Assembly (NCBI GenBank): GCA_021786095.1
Contig: JAJYNX010000062.1
Coordinates: 1 to 50,814 of the forward strand
DNA from: Actinomycetes bacterium
GTDB lineage: Bacteria; Actinomycetota; Acidimicrobiia; Acidimicrobiales; RAAP-2
DNA length: 50,814 bases
Reading direction: 5' to 3'
Made by a program: the position numbers and the translations under genes. Shown here piece after piece: positions 1-50,814 of the stretch (position 1 is the first letter of the stretch; every line of letters starts with the position of its first letter). The notes beneath the pieces were generated by a model. That model saw only the letters and a list, made by a program, of their open reading frames with translations. It was not told the origin of the DNA and did no database searches.

Positions 1-60
1 AACACCTCGTCAACAAAATCTGCCGCGCCGCAACACTTCATCGACTATTTCACCAACCGG
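1..60 (+). pseudogene. Possible IS630-type transposase C-terminal remnant
   Basis: The first 60 bases translate in one frame to HLVNKICRAA and in a second frame to QHFIDYFTNRRPH. Read together across a frameshift, these resemble the extreme C-terminus of IS630-family transposases, which typically end with a 'LV-x-KI ... FIDYFN' stretch. The rest of the element would lie outside the window. The match is short and needs a frameshift, so this is a weak call; an alternative is chance similarity in non-coding DNA. Confidence 0.28.
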
Positions 61-79
61 CGACCACATTGACGTCCAC

Positions 80-175
80 TCAGCCCTCAAGGCCGAACTG
101 AAAACCGATTCTGACCCGTGCACCTAGTTCATCCAGGAGGTCGTTGGCCTGGTCGGAGAAGTAAAGAATCGCCAC
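80..175 (-). pseudogene. Truncated RelE/ParE-like toxin
   Basis: A 31-codon reading frame starts at a GTG 15 bases after the antitoxin stop. It begins VAILYFSDQANDLLDEL, which resembles the N-terminus of RelE/ParE-type ribonuclease or gyrase toxins (beta strand, then 'YFS-x-x-A'). After about 17 residues the similarity ends and the frame soon stops at 80, just before the possible transposase remnant. Full toxins of this group are about 85-100 residues, so the catalytic C-terminal part is missing. Position and order suggest the downstream half of a toxin-antitoxin operon cut by an insertion. The identification rests on one short motif and the context. Confidence 0.4.
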
Positions 176-190
176 GAAGAGCGGCGCGAC

Positions 191-439
191 TCAGCTGCGG
201 GGAGAGCCAGATCGGTCCCGGCGCTTCAGCGTCTCCGGGTGCTGGCGGCTCTGTTCGATCGCAGCCATAAGACCTGCATCTTGAAGAAGCTTCTTCTCCG
301 TTTCCGTGATTACTGTGGCGGGCTCCAGCACGATGACTCCGCCCGGCTCGGCGTGGGCGATGTACTGATCTGCCGTGGCGAGGGCCCCGAGAGACAGTCG
401 TCCCCGCTGCTGGTTGGTGACCAAAATGGGCTGTGTCAT
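191..439 (-). CDS. Antitoxin-like small protein
   Basis: An 82-residue protein beginning MTQPILVTNQQRGRLSLG. The pattern of 'RGRLSLG', then 'YIAHAEPGGVIVLEPA', then a charged helix with KKLL resembles small AbrB/Phd-type antitoxins of actinobacteria, where a short DNA-binding beta fold precedes a toxin-wrapping helix. It is followed by the start of a truncated toxin, as in a type II operon. I chose the second ATG (439) because a TACGGT element lies 7 bases upstream, fitting a leaderless transcript; an in-frame ATG at 448 would lie inside that spacer. The antitoxin appears intact although its toxin is not. No catalytic function is expected; family assignment is by pattern only. Confidence 0.6.
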   Translation of the reverse strand: MTQPILVTNQQRGRLSLGALATADQYIAHAEPGGVIVLEPATVITETEKKLLQDAGLMAAIEQSRQHPETLKRRDRSGSPRS

Positions 440-446
440 GACATCC

Positions 447-452
447 ACCGTA
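447..452 (-). promoter_or_regulatory. -10 element TACGGT of antitoxin gene
   Basis: TACGGT on the minus strand ends 7 bases before the ATG at 439, the same spacing as at many other starts in this window. No good -35 is evident. Inferred leaderless promoter. Confidence 0.4.
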
Positions 453-829
453 TCGTCTGGGCCAAGCCCGCGTAAGGGTTCTGCCCGCCACTGGGTATCT
501 CAGTCCTGTCGCGGTGAGAAAGGGGCAGTTCCCTGGTGATGAAACTGGCTCGACTTGGTGAGGGGGTTGAATTCGGCACTGAGCTACGAGCCCGTGATCA
601 GGTACGACGTACTTTGTCCGAATCCCCCACCAGGGGGGACTTTGACTCAGTCCCCGAACGACGTGGAGGACGGGCTGGAGAAACCGGTTCCCTGGCGGAC
701 CGTTCATCGAGGACGCGAGTCACGACGAGATCCGTGATCCGTCCGGCGGGGGCGAGATCTCGCGTCCGCGTACTCGAGGGCGCCCAAAGCAGCGCGTCCG
801 GTTATGCGTCACGTTGCAATAATGAACGC
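453..829. other. No gene recognised
   Basis: The 377 bases between the antitoxin promoter and the next gene hold only short frames with no family-like motif. A stretch near 600-640 (TCCGAATCCCCCA followed by a G run) superficially resembles a tRNA 3' end, but no matching D and anticodon arms could be built. It may be the remains of mobile DNA, given its neighbours. Confidence 0.4.
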
Positions 830-1339
830 TCACGTTCTGAAGGCGAAGCAGTCGTCCGGGGACCATATGTGCCCGTCGGTGGCGTGATACCCGCGTAGCC
901 ATAGCACGCCATCGATCACCCTCAGATAGAAGCCCTTCGGTACGACGTCGTCACGGTCGAGAGGTGCCGATGCAATCGTTATCGAGCCAGATGGGGCGGA
1001 ACCGTTAGACATCACCGAGTCAGGGGCCGACGTCTGGTCAGCCATCGTCAACCGTAGATAGGGGCCGGTGATAGGCGGGCAGAGCGAGAGACCCGCCTCA
1101 CACGCCCTAGCGAAGACTGCAGACAGCGTCGCATCACCAGTGACGCCGATCTGTCGAACCGTGCGCAGGACGACGTGGAAGGACTCGAACCTCTGCCGGT
1201 CGAAGATCGAACTCTTGAGCAACACATCAGCCGAGGCGTTGAGCTGCACACCGAGCTCGTCGAGTGCGGCTCGCAACTCCTGTCGACTCAAGTCGCCAAT
1301 GCGAACTCGGTACGAGATGGACGAACCCGCGTCGCTCAC
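830..1339 (-). CDS. Conserved hypothetical protein
   Basis: A 169-residue protein starting with GTG (MSDAGSSISYRVRIGDL). It has no signal peptide or membrane segment. I recognise the overall pattern from an uncharacterised family: an N-terminal 'YR-x-x-IGDL-x-RQ-x-L' part predicted as a small helical domain, a middle 'LSLCP ... GPYLRL' strand, and a C-terminal block containing 'SITIASAPL', 'PKGFYLR' and 'GVLWLRGY' with conserved aromatic residues. The function of this family is unknown to me. The start is supported by TAGGTT six bases upstream of the GTG, a leaderless arrangement. It stands alone next to a toxin-antitoxin remnant, so it may belong to mobile or accessory DNA. Confidence 0.7.
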   Translation of the reverse strand: MSDAGSSISYRVRIGDLSRQELRAALDELGVQLNASADVLLKSSIFDRQRFESFHVVLRTVRQIGVTGDATLSAVFARACEAGLSLCPPITGPYLRLTMADQTSAPDSVMSNGSAPSGSITIASAPLDRDDVVPKGFYLRVIDGVLWLRGYHATDGHIWSPDDCFAFRT

Positions 1340-1345
1340 CTCGCC

Positions 1346-1351
1346 AACCTA
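1346..1351 (-). promoter_or_regulatory. -10 element TAGGTT, leaderless
   Basis: TAGGTT on the minus strand, six bases before the GTG at 1339 and no Shine-Dalgarno sequence between them. It supports the chosen start of the hypothetical gene. Confidence 0.45.
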
Positions 1352-1575
1352 TCGTGGCGCCGTCACGGTTCCTGGGCGACCACATCACGGTTGTCGGCCT
1401 CCTCGCGGCGACCAGGATCTGGAACGTCACCGCCGCGAGGCCTTCGACCCGCGACGTCACGTTCCGCTCTGGACATCGTCAGACTCCCAGTGGTGATCCA
1501 CATCGATCTCTATGACTATCAGGGGCGATCCAGCCGGTGATCCGCCCTCCCGCGAGCCCGAACTCGCGCGATCCG

Positions 1576-1599
1576 TTGGGCGAGAGGCTCTCGACCCAA
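1576..1599. other. Small hairpin downstream of FAH-family gene
   Basis: TTGGG-CGAGA and TCTCG-A-CCCAA can pair with one bulged base around a two-base loop. It lies about 30 bases beyond the stop of the minus-strand gene ending at 1629. No T run follows on the minus strand, so a role in termination is only possible. Nothing else is recognised in 1352-1628. Confidence 0.3.
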
Positions 1600-1628
1600 C
1601 TCTCCCGGGCGAGAGATCGCCCTCGTGG

Positions 1629-2492
1629 TCAGTGAGTGGCCCGGGTCGTGACGTTACGCAGGGAACCCAGCCCGGTGATCATCGAGGTGACGACGTCGCC
1701 CGGGGCGAGGAAGGTCGGTGGCGTGTGGCCCTGGCCGACGCCAGCCGGACTGCCGGTGAAGATGACGTCACCCGGTCGGATCTCGACCACCGAGCTGAGG
1801 TACGCGATCAGCCCCGCGACGTTGGTCACCATGTCCTCGGTGCTCGAGTCCTGATAGCGGACCTCGTTGACGTCACAGGTGATGCGCAGGTCGTCGGGGT
1901 CGCCGCAGTCGTCGGGCGTCGTCAGCCACGGGCCGATCGGTGAGAAGTTCTCGTGAGACTTGCCCATCGAGAACTGCGGCGGGGTTCCCGACATCTGCAG
2001 GTCGCGGTCGCTGAAGTCCTGACCTACGCAGTAGCCGGCGACGTAGCGCAGAGCGTCCTGCGGCGTCACTCGCCGCGCGCGGGCACCGATCACCACGACC
2101 AGCTCCGCCTCCCAGTCGGTGTGCGTCGACGGTAGCGCCACTGACGCGTTGGCCCCGGCCAGCGACGAGGCGAACTTGGTGAACACGAGGGGCCTCACCG
2201 GCGGTGTCATCCCCATCTCGATCGCGTGGCGACGGTAGTTGAGCCCGATGCCGAAGATCTGGCTCGGACGTGACACCACCGGGCCGAGCCGCGGATCGCG
2301 CGCGACGACGTCGGGGACGAGGTCCCAGGTGGGCTCGGTCTCACCAGAGGCGAACCACTCCCCCACCTCGTCCAGTCGACCCATCAGATCATCGGTCGAG
2401 GATGGGAAACGCCCCGCCGACGCGTCGGCGATGTCGACGAGCCCCTCGTCGGTGACGATCACGGCTCGTTGGTCGAAGGTGGCGATACGCAC
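1629..2492 (-). CDS. Fumarylacetoacetate hydrolase family protein
   Basis: A 287-residue soluble protein of the FAH superfamily (beta-diketone hydrolases, oxaloacetate decarboxylases and hydratases of aromatic catabolism). The short N-terminal domain begins MRIATFDQ. The catalytic domain starts near residue 85 (IFGIGLNYRRHA) and carries the usual metal-binding acidic residues (DWEAELVVVIG, then GQDFSDRD), followed by 'GKSHENFSPIGPWL' and the end motif 'GDVIFTGSPAGVG'. I prefer the GTG at 2492 because AGGAG precedes it by five bases; a GTG two codons upstream overlaps that site. It is divergent from the Old Yellow Enzyme gene. Substrate cannot be told from sequence; a 2-hydroxyhepta-2,4-diene-1,7-dioate isomerase-type annotation is possible. 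Confidence 0.9.
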   Translation of the reverse strand: MRIATFDQRAVIVTDEGLVDIADASAGRFPSSTDDLMGRLDEVGEWFASGETEPTWDLVPDVVARDPRLGPVVSRPSQIFGIGLNYRRHAIEMGMTPPVRPLVFTKFASSLAGANASVALPSTHTDWEAELVVVIGARARRVTPQDALRYVAGYCVGQDFSDRDLQMSGTPPQFSMGKSHENFSPIGPWLTTPDDCGDPDDLRITCDVNEVRYQDSSTEDMVTNVAGLIAYLSSVVEIRPGDVIFTGSPAGVGQGHTPPTFLAPGDVVTSMITGLGSLRNVTTRATH

Positions 2493-2575
2493 TCTCACTC
2501 CTCATCTCGATCTCGCGGTTGGACCCACGCTACCGAACGCGTCGCCCCCCTGGCGCCGACCACGATCTCGCCCGC

Positions 2576-2581
2576 TAGGGT
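2576..2581 (+). promoter_or_regulatory. -10 element TAGGGT of OYE gene
   Basis: TAGGGT about 25 bases upstream of the chosen GTG at 2607. It predicts a leader of about 19 bases that contains GGAAGGA, six bases before the start codon. No clear -35. Confidence 0.35.
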
Positions 2582-2606
2582 GTGCGCGTTCGTGGAAGGA
2601 CTCCTC

Positions 2607-3680
2607 GTGTCTCTACTCTTCACTCCCTGGCGCGTGCGGGGGCTCACCGTGGCCAATCGGGCCTGGGTGAGCGCCATGTGCCAGTACTCCGCGACCGACG
2701 GCGTCGTGGGCGACTGGCACCTCGCGCACCTCGGGTCGCTCGCGACGGGCGGGTTCGGGCTGGTGATGGCCGAGGCCACCGCCGTGGCCCCCGAGGCGCG
2801 CATCTCGGTGCGTTGCCCGGGCCTGTGGAACGACGAGCAGGTCACGGCCTGGCGAAGGGTCACGGACTTCGCACACGCGCAGGGGGCACACATTGGCGTC
2901 CAGCTGGCGCACGCGGGTCGTAAGGCCTCGACGATGGCCCCGTGGGACGACCACCCCTTCGCGCTCGCGTCCGAGGGCGGATGGACCGCCGTCGCCCCGA
3001 GCGAGCTCGCCTTCGACGGCTATCCCCCACCGCGCGCGCTGCGTGTGGAGGAGATCGATCGCGTCGTCGATCAGTTCGTCGCCGCCGCGCGACGCGCGCG
3101 ACGCGCCGGCTTCGACGTGCTGGAGATCCACGCCGCGCACGGCTACCTCCTGCACCAGTTCCTCTCGCCCCTCTCCAATCAGCGCGACGACGCCTACGGC
3201 GGCTCCTTCGAGAACCGCACTCGCCTCGTCCTGCGGGTCGCGGAGGCCGTGCGCGCGGCCGAGCCCGACGTCCCGCTCTTCGTGCGGCTCTCGGCCACCG
3301 ACTGGGTGGAGGGCGGCTGGGACCTGGACCAGACGGTGGCCCTGGCTCGCGCACTGCGTGAGAGTGGCGTCGACCTGGTCGACGTGTCCTCCGGGGGCAA
3401 CGTCGCCACTGCGGTCGTGCCCGTCGGACCCGGCTACCAGGTGCCCTTCGCCAGCGCCGTGCGTCGCGGTGCCGGTGTCGCCACCAGCGCCGTGGGTCTG
3501 ATCACCGAGCCTGATCAGGCCGAATCCATCCTGGTCGACGGCGACGCCGACGCGATCATGGTGGCGCGCGCCGCCCTGCGCAACCCCCGGTGGGCCCTGA
3601 ACGCCGCCGAGGCGCTCGGCGAGTTCATCGATTGGCGCCCGCAGCTCGAGCGCGCCCGCACACTGCGCGCGTCACGGTAG
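2607..3680 (+). CDS. NADH:flavin oxidoreductase (Old Yellow Enzyme, YqjM type)
   Basis: A 357-residue FMN-dependent ene-reductase of the Old Yellow Enzyme family, which reduces activated C=C bonds with NAD(P)H. Features of the YqjM/thermophilic-like subgroup are visible: an N-terminal 'LFTPWRVRGLTVANR', the active-site cysteine in SAMCQYSA, the substrate-binding pair H-A-G-R in 'QLAHAGRKA', and 'IHAAHGYLLHQFLSP' followed by 'NQRDDAYGGS', with an FMN phosphate-binding segment near the C-terminus (ADAIMVARAALRNP). The GTG at 2607 has GGAAGGA six bases upstream and gives the family's normal N-terminus; the frame is open further upstream but without a good site. It is divergent from the FAH-family gene, and the two may act on related substrates. 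Confidence 0.93.
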   Translation: MSLLFTPWRVRGLTVANRAWVSAMCQYSATDGVVGDWHLAHLGSLATGGFGLVMAEATAVAPEARISVRCPGLWNDEQVTAWRRVTDFAHAQGAHIGVQLAHAGRKASTMAPWDDHPFALASEGGWTAVAPSELAFDGYPPPRALRVEEIDRVVDQFVAAARRARRAGFDVLEIHAAHGYLLHQFLSPLSNQRDDAYGGSFENRTRLVLRVAEAVRAAEPDVPLFVRLSATDWVEGGWDLDQTVALARALRESGVDLVDVSSGGNVATAVVPVGPGYQVPFASAVRRGAGVATSAVGLITEPDQAESILVDGDADAIMVARAALRNPRWALNAAEALGEFIDWRPQLERARTLRASR

Positions 3681-3707
3681 TTCCTGGCGTCGGCCGTCGC
3701 CCTTCGG

Positions 3708-3713
3708 TAGGCT
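3708..3713 (+). promoter_or_regulatory. -10 element TAGGCT of FAD oxidoreductase gene
   Basis: TAGGCT in the short gap after the Old Yellow Enzyme stop. It predicts a leader of about 35-100 bases, depending on which start of the following gene is used. No clear -35. Confidence 0.35.
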
Positions 3714-3753
3714 GAGGGCACCAGAGGCCGGTCTGACCGCCGGCGTTCGCTCG

Positions 3754-5229
3754 ATGACCCGGGCGAAAGGCGAAGTACCTAGAGAGGGTGATCCCAACCG
3801 CTGGTTGGACAGAGTCATGGGTAACAAGGACCCCTTCGTTTTGCGTCATCTGGCCGATGTCCAGCCGCAGTTGTGGTGGTTGGACTCGGACCCCCTAGAG
3901 CCCGAATCACGCTCCGCCCTCGTGGGCGACGTCGGCGCCGATCTGTGCGTCGTGGGAGCGGGCTACACCGGACTGTGGACGGCGCTGCTCGCCAAGGAGC
4001 GTGACCCTCACCGCGAGGTGGTGGTGGTCGAACAGTTCGAGACCGGGGCGGGGGCGTCGGGGCGAAACGGCGGATTCTGCTCCGCGTCGCTCACCCACGG
4101 CTTCGCCAACGGCGCGCGGCGCTTTCCCCGCGAGATGGACGTGATCGAGCGGCTGGGACGCGAGAACCTCGACGAGATCGAGGCCACCATCGCGCGCTAC
4201 GGCATCGAGTGCGACTGGGAGCGCACCGGTGAGCTGCGCGTCGCCCTCGCCGAGTGGCAGATGAACGACATGGTCGACGAGGCGCGCCGGCGCAACGAGC
4301 TCGGCGACCACGTCGAGGTTCTCTCGCGCGAGCAGGTGCAGGCCCGCATCCACTCGCCCCTGTACGTGGGAGCGATCTACGACCACGACGGCACGGCCCT
4401 CGTGGATCCGGCTCGTCTGGTCTGGGGTCTCGAGCGGGCCTGTGTCTCGCTCGGCGTCACGATCTACGAGAACTCCAAGGTCGAGTGGCTGGAGGACGTG
4501 GACGACGGGGTGCGCGTGCACACCGCCTACGGCGCCGTCACGGCTGCGCGCGTGGCGCTGGCCACCAACGTCTTCCCGTCGCTCGTGCGCAGCGCTCGCA
4601 AGTACGTGGTTCCCGTGTACGACTACCAGCTGGTCACCGAGCCGCTGACCGACGAGCAGCTCGCCAGCATCGGCTGGGAGGGACGCGAGGGCGTGGCCGA
4701 CGCCGGTAACCAGTTCCACTACTACCGGCTCACCGCCGACCAGAGCATCCTCTGGGGAGGCTACGACGCGATCTACAACTTCCGGGGACAGGCGCACCGC
4801 GACTACGACTTCAACGCGCAGACCTACGCGACGCTGGCGTCGCACTTCCTCGCCACGTTCCCCCAGTTGGCGGGGATCAAGTTCACGCACGCCTGGGGAG
4901 GCGCGATCGACACCTGCACGCGCTTCTCGCCCTTCTGGGGGACGGCGCACCGGGGCAAGGTCGCCTACGTCCTGGGCTTCACCGGGCTGGGGGTGGGCTC
5001 GACGCGCTTCGGGGCGGCCACGATGCTGGACCTGCTCGACGGACTCGACACGGAGCGCACGCGCCTCACCATGGTGCGCCGCAAGCCCCTGCCCTTCCCA
5101 CCGGAACCCTTCAAGTGGCTCTTCATCGAGTTGACCAAGCGGTCCCTGCAGCACGCCGACCAGCACGAGGGGCGCCGAAACCTCTGGCTGAAGTTCGGCG
5201 ACCTCCTCGGGCTGGGATTCGACTCCTAG
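3754..5229 (+). CDS. FAD-dependent amine/amino-acid oxidoreductase (DAO family)
   Basis: A 491-residue flavoprotein. The Rossmann FAD motif is seen at about residues 65-75 (CVVGAGYTGLWTA), followed by 'VVVEQFETGAGASGRNGGF', where GASGRNGGF is typical of gamma-glutamylputrescine oxidase-like (PuuB/OrdL) enzymes. The C-terminal 'GFTGLGVGSTRFGA' matches the FAD-closing segment of DAO enzymes. These enzymes oxidise secondary or primary amines with oxygen. No signal peptide. The start is uncertain: ATG 3754 gives 62 residues before the FAD domain; ATG 3817 (MGNKDPF) is an alternative. Neither has a strong ribosome-binding site. It is convergent with acs, with four bases between the stops. The substrate is not determinable here. 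Confidence 0.88.
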   Translation: MTRAKGEVPREGDPNRWLDRVMGNKDPFVLRHLADVQPQLWWLDSDPLEPESRSALVGDVGADLCVVGAGYTGLWTALLAKERDPHREVVVVEQFETGAGASGRNGGFCSASLTHGFANGARRFPREMDVIERLGRENLDEIEATIARYGIECDWERTGELRVALAEWQMNDMVDEARRRNELGDHVEVLSREQVQARIHSPLYVGAIYDHDGTALVDPARLVWGLERACVSLGVTIYENSKVEWLEDVDDGVRVHTAYGAVTAARVALATNVFPSLVRSARKYVVPVYDYQLVTEPLTDEQLASIGWEGREGVADAGNQFHYYRLTADQSILWGGYDAIYNFRGQAHRDYDFNAQTYATLASHFLATFPQLAGIKFTHAWGGAIDTCTRFSPFWGTAHRGKVAYVLGFTGLGVGSTRFGAATMLDLLDGLDTERTRLTMVRRKPLPFPPEPFKWLFIELTKRSLQHADQHEGRRNLWLKFGDLLGLGFDS

Positions 5230-5233
5230 TGCG

Positions 5234-7204
5234 CTAGTCCTCGGTGCCGGTGTGCGAGCCCATGAGTCCGGCGATCATGTTCACGACGGTGGGGTCGGTC
5301 AGCGTGGTCACGTCACCGAGGTGACGGTTCTCGGCGACGTCGCGCAGCAGCCGACGCATGATCTTGCCCGAGCGTGTCTTGGGCAGCTCCGGGGTGAGGA
5401 TGATCTGACGAGGCTTCGCAATCGGGCTGATGACCCGGGCGACGTGCGCCCGGATCTCCTCGATGACCGCGCTCTGGTCCTTCGAGGCGTCCTCGGCGGA
5501 CAGGCGCAGCGTGACGAAGGCCACGATCGCCTGCCCGGTCGTCTCGTCCGACGCGCCCACCACGGCGGCCTCGGCCACGGCCGGGTAGCCGACGAGGGCG
5601 TGCTCCACCTCAGTGGTCGAGAGGCGGTGGCCCGAAATGTTCATCACGTCGTCCACTCGTCCGAGCAGCCACAGGTCGCCGTCGGCGTCGCGCTTGGCGC
5701 CGTCACCGGCGAAGTACACGCCAGGGAAGCGCGACCAGTAGGTCTCGCGGAAGCGGGCCGGGTCACCGTAGATGCCGCGCGTCATGCCCGGCCAGGGCTT
5801 GGTGACCACTAGGTAGCCACCCTCGCCGTTGCCGACCGAGTGTCCCTCGTTGTCCACCACGTCGACGTCGATGCCCGGGAATGCGCGCATGGCGGCACCG
5901 GGCTTGGTGACGCTGATGCCCGGTAGCGGCGTCACCAGGATGCCGCCGGTCTCGGTCTGCCACCACGTGTCCACGATCGGGCAGCGATTGCCACCGATGT
6001 GCTCGCGGTACCACATCCAGGCCTCGGGGTTGATCGGCTCACCCACGGTGCCCAGGACGCGCAGGCTCGAGAGGTCGTGCGCGGCCGGGAACTCCTCGCC
6101 CCACTTCATGAGGGTGCGGATCGTGGTCGGCGCGGTGTAGAGAATGCTCACCTTGTACTGCTCGATGATCTTCCACCAGCGGTCCTTGCCGCCCGAGTCG
6201 GGCAGTCCCTCGTACATCACCTGCGTGGCCCCGTTCGTCAGTGGCCCGTACACGATGTAGCTGTGGCCCGTGATCCAGCCGATGTCCGCCGCCGTCCAGA
6301 AGACGTCGGTGTCCGCCTTCAGGTCAAAGATGTAGTGGTGCGTCGTGGCGACGTGGGTGAGGTACCCACCCGTCGTGTGGTAGATCCCCTTGGGCTTGGC
6401 GGTGGTGCCCGAGGTGTACATGATGAGCAGCGTCTGCTCCGCCGGGAAGAACTCGGGCGTGTGCTCAGTGGGCTGACGCTCCACGAGGTCGTGCCACCAG
6501 TAGTCGCGCCCCTCGGTCCACGCGACGTCCTCGCCGGTGCGGCGAACCACCAGCACAGCCTTCACGTCGGGGCAGCTGCGCAGCGCCTCGTCCACCGCAG
6601 GCTTCAGCGGGCTTGCGGCGCCGCGACGAAAGGCGCCATCGGCGGTAACCACGTAGCGGCAGTCCGAGTCGAGGATGCGGCTCGACAGCGCCTCCGCGGA
6701 GAACCCGGCGAAGACGACCGAGTGTGCGGCTCCGAGCCGCGCGCACGCCAGCATGGCGACCACGGCCTCGGGGATCATCGGCATGTAGATCGCGACACGG
6801 TCGCCGGTGACCACACCCAACTCGACCAACGCGTTCGCGGCCTGGGCCACCATCACCTGCAGGTCCGCGTAGGTGATGGTGCGTGACTCACCCTCGCGGT
6901 CGCCCACCCAGTGGTAGGCCACCTTGGATCCCCGTCCCGCCGCCACGTGGCGGTCGACACAGTTCACGCTGGCGTTGAGGGTCCCGTCGCTGAACCACTT
7001 CGCGTCGGGCAGGTCCCACTCGAGAGTCGTGGTGGGGGGCGTGGCCCACGTCAGGCGGTCAGCCTGGCGGCGCCACCAGGCCTCGGGATCGGCGGCGGCC
7101 TCGTCGTAGATCGACGGCTGGGCGTTCGCCTGCGCCGCGAACTCGGGGCTCGGGGCGAACTTGCGGGTCTCCTCGTGCCAGGCCTCTAGCTTCGCTTCAC
7201 TCAT
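5234..7204 (-). CDS. acs: Acetyl-CoA synthetase
   Basis: A 656-residue AMP-forming acetate:CoA ligase, the normal length for Acs. It activates acetate with ATP and CoA in the cytoplasm. Visible signatures are the P-loop-like 'YTSGTTAKPKGI' (about residue 265), 'VDTWWQTETGG' (adenylation motif), 'LWLLGRVDDVMNISGHRL' at the hinge, and 'LPKTRSGKIMRR', which holds the catalytic lysine that is commonly acetylated for control. The ATG at 7204 is preceded by GGGGGAG at good spacing; the frame is open 11 codons further upstream without support. The acetate transporter gene lies immediately upstream on the same strand but is separated by a terminator, so acs probably has its own promoter between 7210 and 7300. 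Confidence 0.97.
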   Translation of the reverse strand: MSEAKLEAWHEETRKFAPSPEFAAQANAQPSIYDEAAADPEAWWRRQADRLTWATPPTTTLEWDLPDAKWFSDGTLNASVNCVDRHVAAGRGSKVAYHWVGDREGESRTITYADLQVMVAQAANALVELGVVTGDRVAIYMPMIPEAVVAMLACARLGAAHSVVFAGFSAEALSSRILDSDCRYVVTADGAFRRGAASPLKPAVDEALRSCPDVKAVLVVRRTGEDVAWTEGRDYWWHDLVERQPTEHTPEFFPAEQTLLIMYTSGTTAKPKGIYHTTGGYLTHVATTHHYIFDLKADTDVFWTAADIGWITGHSYIVYGPLTNGATQVMYEGLPDSGGKDRWWKIIEQYKVSILYTAPTTIRTLMKWGEEFPAAHDLSSLRVLGTVGEPINPEAWMWYREHIGGNRCPIVDTWWQTETGGILVTPLPGISVTKPGAAMRAFPGIDVDVVDNEGHSVGNGEGGYLVVTKPWPGMTRGIYGDPARFRETYWSRFPGVYFAGDGAKRDADGDLWLLGRVDDVMNISGHRLSTTEVEHALVGYPAVAEAAVVGASDETTGQAIVAFVTLRLSAEDASKDQSAVIEEIRAHVARVISPIAKPRQIILTPELPKTRSGKIMRRLLRDVAENRHLGDVTTLTDPTVVNMIAGLMGSHTGTED

Positions 7205-7316
7205 TGGTCTCCCCCAACTTGGCTGTGGGCGCGCCATTCCCCGACGCCCCCCTCTTTCACTATCACGTGCTTAGCACGCACTACAACAACGCGTTCGGTG
7301 ACTTAGTGCCCAAAAT

Positions 7317-7356
7317 GCCAACAGCGCCCTGGCTCGAGAGCCGGGGCGCTGTTGGC
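7317..7356 (-). terminator. Intrinsic terminator after acetate transporter gene
   Basis: A perfect 13-base-pair stem (7317-7329 with 7344-7356), which can be extended inside by GGCT/AGCC around a CGAG loop. On the minus strand it is followed by ATTTTGGG, giving the T run expected of a Rho-independent terminator for the transporter gene that stops at 7402. Confidence 0.8.
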
Positions 7357-7401
7357 GGTTGGGTCCGGTGGCGAGCCACCAGTGAACCCAGTCTAGCCGA
7401 A

Positions 7402-7968
7402 CTAGGCGATAGGCCCGAGCGGTAGCACCTTCTTCTTGTAGGTGTCGTTGATGACGGCCGCCGCGGAGCAGTACCAGGCCAGAATGGCCGTGATGATGCC
7501 GAGCCACCCCCCGACCTTGACCATGTTCGAGTGGCCGGCGTCCCAGTTGCCGATGGTCAAGAAGATGAACGTGGCCTCGAGGACGACGAACACCGACGCC
7601 AGCGCGATGCTGGTCTTGAACGAGCCGATCATCATGTAGAAGGTGAAGATCGTCCACGCGAGCAGGTACACGCCCAGTGCGTTGGTCGCCTTCAGGCCAC
7701 CGTCCCAGTTGATGAAGGCGTAGAGTCCGATCCAGAACGCGCCGTACGAGGTGAACGCCACCGCGCCGAACGTGTTCTTGCGTACGAACTCCCACATCCC
7801 GGCGGCGAACTGCGCAATCCCTCCGTAGACCAGTGCCAGTGAGATGGCTGCGGTCAGCCCTCCCCCCTTCCAGATTCCGGCGTTCGCCGAACTCAGGGCA
7901 AAGGTCGTCATGGCGAATCCGGCGAGCCCTAGCGGACCCGGATCAGCCACCTTGTGTTCATCTGCCAT
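7402..7968 (-). CDS. Acetate uptake transporter (GPR1/FUN34/YaaH family)
   Basis: A 188-residue integral membrane protein with about six hydrophobic segments. The N-terminal 'ADPGPLGLAGFAMTTF' is the signature of the AceTr (SatP/YaaH) family, which moves acetate and succinate with protons across the cytoplasmic membrane. The ATG at 7968 is chosen over one two codons earlier because the AGGGAG site sits six bases before it and directly abuts the earlier ATG. It is followed by a strong terminator and then acs on the same strand, a natural pairing of acetate import and activation. Length and motif fit the family well. Confidence 0.93.
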   Translation of the reverse strand: MADEHKVADPGPLGLAGFAMTTFALSSANAGIWKGGGLTAAISLALVYGGIAQFAAGMWEFVRKNTFGAVAFTSYGAFWIGLYAFINWDGGLKATNALGVYLLAWTIFTFYMMIGSFKTSIALASVFVVLEATFIFLTIGNWDAGHSNMVKVGGWLGIITAILAWYCSAAAVINDTYKKKVLPLGPIA

Positions 7969-8071
7969 GTGCATCTCCCTGGACGTATCCCTGTGGACCG
8001 ACGGGCGTCGGCCTAGACCGATTAAACACCTCGCCGCTACACATCCGACGGATCCACCACCTTCTTGTGAA

Positions 8072-8890
8072 CTACTTCACTTGTTCTGGCGGCACTCGGT
8101 CGTCGTCGCGCCGATCGTCCACGTCGTCCAGCGCGTGGCGAAAGTCACCCACGAACTCCTCCACGCGCGTGGTGCTCGCGCCGTCGAGCAGCAGCGACAC
8201 CAGCGCGGAGCCCACGATGACGCCATCGGCGAAGCGGGCCGCGTCGCGCGCCTGGACGGGGGTGGTGATGCCGATGCCGACGTACACCGGGACGTCGCTG
8301 ACGTCGCGCAGCGCCTCCACGACGCGGCGCGCGTCTCCGAGGTCCGCGGCGCGTCCGGTAACGGCCATGCGCGCGGCGGCGTAGGCGAAGCCCTGCGTCG
8401 CGCGCGCCAGGAGCGCGACGCGTGGTGGTGGGCTCGACGGCGCCACCAGGTACACGGTGGCCACGTCGTGGTCCGCGCAGGTTCGCGCCCAGGGTGACGC
8501 CTCCTCGGGTGGCAGGTCGGGGATGATCGCACCACGGAGCGCGGCTCGCTCGAAGGCTTGCGCCGCCCGGTCCAGGCCGTAGTGGTGCACGACGTTGTAG
8601 TAGGTCATGGCGACGAGGGGCACGTCGACGTCCAGCGTCGCCAGCTCCGCGCACACCGAGTCGAGGGTCGTGCCGGCCGCCAGCGAGCGTTGCGCGGCCT
8701 CTTGAATCACCACGCCGTCCATGACCGGATCCGAGAACGGCAGCCCGATCTCGATGGCGTCGGCCCCCGCGTGCGCCGCGGCCTCTACGTGGCGGGCCCA
8801 GTCGGGCGTGGCGCCGGCCATCAGGTAGGGAACGAGAGCGGTGCGCCCACTGGCGCGCGTGCGCCGCAGCGCGTCCTCGAGCGAGGTCAC
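8072..8890 (-). CDS. trpA: Tryptophan synthase alpha subunit
   Basis: A 272-residue TIM-barrel protein that cleaves indole-3-glycerol phosphate to indole and glyceraldehyde 3-phosphate. The catalytic glutamate and aspartate are visible in '[15 protein letters not shown]' (about residues 47-61). The phosphate-binding 'YVGIGITTP' and '[11 protein letters not shown]' segments are also present. It starts at a GTG that overlaps the trpB stop by four bases (GTGA), so translation is coupled, as fits the 1:1 alpha-beta complex. It is the last gene of trpCFBA. Confidence 0.97.
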
Positions 8891-10065
8891 GACGCCCCCC
8901 GGAGGATCGCGCGAACCTGGGCGACGTCCTTGTCACCGCGGCCCGAGAGGTTCAGCAGGACCGACGAGCCGTGCGGCACTGACCGGCCCGCCTCGCGCAC
9001 CAACCACGCCACGGCGTGGGCCGTCTCGAGGGCGGGAATGATCCCCTCGTCCTCGCTGAGCACTTGGAGCGCGGCGACGACCTCGTCGTCGTCGGCGGTC
9101 ACGTACTCGGCCCGTCCGCGAGCGGCCAGGTCGGCGTGCTCCGGTCCGATGCCGGGGTAGTCCAGACCCGCCGAGATCGACTCGGCCTCCTCGATCTGGC
9201 CGAACTCGTCCTGGATGAGCAGGGAGCGCATCCCGTGCAGGACGCCCGGCGCGCCGACGCCGACCGCGGAACCGCCGGCGGCCTCGACGCCCACCAGGCG
9301 CGACGGGCCGTCGACGAAGCCCGCGAACACGCCGGCCGCATTCGAACCACCGCCGACGCACGCGACGACCACGTCGGGGTCACCCACGCCGAGGTCGCGC
9401 AACTGGCGAGCGGCCTCACGTCCGATCACGCTCTGGAACTCACGCACCATCCACGGAAAGGGATGGGGCCCCATCACCGAGCCGATGCAGTAGTGGGTGT
9501 CCGCGACGCAGGTCACCCACTCGCGCAGCGCCTCGTTCACGGCGTCCTTCAGGGTGCGGCTGCCCGAGGTCACGGGCACGACCGTCGCGCCCAGCAGCTC
9601 CATGCGAAACACGTTCAACTCCTGACGCACGATGTCCACCTCGCCCATGAAGACGGTGCACGCCAGGCCCAGGCGCGCCGCCGCCGTCGCCGTGGCGACG
9701 CCGTGCTGACCAGCACCCGTCTCCGCGATGACGCGGCGCTTGCCCATGCGCTGGGCGAGCAGCGCCTGGCCCAGGACGTTGTTGATCTTGTGCGAGCCGG
9801 TGTGGGCGAGGTCCTCGCGTTTGGCGAAGACCCGCAGACCCACTCGTCGCGAGAAGCGCTCCAGCGGCGTCACGGGCGTAGGTCGACCCGCGAAGAGAGC
9901 CAGCTCGCTCGCCAGCGCGTGCGCGAAGGACTCGTCCGCCCGCGCGTCGCGATAGGCCTCCTCCAACTCGAGGCAGGCGGGCATGAGCGCCTCGGGCACG
10001 AAGCGACCACCGAAGTCGCCGAAGTGGCCCCGCTCGTCCGGGGCGCCCATGAATCCATCGCTCAC
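8887..10065 (-). CDS. trpB: Tryptophan synthase beta subunit
   Basis: A 392-residue PLP enzyme that condenses indole with serine to give tryptophan. The N-terminal '[15 protein letters not shown]', the PLP lysine in 'HTGSHKINN' (about residue 85), '[12 protein letters not shown]' and the PLP phosphate loop 'CVGGGSNA' are all intact. This is the TrpB1 type that pairs with TrpA. It starts at a GTG two bases after the trpF stop; a GAGAGGAG site lies inside the end of trpF. It overlaps trpA by four bases. Confidence 0.98.
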
Positions 10066-10067
10066 AC

Positions 10068-10706
10068 CTACTCCTCTCGCTCGAACCAGCGCCGCGCGGC
10101 CTGGACGAAGTCACGCACCGCTGCGGGGTCCTTTCGACCGGGCGACGACTCGGTGCCCGACGCGGCGTCCACGCCCCACGCGCCGGTTTCGCCGAGTACT
10201 CGTGCGACGTTGGCGGCACTGAGTCCACCAGCGACGATCAGGGGTCGCCGGAATCGTCGGCCCGCGAGGGGCGACCACGTATGCGCCCGCCCGCTGCCGG
10301 GTGACGGGCCGTCCACGAGGATCGCGTCGGCGCGTTCCTCGTCGACCTCGTCGTGCACCGTGGCGCCGACGGCCAGTACCGCGATCACCGCGATCCCGCG
10401 TTCGCGCAGCTCCTCGTAGAGGCTGACCGACACCGGGTCGTGCAACTGCACGGCGTCCAACGCCACGGCGTCCAGGGCGCGGCGGATGACGTCATCGCCG
10501 CGCCCTCGAAAGACGCCCACCCGGATCGCTCGCTCGCCGACGAAATCGGCGATGGCGGCCGCGCGCTCGACGTCGACCTCGCGCGGTGACGCCGCCAACA
10601 CCACGCCCAGGGCGTCGGCGCCCGCGTCGAGCACGATCGCCGCGTCCCCGACACTCGTCACGCCACAGATCTTCACTAGGTGTGCGCGGTCGGTGAGGTC
10701 AATCAC
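10068..10706 (-). CDS. trpF: Phosphoribosylanthranilate isomerase
   Basis: A 212-residue TIM-barrel enzyme that converts N-(5-phosphoribosyl)anthranilate to the ribulose isomer (CdRP). The catalytic cysteine lies in the N-terminal 'VKICGVT', 'AVQLHD' follows in the middle, and '[17 protein letters not shown]' near the C-terminus holds the catalytic aspartate and phosphate loop. It starts at a GTG that overlaps the trpC end by eight bases. Many well-known actinobacteria (Streptomyces, Mycobacterium) lack trpF and use the bifunctional PriA instead, so a dedicated trpF argues for a lineage outside those groups. Confidence 0.95.
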
Positions 10707-11490
10707 GGCCGCGACGCTTCACGCTGGCCAACTCGCGCACCGCGCGCGCCGGATCGCTCGCTCGCACCAGTGACTCTCCGACCAGGACGGCGTCGAAGCC
10801 GTCCGCGGCCGCGCGCTCGACGTCGGCCACGTCGCGCAGCCCCGACTCGGCGACGGCCACGACGGTCGGCGGCAGTGCCGCGACCACCGCCGCCGCCCGC
10901 TCACCACGAACCTCGAAGGTGCGTAGATCGCGCTGGTTCACGCCCACCAGTGTCGCCCCCAGCGCAATCGCCCGGCGGGCCTCGTCGAGGTCGTGAACCT
11001 CGACGAGGGCATCGAGACCGCAGAGTGCCGACACCTCCAACAGGTGAGCGCACTCGTCGTCGTCCAGTGCCGCGACGATGAGGAGCACCGCACTCGCGCC
11101 GAACTGGAGCGCGTCGATCACGTCGTTGGCACTCACCGTGAAGTCCTTGCGCAGCAGCGGCAGGGTGCACGCGTCGTGGGCGGCTCGCAGGTCGCCCAAC
11201 GAGCCGGCGAAGTGCTCCTCGTCGGTCAGCACCGACAGCGCCGCGGCACCGCCGTCCTCGTAGGCCTTTGAGAGGACGGCCGGATCGAGGTCGCGATTCA
11301 GCCAGCCCTTGGAGGGTGATCGGCGCTTGATCTCGGCGATCACGCCGAGGGCGTCGCCGGGGCGCAGCGCCGCGCGGAATCGTGAACGGCACGGCGTCAC
11401 CTCGTCGAGGCGCCGACGCCAGTCGCGATGGTCCGCCGCGACTCGTGCGCGATGGAAGCGCATGATGTCCTCGAGGTAGGCGGTGGCCAT
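10699..11490 (-). CDS. trpC: Indole-3-glycerol phosphate synthase
   Basis: A 263-residue TIM-barrel enzyme that closes the indole ring from CdRP. 'VIAEIKRRSPSKGWL' (about residues 48-62), 'LRKDFTV' and 'GVNQRDL' are the standard substrate and catalytic segments. It is first in trpCFBA. The ATG at 11490 lies six bases downstream of TACGAT with no Shine-Dalgarno sequence, suggesting a leaderless operon transcript. It is divergent from trpD, which is unusual since trpD commonly precedes trpC. trpE and trpG are not in this window. Confidence 0.97.
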   Translation of the reverse strand: MATAYLEDIMRFHRARVAADHRDWRRRLDEVTPCRSRFRAALRPGDALGVIAEIKRRSPSKGWLNRDLDPAVLSKAYEDGGAAALSVLTDEEHFAGSLGDLRAAHDACTLPLLRKDFTVSANDVIDALQFGASAVLLIVAALDDDECAHLLEVSALCGLDALVEVHDLDEARRAIALGATLVGVNQRDLRTFEVRGERAAAVVAALPPTVVAVAESGLRDVADVERAAADGFDAVLVGESLVRASDPARAVRELASVKRRGRD

Positions 11491-11496
11491 CCCGAA

Positions 11497-11502
11497 ATCG
11501 TA
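11497..11502 (-). promoter_or_regulatory. -10 element TACGAT of trpCFBA
   Basis: TACGAT on the minus strand ends exactly six bases before the trpC ATG. Together with TAGCCT at 11526 on the other strand it forms a compact divergent promoter pair. No clear -35 was seen. Confidence 0.5.
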
Positions 11503-11525
11503 GTGGTCACGGATCGGTCCACGGC

Positions 11526-11531
11526 TAGCCT
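11526..11531 (+). promoter_or_regulatory. -10 element TAGCCT upstream of trpD leader ORF
   Basis: TAGCCT ends six bases before the ATG at 11538. This is the same spacing as at trpC and several other starts, so the transcript probably begins at or near that ATG. Confidence 0.45.
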
Positions 11532-11537
11532 CTCCCT

Positions 11538-11570
11538 ATGGTCACCCACGCCTCTCCTCGGCGGCGCTGA
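11538..11570 (+). CDS. Possible 10-residue leader peptide of trpD
   Basis: A very short frame, MVTHASPRRR then TGA, begins six bases after a TAGCCT element and ends so that its stop shares one base with the trpD start (TGATG). The layout suggests a leaderless mini-ORF whose translation delivers ribosomes to trpD by termination-reinitiation. It contains no tryptophan codon, so classical trp attenuation is not indicated; it does contain three arginine codons in a row. Whether it is translated is inference. Confidence 0.4.
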   Translation: MVTHASPRRR

Positions 11571-12586
11571 TGGAGTTCTTCGCACGCGACGTCCTCAATC
11601 CCCTGGTCCGTGGAACGAGCATGGAGCGGGCCCAGGCTCGCGAGGCCCTGGCCGAGATCCTCGAGGGGCGCGTCGAGGCGGTGCACATCGCCAGCTTCCT
11701 CACCGCGCTCACCATGAAGGGTGAGACCGCCGAAGAGATGACCGGCTTCATCGACGCCATGATCGACGCCGCCACCACGTTCGAACTCGAGGGTGACGCG
11801 ATCGACATCGTCGGAACGGGGGGCGACCAACTGCACACCGTGAACATCTCCACGATGGCGTCACTGGCCGTGGCGGGCTGTGGCGTCCCCGTCGCCAAGC
11901 ACGGCAACCGGGCCGCCTCCTCGTCAGTTGGCTCCGCTGACGTGCTCGAAGCCCTGGGCGTGCGTCTCGAGACGTCGCCGGCTACCGTTCGGGCCTGCGT
12001 GGAGGGGGCGTCCATCGGCTTCATGTTCGCCCCGACCTACCACCACGCCCTGGGCTACCTCACGCCGATTCGCCGAGCGCTCTACTTTCGCACCGTGTTC
12101 AACGTGCTCGGGCCGCTCGCCAATCCGGCACGCGTGCGACGAGCCCTGATCGGCGTGGCACCGGCGTCGCACCTCGACCACATGGCGCGCGTGATCGGAT
12201 CGCGCGGCACTGATCTGTCGATCCTGGTGAGCGGCGACGACGGTCTCGACGAGCTCTCGCTCGGCGGTCCGTCGACCCTGCACCGGGTGACGCGCTCGGG
12301 GACGACGGTGGAGCGCATCGACGCCGGCGCGGAACTAGGGCGACGTCACGGGGTGGACAGTCTGCGCGGCGGAGACGTCACGCACAACGTCCGTGTGGTG
12401 CGCGCGTTCCTCGACGCCACCACCGGCCCCGTCTTCGACATCGCCTGCGCCAACGCCGGCCTGGCGCTCGTGGCCGCCGGCCGTGCGACCACGCTGTCCG
12501 ACGGCTTCGAGATGGCGAGCGCCAGCGTGCGCGACGGCCACGCGGCGCGCTCGCTGGAGCGGCTCGTCGCGATCTCCAACGCCTAG
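11570..12586 (+). CDS. trpD: Anthranilate phosphoribosyltransferase
   Basis: A 338-residue enzyme that joins anthranilate to PRPP. The PRPP-binding 'DIVGTGGDQLHTVNIS' (about residues 80-95), 'KHGNRAASSSVGSADVLEALG' region and 'FAPTYHHALGY' are diagnostic. The ATG at 11570 shares its A with the stop of a 10-codon leader frame, so coupled translation is likely. It is transcribed away from trpCFBA and convergent with the gamma-carbonic-anhydrase-like gene, whose stop overlaps its own by four bases. Confidence 0.97.
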   Translation: MEFFARDVLNPLVRGTSMERAQAREALAEILEGRVEAVHIASFLTALTMKGETAEEMTGFIDAMIDAATTFELEGDAIDIVGTGGDQLHTVNISTMASLAVAGCGVPVAKHGNRAASSSVGSADVLEALGVRLETSPATVRACVEGASIGFMFAPTYHHALGYLTPIRRALYFRTVFNVLGPLANPARVRRALIGVAPASHLDHMARVIGSRGTDLSILVSGDDGLDELSLGGPSTLHRVTRSGTTVERIDAGAELGRRHGVDSLRGGDVTHNVRVVRAFLDATTGPVFDIACANAGLALVAAGRATTLSDGFEMASASVRDGHAARSLERLVAISNA

Positions 12587-13107
12587 CCCTCTGACAGCGT
12601 GCGCAGTTCGCGACGGTACCGGCGGGCGTTGGCCACGTAGAGGGCGGCTCCCTCGGCGATGGCACCGCGGTCGCTGGCGCCGAGCTTGATGGTGGCGGGC
12701 ACGCCCACCGCGAGAGCCCCCTCGGGTACGTCGGTGCGGTTGCGCACCACGGCGCCCGCGGCGACGGTCGCCCCGGTGTGCACGTGCGCGTGGTGCAGCA
12801 CCACCGAACCGCTGCCGACCAGGGCTCCGTCGTGGATCACGCACCCCTCCAGGTGAACCAGGTGACCGATGACGCAGTCGTCACCCACGACCGTGGGGAA
12901 CTCCGCCACGGCGTGAACCACCGTGCCGTCCTGAATGGACGTCCGCTCCCCCACGATGATGGTGCCGTAGTCCCCGCGCAGCACCGCACCGGGCCAGACC
13001 GAGGCGTCGGCGCCCAGGCGCACGTCACCGATGATGACCGCGTCGGGGTGCACGAACGCCTCGGGATGGATCGTGGGCACCCGCTCGCCCAACGCGTAGA
13101 TCGCCAT
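12583..13107 (-). CDS. Gamma-carbonic-anhydrase-like hexapeptide-repeat protein
   Basis: A 174-residue left-handed beta-helix protein. It shows repeated hexapeptides (AVIIGDVRLGADASVWPG and similar) and the metal histidines expected of gamma-class carbonic anhydrases: H in 'TVVHAV', and H in 'IGHLVHLEGC'. The N-terminal 'PTIHPEAFVHPDAV' is typical of the YrdA/PaaY-like branch. Members bind zinc or iron, but many have no measured anhydrase activity. The ATG at 13107 has AGGAGGG just upstream; the frame is open further upstream into the neighbouring gene. It is the last gene of the DUF512-der-zinc ribbon operon, nine bases after the previous stop. Confidence 0.88.
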   Translation of the reverse strand: MAIYALGERVPTIHPEAFVHPDAVIIGDVRLGADASVWPGAVLRGDYGTIIVGERTSIQDGTVVHAVAEFPTVVGDDCVIGHLVHLEGCVIHDGALVGSGSVVLHHAHVHTGATVAAGAVVRNRTDVPEGALAVGVPATIKLGASDRGAIAEGAALYVANARRYRRELRTLSEG

Positions 13108-13115
13108 TCGCCCTC

Positions 13116-13298
13116 CTAGTGCGCCAACCACGAAATTAACTGATAGAGACGCCAGGCGAGGTAGATGATCGTGACCACGACGAAGAAGCGCCACCGCCAG
13201 GGCATGGGCTCGTGCGTCGTCTCCTCGACCGGCTGACCGCACACCTCGCACACCTCACCGTCGACGGGTCGGTCACACGTCTCGCACCAGCGCGTCAT
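13116..13298 (-). CDS. 60-residue zinc-ribbon membrane protein
   Basis: A small protein with an N-terminal double CxxC zinc ribbon (CETC, then CEVC, in the first 20 residues), a short polar linker, and one C-terminal membrane helix (about residues 36-57, rich in F, V, I, W and L). The likely topology is a cytoplasmic zinc finger anchored in the membrane. Its ATG shares one base with the der stop (TGATG), so it should be co-translated with der. I do not know a functional assignment; it may be specific to this lineage. It is shorter than most annotated genes but the coupling and motif support it. Confidence 0.75.
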   Translation of the reverse strand: MTRWCETCDRPVDGEVCEVCGQPVEETTHEPMPWRWRFFVVVTIIYLAWRLYQLISWLAH

Positions 13299-14584
13299 CA
13301 CTCCACCCGTACGCGAACCCGCAGTGGTGTGGTGCCCAGAGCGAAGCGTTCGCGCAGCGAGCGCTCGACGTAGCGCATGTACGTCGGGGGCAGGCGTCCC
13401 GAGACGAAGAGCGTGAAGGTCGGGGGCTCGCTGGCGCCCTGGACGGCGTAGCGAATCTTGCCGGTGGGCGCGGGCTGGCGGATCTGCAGGTCTCGAATCG
13501 CACGGTTGAGCGCCCCCGTCGGCACCCGCGTCGCGTAGTCGGCCGCGGCGGTCGTCAGCGCGGGAAGGATCCGATGCACCCCCTTGCCCGAGATCGCTGT
13601 CGTCTTCAACACGGGGGCATCGCCGAGGAAGGCGAGCTTGTCGCCGATGCTGGCCAGCACGTCCTCGCGGTCCTCGGGCTCGATCAGCTCCCACTTGTTC
13701 ACCACGACGATCGATGGGCACCCGGCCCCCGAGATGCGCTCGGCCAGACGCTGGTCCTGTCCCGTGGCCCCCACCGTCGCGTCGATGACCAGGAGGGCGA
13801 TGTCGGCGCGGTCCAGTGCCTCGAGACTGCGCAGCACGGCGTAGGTCTCCAGACCCGCCTCGGTCTTGGCCCGACGGCGCATTCCCGCGGTGTCGATGAA
13901 GCGGATCCGTCCGCTCGGGGTGTCGACGACCGTGTCGATCGCGTCGCGCGTCGTGCCGGGAAGATCGTGAACGACCGAACGCTCCTCGCCGATCAACGTG
14001 TTGAAGAGCGTGGACTTGCCGACGTTGGGACGCCCGACGATCGCGACGCCGAGGACGTCGTCGTGGGCGTCGTTCGGGTCGTCGGGTGGCTGACCGATCG
14101 TGTCGACGACGACGTCGAGCAACTCGCCGGCACCGAGGCCGTGTAGGGCGCTCACGGCGTGGGGGTCGCCCACGCCTAGGCGTAGGAACTCCCAGGCGTA
14201 CGCCTCGCGCGCGGGGTCGTCCACCTTGTTCACGACCAGCACCGCCGGTCGCTGACTGTGTCGGACCCAGCGCGCGGCGCGCGCGTCCTCCTCGGTCGGG
14301 CCCGTGGTCACGTCCACCACCAGCAGCACCAGATCGGCCTCCTCGAGGGCCGTCTGCGCCGAACGCGACACCTTCGCCTCGAGATCGTCGCCGCCCTCGA
14401 GCCACCCGCCCGTGTCGACCAGGTCGAAGGTGACCCCGCGCCACTCCACGGGGACGCTGCGCCGGTCGCGGGTCACCCCACGATGCTCCTCCACGACGGC
14501 CACCCGTCGTCCCGCCAGACGGTTCACCAGTGAGCTCTTGCCGACGTTGGGACGCCCCACCACGGCCACGCGCGGGTGTCTCAC
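13298..14584 (-). CDS. der: Ribosome-assembly GTPase Der (EngA)
   Basis: A 428-residue protein with two tandem GTPase domains and a C-terminal KH-like domain, the arrangement unique to Der. The first domain has 'GRPNVGKSSL' near residue 11 and 'DTGGWLEG'; the second has 'GRPNVGKSTL' near residue 185, 'GTTRDAIDT', 'DTAGMRRR' and 'NKWE'. It acts in 50S subunit maturation. It starts at a GTG overlapping the upstream radical-SAM gene by four bases (GTGA) and overlaps the next small gene by one base. In related operons der often follows cmk or plsC; here cmk-plsC are nearby but in a separate operon. Confidence 0.97.
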   Translation of the reverse strand: MRHPRVAVVGRPNVGKSSLVNRLAGRRVAVVEEHRGVTRDRRSVPVEWRGVTFDLVDTGGWLEGGDDLEAKVSRSAQTALEEADLVLLVVDVTTGPTEEDARAARWVRHSQRPAVLVVNKVDDPAREAYAWEFLRLGVGDPHAVSALHGLGAGELLDVVVDTIGQPPDDPNDAHDDVLGVAIVGRPNVGKSTLFNTLIGEERSVVHDLPGTTRDAIDTVVDTPSGRIRFIDTAGMRRRAKTEAGLETYAVLRSLEALDRADIALLVIDATVGATGQDQRLAERISGAGCPSIVVVNKWELIEPEDREDVLASIGDKLAFLGDAPVLKTTAISGKGVHRILPALTTAAADYATRVPTGALNRAIRDLQIRQPAPTGKIRYAVQGASEPPTFTLFVSGRLPPTYMRYVERSLRERFALGTTPLRVRVRVE

Positions 14585-15993
14585 GAGACCACCAGGACGT
14601 CGTGCGGGGCGCGCAGGGATTCCAGGGTCACTCGCAGATCGTGCCCGGTCGTGCGTACGCAGGTCACGGGGCGACCCAGGTCCTCCAGGGTCGTCCCGTC
14701 GAGGAAGCGGCCCTCGTTGAGGCAGACGTCAGGGATCAGACAGGTCGCCGAGGGATCGACTCGCGCGAGGGCCGCGGCCAGGTCGCGTCCCGTGAGCAGG
14801 CCGGCCACCTTGATGTTCCCCCCGAAGTAGGCGTTGACGACCGGCACCACGGCGACCTCGTCGAAGCCGTGTTCGTCCAGCAGCTCGCGCAGCAGTGGCG
14901 CGGCGTACTCGCCGGTCAGCACCACGACCCCGTCGTGCGTGAGGGGGCCGTCCGTGAGGGGGTCGCCCGAGGCGGGGCCACTCAGCGCCGCGCGCGCGGC
15001 GCGGTAGCCCCAGGCCGGGGCGCCGTCGACGGACTGGAAGAAGCCACTGCCGAGGCGGGGCATCGCGCGGTGGCGCTCGAAGCTGTCGCGGAACGCGGCC
15101 ACCATGCCGATGCCGTTCTCCGCCAGGTCCAGCGTGGCCAGCGCGGCCGCGCGCGGGGGGGCCAGCCCGGCCACGAGGTAGAACTCGTCGCTGGCGTAGA
15201 CCAGGGAGCGGCCCAGCACCGTGCGACTGATCTCGTCGTAGCGCTGCGCCAGCTCGACCACCTGGCGGGCCTCGTCGCGACGGTGGGGCCGCATGGTCTC
15301 CTCGAGTGAGAAGTCGCTCACCCCCACCGGAACCAGGGCGAGCGAGGCGAGCTGCGGGTAGGACGTGACGACGTCCTCGAGGGTGCGCTCCAGCTCGACG
15401 CCGTCGTTCACTCCGGGACAGACGACCACCTGGCCGTGGACCTCGATGCCGCTTCGTAGCAGTTCGTGCAGCCAGCGCAGGCTGGTGGCGCCGCGCGGGT
15501 TGCGCAACATCTCGGCGCGCAGCGCCGGGTTGGTGGTGTGGATGGAGACGAACAGCGGTGAGAGGCGCTCTTCCACCACCCGTTCCAGGTCGAACTCCGT
15601 GAAGCGGGTCAGGGTTGTGTAGTTGCCGTAGAGGAACGACAGGCGAAAGTCGTCGTCCTTCACGTACAGCGAGCGGCGCATGCCCTTGGGCAGCTGGTAG
15701 ATGAAGCAGAAGCTGCAGTGGTTGTCGCACGTGCGGATTCGGTCGAAGACGGCCGAGTCGATGGACAGCCCCAGGGGCTCGCCCGGCCCCTTGGTGATGG
15801 CCACGGTGCGCGTCGTCCCCTCACCGGCGCGACGGATCTCGAGCGCGACGTGATCCCCGTCCACCAGTTGCTGGTACTCGATGACGTCGGTCGGCTCGCG
15901 GCCGTTCACGCGCACCAGCTCGTCGCCGACCTCGAGGTCCGCTCTCGCCGCTGGCGATCGCGAAGAAATTCCTGAGATGCGGGCGCCCGGCAC
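14581..15993 (-). CDS. PDZ/radical-SAM DUF512 protein (TIGR03279-like)
   Basis: A 470-residue protein with a short PDZ-like N-terminus (about residues 1-70, 'GDELVRVNGREPTDVIEY') and a radical-SAM core whose cysteines lie in 'TCDNHCSFCFIYQLPKGMR' (C-x3-C-x2-C, about residues 89-96). The C-terminal half is DUF512, ending with 'VVNAYFGGNIKVAGLLTG' and 'LIPDVCLNEG'. This family is present in many bacteria but its reaction is not established to my knowledge. It starts at a GTG six bases after TAGGCT, indicating a leaderless transcript, and its stop overlaps the der start. The coupling to der hints at a translation or ribosome role, but that is inference. Confidence 0.92.
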   Translation of the reverse strand: MPGARISGISSRSPAARADLEVGDELVRVNGREPTDVIEYQQLVDGDHVALEIRRAGEGTTRTVAITKGPGEPLGLSIDSAVFDRIRTCDNHCSFCFIYQLPKGMRRSLYVKDDDFRLSFLYGNYTTLTRFTEFDLERVVEERLSPLFVSIHTTNPALRAEMLRNPRGATSLRWLHELLRSGIEVHGQVVVCPGVNDGVELERTLEDVVTSYPQLASLALVPVGVSDFSLEETMRPHRRDEARQVVELAQRYDEISRTVLGRSLVYASDEFYLVAGLAPPRAAALATLDLAENGIGMVAAFRDSFERHRAMPRLGSGFFQSVDGAPAWGYRAARAALSGPASGDPLTDGPLTHDGVVVLTGEYAAPLLRELLDEHGFDEVAVVPVVNAYFGGNIKVAGLLTGRDLAAALARVDPSATCLIPDVCLNEGRFLDGTTLEDLGRPVTCVRTTGHDLRVTLESLRAPHDVLVVS

Positions 15994-15999
15994 CTCGTC

Positions 16000-16005
16000 A
16001 GCCTA
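16000..16005 (-). promoter_or_regulatory. -10 element TAGGCT of DUF512-der operon
   Basis: TAGGCT on the minus strand, six bases before the GTG at 15993, with no Shine-Dalgarno sequence. It is paired with the divergent ispH element 43 bases away. Confidence 0.5.
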
Positions 16006-16047
16006 CTGGTGAGGTCGCCTCGCCGCCGCGGCCGGTGCGGCGCCCGG

Positions 16048-16053
16048 TAGGCT
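16048..16053 (+). promoter_or_regulatory. -10 element TAGGCT of ispH
   Basis: TAGGCT six bases before the ispH GTG at 16060 with no Shine-Dalgarno sequence. The same hexamer and spacing occur on the opposite strand for the divergent gene. Confidence 0.5.
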
Positions 16054-16059
16054 GCCCGC

Positions 16060-17097
16060 GTGCCCGTGGACAAGGTCATTCTCGCTTCCCCACGGGGCTT
16101 CTGCGCCGGCGTGGAGAAGGCGATCAAGGCCCTGGACTGGATGACGCGGGTCTTCGAGCCGCCCGTCTACTGCTACCACGAGATCGTCCACAATCGCCAC
16201 GTCGTGGATCACTTCGCCGGTCTCGGCGTGGTCTTCGTCCACGACATCGCCCAGGTCCCGCCGGGGGCGCCGGTGATGCTGAGCGCCCACGGCTCGGCCC
16301 CCGAGGTCGTGGACGCGGCGCGGCGCACCGGCGGCGCGGTCGTGGACGCGGTGTGCCCGCTGGTGACCAAGGTGCACCACGAGCTCAAGGTCCGGGCCCG
16401 CGACGGCTACACGGTGCTGTACGTGGGCCACGAGGGCCACGAGGAGGCGATCGGCACCATGGCCGTGGCCCCCGAGTCGGTGATCCTCGTGCAGTCGATC
16501 GAGGACATCGAGCGCGCGCGCGACGTCACGGGACCGCTGGCCCTGCTCTCACAGACGACCCTCAGCCTGGACGAGTGGCAGCACCTGCGCGAGTACGCGG
16601 CCGAACGCTTCCCCGACATCTGGCAGCCCGCACGGAGCGATCTGTGCTTCGCCACGACCAACCGCCAGGCGGCGCTGCGCGACGCGGCCCGTGGCGCGGA
16701 CGCGGTGGTGGTGATCGGATCCGCGAACTCCTCCAACACGATGGCGCTGACCGACGTGGCGCGAGCCGTCGGGTGCGACCGGGTGCTACGGGTGAACGGG
16801 CCCGAGGATCTGCCCGACGATCTCCACGGTCGCGTCGCGGTGTCGGCCGGGGCCTCGGCCCCCGAGTCCCTGGTGCAGGGCGTGGTCGACGCCCTCGACC
16901 CCCGTGAGGGCGTCGAGACCCGCCTGGTCGGCGTCGAGGACGAGTACTTTCCCCCACCGCCCGAGTTGCGTGACATCCTTCGATCCCTGTCGGCGTTGGT
17001 CGACCTGTGCCTGGCGACGCCCGTCGCGTCGACGTTCGACCCGGTCGAGGACCGGGCCGTCACCGCCGCCCAGATCCTGGACCGCGTGGCCTCCTAG
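16060..17097 (+). CDS. ispH: 4-hydroxy-3-methylbut-2-enyl diphosphate reductase
   Basis: A 345-residue iron-sulfur enzyme that performs the last step of the MEP pathway, giving IPP and DMAPP. The three cluster cysteines are intact: 'PRGFCAGV' (about residue 15), 'DAVCPLVTKVH' (about 100) and 'DLCFATTNRQ' (about 198). 'SAHGSAP' and 'GSANSSNT' carry the substrate-binding residues. The GTG start lies six bases after TAGGCT with no Shine-Dalgarno sequence. The C-terminal tail is slightly longer than that of the E. coli enzyme (about 316 residues). The glycosyltransferase gene follows after 126 bases. Confidence 0.97.
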   Translation: MPVDKVILASPRGFCAGVEKAIKALDWMTRVFEPPVYCYHEIVHNRHVVDHFAGLGVVFVHDIAQVPPGAPVMLSAHGSAPEVVDAARRTGGAVVDAVCPLVTKVHHELKVRARDGYTVLYVGHEGHEEAIGTMAVAPESVILVQSIEDIERARDVTGPLALLSQTTLSLDEWQHLREYAAERFPDIWQPARSDLCFATTNRQAALRDAARGADAVVVIGSANSSNTMALTDVARAVGCDRVLRVNGPEDLPDDLHGRVAVSAGASAPESLVQGVVDALDPREGVETRLVGVEDEYFPPPPELRDILRSLSALVDLCLATPVASTFDPVEDRAVTAAQILDRVAS

Positions 17098-17223
17098 TCG
17101 CGCGACGCGGGGCCGAGTAAGATCGTTCGGTTCGCGTGACCGCGGGTCGGGCGCCGCGTCGCGGCGGCGGACCCGGGGTCGCGAGCGGCGCTGCGGCGCC
17201 GACACGCCTCGAGAGGGATAGAG

Positions 17224-18024
17224 ATGGTCACCACGGATTTGGAGAAGAAGCGCCTGGCCACACTGCGCTCATTCGCGATCGATCAGGCGACGGCGCGCTT
17301 CGAGGCGGAGTACCCCGGCTACGAGCCGCACCCCATCGTGGCCTCCATCTGCGCCTACGAGGAGGAGGGCGCCATCGGGGCCGTGCTCGACGCGATGCCC
17401 GAGACGATCAACGGCGAGCCGTACACCACGCTGGTCGTCGTGGACGGTGGCAACGACAAGACGGCGGAGATCGCGCGGGCACACCCGGGCGTCCTCGTCC
17501 TCGAGTTCCCCGTGAACCTCGGCCACGGCGTGGCGCTGCAGGTGACGTATCGCTACTGCATCGACCACGCGGTGCGCTTCGTCGTGACCCTCGACGCCGA
17601 CGGTCAGAACGATCCGGCGGAGATCCCCCAACTGCTGGCTCCCCTGCTCGAGGATCGGGCGGACTTCGTCGTGGCGAGCCGACGCCTGGGCCAGGACCAC
17701 ACGACGGACGTCATCCGCAAGACGGGCGTACGGTTCTTCTCCTTCGTCATGAACCGGATGACGGGCGCGAATCTGACCGATACGTCCACGGGCTACCGGG
17801 GGCTGCGCGTCGCGATGCTGGCCGACGTGATCGACCGGCTCCACCAGGAGCAGTACCAGACGGCCGAGCTGCTCATCGTGTGCCTGAAGCGGGGCTGGCG
17901 CGCCGCGGAGGTGCCCACCGTGTGGCACCCTCGTCAGGCCGGAACCACGAAGAAGGGCTCGAACTGGCTCTTCGGGCTGCGCTACGCCACGGTGGTCTTC
18001 GGCACCTGGTGGCGCGAGCGCTAG
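17224..18024 (+). CDS. Family 2 glycosyltransferase, dolichol-phosphate mannose synthase-like
   Basis: A 266-residue GT-A fold enzyme without membrane segments. 'ASICAYEEEGAIGAVL' opens the nucleotide-binding part, 'VVDGGNDKTAEIA' replaces the more common DDGSxD, and 'VTLDADGQNDPAEIP' carries the DxD-like metal motif; 'DTSTGYRGLRV' and 'EVPTVWHPRQAG' follow, as in polyprenyl-phosphate hexosyl transferases. Such enzymes load mannose or glucose onto a polyprenyl phosphate at the membrane face. The ATG at 17224 has GAGAGGGATAG upstream. Placement after ispH (isoprenoid supply) fits a lipid-carrier role but is only suggestive. It is convergent with plsC, overlapping stops by four bases. Confidence 0.88.
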   Translation: MVTTDLEKKRLATLRSFAIDQATARFEAEYPGYEPHPIVASICAYEEEGAIGAVLDAMPETINGEPYTTLVVVDGGNDKTAEIARAHPGVLVLEFPVNLGHGVALQVTYRYCIDHAVRFVVTLDADGQNDPAEIPQLLAPLLEDRADFVVASRRLGQDHTTDVIRKTGVRFFSFVMNRMTGANLTDTSTGYRGLRVAMLADVIDRLHQEQYQTAELLIVCLKRGWRAAEVPTVWHPRQAGTTKKGSNWLFGLRYATVVFGTWWRER

Positions 18025-18680
18025 CGCTCGCGACTCTGCGCGTACACCGCCTCCAGGGCGGCCCGCAACTCCTCGCTCTTGGCGCTGATCGCCGAGCGCG
18101 ACACTCGTCCCTCGCTGACCGGCGCGGCCAGGGGGTCGCCGACGACCACGTGAATCCTCGTCGGGCGCGGCAGACGAGCGCCGGCGGGCATCGCTCGATC
18201 GCTCCCGCCGATTCCGACGGGCACCACCGTGGCCCCGGTGCGGGCGGCGATGAACATAGCCCCGTCGCGCAGCGGCTCCACGTGGGGTCCGCTCTTTCGC
18301 GTGCCCTCGGGGAACAGCACCAGGGCGTGACCCCGGCGCAGCACCTCCTCGGCCAGGTGCAGCGACTCGCGATCCGCGCTCTCGCGGTGCACCGGAAAGG
18401 CACCGACGTGCAACAGGAGCGGTCCGAGTAGGGGCACGCGAAAGAGGGGGTCCTTGGCCATGAAGAAGACCTTGCGCGGCGAGATGAACAACGTGAAGAC
18501 GAAGTCGATGTTGGAGCGGTGGATGGGCGCGATGAGCACCGGGCCCTCGAGCGGGATCTTCTGCGCCCCGCGAACCACCGGACGGAACAGCAGCCACGAC
18601 GCGCCCGTCAGCAGGCTCGCCACCACGCGGTAGATCGCGGTCTTGCGATCGTCTAGGAGGAGGTGCGCGTCGCCAGGCAT
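18021..18680 (-). CDS. plsC: 1-acyl-sn-glycerol-3-phosphate acyltransferase
   Basis: A 219-residue membrane-associated acyltransferase that makes phosphatidic acid. The catalytic HX4D motif appears in 'APIHRSNIDFVF' (about residue 45) and the glycerol-phosphate site in 'LFPEGTRKSGPH' (about residue 117), followed by 'VVPVGIGG'. A hydrophobic stretch near residues 15-32 may dip into the membrane. The ATG at 18680 lies inside the end of cmk and has AAGGAG eight bases upstream. It is the last gene of the scpA-to-plsC operon. Confidence 0.92.
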   Translation of the reverse strand: MPGDAHLLLDDRKTAIYRVVASLLTGASWLLFRPVVRGAQKIPLEGPVLIAPIHRSNIDFVFTLFISPRKVFFMAKDPLFRVPLLGPLLLHVGAFPVHRESADRESLHLAEEVLRRGHALVLFPEGTRKSGPHVEPLRDGAMFIAARTGATVVPVGIGGSDRAMPAGARLPRPTRIHVVVGDPLAAPVSEGRVSRSAISAKSEELRAALEAVYAQSRER

Positions 18681-19279
18681 GCCACGATCTCCTTCACCAC
18701 GTCGTCGACCGCCACACCGGTCGTATCCACCACGCACGCCTCCGGCGCCGGTCGCAGGGGTGAGGCCTCGCGCGACGTGTCCACTGCGTCGCGCCGCGCC
18801 ACTGACGCGGCGCTCTCGTCGCCACGTCGACGCTGGCGCTCCTCCAGCGACGCCGTCAGGAACACCTTCAGGGCGGCGTGGGGGAACACCACCGTGGCCG
18901 TATCGCGGCCCTCGGCCACGGTGCCCACCGGCTGGCGCGCCGCCCACTCGCGCTGGCGCTCGACCATCGCCGCGCGCACGGCGCGATGGGCCGCCACCAG
19001 CGACACGGCCGCGTTCACCGCTTCGCTGCGCAGCTCGTCCTCGACGTCGCGCCCGTTGACGAGGACGCGCGGCGTGAGCACCAGCTCCAGTGAGCCGGCC
19101 AGTTCCCCGAGCGCCGCCCCATCGTGCGGATCCAGGCCCCGGGCGAGGGCCTCCACCGTCACCGCGCGGTACATCGCCCCGGTGTCGAGGAACGAGTAGC
19201 CCAGGGCGTCGGCCAGTGCGCGCGCGACGCTGGACTTGCCCGAACCGGCGGGTCCGTCGATCGCCACCACTGCACTCAT
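18653..19279 (-). CDS. cmk: Cytidylate kinase
   Basis: A 208-residue CMP/dCMP kinase. The P-loop is in 'AIDGPAGSGKSSVARAL' (residues 7-23), followed by 'FLDTGAMYRAV' and 'AEGRDTATVVFPHAALKVFLTA', the usual Cmk signatures. It starts at an ATG overlapping the aroA stop (ATGA) and its end overlaps plsC by 28 bases. The aroA-cmk neighbourhood is widely conserved in bacteria. Confidence 0.97.
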   Translation of the reverse strand: MSAVVAIDGPAGSGKSSVARALADALGYSFLDTGAMYRAVTVEALARGLDPHDGAALGELAGSLELVLTPRVLVNGRDVEDELRSEAVNAAVSLVAAHRAVRAAMVERQREWAARQPVGTVAEGRDTATVVFPHAALKVFLTASLEERQRRRGDESAASVARRDAVDTSREASPLRPAPEACVVDTTGVAVDDVVKEIVACLATRTSS

Positions 19280-20568
19280 CGCAGAGATGCTAGATCGTCG
19301 AAGAAGTGCGGATAGCTGGTCGCGACCGTGGACGCGCCGATGATGTGACAGCCCGCTCCGGCGGCACCCGCCACGGCGCTGGCCATCACCACGCGGTGAT
19401 CGAGACCCGCCTCGACGTCGAAGGACGCGAAGGCCGACGCCGACCCCACCCCCTCCACGAAGAAGTCGTCTCCCTCGGCCCAGCTCGCGCACCCGAGCGC
19501 ACGGGCCAGCTCCAGGGCCGCCGCGAAGCGGTCGCTCTCCTTCACGCGCAACTCGGCCATGTCGCGAAACGCGCTGACGCCCCGGGCGGCGGCCGCGGCG
19601 ACGACCAGGGCCGGCACCTCGTCCAGGGAGGGGATCTCCTCGCCGTGCACCTCCGTCCCCGTCAGCTCGGAGCTGGTCGACACCAGGGTCGAGCGTCCGG
19701 GACTCGCCGCGGACTCGGTCCACGTGACCCGTCCCCCCATTCGCGCGAGCACGTCGACGAAGCCCACGCGCTCCGCACGTCGTTCGAGCCCGGGTAGCTC
19801 GACGAGGGCGTCACGGTGCACGACGCCGAGGACCGCGAAGAACGCCGCCTGGGACGGGTCCGCCGGCACGATCCAGGCGTGGGCGCGCGGCCGACCAGGC
19901 TCTACACGCACGGTCCGTCCGGTTCCGACCTCGTCGAGGGTGATGGTGACGCCCGACTCGGCCAGCATGTCCTCGGTGGTGGTGCGCGTGCGCACGGGCT
20001 CGTCCACCTCGCAGGGACCGTCGGCTCCGAGGGCGGCGAGCAGCACGGCGGACTTCACCTGGGCGCTGGCGACGGGGACCCGGTACGAGATGGCGTGGAG
20101 GGGGCGTCGCCCGTCGAGCGTGAGCGGCGCGCTGCGCCGGGGTCCCTGACCGCGTACGCGTGCACCCATCAGCTCGAGGGGCACCGCGACGCGGTCCATC
20201 GGGCGGCGCGAGAGCGACGGGTCGCCCACTAGCTCGTGACGGCCCGGGATGGCGGCCAGCACTCCGGCCAGCAGGCGCATCGTGGTGCCTGAGTTCTCGC
20301 AGTCCAGGGGACGCCCGGCCGGTCGTAGTCCCCCGGCCGGGCCGTGGACGGTGAGCGTCGCGGCGCCCTCGACACGGGCGCCGAGCTGCTCGAGCGCGCG
20401 GCGCGTGGCCGCGACGTCGCGGCCGGGTGACGCTCCCGAGACGGTGCTCTCCCCCTCGGCCAGAGCGCCGAGCAGCAGGGCCCGGTGCGACGCGCTCTTG
20501 TCACCCGGTACGCGCACGATTCCGCGAGCGTGGTCCATCGGCGCGACGACGAGCGCGTCGACGCTCAC
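19276..20568 (-). CDS. aroA: 5-enolpyruvylshikimate-3-phosphate synthase
   Basis: A 430-residue shikimate-pathway enzyme joining PEP and shikimate 3-phosphate. 'VPGDKSASHRALLLGAL' (about residues 20-36), 'NSGTTMRLLAGV' (PEP loop), 'DPSLSRRPMDRV' and 'ELRVKESDR' are all present. The 'NSGTT' loop resembles class I enzymes in its TMRL context. The GTG start overlaps the tyrA stop by four bases (GTGA). The frame is open far upstream through tyrA, but the overlap and motif position fix this start. Confidence 0.97.
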   Translation of the reverse strand: MSVDALVVAPMDHARGIVRVPGDKSASHRALLLGALAEGESTVSGASPGRDVAATRRALEQLGARVEGAATLTVHGPAGGLRPAGRPLDCENSGTTMRLLAGVLAAIPGRHELVGDPSLSRRPMDRVAVPLELMGARVRGQGPRRSAPLTLDGRRPLHAISYRVPVASAQVKSAVLLAALGADGPCEVDEPVRTRTTTEDMLAESGVTITLDEVGTGRTVRVEPGRPRAHAWIVPADPSQAAFFAVLGVVHRDALVELPGLERRAERVGFVDVLARMGGRVTWTESAASPGRSTLVSTSSELTGTEVHGEEIPSLDEVPALVVAAAAARGVSAFRDMAELRVKESDRFAAALELARALGCASWAEGDDFFVEGVGSASAFASFDVEAGLDHRVVMASAVAGAAGAGCHIIGASTVATSYPHFFDDLASLR

Positions 20569-21641
20569 GCCGGGCTCACCGTGAAGCCGCGTTCGCGCAG
20601 CGCGTCGTGCAGGACGTCGGCCCGATCGGCGTCGACCGCGAGCAGCAGGGTGCCGCTGGCCCCCTCGATGCCGTGGGCGATCTCGATGTCGTAGATGTTG
20701 ACCAGCAACTCCGAGGCGGCGACCGTCACGGCCGCGAGGACCCCCGGCCGGTCCGTCACGGCGACGCGCAGGTAGCGCAGGCTCGCGGGGTCCAGTGCCC
20801 GACCGGGCAACTGTCGGCGAGCGTGCGCGGCGCTCTGGAGGTCGCGCGTCACCAGCGACGGGTCCCCGGCCTCGAGCGCGTCGCCCACGCGGGCCAGGCG
20901 ATCGCTCAGCGAGCGCAGGGCCGGGACGATCGCGTCGCGGTTCTCCATCAGGATGTCGGGCCAGATTCGCGGGTCGCCCGCCGCCACGCGCGTCATGTCG
21001 CGAAAGCCCCCCGCCGCCAACTGCAGCAGCACCGCGTCCTGCTGGGCGGCGTGATCCGCCTCGTTCATCAACGCCCCCGCGAGCAGGTGCGGCACGTGAC
21101 TGGCCACCGCGACCAGCCGGTCGTGATCGGGTGCCGGCACCGCGACCACGTTGGCTCCGAGGTCGCGCAGGATGCCGTGCAGGCGCCCGTAGGTCTCGGG
21201 GCGGGTGCGCGTCGTCGGGGTCAGCACCCACGTGCACCCCTGGAACAGGTCGGCGCGCGCCCCCGCGAGGCCTCGTTGCTCCGAGCCGGCCATCGGGTGG
21301 CCGCCCAGGAAGCGCGCATCGTCGAGCGCCGCCACGATCGAGCCCTTGACCCCGGCGACGTCAGTGACGATGGCGTCCCGCTCGCCGAGTTGCGCCAGCG
21401 AGTCGCGCACGACCTCCACGACCGCGCCCGCGGGGACGGCGACCACGACGAGCGACGTGCCCGAGTCCACCGCGTCGCCGTCGATCAGCGTCGCGTCGCG
21501 CGCCGCGGCGCGCACCGCGGGATCGAGGTCCCAGCCGCTTACCGACCAGCCTCGCTCGACGAGCGCGCGCGCCAGCGACGCCCCGATCAGGCCCAGACCG
21601 ACGACGTGCGCCCGTCCGGCGCCGCTATCCGGGGAGGTCAT
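20565..21641 (-). CDS. tyrA: Prephenate dehydrogenase with C-terminal ACT domain
   Basis: A 358-residue NAD(P)-dependent dehydrogenase of tyrosine synthesis. The Rossmann motif is 'VVGLGLIGASLARAL' near residue 12, and 'FLGGHPMAGSEQRG' marks the prephenate site, with 'VPHLLAGAL' and a helical dimer domain after it. The last 75 residues (from 'LRYLRVAVTDRPGVLAAVTV') form an ACT domain that usually senses an aromatic amino acid, so feedback control by tyrosine is likely. The ATG at 21641 overlaps the end of the chorismate mutase gene by 17 bases. The adjacent chorismate mutase supplies its substrate. Confidence 0.95.
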   Translation of the reverse strand: MTSPDSGAGRAHVVGLGLIGASLARALVERGWSVSGWDLDPAVRAAARDATLIDGDAVDSGTSLVVVAVPAGAVVEVVRDSLAQLGERDAIVTDVAGVKGSIVAALDDARFLGGHPMAGSEQRGLAGARADLFQGCTWVLTPTTRTRPETYGRLHGILRDLGANVVAVPAPDHDRLVAVASHVPHLLAGALMNEADHAAQQDAVLLQLAAGGFRDMTRVAAGDPRIWPDILMENRDAIVPALRSLSDRLARVGDALEAGDPSLVTRDLQSAAHARRQLPGRALDPASLRYLRVAVTDRPGVLAAVTVAASELLVNIYDIEIAHGIEGASGTLLLAVDADRADVLHDALRERGFTVSPA

Positions 21642-21996
21642 CGCGTAACGACGCGGCGTCGCGGAGGTAGACGTGACGCATCTCCTCACGGGCGCGCGAG
21701 GTGTAGACGTGCATCAGGACGCGGATGCAACGCGTCATCGATCCCGGCACGGCGATCTCGCTCGCGCACAGCAGCGGCACGTCACCGAAGCCGATCGAGC
21801 GCGCGGCCGTGGCCGGGAACGCGGACGTCAGGTCCGTCGACGTCGTGAACAGGACACTCACCACGTCGTCGTGGTCCAACTCGTTGCGCGCCATCATGGC
21901 CGGGAGCAACTCGTGGACGGCGTCAGCGATGTGTTCGGGCGTGTCACGCTCGCAGGTCGTCGCGCCGCGCAGCCCCCGAAGGAACGGTGTCGTCAT
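21625..21996 (-). CDS. aroH: Chorismate mutase, AroH class
   Basis: A 123-residue monofunctional chorismate mutase of the trimeric AroH (Bacillus) fold. The active-site arginines lie in the N-terminal 'LRGLRGATTCE' and in 'GSMTRCIRVLMH', and the glutamate in 'LLCASEIAVPGS'. It turns chorismate into prephenate for the adjacent TyrA. Its ATG overlaps the rluB stop by four bases. Length and motif order match B. subtilis AroH (127 residues). The gene sits inside the scp-rluB-tyrA-aroA-cmk operon. Confidence 0.95.
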   Translation of the reverse strand: MTTPFLRGLRGATTCERDTPEHIADAVHELLPAMMARNELDHDDVVSVLFTTSTDLTSAFPATAARSIGFGDVPLLCASEIAVPGSMTRCIRVLMHVYTSRAREEMRHVYLRDAASLRDDLPG

Positions 21997-22733
21997 AGAG
22001 GCATCGTAGAGGCCAGCTCCTCGGTCATTCCAACCGACGCCATGAGCCGGCGGACCTCCGTGGTGGAGAGCGTGCGCACGCCACCCGGTGCCAGGGTCGC
22101 GTCCTGGATCGGACCGATCCTCGTGCGAACCAGTCGGGTCACCTCGTGGCCCACCGCCGCACACATCCGGCGCACCTGACGGTTGCGGCCCTCGTGGATC
22201 ACGATGCGCAGCAGTCCCTCGCTGACGCGGCTGACCTGGGCGGGTGACGTGACGCCGTCGTCGAGCTCGACCCCCTCGCGCAGGCGGCGGATGGCGCCCG
22301 GCGACGGGTCCCCCTCGACCCGGGCCAGGTACTCCTTGGCCACGCCCGAGCTCGGGTGGGTCAGGAGGTGGGTGAGCCGCCCGTCGTTGGTCAGGATCAA
22401 GAGGCCCTCGGTCAGCATGTCGAGCCGACCGACCGGGAACACTCGTACCGGTGACGCCACCAGGTCGAGGACCGTCGTGCGCCCCTGGGGGTCGACCGCG
22501 GTCGTCACGACGCCGCGAGGCTTGTTCAACAGGAAGTAGACGTTGTTCTGGGAGGTGGGCGCCAGGGCGTTGTCGACGCAGATCACCTGGGTCGATGGAT
22601 CGACGCGGTTGCCCAGCACGGCGACGCGGCCGTCCACGGTGACCCGGCCGTCGCTGATCAGGACCTCACAGGCCCGCCGCGATCCGTAGCCGGCGCGCGC
22701 CAACACCTTCTGGAGGCGCTCACCCTCGTCCAC
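21993..22733 (-). CDS. rluB: 23S rRNA pseudouridine synthase (RluB/RsuA family)
   Basis: A 246-residue protein with an N-terminal S4 RNA-binding domain (residues 4-50, 'RLQKVLARAGYGSRRACE') and a catalytic pseudouridine synthase domain. The catalytic aspartate is in 'VGRLDMLTEGLLILTNDG' (about residue 105). The C-terminal 'IHEGRNRQVRRM' is the family's RNA-contact helix. Its place directly after scpB is conserved across many bacteria and favours RluB (23S rRNA helix 89 region) over RsuA. It abuts scpB and overlaps aroH by four bases. Confidence 0.94.
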   Translation of the reverse strand: MDEGERLQKVLARAGYGSRRACEVLISDGRVTVDGRVAVLGNRVDPSTQVICVDNALAPTSQNNVYFLLNKPRGVVTTAVDPQGRTTVLDLVASPVRVFPVGRLDMLTEGLLILTNDGRLTHLLTHPSSGVAKEYLARVEGDPSPGAIRRLREGVELDDGVTSPAQVSRVSEGLLRIVIHEGRNRQVRRMCAAVGHEVTRLVRTRIGPIQDATLAPGGVRTLSTTEVRRLMASVGMTEELASTMPL

Positions 22734-23312
22734 CTAGATCTCCCCCTCCGCGGTCACGGGCGCGTCGGCCAGGCTGCGCGCGGTGTCCACGTCGGTCACG
22801 AACTCCTCGATGGGCGGGAGGTCGTCGAGCGACGCGAGACCCAGTCGATCCAGAAACGCCTCGGTCGTGCCGTAGAGGATCGGTTGGCCCGGACTCGCCG
22901 CGCGCCCCTTCTCCTCGATGTAGCCGCGCTGCTCGAGTAGTCGCGAGACACCCTCGACGTTGACGCCGCGCAGCGCGCTGATCTGGGCGCGCGAGATGGG
23001 CTGGCGATAGGCGATGATGGCCAGCGTCTCGAGGGCCGCCGTGCTCAGCCGGTACGAGACGTCGCGGCTGGCGAAGCGCGAGACCCACGGCGCCACGTCG
23101 GGCGAGGACTGCCACTGCCAGCCGCTGGCGAGCTCCACCACTTGAAAGCCCCGGCACTCGTCGCGGTACTCCTGGCGCAGCGTGCGCAGGGTGGCGCTCA
23201 CCTCACCCGCGTCGGCCTCCAGCACGTCCGCCAGCTCCTCCGCCGACACCGGCTCCAGGGCCACGGTCAGCAGCGCCTCGAGTTTCTGCTCGAGCGACGA
23301 CTCACCCCTCAT
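22734..23312 (-). CDS. scpB: Segregation and condensation protein B
   Basis: A 192-residue winged-helix protein, the kleisin-interacting partner in the SMC-ScpAB condensin complex. 'EALLTVALEPVSAEELADVL' at the N-terminus and 'TAALETLAIIAYRQPISRAQISALRGVNVEGVSRLL' region in the middle (shown here only by its ends) are characteristic. The start overlaps the scpA end by 11 bases. It acts on the nucleoid in chromosome compaction and segregation. Confidence 0.95.
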   Translation of the reverse strand: MRGESSLEQKLEALLTVALEPVSAEELADVLEADAGEVSATLRTLRQEYRDECRGFQVVELASGWQWQSSPDVAPWVSRFASRDVSYRLSTAALETLAIIAYRQPISRAQISALRGVNVEGVSRLLEQRGYIEEKGRAASPGQPILYGTTEAFLDRLGLASLDDLPPIEEFVTDVDTARSLADAPVTAEGEI

Positions 23313-24078
23313 AGCTGTCCACCATCCCCACGTCGAGTCCCGACTCGGCCGCCACCCACTCGATCTGCACCTCGCCGAAGGTGGTCCCCTGACCCAGGGA
23401 GACGTGGCCGAGCTTGCACAGCTCCAGGAGGGCCAGGAAGTGCACGATCACCTCGATGCGAGTCGAGAGGCCCGCGGTCAGCGCACGGAACGAGACGCGT
23501 CCCAGAGCCGGGAGACGCTGGGCGAGCGCCACGACGGTCTCCGCCACGGTCACCGCGTCCACCGTCACGTGGTGCAGGCGCACCACCGGCACCGGCTTCT
23601 CCTCGATACCGCGCACGTAGGCGCGAGCCAAGTCCGCCGGGGTCACGCCGGCCAGAAGGTCCGGCGGCGTGACCACCACGCCGTCGTCCACGCCGCGCAC
23701 GCGCGCCACCGCGCGCCCGGCGCGCTCCAGAAGCGACGCGAGCGCGTCCGCCAGCGCCCCGTAGGTGCGCAGCTCCAGCAGGCGCGCGAGCCACACGTCG
23801 CGCTCCTGCCAGCCGATGAACTCCTCGTCGGGTTCGACCTCGTCAGGGCTCGGCAGGAGGCTGCGGCTCTTCATCTCCACCAGTACCGCCGCGAGGAGCA
23901 AGAACTCCGAGAGCTCGTCGACCGTGACCGCGCCCGACGCCTCGCGCAGGGTCGCGACGAACGCGTCGACGATCGGGGCGATCGCCACGTCGCGCACGTC
24001 CATCTCGTGGCGCGCGATCAACTCGACCAGGAGTTGGAAGGGGCCACTGAACGACGGCGTCGTCACGACGTAAGTCAC
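23302..24078 (-). CDS. scpA: Segregation and condensation protein A
   Basis: A 258-residue kleisin. The N-terminal 'FSGPFQLLVELIARHEMDVRDV' region and 'EFLLLAAVLVEMKSRSLLP' are the ScpA signatures; the C-terminal winged helix ends with 'FLALLELCKLGHVSLGQ'. It bridges SMC heads with ScpB. It is first in the long operon to plsC. The GTG start at 24078 is six bases from TAGCAT with no Shine-Dalgarno sequence, so the operon mRNA is probably leaderless. Confidence 0.95.
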   Translation of the reverse strand: MTYVVTTPSFSGPFQLLVELIARHEMDVRDVAIAPIVDAFVATLREASGAVTVDELSEFLLLAAVLVEMKSRSLLPSPDEVEPDEEFIGWQERDVWLARLLELRTYGALADALASLLERAGRAVARVRGVDDGVVVTPPDLLAGVTPADLARAYVRGIEEKPVPVVRLHHVTVDAVTVAETVVALAQRLPALGRVSFRALTAGLSTRIEVIVHFLALLELCKLGHVSLGQGTTFGEVQIEWVAAESGLDVGMVDSYEG

Positions 24079-24084
24079 CGGCCC

Positions 24085-24090
24085 ATGCTA
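24085..24090 (-). promoter_or_regulatory. -10 element TAGCAT of scpA operon
   Basis: TAGCAT on the minus strand, six bases before the scpA GTG. The divergent trpS element is only 30 bases away, so the two promoters overlap in their -35 regions. Confidence 0.5.
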
Positions 24091-24119
24091 CCGGAACCGG
24101 CCGTCGCCGGCGGTCGTCC

Positions 24120-24125
24120 TAAAGT
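24120..24125 (+). promoter_or_regulatory. -10 element TAAAGT of trpS
   Basis: TAAAGT six bases before the ATG at 24132. The spacing singles out this ATG rather than the GTG one codon earlier as the trpS start. Confidence 0.45.
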
Positions 24126-24131
24126 GACGTG

Positions 24132-25112
24132 ATGCGCATCTTGTCGGGAATCCAACCCTCGGGCGTTCTGCACATCGGCAACTACCTCGGCGCGGTCAAG
24201 CAGTGGGTCGCCCACCAGAGCGCCGACTCGCTCTACTGCATCGTCGACCTGCACGCCCTCACCCTCGAGCTCGAGCCCGAGGTCTTGCGCGAGCAGACCA
24301 TCGACACGCTGGCCACCCTGGTGGCCGCGGGCCTGGACCCCGAGGTGTGCACGCTCTTCCTGCAGAGCCGCATCGCCTTCCACGCGCAGTTGAACTGGCT
24401 GCTCGAGTGCGTCGCCACCTTCGGGGAACTGGGCCGGATGACCCAGTTCAAGGAGAAGGCCGAGCGCAAGGGGGGCTACCGTGTCGGCCTCTTCACCTAC
24501 CCGGTGCTGATGGCCGCCGACATCCTGCTCTACGACACTCAGCGTGTCCCGGTCGGCGACGACCAGCTGCAGCACCTGGAGCTGACGCGCGAGATCGCGA
24601 CGCGCTTCAACAATCGCTACGGCGACACCTTCACCCTGCCGGAGGGGATGCTGCCCCCGAGCGGTGCGCGCGTGATGGATCTCCAAGAGCCCACCCGCAA
24701 GATGTCCAAGTCCGTCGCCAGCCCCCTCGGCCAGATCACGCTGCTCGACGATCCCCGCGACATCGAGCGAAAGATCTCGCGCGCGGTCACCGACACCGAC
24801 GGCGAGGTTCGCGTCGACTGGGCTCTCAAGCCCGGCGTCTCGAACCTCCTCGAGATCTACGCGGGTTTCAGCGGCGAGTCGCCGCACGACGTCGCCCGTC
24901 GCTACCAGCGCTACGGCGAGCTCAAGCGCGACCTGGCCGAGCTGGTGATCGCGTCACTCTCTCCGATTGCCGCTCGCTACCGCGAGTTGCGCGCCGACCC
25001 CGGCGTCCTGCAGTCGGTGCTGGACGCCGGATCGCTCAAGGCGTCGCAGGTCGCCGCAGCGACCTACCAACGCGCGGCGCGCGCCATGGGGCTCTACTCG
25101 CCGGGCTCCTAG
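24132..25112 (+). CDS. trpS: Tryptophanyl-tRNA synthetase
   Basis: A 326-residue class I aminoacyl-tRNA synthetase. The HIGH-type motif is 'GIQPSGVLHIGNYLGA' (residues 6-21) and the KMSKS loop is intact in 'TRKMSKSVASPLG' (about residue 195). 'VGDDQLQHLELTREIATRFN' is typical of bacterial TrpRS. I start at ATG 24132; a GTG immediately before it is in frame but falls within the six-base gap after TAAAGT. It is convergent with the M50 protease gene, overlapping stops by four bases. Confidence 0.97.
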   Translation: MRILSGIQPSGVLHIGNYLGAVKQWVAHQSADSLYCIVDLHALTLELEPEVLREQTIDTLATLVAAGLDPEVCTLFLQSRIAFHAQLNWLLECVATFGELGRMTQFKEKAERKGGYRVGLFTYPVLMAADILLYDTQRVPVGDDQLQHLELTREIATRFNNRYGDTFTLPEGMLPPSGARVMDLQEPTRKMSKSVASPLGQITLLDDPRDIERKISRAVTDTDGEVRVDWALKPGVSNLLEIYAGFSGESPHDVARRYQRYGELKRDLAELVIASLSPIAARYRELRADPGVLQSVLDAGSLKASQVAAATYQRAARAMGLYSPGS

Positions 25113-25729
25113 AACAGGCGGTTGAGCCACCACTGCTGCAGGCTGCCCAGCGCTCCGGTGCCCACGTGGAAGAAGAGCGAGTCGGCGATGATCAGCACCA
25201 TGAGCAGGGGCAGCGCGCGGGCCCGGAACTGGTAGTAGCGCGGCAGGTGACGGTTCGGCACCAGGCGCTCGATGATGGCCGACCCGTCCAGCGGTGGGAT
25301 GGGCAGCAGGTTGAAGACCGCCAGGGTGAGGTTCACCAGCCCGAGGTACACGCCGATGTTGAGCATCAGTGCGCTACGGGTCACGTGCAGGGCCAGCTCG
25401 CAGATCACGAAGCCCACGGCCGAGAGCAGGAGGTTGACGAACGGACCCACCAGGGCCACGTAGAGCGAGTCGCGCCGGGGGTGGCGCAGGCGCGAGAAGT
25501 TCACCGGCACGGGCTTGGCGTAGCCGAATGCCGGCAGCCCGCTCACGATGAGCAGGGCCGGCAGCAGGATGGTCCCGAAGGGGTCGATGTGGGCGAGCGG
25601 GTTGAGCGTCAGGCGGTGCTGTTCCTTGGCGGTCGGGTCGCCGAGGCGGTAGGCCACGTAGCCGTGGCTCACCTCGTGCAGCACCACCGAGGGGATGAGC
25701 GCGAGCAGGAAGTAGATGTCGCTCGCCAT
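25109..25729 (-). CDS. Site-2 protease-like M50 zinc metallopeptidase
   Basis: A 206-residue membrane protein with four to five hydrophobic segments. The zinc motif HEVSH lies at about residues 18-22 in the first helix and the second metal ligand in 'NLLPIPPLDGSAI' (about residue 160), which together mark the S2P family. This short form lacks PDZ and CBS domains, like the Rip3 or YwhC-type group. Its substrate is unknown; such proteases cleave membrane-embedded helices of regulators. It is nine bases after xerD in the same operon. Confidence 0.92.
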   Translation of the reverse strand: MASDIYFLLALIPSVVLHEVSHGYVAYRLGDPTAKEQHRLTLNPLAHIDPFGTILLPALLIVSGLPAFGYAKPVPVNFSRLRHPRRDSLYVALVGPFVNLLLSAVGFVICELALHVTRSALMLNIGVYLGLVNLTLAVFNLLPIPPLDGSAIIERLVPNRHLPRYYQFRARALPLLMVLIIADSLFFHVGTGALGSLQQWWLNRLF

Positions 25730-25738
25730 GGCCCTCTC

Positions 25739-26636
25739 TCAGTCGTGGGCGCGCGGGTGCGCGTCCACATACGCGGCCCGCAAAGACGAGACCGACACCG
25801 CCGTGTACAACTGGGTCGTCGCGATCGACGCGTGTCCCAACAACTCCTGCACCACTCTAATGTCGGCGCCGTGGGCCAGCATGTGCGTCGCGCAGCTGTG
25901 GCGAAAGACGTGCGCGCTGATCGAGGACCGCGCGACGCCCGCCGCCAGGGCTCGGCGACGGATGATCAGGTCGACACCCTGACGCGTGAGTGGCGTGCCC
26001 CGCGCGCCGAGGAACAGCCGAGCCGTGCGTGACGCCCCGGGGAACGCCCCCCGCCCGCCGGGGCTCAGGTAGTCGTGGAGCGCTCGCGCGAGGACCGAGC
26101 CCATCGGCACGAGACGCTGCTTGTCACCCTTGCCGAGCACCCGCACCAGGGCCTCGTCGAAGTCCAGGTCGCCCAGGTCGATCCCCACCGCCTCGGAGAC
26201 TCGCACCCCCGTGCCGTAGAGGAGCTCGAGCAGTGCTCGATCACGCCGATCGGCCGCGGTGGCGGCGGGGATGGCGTCCAGAAGGGCGGTGATCACGGGC
26301 TCGGGCAGCGGCTTGGGCAGCGAACGCTCGCGGCGTCCCGGACGCAGGCGGATCGCCGGATCGACCGTCCGGTATCCCTCGTCGACGAGGAACGCGAACC
26401 ACCCGCGCACGACGGCACTCGCGCGCGCGACGCTGGCCGAGGCCAGACCCTCATCGCGTAGCGAGTTCAGGTAGGTCGTGAGCGCCCCTTCGTCGACGCT
26501 CAGCGCGTCCTGGCCGTGGTCCGCCAACCAGTGGAGCAGCCGCGTCAGGTCCCGTCGGTAGGCCGCCACCGTCGCCGTGGAGCGGCCGCGTTCGATGATC
26601 AGCCACTGCGTGTACTCGTCGAGCAGATCCGTCGAC

Positions 26637-26653
<17 letters not shown>
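25739..26653 (-). CDS. xerD: Tyrosine recombinase XerD
   Basis: A 304-residue site-specific recombinase of chromosome dimer resolution. An N-terminal SAM-like core-binding domain (residues 8-100) precedes the catalytic domain, with the R-H-R-H-Y set visible: R in 'LYGTGVRVSEAVG', K in 'GKGDKQRLVP', H-x-x-R in 'HVFRHSCATHML', H in 'LGHASIATTQLY', where Y is the nucleophile. Length and position next to scpAB and pyrG fit XerD rather than a phage integrase. It overlaps the Nudix gene by 17 bases. Confidence 0.93.
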
Positions 26654-30457
<3,804 letters not shown>

Positions 30458-30465
<8 letters not shown>

Positions 30466-31273
30466 GTCCCTCACGCAGGCTCTCGCGAAGGCGAAAGCCC
30501 ACCTCGAAGCTGCGCGTCGCCACCACGCGCACCGGATCGGGGCTCTGGCGCACCAGCACCCACTGATCGGCGTCGAGGCGCCCGACCACCTGACCGTCGG
30601 CGAGCACCACGGCGGGCTTGCCGTCGGCGACGAGGCGAATGTCCCGATCACCCCCCACCACGATCGAGCGATCGATCGTGAAGTGCGGCGCGACCGGCGT
30701 CAGGATCATCACGGGTAGGGCGGTGTCCACCACGGGCCCCCCCGCCGAGAAGTTGTACCCGGTGCTGCCGGTCGGCGTCGAGACCATGACCGCGTCGGCG
30801 GCGTAGGTGAGGTACTCGTCGTCGTCCACGAAACTCTTGACGCGCACCATGTGACCCTGACGAGCCCGCTCCACCACCACCTCGTTGAGCGCGAACTCCG
30901 AGGTGCCGTCCGGCATGGTGATCTGCAGGGCGAGTCGCGCCACCTCGTGGGTCGGCCCCAGGGCGTGGTCGATGTCGTGAAGCACGTCGCTCGAGGGCAC
31001 GTTCAGGAGAAAGCCCAGGCGACCCAGGTTGACGGCCAGCACTCGTGCGCCGAAGCGGTGGGCCAGTCGTGCGGAGCGCAGAAACGTCCCGTCGCCGCCC
31101 AGGCTCACGACCAGTGTGTCGTCACGCAGGCTCGGCGACGGCTCAGTGTCGAGCAGGTGCAACGCCCACGTCACGCCCCGCTCGGCCAGGCGCTCACCCG
31201 CCTCGTTGGCCAGTTGAATCGCGTCCGCCCGATTGGAAAAGGCAGTGAACACCACGCGGGCGTCGGTCCCCAT
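30458..31273 (-). CDS. nadK: NAD kinase
   Basis: A 271-residue enzyme that phosphorylates NAD to NADP. 'VVSLGGDGTFLRSARL' (about residue 58) carries the GGDG motif; 'ALNEVVVER', 'TPTGSTGYNFSAGGP' and 'PVAPHF' follow in family order. The ATG at 31273 lies seven bases after TACGAT, matching the leaderless pattern, so I prefer it to an ATG three codons upstream that overlaps the -10 element. It is first in the operon nadK-recN-pyrG-Nudix-xerD-M50. Confidence 0.96.
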
Positions 31274-31280
31274 TGGGCCC

Positions 31281-31286
31281 ATCGTA
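31281..31286 (-). promoter_or_regulatory. -10 element TACGAT of nadK operon
   Basis: TACGAT on the minus strand, seven bases before the nadK ATG with no Shine-Dalgarno sequence. No convincing -35. Confidence 0.45.
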
Positions 31287-31346
31287 GTGAACGGGGCTGT
31301 CGGCACCGCTCATCGTGTCCATCTCACCGCGCGGCGAGCGCGACGA

Positions 31347-31352
31347 TAGTGT
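31347..31352 (+). promoter_or_regulatory. -10 element TAGTGT of mscL
   Basis: TAGTGT lies 42 bases upstream of the mscL GTG, predicting a leader of about 35 bases that contains a GGGGAG ribosome-binding site five bases before the start. Confidence 0.35.
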
Positions 31353-31394
31353 CAGGACGAGAGCGTGACCGCTCGAGCGCAGAGGGGAGTCCGA

Positions 31395-31814
31395 GTGTTC
31401 AAGGGATTCAAGAACTTCCTCCTCCAGGGGGACCTCATCGTGATCGCCGTGGGGCTGGTCGTCGCCCTGGCGTTCTCCACCCTGATCAAGGCCTTCACCG
31501 ATACCATCATCACGCCGCTGGTCAACGCCCTCGAGGGAACGTCGAGCGGATCGGCCGGCCTCGGCTGGACCATCAACGGCCAGCGCGTCGAGCTCGGCGC
31601 CTTCATCGCCGCGATTGTCTACTTCGTCTTGTTCATGGTGGTGATCTACTTCGCGCTGGTCGTGCCCTATCGCGTGTACATGACCAAGCGGGGCGCCCAG
31701 GTCTTCGGCCCACCGGCGCCCACCAAGACGTGCCCCTACTGCCTGTCCAGCGACTTGCCCCTCGCGGCGACCAAGTGCCGCCACTGCACGAGTGAGCTGA
31801 GCGGCACCGCGTGA
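31395..31814 (+). CDS. mscL: Large-conductance mechanosensitive channel with C-terminal zinc ribbon
   Basis: A 139-residue two-helix channel protein. The N-terminal amphipathic helix (FKGFKNFLLQGDLI) and TM1 ('VIAVGLVVALAFSTLIKAF') match MscL, with the conserved pore-side glycine and valine pattern; TM2 is near residues 67-87. After TM2 the usual C-terminal helix bundle is replaced by a treble-cysteine zinc ribbon, 'TCPYCLSSD' then 'KCRHCTSEL', which in standard MscL is absent. The GTG start has GGGGAG five bases upstream and gives the correct family N-terminus. The stop overlaps the next gene's GTG by four bases, so the c-di-GMP enzyme is probably co-translated. Confidence 0.93.
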   Translation: MFKGFKNFLLQGDLIVIAVGLVVALAFSTLIKAFTDTIITPLVNALEGTSSGSAGLGWTINGQRVELGAFIAAIVYFVLFMVVIYFALVVPYRVYMTKRGAQVFGPPAPTKTCPYCLSSDLPLAATKCRHCTSELSGTA

Positions 31815-34513
31815 CGCCGTCGTCGCGCGGCCGCCAGCCCCACAAGGCCGGCGGCGAGTCCGTCGCACCCGTCGACCTACGCTCGTACCTCTACGACGTA
31901 CTCGTCGCGTCGTCGCAGGTGGGCTTCGCCCTCTTCGACCGCCGCGGTCTGCTCGTCGACTGCAACGACGCGGTGCTGGCGTGGCTGGGCCTGCGCCGCG
32001 ATGACATCGTGGGCCGCAACTTCACCGACCTCGGATGGGGCCTCGTCCACGAGGACGGCTCGCGCTTCACGCTGGACGAGACGGCCGCCGTGAGCGCGAT
32101 GCGCTCATCGGCGCCCTCGAGGGGTGTGGTCATGGGCATCGACATCGGCGATCGTCCCCGGCGGTGGCTGGCCGTGACCAGTTACCCCGCGGTCGCCCGC
32201 GGCGTCGTGCACGGGGTGATCTCGTCGTACACCGACGTCACCGACCGCGTCAACCGCGAGCAGATGCTGCGACTGCTGGCGACCGTGCAGGGCTCGCTCA
32301 TCACGGCCTCCGAAAGCGACGACGTCTTCGCGAGGGTCTGCGCCGACCTCGTCGACGAGGGCCACGTGGACGTCGCGTGCCTGCGCCGGGCGAGCCCCGA
32401 CGGTGCCGCCACCGTACTGGTGGCGAGCGCCGGCGAACGTCACGACCTCGAGCACGCCGACCCCACCACGGGCCACGAGACCGTCACCGACGAGCTGGCG
32501 CGCGAGGCGTTGCGGACTCGTCGCGTGCAGGTCGCGAATCACCTCCCACGCGGTGATCCCGGGCACGGCGCGCTGGTACCTCGTGACGTGCGCTCGGCCA
32601 TCGCGCTGCCCTTCCAGAACGAGCCCCTCGTTCTCACCCTCTACGCCCGGCGGGCGGCGAGCTTCGAGGACACCGTCGTCGAGGGTCTGGGACAGATCGT
32701 GCGCGAGGTGGAGCACGCCCTCGCTCGGCTTCGCGCGGACGAGCGCACGGCCTCGGCGCTACGGGCGGCGACGCAAGCCCTGGAGGCCCAGCGCGTCGCC
32801 GAGGCGGCGCAGGTGGTCGCCGAGCAGCGCTTCGAGTTGGCCTTCGAGGAGAACATGTCACCCATGATCGTCGCCGACGGCGAGGATCGGATCATCGCCG
32901 CCAATCGGGCGTTCTGCGACATGGTCGGACGCCCCCTGGACGAGCTGCTCGACCACGACTCCACGCTGTTCACCCACCCCGACGACGTGGGGATCACCGA
33001 GGCCGCTCACCAACGCCTGCTCGAGGGTGGCGAAGGTCAGGTCCGCTACGTCAAGCGCTACCTGCACGCCGACGGTCACCTCCTCTGGGCGGAGGTGTCG
33101 CGAAGCGCGGCGCGCGACGCGAGCGGGCGTCTCCTGTACTACGTGATCTCCGAGCGCGACATCACCGAGGAGCGTGCCCTGAGCGCCCAGCTCGCCCACC
33201 GGGCGCTTCACGACCCCCTGACGGGAACCGCCAACCGGGCACTCTTCGACGACCGCCTGGCTCAGGCGCACGCGCGCACCCTGCGCCAGCACGAATGGGG
33301 CGCGGTGCTCCTGCTCGATCTGGACGACTTCAAGGGGGTCAACGACACCTACGGGCACCTCATCGGCGACCAACTCCTGACGGCCGTCGCCCGACGACTG
33401 GAGGGCGTGGCGCGGTCGTCGGACACGCTGTCGCGTTTCGGGGGGGACGAGTTTCTCTACCTCGCCGATCCGCTCTCGTCGCCCGAGGAGGCCCAGGCCA
33501 TCGCGGCGCGACTGCTGGAGGCGCTCACTCGACCCTTCGCGCTGGGTGACCTCGAGATCGTCCAGGGTGCCAGCATCGGCATCAGCGTGTGGAACCAGAC
33601 GCGAACGGACCCCCGCACCCTGGTCCAAGAGGCCGATACCGCGCTGTACCAGGCGAAGGCCCATCAGCGGGGGCGCGCCGTCGTCTTCACGCCGACGATG
33701 CACGAGCACGCGACGGCGCGCTTCACCCTGCTCCAGGACCTGCGCACGGCGCTTCGCCACGACGAGTTGGTGATGCACTACCAGCCCATCGTGTCGTTGG
33801 ACACGTTCGAGGTGGTGGGGCTCGAGGCCCTGATGCGTTGGCGTCACCCGTCACGCGGCTGGATCCCGCCCAGCGCCTTCATCGACGCCGCCGAGGACTC
33901 CGACATGGTCACCGAGTTGGGCCGTCTCGCTCTCGCGCGAGCTATCCGCACGGCGGTGTCGCTCGGCGCCCGTCCCCGACCCCCCTACGTCACGGTCAAC
34001 TTCTCCGCCCGTCAGTTCCACGATCCCAACCTCGTCGGCTCGGTCACCACGGCTCTGGGGGAGGCGGGGCTGGACCCGCACCGCCTCGTGATCGAGATCA
34101 CCGAGAGCGTCACACTGGTCGACGCCGACGAGTCCCGCTACGCCGTCGAGCGCCTCGCCGCGCTCGGGGTTCGCATCGCGCTCGACGACTTCGGAACGGG
34201 GTACTCGTCGCTCTCGTACCTGACGGATCTTCAGCCCAGCATCATCAAGATCGACCAGTCCTTCGTGCAGGCGACGTCGCGGCGCGCCCTCAACGAGACG
34301 CTGCTGGGCGCGATCGTGTCGCTCGGGCATCGATTCCACACGACGATGCTGGCGGAGGGGATCGAGACCGAGGAGCACCTCGAGATCGTCCGTCACCTCG
34401 GCTGCGACCTGGCCCAGGGATTCCTCTTCTCGCCCGCCGTCGCGGAGGGCTCGCTGGCGAGCGTGCTCGACGAGGCACCCGCCCGGTGGGTCGAGACCTT
34501 CGGTCTGGGCTAG
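31811..34513 (+). CDS. PAS-GAF-PAS-GGDEF-EAL cyclic di-GMP enzyme
   Basis: A 900-residue cytoplasmic signalling protein. Domains in order: PAS (about 20-135), GAF-like (about 145-305), a coiled linker, PAS (about 340-450), GGDEF (about 455-620), EAL (about 635-890). The cyclase motif is intact in 'SRFGGDEFLYL', with an inhibitory-site RSSD five residues before it. The phosphodiesterase motif 'GLEALMRW' is intact, as are 'NFSARQF', 'EITES', 'DDFGTGYSSL', 'KIDQSFV', 'EGIETEEH' and 'QGFLFSPA'. Both activities are therefore possible. No membrane segment is seen, so it senses an internal cue. The GTG start overlaps mscL by four bases. Confidence 0.95.
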   Translation: MTPSSRGRQPHKAGGESVAPVDLRSYLYDVLVASSQVGFALFDRRGLLVDCNDAVLAWLGLRRDDIVGRNFTDLGWGLVHEDGSRFTLDETAAVSAMRSSAPSRGVVMGIDIGDRPRRWLAVTSYPAVARGVVHGVISSYTDVTDRVNREQMLRLLATVQGSLITASESDDVFARVCADLVDEGHVDVACLRRASPDGAATVLVASAGERHDLEHADPTTGHETVTDELAREALRTRRVQVANHLPRGDPGHGALVPRDVRSAIALPFQNEPLVLTLYARRAASFEDTVVEGLGQIVREVEHALARLRADERTASALRAATQALEAQRVAEAAQVVAEQRFELAFEENMSPMIVADGEDRIIAANRAFCDMVGRPLDELLDHDSTLFTHPDDVGITEAAHQRLLEGGEGQVRYVKRYLHADGHLLWAEVSRSAARDASGRLLYYVISERDITEERALSAQLAHRALHDPLTGTANRALFDDRLAQAHARTLRQHEWGAVLLLDLDDFKGVNDTYGHLIGDQLLTAVARRLEGVARSSDTLSRFGGDEFLYLADPLSSPEEAQAIAARLLEALTRPFALGDLEIVQGASIGISVWNQTRTDPRTLVQEADTALYQAKAHQRGRAVVFTPTMHEHATARFTLLQDLRTALRHDELVMHYQPIVSLDTFEVVGLEALMRWRHPSRGWIPPSAFIDAAEDSDMVTELGRLALARAIRTAVSLGARPRPPYVTVNFSARQFHDPNLVGSVTTALGEAGLDPHRLVIEITESVTLVDADESRYAVERLAALGVRIALDDFGTGYSSLSYLTDLQPSIIKIDQSFVQATSRRALNETLLGAIVSLGHRFHTTMLAEGIETEEHLEIVRHLGCDLAQGFLFSPAVAEGSLASVLDEAPARWVETFGLG

Positions 34514-35109
34514 CTCGGTGTCTCGCTTCGCGAGGGATCGCTGACGGACGCGGGCACGCCTGAACGGCTCCACTCCCGGCGCAGAAGCCCGTAGACCCAC
34601 GAGTCCGATACCTCGTCGTTCACGATGCAGTCCTCGCGCAAGGTCCCCTCACGCACGAATCCCAGCTTCTCCAGGACCCGGGCCGACGCCGCGTTACGCG
34701 TGTCGACTTCGGCCTGGACTCGATTCATCGGCAGGGTGTCGAACGCCCAGTCCAGCAGCGCGCGGGCGGACTCGGTGGCGTAGCCCTGCCCCCACACCGC
34801 GTCGTCAAAGCAGTAGCCCAGCGATGCGCTGCGGTAGTCCGCGTTCCACCGCGTCACGCCGCACCAGCCGACAAAGGATCCATCGGTGAGGCGAACCACG
34901 GCCACGCGCGCCCCCGTCCCATCCTCGGCGATCCGTCGACACGTGGCGAGGAATCGCGTGGCGCGCTGGGTCTCGCGCCACGGGGGACCATCCCAGTACC
35001 GCATGACGGCGCCGTTGGAGTGCAGCGCGAAGAGGGCGTCCCCGTCCGCGTCGCGAAAGGGACGCAGTCCGAGCCGCGCGCTGGTCAGCGTCGGCGTCGC
35101 GAGAGGCAC
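34510..35109 (-). CDS. GNAT acetyltransferase, RimJ/RimL type
   Basis: A 199-residue acetyltransferase. 'TLTSARLGLRPFRDADGDALFAL' is the standard RimJ/RimL opening, and acetyl-CoA contacts lie in 'VWGQGYATESARALLDWAF' (about residue 108). 'NRVQAEVDTRNAASARVLEKLGF' ends the fold. Family members acetylate ribosomal protein N-termini or small amines. I choose the second GTG (35109) because TACGGT lies seven bases upstream, while the first GTG overlaps that element. It is convergent with the GGDEF-EAL gene. Confidence 0.9.
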   Translation of the reverse strand: MPLATPTLTSARLGLRPFRDADGDALFALHSNGAVMRYWDGPPWRETQRATRFLATCRRIAEDGTGARVAVVRLTDGSFVGWCGVTRWNADYRSASLGYCFDDAVWGQGYATESARALLDWAFDTLPMNRVQAEVDTRNAASARVLEKLGFVREGTLREDCIVNDEVSDSWVYGLLRREWSRSGVPASVSDPSRSETPS

Positions 35110-35116
35110 GTCGGCC

Positions 35117-35122
35117 ACCGTA
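35117..35122 (-). promoter_or_regulatory. -10 element TACGGT of GNAT gene
   Basis: TACGGT on the minus strand, seven bases before the GTG at 35109. Same spacing class as nadK. Confidence 0.4.
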
Positions 35123-35268
35123 CCTCGGCGCTGGTGTCCCGGCCGCGTCGCGACGGCGAGTCGCCCGGTGCCGCATGACCGACCGAGGGGGCTGGTCGCG
35201 CACCACCTCGGGGCCTCTGCGCCGCGACGCCCGCTGGTCGCGAGCCACGGTCCCCGGGAGTCGTGGCT

Positions 35269-35300
35269 TTACTTGAGGGTTTAGGGTTTACTTGAGGGTT
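35269..35300. repeat. Tandem 18-base repeat, two copies
   Basis: TTTACTTGAGGGTT occurs at 35269-35282 and again at 35287-35300, an exact 14-base repeat with an 18-base period, followed by GAGGGTTCAG. The stretch is much richer in T and A than its surroundings. It lies in the 280-base gap between the APC permease stop and the GNAT promoter, which otherwise holds only a small hairpin (35243-35249 with 35262-35268) and no gene. Confidence 0.6.
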
Positions 35301-35389
35301 GAGGGTTCAGCCTTGCCCATTGAAAGTTCAGGTTCAAGGTTGTCCTCGACGGGCGCCACATCACGCCGCCGCTCGGCACCGCCTCGAGC

Positions 35390-36847
35390 TCACAGGTTCT
35401 GCTCGAGTTCCTCCAGTTCCTCGACGACGGCGTGACGATCCTCGGGGCTGGGAAGGGTGAAGTAGGGGTTGCCCTTGACCCAGTAGTACGTCATCGGGAT
35501 CACGCCGAGCGCCATCGCTCCCAGACCGACCCACAGAGTCGTCGCGTTGAGTCCCGGGATCGTCTTGACGAACATGGTCGCCATGAACAACGCGCCGACG
35601 AGGGGCCACAGGCCCATGAAGACGAAGTTCTTCAGCGACTTGAAGAGTTGGCGTCGGTAGAGCATCACTACCGCGAGGCCGGCGAGGCAGTAGTAGATCG
35701 CAATCTGGAGCCCGATGGCGTTGAGCGCGTCAGACATGATCGTGCCGATCGAGCCGATGAACTGCGACCCGACGAAGAGTCCGAGCGACAGGACGGTTAC
35801 CACTCCGGTCGCCACGAGCGGCGTGCGACGCCGCGAGTGGACTGTGCCCAAGACCCCCGGCAGCGTGTGGTCTCGCCCCATCGAGAAGAGGGTCCGGGTG
35901 ACCTGGATGAGTGTCGTCTCGAGAGTCGCAATCGTGGAGAGGACTACGGCGAGGATGATGATCTTCCCGCCCGTCCCGTGCCACACCGCTTGACCCAGCA
36001 CCGCCAGCACGTCGGCCGAATTGTTCGCGATCTGACCGGAGGACAGCAGGAGGTTCGTCGCGATTGTGAACACCTCGAACAGGACGAACACGAAGACCAT
36101 GCCGATCAGGCCACCGACACCCGGTGTCCTCTTGGCCCCCTTCGTCTCCTCGTTCAGGTTCGCGGTCACGTCCCAACCCCAGTAGTAGAACGCCGCGACG
36201 AGCGCCCCGGCGAAGAAGCCGGACGAGCCGTGGAAGATCGACGGCGCGAACCAGTGCCACGAGAACGTGTTCACGTGGTGACCGTGAACCAGTGCCAGCA
36301 CCCCGAACAGCACCAGAATCGCGATCTCGATCGAGGACATGATCACCTGAGCCGTGACGGTGATCGTGACGCCCGCGGCGACCGCACCAACCATCAGCAG
36401 GAAGAACACGCTGCCCACGATGGTCACATCGGCGACGTTGCGCGCGGCTGCGGCCGAGAACAGGCCCAGTACGTTGGCACCCGCGGGCACCGTCGCCAGA
36501 ACCATGAAGACCAGCGCGGAGACGATCAGCGCCCAGCCGGAGAGGTAGCCCAGTACGGGATGCAGGGCGCGTCGCACCCAGGAGTAACTGGCCCCGGCGT
36601 TGGCCTCGGATCGCCCGAGGTAGTTGAAGGCGAAGACGATGCCGAACATGGCGATCCCGCAGTACAGCAACGCGGCGGCGCCACCGAGCGCCACCGCCCC
36701 CACGAGTACGGCCGTTGAGGCCGCGATGGAGTAGGCCGGCGCGACCCCGGCCACCGCCATCACCACCGAGTCGAAGAGACCCAGTGAGCCCGATCGCAGA
36801 CCCCCTTCCTCCGACGCAGCCGTGTCACCAACGACGCTGTTGGCCAT
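35390..36847 (-). CDS. APC superfamily amino acid permease
   Basis: A 485-residue membrane protein with about 12 helices. The N-terminal 'LGLFDSVVMAVAGVAPAYSIA' is typical of the amino acid-polyamine-organocation family, as are 'EANAGASYSWVRRALHP' and 'GWDVTANLNEETKGAKRTPG', which line the substrate path in this group. The protein ends with an acidic cytosolic tail (ELEELEQNL). The ATG at 36847 has GAGGGGG seven bases upstream. The substrate is not determinable; amino acids or amines are likely. It is divergent from the ABC exporter genes across 217 bases. Confidence 0.93.
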   Translation of the reverse strand: MANSVVGDTAASEEGGLRSGSLGLFDSVVMAVAGVAPAYSIAASTAVLVGAVALGGAAALLYCGIAMFGIVFAFNYLGRSEANAGASYSWVRRALHPVLGYLSGWALIVSALVFMVLATVPAGANVLGLFSAAAARNVADVTIVGSVFFLLMVGAVAAGVTITVTAQVIMSSIEIAILVLFGVLALVHGHHVNTFSWHWFAPSIFHGSSGFFAGALVAAFYYWGWDVTANLNEETKGAKRTPGVGGLIGMVFVFVLFEVFTIATNLLLSSGQIANNSADVLAVLGQAVWHGTGGKIIILAVVLSTIATLETTLIQVTRTLFSMGRDHTLPGVLGTVHSRRRTPLVATGVVTVLSLGLFVGSQFIGSIGTIMSDALNAIGLQIAIYYCLAGLAVVMLYRRQLFKSLKNFVFMGLWPLVGALFMATMFVKTIPGLNATTLWVGLGAMALGVIPMTYYWVKGNPYFTLPSPEDRHAVVEELEELEQNL

Positions 36848-37052
36848 TCGCAAACCCCCTCGTGAGCCGTAAGGCGACAGACGGTAGCACACCGTGACGC
36901 GGGTCTTTGACGAGGCCGAGGGACGGCATCCTCGCCGCGTGTCGACAGCCCTGGCGCCGCGGCCCAGTTCTGGATCGATCGTGACGCGCCCACCCTCGGG
37001 CGGCTCCCGTACTCCGCGACTCCACGCCTCTCGCACCGGCGAGGAGTGGCGT

Positions 37053-37058
37053 TAGCAT
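37053..37058 (+). promoter_or_regulatory. -10 element TAGCAT of ABC exporter
   Basis: TAGCAT six bases before the ATG at 37065 with no Shine-Dalgarno sequence; it fits the leaderless pattern. Confidence 0.5.
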
Positions 37059-37064
37059 GAGCCG

Positions 37065-38045
37065 ATGTCAGGTACTCGGGACGGCTCGCCCGCCGACGGC
37101 GACCCGGTGATCCTCACCCACGACCTGACCAAGATCTATCCCGGTGCCGACTTCCGCGCCGTGGATGAGCTGAACCTCTCGGTCACCAGCGGCGAGATCT
37201 TCGGTCTGCTCGGTCCCAATGGCGCGGGCAAGACCACCACCGCGGGGATGCTCACCACCAGGGTGATCCCCACCTCGGGTCGGGCGTTCATCGCGGGCGT
37301 TGACGTCGTTGCCCACCCCACCCTCGCCAAGCAGTTCATCGGCGTGGTGTCCCAATCCAACACCCTCGACCGGCAGCTCACGGTCTGGGAGAACCTCTAC
37401 TTTCACGGACGGCTGTTCGGAATGTCCGCCCGCGAGTCACGCGCGACCGCCGATGAGTTGTTGGCGGAGTTCCAACTCGCGAAGTGGGCCACGGCGTCGG
37501 TCTACGCCCTTTCGGGTGGGATGGCCCAGCGTCTCATGGTCGCTCGCTCCATCTTCCACCGGCCCGCGGTCCTCTTCATGGACGAGCCGACGGCGGGACT
37601 CGACCCGCAGAGCCGACTCGCCCTGTGGGAGATCCTGCAAAAGCTCAACGCGGACGGGCAGACGATCCTGCTCACCACGCACTACATGGAGGAGGCCGAC
37701 CAGCTCTGCGACCGTGTCGCGATCATGGACCACGGCAGGATCCTCGCGCTCGATACCCCCGCCGGGCTCAAGCAGTCGGTTGGGATCGACACGGTCGTCA
37801 CCGTGCGCGCCGCGGGCGACCAGGGAGCCCTCGCCGCCGCGCTCGAGGCCGGCGTCGCGGGAATCACCTCGATCCGAGTGACGCCCGACGCGCTCGAGTT
37901 GCGCGTGCACGACGGAGATCGTCTGCTGGCCCGGGTCATCGCCGTGGCCGAGGCGGGTGGCTTCGCCATCAACGACGTGTCCGTGGCACCGCCCAGTCTG
38001 GAGACGGTGTTCATCAGCCTCACCGGAAAGGACTTGCGCGACTGA
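37065..38045 (+). CDS. ABC-2 exporter ATP-binding protein (DrrA-like)
   Basis: A 326-residue ATPase. Walker A is 'GLLGPNGAGKTTTAGML' (about residue 50), the Q-loop 'GVVSQSNTLDRQLTVWENL', the signature 'YALSGGMAQRLMVARS', Walker B 'VLFMDEPTAGLDPQSR' and H-loop 'LLTTHYMEEADQLCD'. The C-terminal 80 residues include the 'LETVFISLTGKDLRD' tail of DrrA/NodI-type drug or lipid exporters. The stop shares one base with the start of the permease gene (TGATG). Substrate unknown. Confidence 0.95.
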   Translation: MSGTRDGSPADGDPVILTHDLTKIYPGADFRAVDELNLSVTSGEIFGLLGPNGAGKTTTAGMLTTRVIPTSGRAFIAGVDVVAHPTLAKQFIGVVSQSNTLDRQLTVWENLYFHGRLFGMSARESRATADELLAEFQLAKWATASVYALSGGMAQRLMVARSIFHRPAVLFMDEPTAGLDPQSRLALWEILQKLNADGQTILLTTHYMEEADQLCDRVAIMDHGRILALDTPAGLKQSVGIDTVVTVRAAGDQGALAAALEAGVAGITSIRVTPDALELRVHDGDRLLARVIAVAEAGGFAINDVSVAPPSLETVFISLTGKDLRD

Positions 38046-38920
38046 TGGAGCCGAGTGTGACCGAAACCCCGACCTCGCGCACCATCGTCATGGGCCCACG
38101 CCGCTCGCCGCTGTCGTCGAGTCGGGTGGCCCTCGGCGCGCTTATGCTACGCGATGTCCGCGTCCTGTGGGGTGACTTCGCGATCTTCGTGCTGCGAACG
38201 ATCGTGCAGCCCTTCCTGCTCTGCTTCGTCTTCCTCTACGTCTTCCCCAAGATCGGCCAGTCCGTCGGCGGCGCGCGAGGCGAGGCGGCCTTCGCCACCG
38301 TGCTGGTCGCCGGCGTGGTGGGCATCTCGGTCATGTTCCAGGGCGTGCAGTCGGTGGCGCTGCAGATGTCCCAGGAGTTCGGCTACACGCGCGAGATCGA
38401 GGATCGAGTTCAGGCCCCCTGTCCGATCTGGCTCGTCGCGGTTGAGAAGGTCATCTCGGGCGCCGTGCAGGGTCTGATCTCGGCGGCGATCGTGCTGCCC
38501 ATCGCGTCGATCGTGCACGCGCGCGGCGTCGAGGCGCAGATTCATCTGCACTGGGCCGTGCTCCTGACCCTCGTCCCCCTCGCGTGCGTCGCGATGGGCT
38601 CGCTCGGTCTCGTGCTCGGCACGAGCTTCAAGCCCCAGAACATCGGCATGATGTTCGGCTTCGTCATCCTGCCGATCACCTTCCTTGGCGGCACGTACTA
38701 CCAGTGGACGCGCCTGGCGCCGGTGAAAGTCGGGTCGTGGCACTGGCTGCAGACGATCGTGCTCGTCAATCCTCTCCTCTACGTGAACGAGGGAATGCGC
38801 GCCGCGTTCACCGACGTCCCCCACATGCATCTCTACGTCGTCTACCCCGTGCTGCTGGCGTTCTGCGTCGGCTTTCTCTCGCTCGGCATACGCAACTTCC
38901 GTCGACGCGTGCTCTCCTAG
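38045..38920 (+). CDS. ABC-2 type exporter permease
   Basis: A 291-residue membrane protein with six predicted helices. After an unstructured 30-residue N-terminus come 'RDVRVLWGDFAIFVLRTIVQP', 'LVAGVVGISVMFQGVQSVAL', and the ABC-2 hallmark 'PITFLGGTYYQWTRL' near residue 215, followed by 'VNPLLYVNEGMRAAF'. It pairs with the preceding ATPase as half of a homodimeric or heterodimeric exporter. Its start overlaps the ATPase stop by one base, so equal expression is likely. Substrate unknown. Confidence 0.93.
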   Translation: MEPSVTETPTSRTIVMGPRRSPLSSSRVALGALMLRDVRVLWGDFAIFVLRTIVQPFLLCFVFLYVFPKIGQSVGGARGEAAFATVLVAGVVGISVMFQGVQSVALQMSQEFGYTREIEDRVQAPCPIWLVAVEKVISGAVQGLISAAIVLPIASIVHARGVEAQIHLHWAVLLTLVPLACVAMGSLGLVLGTSFKPQNIGMMFGFVILPITFLGGTYYQWTRLAPVKVGSWHWLQTIVLVNPLLYVNEGMRAAFTDVPHMHLYVVYPVLLAFCVGFLSLGIRNFRRRVLS

Positions 38921-39041
38921 CGACCTGGTCGCCGCGGATCACCGCCACCGTGATCGGGGCGTACGTGAACGGCGCACCGCAGCCGACACGCTCGGCGTCG
39001 GACCGACGCGGATGGCTGTCGGCTCACCCTTCGCGAGCCGA

Positions 39042-39068
39042 GCAGTGAGAGGCTCGCCGTCTCACTGC
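39042..39068 (-). other. Perfect 9-bp hairpin at the end of a small gene
   Basis: GCAGTGAGA (39042-39050) pairs perfectly with TCTCACTGC (39060-39068) around a nine-base loop. It overlaps the stop codon of the minus-strand gene ending at 39062. No T run follows, so it may be a weak terminator or a 3' stabilising hairpin. Confidence 0.45.
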
Positions 39069-39412
39069 GCCGCGGTGATGGCCGCGGCGACCGCCTCGGG
39101 ATTCGCGCACCCGACGATCCACTCATCTTGTCCCGCGCCCGCGAGCCGTACTCGTACACCGCGCGGCGTGTCGCGGTGTACGGCCGCGAAGATCGTGGTG
39201 GCGCCGTGTACCGTCGCGACCTCCGTCACGCCGGCCAGACGTGTCCCGACCTTGAACCCGATGATGTCGGCGGCGGCGTGGGCGTCGTCCACGACATCGA
39301 CGCCGACCACGGCCGATCGCGGGACGCGAAGATCGCCGTGAAGGCTCTCCAACTTCTCGGCGCGCGTCAGTGTGAGGACGAGCTCGTTCGCGTTCACCGC
39401 CAACTCCGCCAT
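39062..39412 (-). CDS. Conserved small protein, PH-like fold
   Basis: A 116-residue soluble protein made of alternating beta strands ending in a helix (VAAAITAAQ), the layout of bacterial PH-like domains. Recognisable blocks are 'ANELVLTLTRAEKLESLHGDL', 'PRSAVVGVDVVDDA', 'IIGFKVGTRLAGV' and 'EWIVGCANPEAVAAAI'. Homologues are annotated as hypothetical proteins in actinobacteria, as far as I recall. The ATG at 39412 has GGGAGG just upstream and a TAGCGT element at 39442-39447. Function unknown. Confidence 0.78.
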   Translation of the reverse strand: MAELAVNANELVLTLTRAEKLESLHGDLRVPRSAVVGVDVVDDAHAAADIIGFKVGTRLAGVTEVATVHGATTIFAAVHRDTPRGVRVRLAGAGQDEWIVGCANPEAVAAAITAAQ

Positions 39413-39597
39413 CGCACCTCCCGTGCTCACGTCTCTTCCCGACGCTAGATCAGTGCGAGGTAGTCCCGCGACCATCACGCGCGCAGGGAGTGCTGGCGCC
39501 TGTCGCGAAGCCCCCTGGGGCCTGTCGTCGTCGAGGCGCGCCACCCGATCCGTGTCGCTCGCGCACGGTCGCGTCACGCCCCAGCGGACCAGACGTC

Positions 39598-39631
39598 AAA
39601 AGAGGCGCCGCACGAGTGCGGCGCCTCTTTT
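39598..39631 (-). terminator. Perfect-palindrome terminator of cspA
   Basis: A 16-base-pair perfect stem (39598-39613 with 39616-39631). Each arm begins or ends in AAAA/TTTT, so the stem is followed by a T run in either direction. It lies 54 bases after the cold-shock gene stop and can act bidirectionally. It is the strongest terminator in the window. Confidence 0.88.
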
Positions 39632-39685
39632 GCTTTCGTCGTGATGCCGCTAAGGCACACCCACGACGCTCAGACTGCTGCTCGC

Positions 39686-39886
39686 TCAGATAGCGCGAAC
39701 GTTCAGCGCTTCCTCGCCCTTCTTGCCGGGCGCCACGTCGAACTCGACGCTCTGGCCCTCGTCGAGGCTCTTGTAGCCATCGCCCTGGATGTTGGAGAAG
39801 TGTACGAAGACGTCATCACCCTGCTCGCGCGAGATGAATCCGAAACCCTTCTCTGCATTAAAAAACTTCACTGTACCGTTAGCCAC
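39686..39886 (-). CDS. cspA: Cold-shock protein
   Basis: A 66-residue single cold-shock domain that binds single-stranded RNA and DNA. RNP1 'KGFGFIS' and RNP2 'VFVHFS' are intact. Starting at the GTG at 39886 gives '[18 protein letters not shown]', the canonical CspA N-terminus; a GTG two codons upstream is an alternative. The gene has a leader of roughly 50 bases from a TAGGCT element at 39941-39946 and ends at a strong palindromic terminator. Codon use is slightly less GC-rich than in neighbours, as is usual for highly expressed csp genes. Confidence 0.95.
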
Positions 39887-39940
39887 AAACACTCAATTCT
39901 CAAGACGGCAGACCGACCAATTCGGCTGCTCGCCGTATCC

Positions 39941-39946
39941 AGCCTA
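39941..39946 (-). promoter_or_regulatory. -10 element TAGGCT of cspA
   Basis: TAGGCT on the minus strand, 54 bases upstream of the chosen start. It predicts a short structured leader, in contrast to the leaderless genes around it. No clear -35. Confidence 0.35.
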
Positions 39947-40128
39947 CTGGCAATCATGACGCCGTGCGCGCTCGACTCCGAAAAGGGCACGCCAACGGAG
40001 GAGCCGCTCTGCCCTCCCGTCGCGGGGTCACCCCGCCCGAGGCGTCGCCGTGGCGGTGCGAATCGACCACGTGGCGAGCAACTCCCCCCACTTTTCGACC
40101 CGACCGTCTCCTCGGACGAGTCCGGCCG

Positions 40129-40134
40129 TAGACT
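40129..40134 (+). promoter_or_regulatory. -10 element TAGACT of desaturase gene
   Basis: TAGACT 32 bases upstream of the GTG at 40167. It predicts a leader of about 26 bases containing GAAGGGCG. This supports the downstream GTG rather than the open frame from 40050, because the upstream ATG would lie before the promoter. Confidence 0.4.
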
Positions 40135-40166
40135 GGAAGCATTACTTTACGAAGGGCGCAACGCTC

Positions 40167-41273
40167 GTGAGCATTTCCACCGGTCCCCCGCCGGTACTGA
40201 CCGGGGGCTTCGCCGGTGCGTTGACCCGGGCAGTAACCGCCCGCCTCGATCCCGAGACTCTACGGGTGGCACGGCGCCGCCTACACGTCAAGGCGATCAT
40301 CATCGCCCTGTGGTACGCGATGAGTTTCGCCGCGGTGATCCTGGCGTCAGGTTGGCTCGAGGGAGTGGTGGCCGCCACGTCACTGGCGCTGGCCTTCGCC
40401 GCCGTGGGATTCAACATCCAACACGACGCCAACCACAACGCGTTCTTCGAGGCGCCCTCCAAGCGCCTCTCGCGAGCCAACCGAATCGTCGGCTGGAGCA
40501 TGTTCGTCGTGGGGGCCGACGCCAACCGGTGGCTCTACCGCCACAACACGCTGCACCACGGCTCACCCAACGTCGCGGGAATCGACTCGGACATCAACCT
40601 CGGACCGCTCGCCCGCCTCGCGCCCTTCCAGCGCCGCTACTTCTGGCACCGCTATCAGCACCTCTACCTCTGGCCGCTCTACTGCTTCACGGTGCTCGAG
40701 ATCATGTTCAACGACCTGGCCACGTTGGTCGGCGCCTCGCGTCACGCCCGCAAGGCCCGCTCCCGGCTCTCCGACGCGACGGTCGCGGTCCTCACGAAGG
40801 TGGGGTTCGTCGCCGTGATGCTGGGTCTGCCGTCTCTCACCCACCCGTTCTGGACTGTGGCGGTGGGCGCACTGGCCGTGATCTTCGCCGTCGGCTTCCT
40901 GCTCGGCGTCGTCTTCCAGTCGGCTCACGTGGTCGAGGGCGCCGAGTTCGCCGAGGCGGGTGCCCGCCCGCCCTACCAGTGGCACGAGTGGCAGGTCCGT
41001 TCCAGCCTCGACTTCTCCCACGGCTCCGGGCCGCTCAGTCGACTCTTCCGCTGGTACGCCGGTGGCCTCGATCACCAGACCGAGCACCACCTCTTCCCCC
41101 GCGTGCCCCACACGGCCTACCCGCTCATCGCCCCGGTGGTCACCGCCGTGTGCGAAGACTACGGGATCCCTCGCCGGGTCCAGCCGTCGTTCCACGCCGC
41201 CGTGGCCTCACACTTTCGCCATATTCGGGCCATGGGCCGGCGCCCCCAGCCCGTCCCCGTGAACCCCTCCTGA
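40167..41273 (+). CDS. Membrane fatty acid desaturase
   Basis: A 368-residue integral membrane diiron enzyme that inserts double bonds into acyl chains. The three histidine boxes are intact: 'QHDANHNAFF' (HxxxH, about residue 86), 'HNTLHHGSP' (HxxHH, about residue 126) and 'HQTEHHLFPRVPH' (HxxHH, about residue 306). Helices lie between the boxes. The last box, QTEHH, is typical of front-end or acyl-lipid desaturases of the FADS group. Start at GTG 40167 follows from the promoter; the frame is open 39 codons further. It is adjacent to the cold-shock gene, consistent with membrane adaptation to cold, though this is inference. Confidence 0.93.
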   Translation: MSISTGPPPVLTGGFAGALTRAVTARLDPETLRVARRRLHVKAIIIALWYAMSFAAVILASGWLEGVVAATSLALAFAAVGFNIQHDANHNAFFEAPSKRLSRANRIVGWSMFVVGADANRWLYRHNTLHHGSPNVAGIDSDINLGPLARLAPFQRRYFWHRYQHLYLWPLYCFTVLEIMFNDLATLVGASRHARKARSRLSDATVAVLTKVGFVAVMLGLPSLTHPFWTVAVGALAVIFAVGFLLGVVFQSAHVVEGAEFAEAGARPPYQWHEWQVRSSLDFSHGSGPLSRLFRWYAGGLDHQTEHHLFPRVPHTAYPLIAPVVTAVCEDYGIPRRVQPSFHAAVASHFRHIRAMGRRPQPVPVNPS

Positions 41274-41294
41274 ACCACGGCGTCACGCTCGCAT

Positions 41295-41357
41295 AGGGCC
41301 GAGTTGGAGTGCGGCACCAGTCAACTCGAACGCGACGAGACTGATCAACTCGGCCCT
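41295..41357. terminator. Long inverted repeat between convergent genes
   Basis: AGGGCCGAGTTG (41295-41306) is the perfect reverse complement of CAACTCGGCCCT (41346-41357). The 39-base loop contains a further partial copy (TCAACTCGAA), and CGACTCGGCC recurs near 41391. It lies between the convergent desaturase and deacetylase genes, where a bidirectional terminator is expected; no T run is present, so function is inferred from place and symmetry. Confidence 0.5.
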
Positions 41358-41455
41358 CAGCGCACCAGTGGCCCGATCCGACTCGGCCGACTGGTCTCCG
41401 ACTCACGTCACTCGCGCGAGTCGATCGAGAGTTGCGAACAACCGGCTCGCCCCGG

Positions 41456-42930
41456 CTACTGCGTGGCCCAGATGACGCCACCGGGACCGGCGAGGCGCAG
41501 GGTACCGTGATCGGTCACCGCGAGGACGTCGCGGGGATGGCCGGAGGTCGCAGTGCTCCACGCGACAGCCCCGGCTGCGGTGACGGTTCTCAGATCGCCC
41601 GACGGCTCCAGAACGGTTCGCCCGCCGCTGGATCGCGCGTCGTTCCACCAGAGCGTCACGTTGCCGGCTGCGACGAGCCGCAGGGCTCCGCCCACGCTCA
41701 TCGTCAATCGGCAGCGCAGGTTTGGCGACGACACGTACCACCCCGCCAAGAGGGACGTGCCCGGTCGCATCGCATTCAGTGTGGTGCGGCTCGTCCACAT
41801 CGCGCTCGTTCCGCTCACCAGCGCCAGCGCGCCGTCCGACTCGAGTTCCAGATTGGTGCTCAGCCCCCCGGGATCGCCGACCACAGGGTCTGCCCGCCAG
41901 TTCCGATCACGCTCAGAGTCCCGTTGGCGACCAGCGCCGTGGCGCCCGGCGAGCCACTGGTCGGACTGGACCAGAGCGTTGGTCCCCCGACCTCCGAGTA
42001 GGTGAGTTGGCCGTCGGCGTTCATCGTGAGGGCGAACTGGTGATTCGGCGACAGCCGCGTGGCGCCACTGGGCACGACGGTGCCGTTGCGCAGCACGGTG
42101 GAGGTGACGCGGAGGGGTGGGGCGTCGGGGTTCCCGCACGTCCCTGGCGGGCCCGTCCGGCCGAGGAGGTCGACGAAGGTGTACCCGCGCTGCTCGAAGT
42201 AGCGAATGATGTTGGGCAGCGCGGCGACGGTCGCCGGCATGGCGATCATCTGGTTGTGCAGCAGCACCACCGGGTGGTCCTGGCCGGCGGCACCCTCGAC
42301 GACCGAGCTCTCGATGTCGTGGATCCAGTAGCTCGAGCCCGACCCTCGGGCCTCCCAGTCGTTACCGCTGACGCTCCACATCCACAGCGACTGTCCGTAA
42401 CTGTTGGCGATTGACAGGGTGGTCGCGTCGTAGTCCCCGTAGGGCGGTCGGAAGGCGCACGGTACGGTCCCGGTGAGCCGACGCTGCAGCATGCTCACCT
42501 GGGCGATCTCGTCCACCTGCGCGGACCGCGAGAGATCGGTCATGACGGGATGGCTGTTGGTGTGGTCCCCCAGGAGGAACCCGTCGGCGGCCTCCTCCCT
42601 CACCAGGGATGGGTAGTCGCTGATGTCCCATCCGATGTTGAAGAAGGTGGCGCGCACGTGGAACGCGCGCAGGATGTCGATGATGGCCTGGGTGCTGCGG
42701 CCCGGCCCGTCGTCAAAGGTGAGTGCCACCGTCTTGGGCGACCCGGGGACGGACGGCGCCGCGTTGTGGGCGCCCGGAGAGACCGGTGGGCACGACGACG
42801 CGATCGATGGCGACACGGTGGTGGCGCGGGACCCAGTCGCTGTGAGAGTCACGAAGCTGAGTGCAACGACGGCGCCCGCGACGAGCGATCTGAGTGTCCC
42901 CGGAAAGGCCACACCGCCATTCTGGTTCAC
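41456..42930 (-). pseudogene. Secreted polysaccharide deacetylase-lectin, frameshifted
   Basis: The first part encodes a hydrophobic signal segment ('SLVAGAVVALSFVTLTATGS'), then a carbohydrate esterase 4 NodB domain: 'TVALTFDDGPGRSTQ', 'GDHTNSHPVM' (metal D, H, H) and 'FRPPYGDYD'. A lectin-like domain of the bulb-type (B-lectin) kind follows, with 'LWSSPTSGSPGATALVANG'. The frame stops at 41860, but the next frame continues the lectin repeats ('STNLELESDGALALVSGTSA') to a stop at 41456. One extra base in the run of six G at 41864-41869 (minus strand) would restore a single protein of about 490 residues. It may be a true broken gene, a phase-variable tract, or a sequencing error. The exact start is uncertain. 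Confidence 0.8.
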
Positions 42931-43085
42931 CAAGCCCGAGCGTGCCGATTGCGCACCAGCCCGACCGCACCCAGCGACGGCCACCACACGGGCAGTAGGA
43001 CCCCGCCGTCACGCCTCGCCACGGGCTCGCGCGACGGACACGTCGGGTGACCACCGCCATCGACCTCGGGGTGACACCCGTGTCG

Positions 43086-43091
43086 TAGCGT
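43086..43091 (+). promoter_or_regulatory. -10 element TAGCGT, leaderless
   Basis: TAGCGT six bases before the GTG at 43098, no Shine-Dalgarno sequence. It supports the following small gene. Confidence 0.45.
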
Positions 43092-43097
43092 GTCGTC

Positions 43098-43421
43098 GTG
43101 GCCAACGCGTCCGGGTTCTCCCTCAGCAGTGAATTCGAACGCGTCATGAGTGCCGCGCGAGCACCGGGGTGGAGCCTCGGCCTGGATCGGCACGGACAGA
43201 TCATGGCCACGCGCGACTCGGGTCGAATCGGGCTGCCGTGGGTGGTTCGGGCCACCCGAAGCGGACGCGGCCTCCGCGTCGAGTCGTTCCAGCCGGGAGA
43301 CGACACCGACGCCGAGGGTGCCGTCGTGGCCCTCATCGCGGGTAACCCACGCGAGATGGGTCGCCAGCTGCGCGAGATCCTGGGTGAGTTAGCCGCGAGC
43401 GACAACGAAATCGTCGACTAG
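43098..43421 (+). CDS. Hypothetical protein, 107 residues
   Basis: A small soluble protein beginning MANASGFSLSSEFERVM. It shows amphipathic helices at both ends and a central beta part ('WSLGLDRHGQIMA', 'GLRVESFQPGDD'). I do not recognise a family. The leaderless -10 at exactly six bases and the regular GC-rich third positions support it as a real gene. It stands alone between two frameshifted genes on the other strand. Confidence 0.55.
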   Translation: MANASGFSLSSEFERVMSAARAPGWSLGLDRHGQIMATRDSGRIGLPWVVRATRSGRGLRVESFQPGDDTDAEGAVVALIAGNPREMGRQLREILGELAASDNEIVD

Positions 43422-43472
43422 ACCACCGCGAGCGGCGGGGAGTCGCCCCCGCAACCTGCGCTCGGGTCGGGA

Positions 43473-43545
43473 CTTCGACGCCACGATCGAGAAGGGACCC
43501 GCGGCGGTTGACGGCTCGAACGACGAGAGACGCTTCGACGCCACG
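43473..43545. repeat. 13-base direct repeat 60 bases apart
   Basis: CTTCGACGCCACG occurs at 43473-43485 and at 43533-43545, exactly 60 bases apart, in the short region between the hypothetical gene and the OsmC pseudogene. No gene is seen there. It could be chance or a remnant of duplication. Confidence 0.35.
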
Positions 43546-43562
43546 GACGTGGTCGGCGTCGC

Positions 43563-43983
43563 TCAACCGTGGTCGGCCGGTTTCACGATCACCATTCGCC
43601 CGTGCACGTCGCAGCTGGCGGCCAGGGTGTTGAAGACCGTCCCGTACTTGCGAAGATTCGTGTGCACGAGTTCGACGCGGTGCTCGGTCTCCTCGGTCGT
43701 CACGCGCACCTCGTACTCGAACTCGACGAAACTCGGGGGCATGTCGCGGCGCCGTGACGTCGACCTGCGCCGACTCGTAGTGGAAGTCCACGAGAACCCG
43801 AAGCCGTTCCAGATTCTTCAGCAGACAGGCGGCGAGGACCTCTCCCGGGCCGGGCAGTGCCGAGGGTTCGCCAGACCAACTCGAGTCGACGTCGATGGGC
43901 TCGTCCCGCGCCATGATCCGGGCGCGCCCCGGCGACGTCGTACTGGCCCGCACGGCGTAACTGGTGGGAGCGTCCGTGCTCAC
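43563..43983 (-). pseudogene. OsmC-family peroxiredoxin-like gene, frameshifted
   Basis: Two frames together encode an OsmC/Ohr-type protein. The first frame has 'SYAVRASTTSPGRARIMARD' and 'GEVLAACLLKNLERL', with the first redox cysteine; it then runs out of frame near 43745. The second frame resumes with 'MPPSFVEFEYEVRV', 'RVELVHTNLRKYGTVFNTL' and 'AASCDVHGRMV', with the second cysteine, and stops at 43563. A one-base loss in the GCGCCGCGACATG stretch explains the break. The restored protein is about 140 residues, the normal OsmC length. The start (GTG near 43983) is uncertain. OsmC proteins reduce organic peroxides. Confidence 0.75.
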
Positions 43984-44143
43984 GTGGCGCGCCGTCTCAT
44001 CCGTGACGTTCCCATCACTGGTGTCGGCGCCCGCGCAGTCGAGCGCCACCGTCGGGTCGTGAACGGACGCCAATCCCGGAGCCCTTCGGCCTCGTCAGCC
44101 CCAGTCCTCGTGGTGCGCACACCATCAGACTTATCACCCCGTT

Positions 44144-44572
44144 TCACTGATCACGACGCGTCAGCAGTTGTCGCGTTCGCTCATCCTCCTCGCCGCCGAA
44201 CAGCACGTCCAGGGCGGTGCGAAAGAACGGCTCCTGGGGCGCCGCGAGATGAAACAGCGTCACGCACGAGCGCAACTTGACCACGTCAGGGCCGAGCACC
44301 ACTGCCGCACCCAGAGAAGCGTGCTCCAGCACGGCCGACACGGCCGCGCGCAGCCGTGGCCCGAGGAGGGGGTGCGCCAGGTACTCTCTCGCCTCCGCGA
44401 GGTCGGCGATCCCGTAGTAGTCGGAGTTCGCGCTCGAACCCAGGCCGCGCAGTTGCGGCAGCACCCACCAGATCCAGTGGCCGACCTTTCGGCCCGCCCG
44501 CAACTCACGCAACGCCTGGTCGAAGGTGTCGGACTGGGCGTCCACGAAGCGCTGCAGGCCGTCTGACGTCAT
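44144..44572 (-). CDS. DUF1810 family protein
   Basis: A 142-residue all-helical protein. 'GLQRFVDAQSDTFDQALRELRAG' region and 'KVGHWIWWVLPQLRGLGSS', then 'YYGIADLAEAREYLAHPLLGPRL', match the DUF1810 (YjfI-like calpastatin-annotated) family closely. Homologues are short cytoplasmic proteins without known function. The ATG at 44572 gives the standard N-terminus; no good ribosome-binding site or leaderless -10 is obvious. It is surrounded by unrelated single genes. Confidence 0.92.
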   Translation of the reverse strand: MTSDGLQRFVDAQSDTFDQALRELRAGRKVGHWIWWVLPQLRGLGSSANSDYYGIADLAEAREYLAHPLLGPRLRAAVSAVLEHASLGAAVVLGPDVVKLRSCVTLFHLAAPQEPFFRTALDVLFGGEEDERTRQLLTRRDQ

Positions 44573-44693
44573 CGCGCGCAGACCAGTGGTACTACCTCGG
44601 GTCGCCAACTCCCCTCGCGCGTGCACTCCCCCACGTCGACACCCTACGACTGAGCCGCCCTTCCAGCGCGTACCGCGAGGCCGTCCGTCGAGG

Positions 44694-45167
44694 TCAGAGT
44701 ACTCGTCGCATCCAGATGGAGTCCTCGAGGACGAAGCCGTGTCGTCGGTAGAACGCGCGAGCGCGCGCGTTGCGCACCTCGGTCTCGAGGAAGACGACCA
44801 GTACGCCGGCCTCGCGCGCGCCAGCGAGGGCTGCGTCCAGCAGTAGTCCACCAACGCCTCTTGACGACGGCGACACGAAGATCTCGTCGACCACGCACTC
44901 GCGCCCGCCAGACTCCAGCGAGTAACCCCACGCGAGGACGCAGTATCCCTGGGGGCGTCCCGCCACGTCGACGATCCAGACCTGCCCCCGTTGGTCGTCG
45001 TCCAGCAGTGGCCCCAGAGCACGGCGGACTCGGTCGTCGTCGTGGTCGTGGTCGTCCTCGCGATTGAAGTCGCCGATGAGGTGGAGCAGTGCGTCCTGAT
45101 CGTCCTTGCCTGCACGTCGCACGGCGACGTCCGGTCCCGGGGGCGTGACGCGGGTCACCTCACTCAC
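44694..45167 (-). CDS. GNAT acetyltransferase
   Basis: A 157-residue acetyltransferase. The N-terminal part includes 'RRAGKDDQDALLHLIGDFN' and an unusual run of aspartates and histidines (EDDHDHDDD, about residue 37). 'CVVDEIFVSPSSRGVGGLLLDAAL' is the acetyl-CoA P-loop region, and 'VFLETEVRNARARAFYRRHGF' completes the GNAT fold. Substrate unknown. The GTG at 45167 is chosen because GNAT homology begins shortly after; another GTG three codons later is possible. The frame remains open 40 codons upstream without family match. Confidence 0.85.
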   Translation of the reverse strand: MSEVTRVTPPGPDVAVRRAGKDDQDALLHLIGDFNREDDHDHDDDRVRRALGPLLDDDQRGQVWIVDVAGRPQGYCVLAWGYSLESGGRECVVDEIFVSPSSRGVGGLLLDAALAGAREAGVLVVFLETEVRNARARAFYRRHGFVLEDSIWMRRVL

Positions 45168-45867
45168 GGTCGCTGCGCCGGGCGACCGCGAGCTCTCGTA
45201 CTCCGCCGGACGAGCCATCCCCGCGCGAGAGCGGGCGAGCGCCGCCACGCGGCGACGGGCCACTCCTCGAGTCCACGAGGGCCGCAACGCTCCTCACCTC
45301 GGAGTCGTCTCCCGGCTCGGCGTCGCCCGCGCCGACCCCTCGCCTCGCCACCAGCACCCTCCTCGACTCGGCTCCGTTACGGCCAACGCCCGCGGAGCCC
45401 CGACCGCAGGATAGCGCCGACATCCGCCCGCCTCGTCGGACGATGGAGCCCGTACCCCGGTACCCACGGGCCCGTCCCCGCCGAGGATGTGTCACCCTGA
45501 ACCCGTCGCGGCGCGAGAGGCGGTCGGGGTGAACCACGACCGCCTACCGTGGGCTGTCACTGGACAGCACACCAACCCGTCGACGCAGTAACGACCTCGG
45601 CGTCACGAGCCAGCGAAACGGGGGCGTCGAACGAACTCGCCACCTCACGCCCTCCGGTCGCGAGCGCCGCCACCACAACGACCCCACGACGACCCGCGGC
45701 CAGGCCTCCGCCAGCTCGATCGTGGATGACGGGCGCGATGACGAGGGATCGCCCCGACATGTCACCCGAAGGGTCGCGGTCCAGTACGGCTGAGACGGGT
45801 GGCTGTTCCGTCCTCCCAGTCCCGGCAAGTGTGGGAGAGTGACGACCGAACGGATCAAGGAGGCCCT
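45168..45867. other. No gene recognised
   Basis: The 700 bases between the GNAT and phospholipase D genes hold several open frames, as expected at this GC content. The only one of note is a 67-codon minus-strand frame at 45557-45760 that starts MSGRSLVIAPVIHDRAG; it has no motif or ribosome-binding site I can support. The segment probably carries the phospholipase promoter and decayed sequence. Confidence 0.4.
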
Positions 45868-46854
45868 ATGCGACGCTCTCGTCTCGCCGTGACGCTCCTC
45901 GTGGTCGGTGCGGCCTTCGTGGGCACCGCCACGACCGCCGTCGTCGGAGCTCCGCGCGCCGACGCGGTGGGCGCCCGGGTGGTGGCCGTGTGGGCCGAGC
46001 CCCAAGCGGGCTACGGATTCGTCGACGCGGCCATTACGGAGGCCCGCCACAGCATCGACCTGTCGATGTACGAGTTGACTGACCCGAGCATCATCGCGGG
46101 CCTCGAGACCGCCCAACGTCGCGGCGTGCGCGTGCGCGTGATCCTGGACCGGGCCTACCACGGTGGCGACGAGAACCAGGACGCCTACGCCGTGCTCTCC
46201 GACGGTGGCGTCACGGTGCGCTGGGGCCCGGTGACCACCATCTACCACGCCAAGTACATGGTCGTCGACGCGACGCGGGCCTACATCGGCACCGGCAACT
46301 TCACCAGCCAGTGGTACGCCACGACCCGTGACTTCTGGGTGGAGGACACGTCCCCCGCGGACGTCCGGGCCATCGAGCGTGTCTTCGCGGCCGACGTCTC
46401 GGGCCGCCCGGTGCACGTCACGAATACCGCCTCCCTCGTCTGGAGCCCGGGCGCGGAGGCTGATCTCGAGGCCCTGATCGGTCGAGCCCACCACAGCCTG
46501 CTCATCGAGACCGAGGAGATGTACTCCTACGGCATCGAGGACGCCCTGGTCGCGGCCGCGCAGCGCGGCGTGAGCGTGACGGTCGTGATGACGCACTCGT
46601 CATATGACGCGAGTGACCTCGCGTACCTGGTTCGCCACGGTGTGCGGGTGCACGAGACACCGACGACGGGGCTCTACATCCACGCCAAGGTGATCTGCGT
46701 GGACTGTGCGGGCGGCCGGGGAACGGTCTTCGTCGGCAGCCAGAACTTCTCAACGGCCTCGCTCGACTACAACCGCGAGCTCGGCGTCATCACGAACGAT
46801 CCGCTGGTGGTTCGGGCGATCGAGGCAACGGTCCGCGGCGACGCGCGGCGATGA
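45868..46854 (+). CDS. Secreted phospholipase D family protein
   Basis: A 328-residue protein with a Sec signal peptide (RRSRLAVTLLVVGAAFVG, cleavage near residue 34 after ADA). Two HKD motifs are intact: 'HAKYMVVDATRAYIGTGNF' (about residue 130) and 'HAKVICVDC' with 'GSQNFS' (about residues 271 and 290). Such proteins act as phosphodiesterases on phospholipids or nucleic acids; without further domains the substrate is open. The ATG has AAGGAGG four to five bases upstream. Secretion is inferred from the signal peptide. Confidence 0.92.
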   Translation: MRRSRLAVTLLVVGAAFVGTATTAVVGAPRADAVGARVVAVWAEPQAGYGFVDAAITEARHSIDLSMYELTDPSIIAGLETAQRRGVRVRVILDRAYHGGDENQDAYAVLSDGGVTVRWGPVTTIYHAKYMVVDATRAYIGTGNFTSQWYATTRDFWVEDTSPADVRAIERVFAADVSGRPVHVTNTASLVWSPGAEADLEALIGRAHHSLLIETEEMYSYGIEDALVAAAQRGVSVTVVMTHSSYDASDLAYLVRHGVRVHETPTTGLYIHAKVICVDCAGGRGTVFVGSQNFSTASLDYNRELGVITNDPLVVRAIEATVRGDARR

Positions 46855-47178
46855 GAGTGAGGACACAAACCGCTGCCCGTGGCCACTCCCGCCGTACGCC
46901 CGGCCAGCGAGGCGGATCAGCGTCGTGGGCCAGTCACCACATACGACTGCCGGGCCACATCACCGCTCGCTACGAACGAGATGGGTCGAGAGAGGCCGAT
47001 CCTCGATACCCTCGCCACTGACTCGCCCTGGCCGCCCCTTCACGCGCCGTTGGGGCAGCCATCCACGTCACCGCGTCCGGGTGTGCCACCAGCCCGAAGT
47101 GACGGATGCCATCGCACTGCTGCGACCCCGCGATACGATCGGGCCGCGCCTCAACGCGCCTCAGCGAACGGCGACCGG
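46855..47178. other. No gene recognised
   Basis: The 324 bases between phospholipase D and the next gene are open in one frame but show no motif. A TACGAT element at 47134-47139 may be the -10 of the following gene, with a leader of about 35 bases. Confidence 0.4.
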
Positions 47179-47898
47179 ATGAACGTCCACATTGAAGAAC
47201 TCGATCGAAAGTTCACGGACCTCGGCGAGATCGTGCTGCGGCGCCGGCTGGAGCCGACGCTGCTCGTGGACGTCTACGAAGTGAAACTCGGCGACGAGTA
47301 CCTTATGTCCAGCCTCTTCACGGCATCGGAAACGGCGCTCGCCGAACTCACCCTCGCCGCCCTCGAGGACAGCGCACTCGACATCGTGGTCGGCGGCCTC
47401 GGCCTGGGCTACACCGCCTACGCCACCCTGAGCACCGCACGAGTCCGATCCCTCTACGTCATCGAGGCCGTGCCAGAGGTCATCGACTGGCACCAACGCC
47501 ACCTCGTTCCCCTCGCCGCCGCCCTCACCGGCGATCGCCGATGTCACCTCGTCCAAGGCGACTTCTTCGCGACCATCGTCGCGGAGACCAGCTTCGGACC
47601 GGGCGCGCCAGATCGTGTGCACGCCGTGATCGTCGACATCGATCACACACCGCGCCATCATCTCCATCCCCGCCACGCGGCCTTCTACTCGTCCGACGGC
47701 CTGCGACGAGTGGCGACGCGACTCCACCCCGGAGGGGTGTTCGCCCTATGGTCCGACGACCCTCCAGACAGCGACTTCGTCGCCACGGCCCGCGAGGTGT
47801 TCGCGTCCTGCGAGGCTCAGATCATCAACTTTCCCAACCCCCTCACCGGGGGCGAGTCGAGCAACACGGTGTACATCTCGCGCACTGGGCACGCCTAG
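47179..47898 (+). CDS. Spermidine synthase-like protein
   Basis: A 239-residue Rossmann-fold protein of the spermidine synthase/methyltransferase group. The nucleotide motif is 'DIVVGGLGLGYTAYAT' (about residue 72), followed by 'LYVIEAVPEVIDWHQRHL', where the acidic residue binds the ribose, and 'RCHLVQGDFFATI'. The position usually holding the catalytic D-(S/T)-(T/S)-D-P instead reads VDIDHTPRH, so true aminopropyl transfer is doubtful. No S-adenosylmethionine decarboxylase gene is nearby. The ATG at 47179 starts just before the first conserved block; upstream in-frame sequence has no match. Confidence 0.8.
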   Translation: MNVHIEELDRKFTDLGEIVLRRRLEPTLLVDVYEVKLGDEYLMSSLFTASETALAELTLAALEDSALDIVVGGLGLGYTAYATLSTARVRSLYVIEAVPEVIDWHQRHLVPLAAALTGDRRCHLVQGDFFATIVAETSFGPGAPDRVHAVIVDIDHTPRHHLHPRHAAFYSSDGLRRVATRLHPGGVFALWSDDPPDSDFVATAREVFASCEAQIINFPNPLTGGESSNTVYISRTGHA

Positions 47899-47964
47899 GC
47901 TCGCGAGCCGTCAATCGTCTTACGCTGCTGATACGCCCTCACGAGCAGGCGTGCGTGTTGGGGC

Positions 47965-48490
47965 GCGCCCCTCCGCCCGCGCTGTGACGTAGGTGGCGCC
48001 GAGGAACAGGTAGGGGTAGAGGGTGTCGGCCAGCGAGCGAGTCCGAACGGCCACGAGTTGCTGGTCCCTCTGTGGCCAGATCCGTGAGACCTCGCTCGTG
48101 GAGGTCCCCGCGTTGACTCCGAGAGCCGCCACCAGCTGGTCAACCTCACGCGCTGAGACACCGTTGACGTAGATCCCTCACGACGAGGTAGAGGGCCTCG
48201 TCGACCCGGCGCCGCTCGAGGATCGAAGGGAAGAACGAGCCTTGGCGCAGTGCGGGGATCCTGAGGGCCACGTCGCCCGCCTTGGTCGACAGCGTCCGGG
48301 GTCGGCTGGCGTATCGTCGCGTGGTCCTGGTGGCCGTGCGTTCGTGACGCTCGGCGCCGATCTGCTCGGTCGGCTCAGCTTCGATGAGCTCTTGGGGCAC
48401 AAATTCGACCAGCCGGCGCACGAGGTCCAGGTCGGGTTGATCGCGAAGCACCTCGAGCAACTTGGACGGATCAACATCTAGGCGGGTCAC
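47965..48490 (-). pseudogene. IS256-family transposase remnant
   Basis: The N-terminal part of a mutator-type transposase: 'VTRLDVDPSKLLEVLRDQPD', 'EQIGAERHERTATRTT' and 'LRIPALRQGSFFPSILERR' in one frame to 48146. After a one-base shift near 48175 the next frame continues 'GVSAREVDQLVAALGVNAG', 'SEVSRI' and 'YLFLGATYVTAR', then the similarity ends. In IS256 transposases this last block reads LDATY, with the first catalytic aspartate; here it is glycine. The element is therefore frameshifted, mutated at the active site, and lacks its C-terminal two thirds. Confidence 0.88.
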
Positions 48491-48782
48491 CGGAGTTCTC
48501 CGTTCGTGCCACTGGACTGACGCGTCAGAACTGCTCCGGTGGCCGCCCTCGTGACGGACCCTCTCAGTGACACCATCCGATGGGACGTGATCGACCCCCG
48601 AAGCGCCTACGGCGATGTGATCGATGGTTGCCTTGCTCCCAGAAATATGGCGACCGTGGATTGTGATGACCCCTCTACTGGTCAAGGTGGCTAGGCGGGC
48701 GGCGACAATCCTCTCATCGCGGGCGCGGCTGCCCCCAGGACTCAGTACTGTGCCGGTCCCCATAGCGTCCGCGCCGCGCAGT
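48491..48782. other. Likely left-end region of the IS256-type element
   Basis: The 292 bases upstream of the transposase remnant contain no gene. The first 85-100 bases (to about 48580) would be expected to include the element's left end, but no terminal inverted repeat or target duplication can be confirmed because the other end is missing. Confidence 0.3.
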
Positions 48783-49721
48783 TCAGAGAACTTGTCGTCG
48801 TAGCTTGTGGAGCAGTCCGTGCGCCGCCAGCCTCAACTGGTCCCGCACGCCAGGCTCGTTGTAGATGATGAAGTCGTCGAAGCGGTGCGGCCCTCTTTTG
48901 TCAGCGGCGGTCGCCGCGGCCGTGCGCACGGCCCGCAACTGCTCGACCGTCATCTGCAAGGATCGCTCATTGGGCTGGTAGGTGGCACCGAGCGGATAGT
49001 CGCGGCGTGGCTGATCCGTCATCTCGATGTGACAGCCGAGGACGTGGGTGACCTCCCGCTCTTCGGCGAGGACGATCATCCGATCGAGGCTCGCCTGGAA
49101 CTCGTGGAAGTCGAATGCGTAGAGGCGGCCCGGGAGCACAGTGTCGCCCGTGAGCAGGAACCCGGTCCATCGATCGTACACAGTGATCGCCGCCCGGTGG
49201 TGGCCGGGGCTGCCGGTGACCTCCAGCACCCGACCGCCGAGGTCGAGTTCCACGACCTGGTCGGGCCAGCTGGTGAAGCCGAAGTAGCGTTGGACCGTCT
49301 CGAGCTCACGGCCGACCACCGTCGTGGCGGGGCGTCCGTCGAACTGGGCATCGGCGGCGACGTGGTCGTTGTGCCCGTGGGTGTGGGCGACGACGAGCTC
49401 GTAGACCGAGCGGGGGTGCTCCGACAGCCATGTGTCTACAAGCGCGTCGACGGTGGCGCGCAGCGGGAACCTCGCGGGGTCGGCGGTGGCGCCGGTGTCG
49501 AACAGCACGGCGCGGTCGTTGCCGAACAGAAGGTACATGAACGGCGCCTCGTAGCTGACTGATTTACTCTGACGCAGGATGACGGTGTGCGGTTCACACC
49601 AATGCACCTGGATCGGCGGCTCGGTGCTGCGGCGTCGTGAGGGCGTGCCGTGGCTCCAGCACATCGCAAGGGATGTCGGGGTGGGCGCCGTGCTCTGGAA
49701 GTCGATGTGGCGGTCACTCAC
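48783..49721 (-). CDS. Metallo-beta-lactamase-fold hydrolase
   Basis: A 312-residue MBL-fold protein. The metal motif is 'VVAHTHGHNDHVAAD' (about residue 120), with further ligands in 'VTGSPGHHRAA' (H) and 'LLTGDTVLPGR' (D), and 'HVLGCHIEM' (H) near residue 225. The layout is that of hydrolytic MBL enzymes rather than nucleases. The GTG at 49721 overlaps the upstream arsR-type gene by eight bases, so the two form a two-gene operon. The upstream frame is open but belongs to the regulator's region. Substrate unknown; the regulator probably senses a related ligand. Confidence 0.9.
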   Translation of the reverse strand: MSDRHIDFQSTAPTPTSLAMCWSHGTPSRRRSTEPPIQVHWCEPHTVILRQSKSVSYEAPFMYLLFGNDRAVLFDTGATADPARFPLRATVDALVDTWLSEHPRSVYELVVAHTHGHNDHVAADAQFDGRPATTVVGRELETVQRYFGFTSWPDQVVELDLGGRVLEVTGSPGHHRAAITVYDRWTGFLLTGDTVLPGRLYAFDFHEFQASLDRMIVLAEEREVTHVLGCHIEMTDQPRRDYPLGATYQPNERSLQMTVEQLRAVRTAAATAADKRGPHRFDDFIIYNEPGVRDQLRLAAHGLLHKLRRQVL

Positions 49722-50292
49722 CGGTCCGATCCTTTGCGTCAAGTTGCGGGCTCGGCAGGGGGGTCGCTGCCAGAAAGTAGCGGACGGGACGTCGGTCGGA
49801 GGACGTGGGACGACCGTCATTGACCCGGGCGATATAGGGCGCCAGCAGCGCTATCCACTTCTCCTTCAGCCTTGCCGCCTCATCGGGCGACAGCAGGGCC
49901 ATCGCTGCGACGATGCCTGCGTTGTGCCGCCACTCGGGGTTGGCATCTGCGGGCCGGCGTGAGTAGTCGAGGATCGCCTGCATCTCGTGCTCCACGACTA
50001 CCCGCTCGACCTCCTGCCGCACCGCCACGTCGTCGTCAGCGACCCGTACTGAGAGACGACGGTTCGAGGCCCGCCACCGCCGTTCGCGGCGGTCGTGACC
50101 TGGCTCGGTCTCCTCCACGTAGCCGTACCTGGCGAGCTGGCGGAGGTGGAACGAGCAGCTCGCTTGGGAGGCGCCGAGAACTCGTCCACACTCCGCGGCC
50201 GTCGACGGCCCGACCGCTCTGAGCAGATGCAAGAGATCGAGGCGTAATGGGTGGGCCAGCGCTCTGATCGCCCTCGGATCAGTGATCTCCAT
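49714..50292 (-). CDS. ArsR-family transcriptional regulator
   Basis: A 192-residue protein with an N-terminal winged helix (residues 1-80): 'DPRAIRALAHPLRLDLLHLL', the recognition helix 'GASQASCSFHLRQLARYGYVEE', and 'RRWRA' in the wing. The C-terminal 110 residues are helical and do not carry the metal-binding cysteine motif of ArsR/SmtB metal sensors, so a different ligand is likely. The ATG at 50292 is six bases from TAGTCT, giving a leaderless transcript. Two palindromes overlap the promoter, suggesting autoregulation of this gene and the MBL hydrolase behind it. Confidence 0.9.
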   Translation of the reverse strand: MEITDPRAIRALAHPLRLDLLHLLRAVGPSTAAECGRVLGASQASCSFHLRQLARYGYVEETEPGHDRRERRWRASNRRLSVRVADDDVAVRQEVERVVVEHEMQAILDYSRRPADANPEWRHNAGIVAAMALLSPDEAARLKEKWIALLAPYIARVNDGRPTSSDRRPVRYFLAATPLPSPQLDAKDRTGE

Positions 50293-50294
50293 AT

Positions 50295-50310
50295 CCAAAG
50301 ACTACTTTGG
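50295..50310. promoter_or_regulatory. Operator 1: CCAAAG-N4-CTTTGG
   Basis: A perfect 6+6 palindrome with a four-base centre. It contains the minus-strand -10 hexamer TAGTCT of the arsR-type gene, so a bound dimer would block the promoter. It starts two bases upstream of the ATG. Confidence 0.65.
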
Positions 50311-50328
50311 CAGATTTCGGAATGTCAA
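50299..50328 (-). promoter_or_regulatory. arsR promoter TTGACA-18-TAGTCT
   Basis: On the minus strand TTGACA (50328-50323) and TAGTCT (50304-50299) are separated by 18 bases. TTGACA is the full -35 consensus, the only one seen clearly in this window. The -10 ends six bases before the ATG. Confidence 0.7.
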
Positions 50329-50340
50329 ACTTATCTTTGA
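50325..50340. promoter_or_regulatory. Operator 2: TCAAAC-N4-CTTTGA
   Basis: A second, slightly imperfect palindrome with the same spacing, centred 30 bases from operator 1 and overlapping the -35 region. It is enclosed in a larger perfect repeat, CAGATTTC (50311-50318) and GAAATCTG (50339-50346). Confidence 0.6.
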
Positions 50341-50383
50341 AATCTGACTCGATCGCTGAGTGACGGACTTCGTATGACGACAC

Positions 50384-50533
50384 ATCACGTATCGCACGGC
50401 ACCTGAACGGCAGCTTGACCGAGCCCCGCAGCGGCACTCCCCCGAGTCGGCCGACCTTGCGATAGCGCCTCGGCGTGTCGTAGTGGCAGCCGAACGGCTC
50501 GGCCGCCTCCTTCTGCGTCACCCACTGCTCGCC
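50384..50533 (-). pseudogene. Possible helix-turn-helix (excisionase-like) remnant
   Basis: A minus-strand frame reads 'WVTQKEAAEPFGCHYDT' and 'RRYRKVGRLGGVPLRG', which resembles the 'TQKEAA-x-x-LG-x-x-x-x-TVRRYRK-x-GRLP' pattern of MerR/excisionase-type helix-turn-helix domains (HTH_17). Proline replaces residues normally hydrophobic in the helices (EPFG, DTPRR), so the domain looks decayed. The frame runs on into the arsR promoter. Weak call. Confidence 0.35.
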
Positions 50534-50606
50534 GTCCGTGGCCGGCTCCCTTCTTACTGCCGCCACCTCGGGCCAGCAGCGCTCACCGTCCAACGACGCC
50601 CGCCCC

Positions 50607-50747
50607 AAGACCCTGCGCTGGGAGATCTTCCACGCGCCGGGACGCCTCGTCTACCACTCGCGGCGTCGGATCGTGCGACTCCTCGAGGGCTGGCCCAGCG
50701 CCGGTGTCCTGCTTGGCGCCTACCAGCGTCTCGCTCTGCTGACCTGA
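50607..50747 (+). pseudogene. IS1380-family transposase C-terminal remnant
   Basis: The frame reads 'KTLRWEIFHAPGRLVYHSRR' and 'IVRLLEGWPSAGVLLGAYQRL', ending at a TGA. It matches the extreme C-terminus of IS1380-type transposases, which end with an 'R-W-x-x-F-x-x-P-x-R ... R-x-x-L-x-x-x-W-P' pattern. The rest of the gene is absent: the upstream sequence in this frame does not continue the family. It is a truncated element at the window edge. Confidence 0.6.
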
Positions 50748-50814
50748 CTCACCATGTCCCACGAGAACCGGCTACGCGCGTCTCTGGCCGTCCCTACATG
50801 CCCCTCGGGTCACT

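Follow-up and report, generated by a model that had tools for sequence, protein, structure and literature searches.

A putatively leaderless mini-ORF that overlaps the trpD start codon alternates with an in-frame trpD start among relatives in one bacterial genus

Organization of the trpC/trpD region

The window, that is, the complete 50,814-nucleotide stretch of DNA analysed here, carries trpD on the plus strand and, divergently oriented, the genes trpC, trpF, trpB, and trpA on the minus strand, running in this order from position 11490 down to 8072 (Table 1). The next gene call downstream of trpD lies on the opposite strand. TrpD, TrpB, and TrpA pass the curated cut-offs of their models, and the names TrpC and TrpF represent best matches below the curated cut-offs. 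The start codons of trpC (ATG at 11490, minus strand) and trpD (ATG at 11570, plus strand) are 79 bases apart. The original prediction that trpD is separated from trpCFBA and that the two promoters are placed back to back agrees with the sequence, as a -10-like hexamer lies on each side, six bases from a start codon.

On the trpD side, the -10-like element TAGCCT is followed by the six-base spacer CTCCCT (11532-11537) and an ATG (11538-11540, plus strand). This ATG is not the start codon of trpD. It opens a frame of ten codons that is closed by a TGA at 11568-11570, the last base of which is the first base of the trpD ATG at 11570. All coordinates predicted for the mini-ORF and its promoter proved correct on the window sequence. 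A scan of positions 11300-12700 revealed no consensus sigma-70 promoter consisting of a -35 and a -10 element, and the assignment of the trpD promoter therefore rests on the -10-like element and its conservation.

Table 1. Positions of the trp genes, the start-region elements, and a second coupled mini-ORF in the window
Feature	Position	Strand	Evidence or description
trpA, tryptophan synthase alpha	8072..8890	-	TIGR00262, 183 bits (cut-off 102)
trpB, tryptophan synthase beta	8887..10065	-	TIGR00263, 538 bits (cut-off 392)
trpF, phosphoribosylanthranilate isomerase, GTG start as listed	10068..10706	-	Best match NF002298, 130.6 bits, under cut-off 215
trpC, indole-3-glycerol-phosphate synthase, putatively leaderless	10699..11490	-	Best model NF001377, 249.8 bits, under cut-off 260
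-10-like element of trpC, TACGAT	11497..11502	-	Six bases from trpC ATG 11490; TANNNT 6-7 bases 5' of a trpC start in 78/82 divergent loci
-10-like element of trpD, TAGCCT	11526..11531	+	Sequence; TANNNT 6-7 bases 5' of start codon in 67/82 divergent loci
Mini-ORF MVTHASPRRR plus TGA, putatively leaderless	11538..11570	+	Translation; equivalents in 46/82 divergent loci
TGATG stop/start junction of mini-ORF and trpD, 1-nt overlap	11568..11572	+	Window sequence
trpD, anthranilate phosphoribosyltransferase	11570..12586	+	TIGR01245, 336 bits (cut-off 199)
142-aa gene behind second mini-ORF	44144-44572	-	Downstream of ATGA junction
Second coupled mini-ORF, putatively leaderless	44569-44634	-	TAGGGT, six bases, GTG, 21 codons, ATGA

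Conservation of the trpD start region

We searched 61 and then 99 genomes of the genus for TrpD and examined 94 trpD 5' regions. Five rows were excluded, namely G079 and G115 (no match), G015 and G082 (5' end missing), and G036, whose weak match (E 1.5e-5) was taken as another protein. The divergent trpC/trpD layout was present in 82 of the 94 loci, with L162 entered on the basis of a partial trpC match. The other 12 stretches, some of them short, gave no trpC match; three of these have an in-frame trpD start after TANNNT, and in nine trpD lies directly behind another ORF. The loci were sorted by one rule, which asked for TANNNT, 6 or 7 bases, ATG or GTG, and at least 3 codons, and took the most upstream candidate within 75 bases.

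The original prediction had named conservation of the mini-ORF as a check, and it withstood the inspection of the 94 loci: a start codon after the -10-like element is kept in 67 of the 82 divergent loci, where it opens a mini-ORF in 46 and trpD itself in 21. The 46 mini-ORFs comprise 7-11 codons, and their stops fall at -8 to +3 nt relative to a trpD start in frame; this start was taken as the one nearest to the mini-ORF stop, a choice that favours closeness. Shuffles of the same stretches, judged by the identical window of -8 to +3 nt, placed a stop there in 7.4% of cases versus 46/46 for the mini-ORF loci, which are related and do not represent independent events. We conclude that the arrangement of mini-ORF and trpD is beyond chance. 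The distance from stop to trpD start was -4 in 28 loci, -1 in 12, -8 in three, +1 in two, and +3 in one; thus, stop and start overlap by 1 or 4 nt in 40 of the 46 loci, with 1 nt in the window. Eleven distinct junctions occur (ATGA 17, GTGA 10, TGATG 7, TAATG 5, and seven others once each). The start codon of the mini-ORF is ATG in 45 loci and GTG in one, and it follows TANNNT at 6 bases in 44 loci and at 7 bases in two, a range imposed by the sorting rule.

In the 21 loci of the in-frame type, the start codon after the -10-like element is the predicted start of trpD itself, 4-16 residues before the conserved block of the protein. The remaining 15 divergent loci, filed as 'S/other', consist of L022, whose promoter is masked by N, and 14 loci without a start codon after the -10-like element. 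A Shine-Dalgarno-like GAGAGG or GAAAGG precedes trpD in 13 of these 14 unmasked loci versus one of the 46 mini-ORF loci. The mean anti-Shine-Dalgarno duplex energy was -5.8 kcal/mol for the 15 loci lacking the start codon (the masked one included) and -3.0 kcal/mol for the mini-ORF loci. Ten of the 46 mini-ORF loci reach -5 or lower, among them the window with -5.0 kcal/mol.

On the opposite strand, the trpC start lies 6-7 bases after TANNNT in all divergent loci except L008, L022, L135, and L162. In L005 and L162, trpC was only partly matched, and frameshifts in these assembled genomes are possible.

Outside the genus, 16 trpD loci from 24 order-level genomes were read. In nine of them, TANNNT is followed by an in-frame start at a distance of 6-8 bases; a mini-ORF before trpD was found in none of the 16. 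By eye, nine loci of the genus (L033, L034, L183-L188, L190) have the trpD start at or near the stop of an upstream ORF ending in ...WWD; a few order-level loci, among them L038, L039, and L044, show a similar upstream end.

The mini-ORF peptide and leader control

The peptides encoded by the mini-ORFs are poorly conserved. MVTHASPRRR, MVSRDCARR, and MVILASDRWR share little sequence at 91-93% TrpD identity, and a few sister pairs retain the peptide, such as L008 and L135, which both encode MSRRPRRALR. We compared pairs of mini-ORF loci with at least 82% TrpD identity and mini-ORFs of one length. Because these pairs overlap, the resulting numbers are descriptive: changes at codon positions 1, 2, and 3 amounted to 209:228:230, that is, a flat distribution. 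The in-frame N-termini of the 21 directly started loci gave 101:54:99, with fewer changes at position 2. In 59 of 67 mini-ORF pairs the promoter was better kept than the mini-ORF, and in 57 of 67 the mini-ORF DNA was less alike than the trpD DNA; 27 further pairs differ in length. Given the flat codon-position pattern, we rejected a function of the peptide as such. As the peptide is not conserved, it is presumably the translation of the mini-ORF that matters and not its product.

The window's mini-ORF contains three adjacent arginine codons. These are not a fixed signal, and arginine is moderately over-represented: it accounts for 97 of 387 residues in the 46 mini-ORFs versus 71.6 ± 6.4 in dinucleotide shuffles. 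When the last codon is dropped in a set of 24 representatives, 43 of 184 residues are arginine versus 30.7 ± 4.2 in such shuffles. Control by arginine was nevertheless rejected: the excess survives removal of the last codon and the reduction to 24 representatives, yet a codon-position bias is absent.

Translation confirmed that the window's mini-ORF lacks a tryptophan codon, and any tryptophan codon occurs in just two of the 46 mini-ORF loci. No terminator-like site was found in 11300-12700 and no Rfam covariance-model match at E <= 1 in 11300-11800. Most shuffled sequences fold more stably than the leader (z +1.6). Moreover, the mini-ORF overlaps trpD, so that no terminator/antiterminator lies between leader peptide and gene. 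On the strength of the codon counts and the missing terminator-like site, Rfam match, and strong fold, we rejected tryptophan attenuation, in line with the earlier expectation that any control, if present, would be of another mode.

Exchange between mini-ORF and in-frame start

A careful tree of TrpD and TrpC with 70 rows (67 of the mini-ORF or in-frame type and three others) requires five changes between the two types, all of them forced by well-supported branches. A quick tree with 96 rows gave eight changes among the three states, fewer of which are forced. Because the change counts are independent of the root, they do not distinguish gain of the trpD mini-ORF from its loss. Three places in the tree illustrate the switch. 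L165 (in-frame) is nested with L153, L016, and L017 (mini-ORF); L009, L010, and L140 (in-frame) adjoin L008, L011, L135, and L136 (mini-ORF); and the window's clade, which has the mini-ORF, adjoins a clade of 12 in-frame rows. At the first two of these places, the distance from the start codon to one and the same TrpD codon is 45 bases in the in-frame loci and 50 bases in the mini-ORF loci. This difference in length shifts the frame of the start codon relative to trpD.

The leaderless mini-ORFs could be frameshifted N-termini: in organisms in which many mRNAs open directly with a start codon, the stretch from this fixed 5' codon to the first required residue would move into and out of the gene's frame, and reinitiation at the stop/start overlap would tolerate the change. 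The five changes at trpD and the NlpC/P60-like gene described below are the cases behind this idea. We regard this origin as plausible, yet hold it with slightly less than even confidence. If it is true, such a gene flips between a directly leaderless and a mini-ORF-coupled form, and bacterial upstream ORFs that serve no regulatory purpose would have a general origin.

Leaderless starts and coupled mini-ORFs elsewhere in the genome

We inspected 622,006 bases of the window's genome with 560 called genes, the calls being codon-usage calls made for this analysis and not those of a published gene finder. TANNNT precedes an in-frame RTG by 6 bases in 71 genes and by 7 bases in 26; the other spacings gave a mean of 6.2 and a maximum of 15 (spacing 8). 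Leaderless starts therefore look common in this genome, as judged from the motif spacing. Coupled mini-ORFs were counted for eight of the 560 genes at spacing 6 and for four at spacing 7, and the other spacings had a mean of 1.9 and a maximum of 5. Eight of these 12 genes fall in the first of two samples. At spacing 6, seven genes were found in 290,556 bases and eight in the 622,006 bases that include this first sample; L194, a case from the first sample, is absent from the list for the 622,006 bases. Coupled mini-ORFs thus exceed the counts at other spacings by a small margin, and the case for a genome-wide pattern is weaker than it looked in the first sample.

Two further candidates were traced in relatives, each across 61 of the 99 genomes of the genus. 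One is the second coupled mini-ORF of the window. The frame behind it (44144-44581) has no NCBIfam match, and the gene starting at 44572 (minus strand) has matches in 13 of the 61 genomes. Among 15 loci besides its own, the layout occurs in one (L232) and is absent from 14, including the second-best match, L233. The mini-ORF in L232 has 21 codons and a GTGA junction, and its peptide is unlike that of the window. The other candidate is an NlpC/P60-like gene, identified by reading the protein, for which all 61 genomes gave some match; 30 loci were fetched and read. In 26 of them the start is in frame at spacing 6-7, two have the coupled layout, and two lack the motif at these spacings. In the window's genome (L247; L200, start 3305 on the minus strand, is the same place), the mini-ORF has nine codons and a GTGA overlap, and in L248, a relative of L247 with 90% identity, the NlpC/P60-like start is in frame. 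L273 is a separate coupled case with a TTGA junction. The cases in L247 and L273 each come from a single assembled genome, so a sequencing error is possible.

Proposed route of initiation at trpD

We consider it quite likely that trpD is reached by leaderless initiation on the mini-ORF followed by termination and reinitiation, with the start site and both initiation events inferred from sequence. Judging from the -10 spacing, transcription would start at or beside A11538 and yield an mRNA without a 5' UTR. A ribosome would then initiate on the 5'-terminal AUG at 11538 and open a ten-codon ORF that is unimportant as a peptide. At the UGA, the final base of which doubles as the A of the trpD AUG, it would terminate and then reinitiate at this AUG, with a Shine-Dalgarno sequence contributing little or nothing. 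In this way, the mini-ORF may provide trpD with a leaderless entry like that of trpC, though the trpD frame stops short of the 5' end. The original prediction of a leaderless leader peptide that feeds ribosomes to trpD is thus supported by the conservation in 46 mini-ORF and 21 in-frame loci. The frequent leaderless-type starts in this genome, the putatively leaderless trpC of 78 of the 82 divergent loci, and the published mycobacterial examples of the layout speak for it as well. The comparative data establish how the region is built and that it is conserved, that the mini-ORF exchanges with an in-frame start or a Shine-Dalgarno-like leader, and that its peptide lacks conservation. The 14 unmasked divergent loci in which no start codon follows the -10-like element count against the coupling model, as do the missing -35 consensus and the small genome-wide excess of coupled mini-ORFs. 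Given the duplex energies of -5 or lower in ten mini-ORF loci, the window included, some direct initiation at trpD may also occur.

Those 14 loci, together with the possible Shine-Dalgarno pairing in ten of the 46 mini-ORF loci including the window, are what favours initiation directly at the trpD start codon from a short leader, with the mini-ORF translated idly or not at all. We regard this as unlikely, because it leaves unexplained why all 46 loci combine a start codon 6-7 bases after the -10-like element with a stop located at the start of trpD, why the mini-ORF exchanges with an in-frame start, and why the GAGAGG or GAAAGG motif accompanies nearly every unmasked locus lacking the start codon and a single locus with the mini-ORF. 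Slippage or readthrough at the junction would instead fuse the two frames into an N-terminally extended TrpD. The in-frame relatives do have residues before the conserved block, and a study on ppe2 reports a minor fusion product at an AUGA junction (PMC11260477). However, a slippery sequence common to the mini-ORFs was not discernible by eye, and the mini-ORFs occur in three different frames relative to trpD (40, 5, and 1 loci), which makes such a fusion very improbable.

The arginine excess, which persists in the 24 representatives, would suit a sensing leader peptide, either an attenuator or an arrest peptide, for example for arginine. Against this stand the wide divergence of the peptides among relatives, the flat codon-position changes, a predicted leader of just 32 nt, the negative terminator and Rfam searches, and the weak fold, and we give this explanation hardly any credence. 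Finally, the ATG at 11538 might reflect nothing but a purine at the transcription start, as its absence from the 14 unmasked loci would allow. Since the start codon is kept in 67 of 82 loci and is always either in frame with trpD or followed by a stop at the trpD start, we regard such a coincidence as next to impossible.

If trpD is served by leaderless initiation and reinitiation, 82 genomes of one genus offer a housekeeping gene with three interchangeable starts: directly leaderless, mini-ORF-coupled, and Shine-Dalgarno-like. This natural experiment argues that ribosome delivery alone can be reason enough for such an ORF to exist. It bears on what maintains leaderless upstream ORFs, so far counted in mycobacteria, and on their origin. 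It also calls for caution with gene finders and small-protein catalogues, because the mini-ORF would score as translated while its peptide shows no sign of selection.

Comparison with known systems

The host genus appears to consist of uncultured bacteria, and a search of the open-licence literature returned no published title on this trpD locus. The kind of arrangement is already known; the present case contributes its lineage, a 1-nt overlap in the window, and a single gene that switches between states. Mycobacterial polycysteine leaderless short ORFs, attributed to Canestrari et al. (2020), reportedly sense cysteine. Like them, the trpD mini-ORF would be a leaderless short ORF preceding a metabolic gene. 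Unlike them, the trpD mini-ORFs display no conserved sensing residue.

The idea of ribosome delivery is already named in a review (PMC12548453). In Mycobacterium tuberculosis, the uPPE2-ppe2 study describes an out-of-frame uORF with an AUGA overlap, a ppe2 gene without a Shine-Dalgarno sequence, and an output that depends on uORF translation, with reinitiation at the junction demonstrated by reporters (PMC11260477). The trpD mini-ORF resembles this coupled uORF, for which the dependence on uORF translation is known from those reporters. According to the same study, uPPE2 has its own Shine-Dalgarno sequence and a B12 riboswitch upstream, whereas the trpD mini-ORF is putatively leaderless and has no Rfam match. 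The overlapping gene pairs with termination-reinitiation described by Huber et al. (2019) show the same 1-nt (UGAUG) and 4-nt (AUGA) overlaps (PMC6728339). There, two genes are joined; at trpD, the first ORF is a mini-ORF with a non-conserved peptide.

By its predicted anatomy, the trpD mini-ORF closely resembles the coupled leaderless small ORFs of mycobacteria. In Shell et al. (2015), such ORFs are over-represented, with 23 of 220 versus 32 of 1000 random sites, and comprise 5-50 codons (PMC4633059), a range that includes the ten codons in the window and the 7-11 in the 46 loci. Some of their cases keep the leaderless start and the linkage but not the peptide, and the same holds for the linkage and the peptide at trpD. 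Their transcripts begin at the RTG of the small ORF; at trpD, TANNNT lies exactly six bases before the ATG in the window and, as the sorting rule requires, 6-7 bases before the start codon in all 46 loci. In contrast to the RTGA tetramer that defines them, the window has TGATG, and RTGA is found in 27 of the 46 orthologous loci. The trpD case further differs from theirs in that it comes from a non-mycobacterial lineage and follows one gene across 94 loci, where the mini-ORF alternates with an in-frame start.
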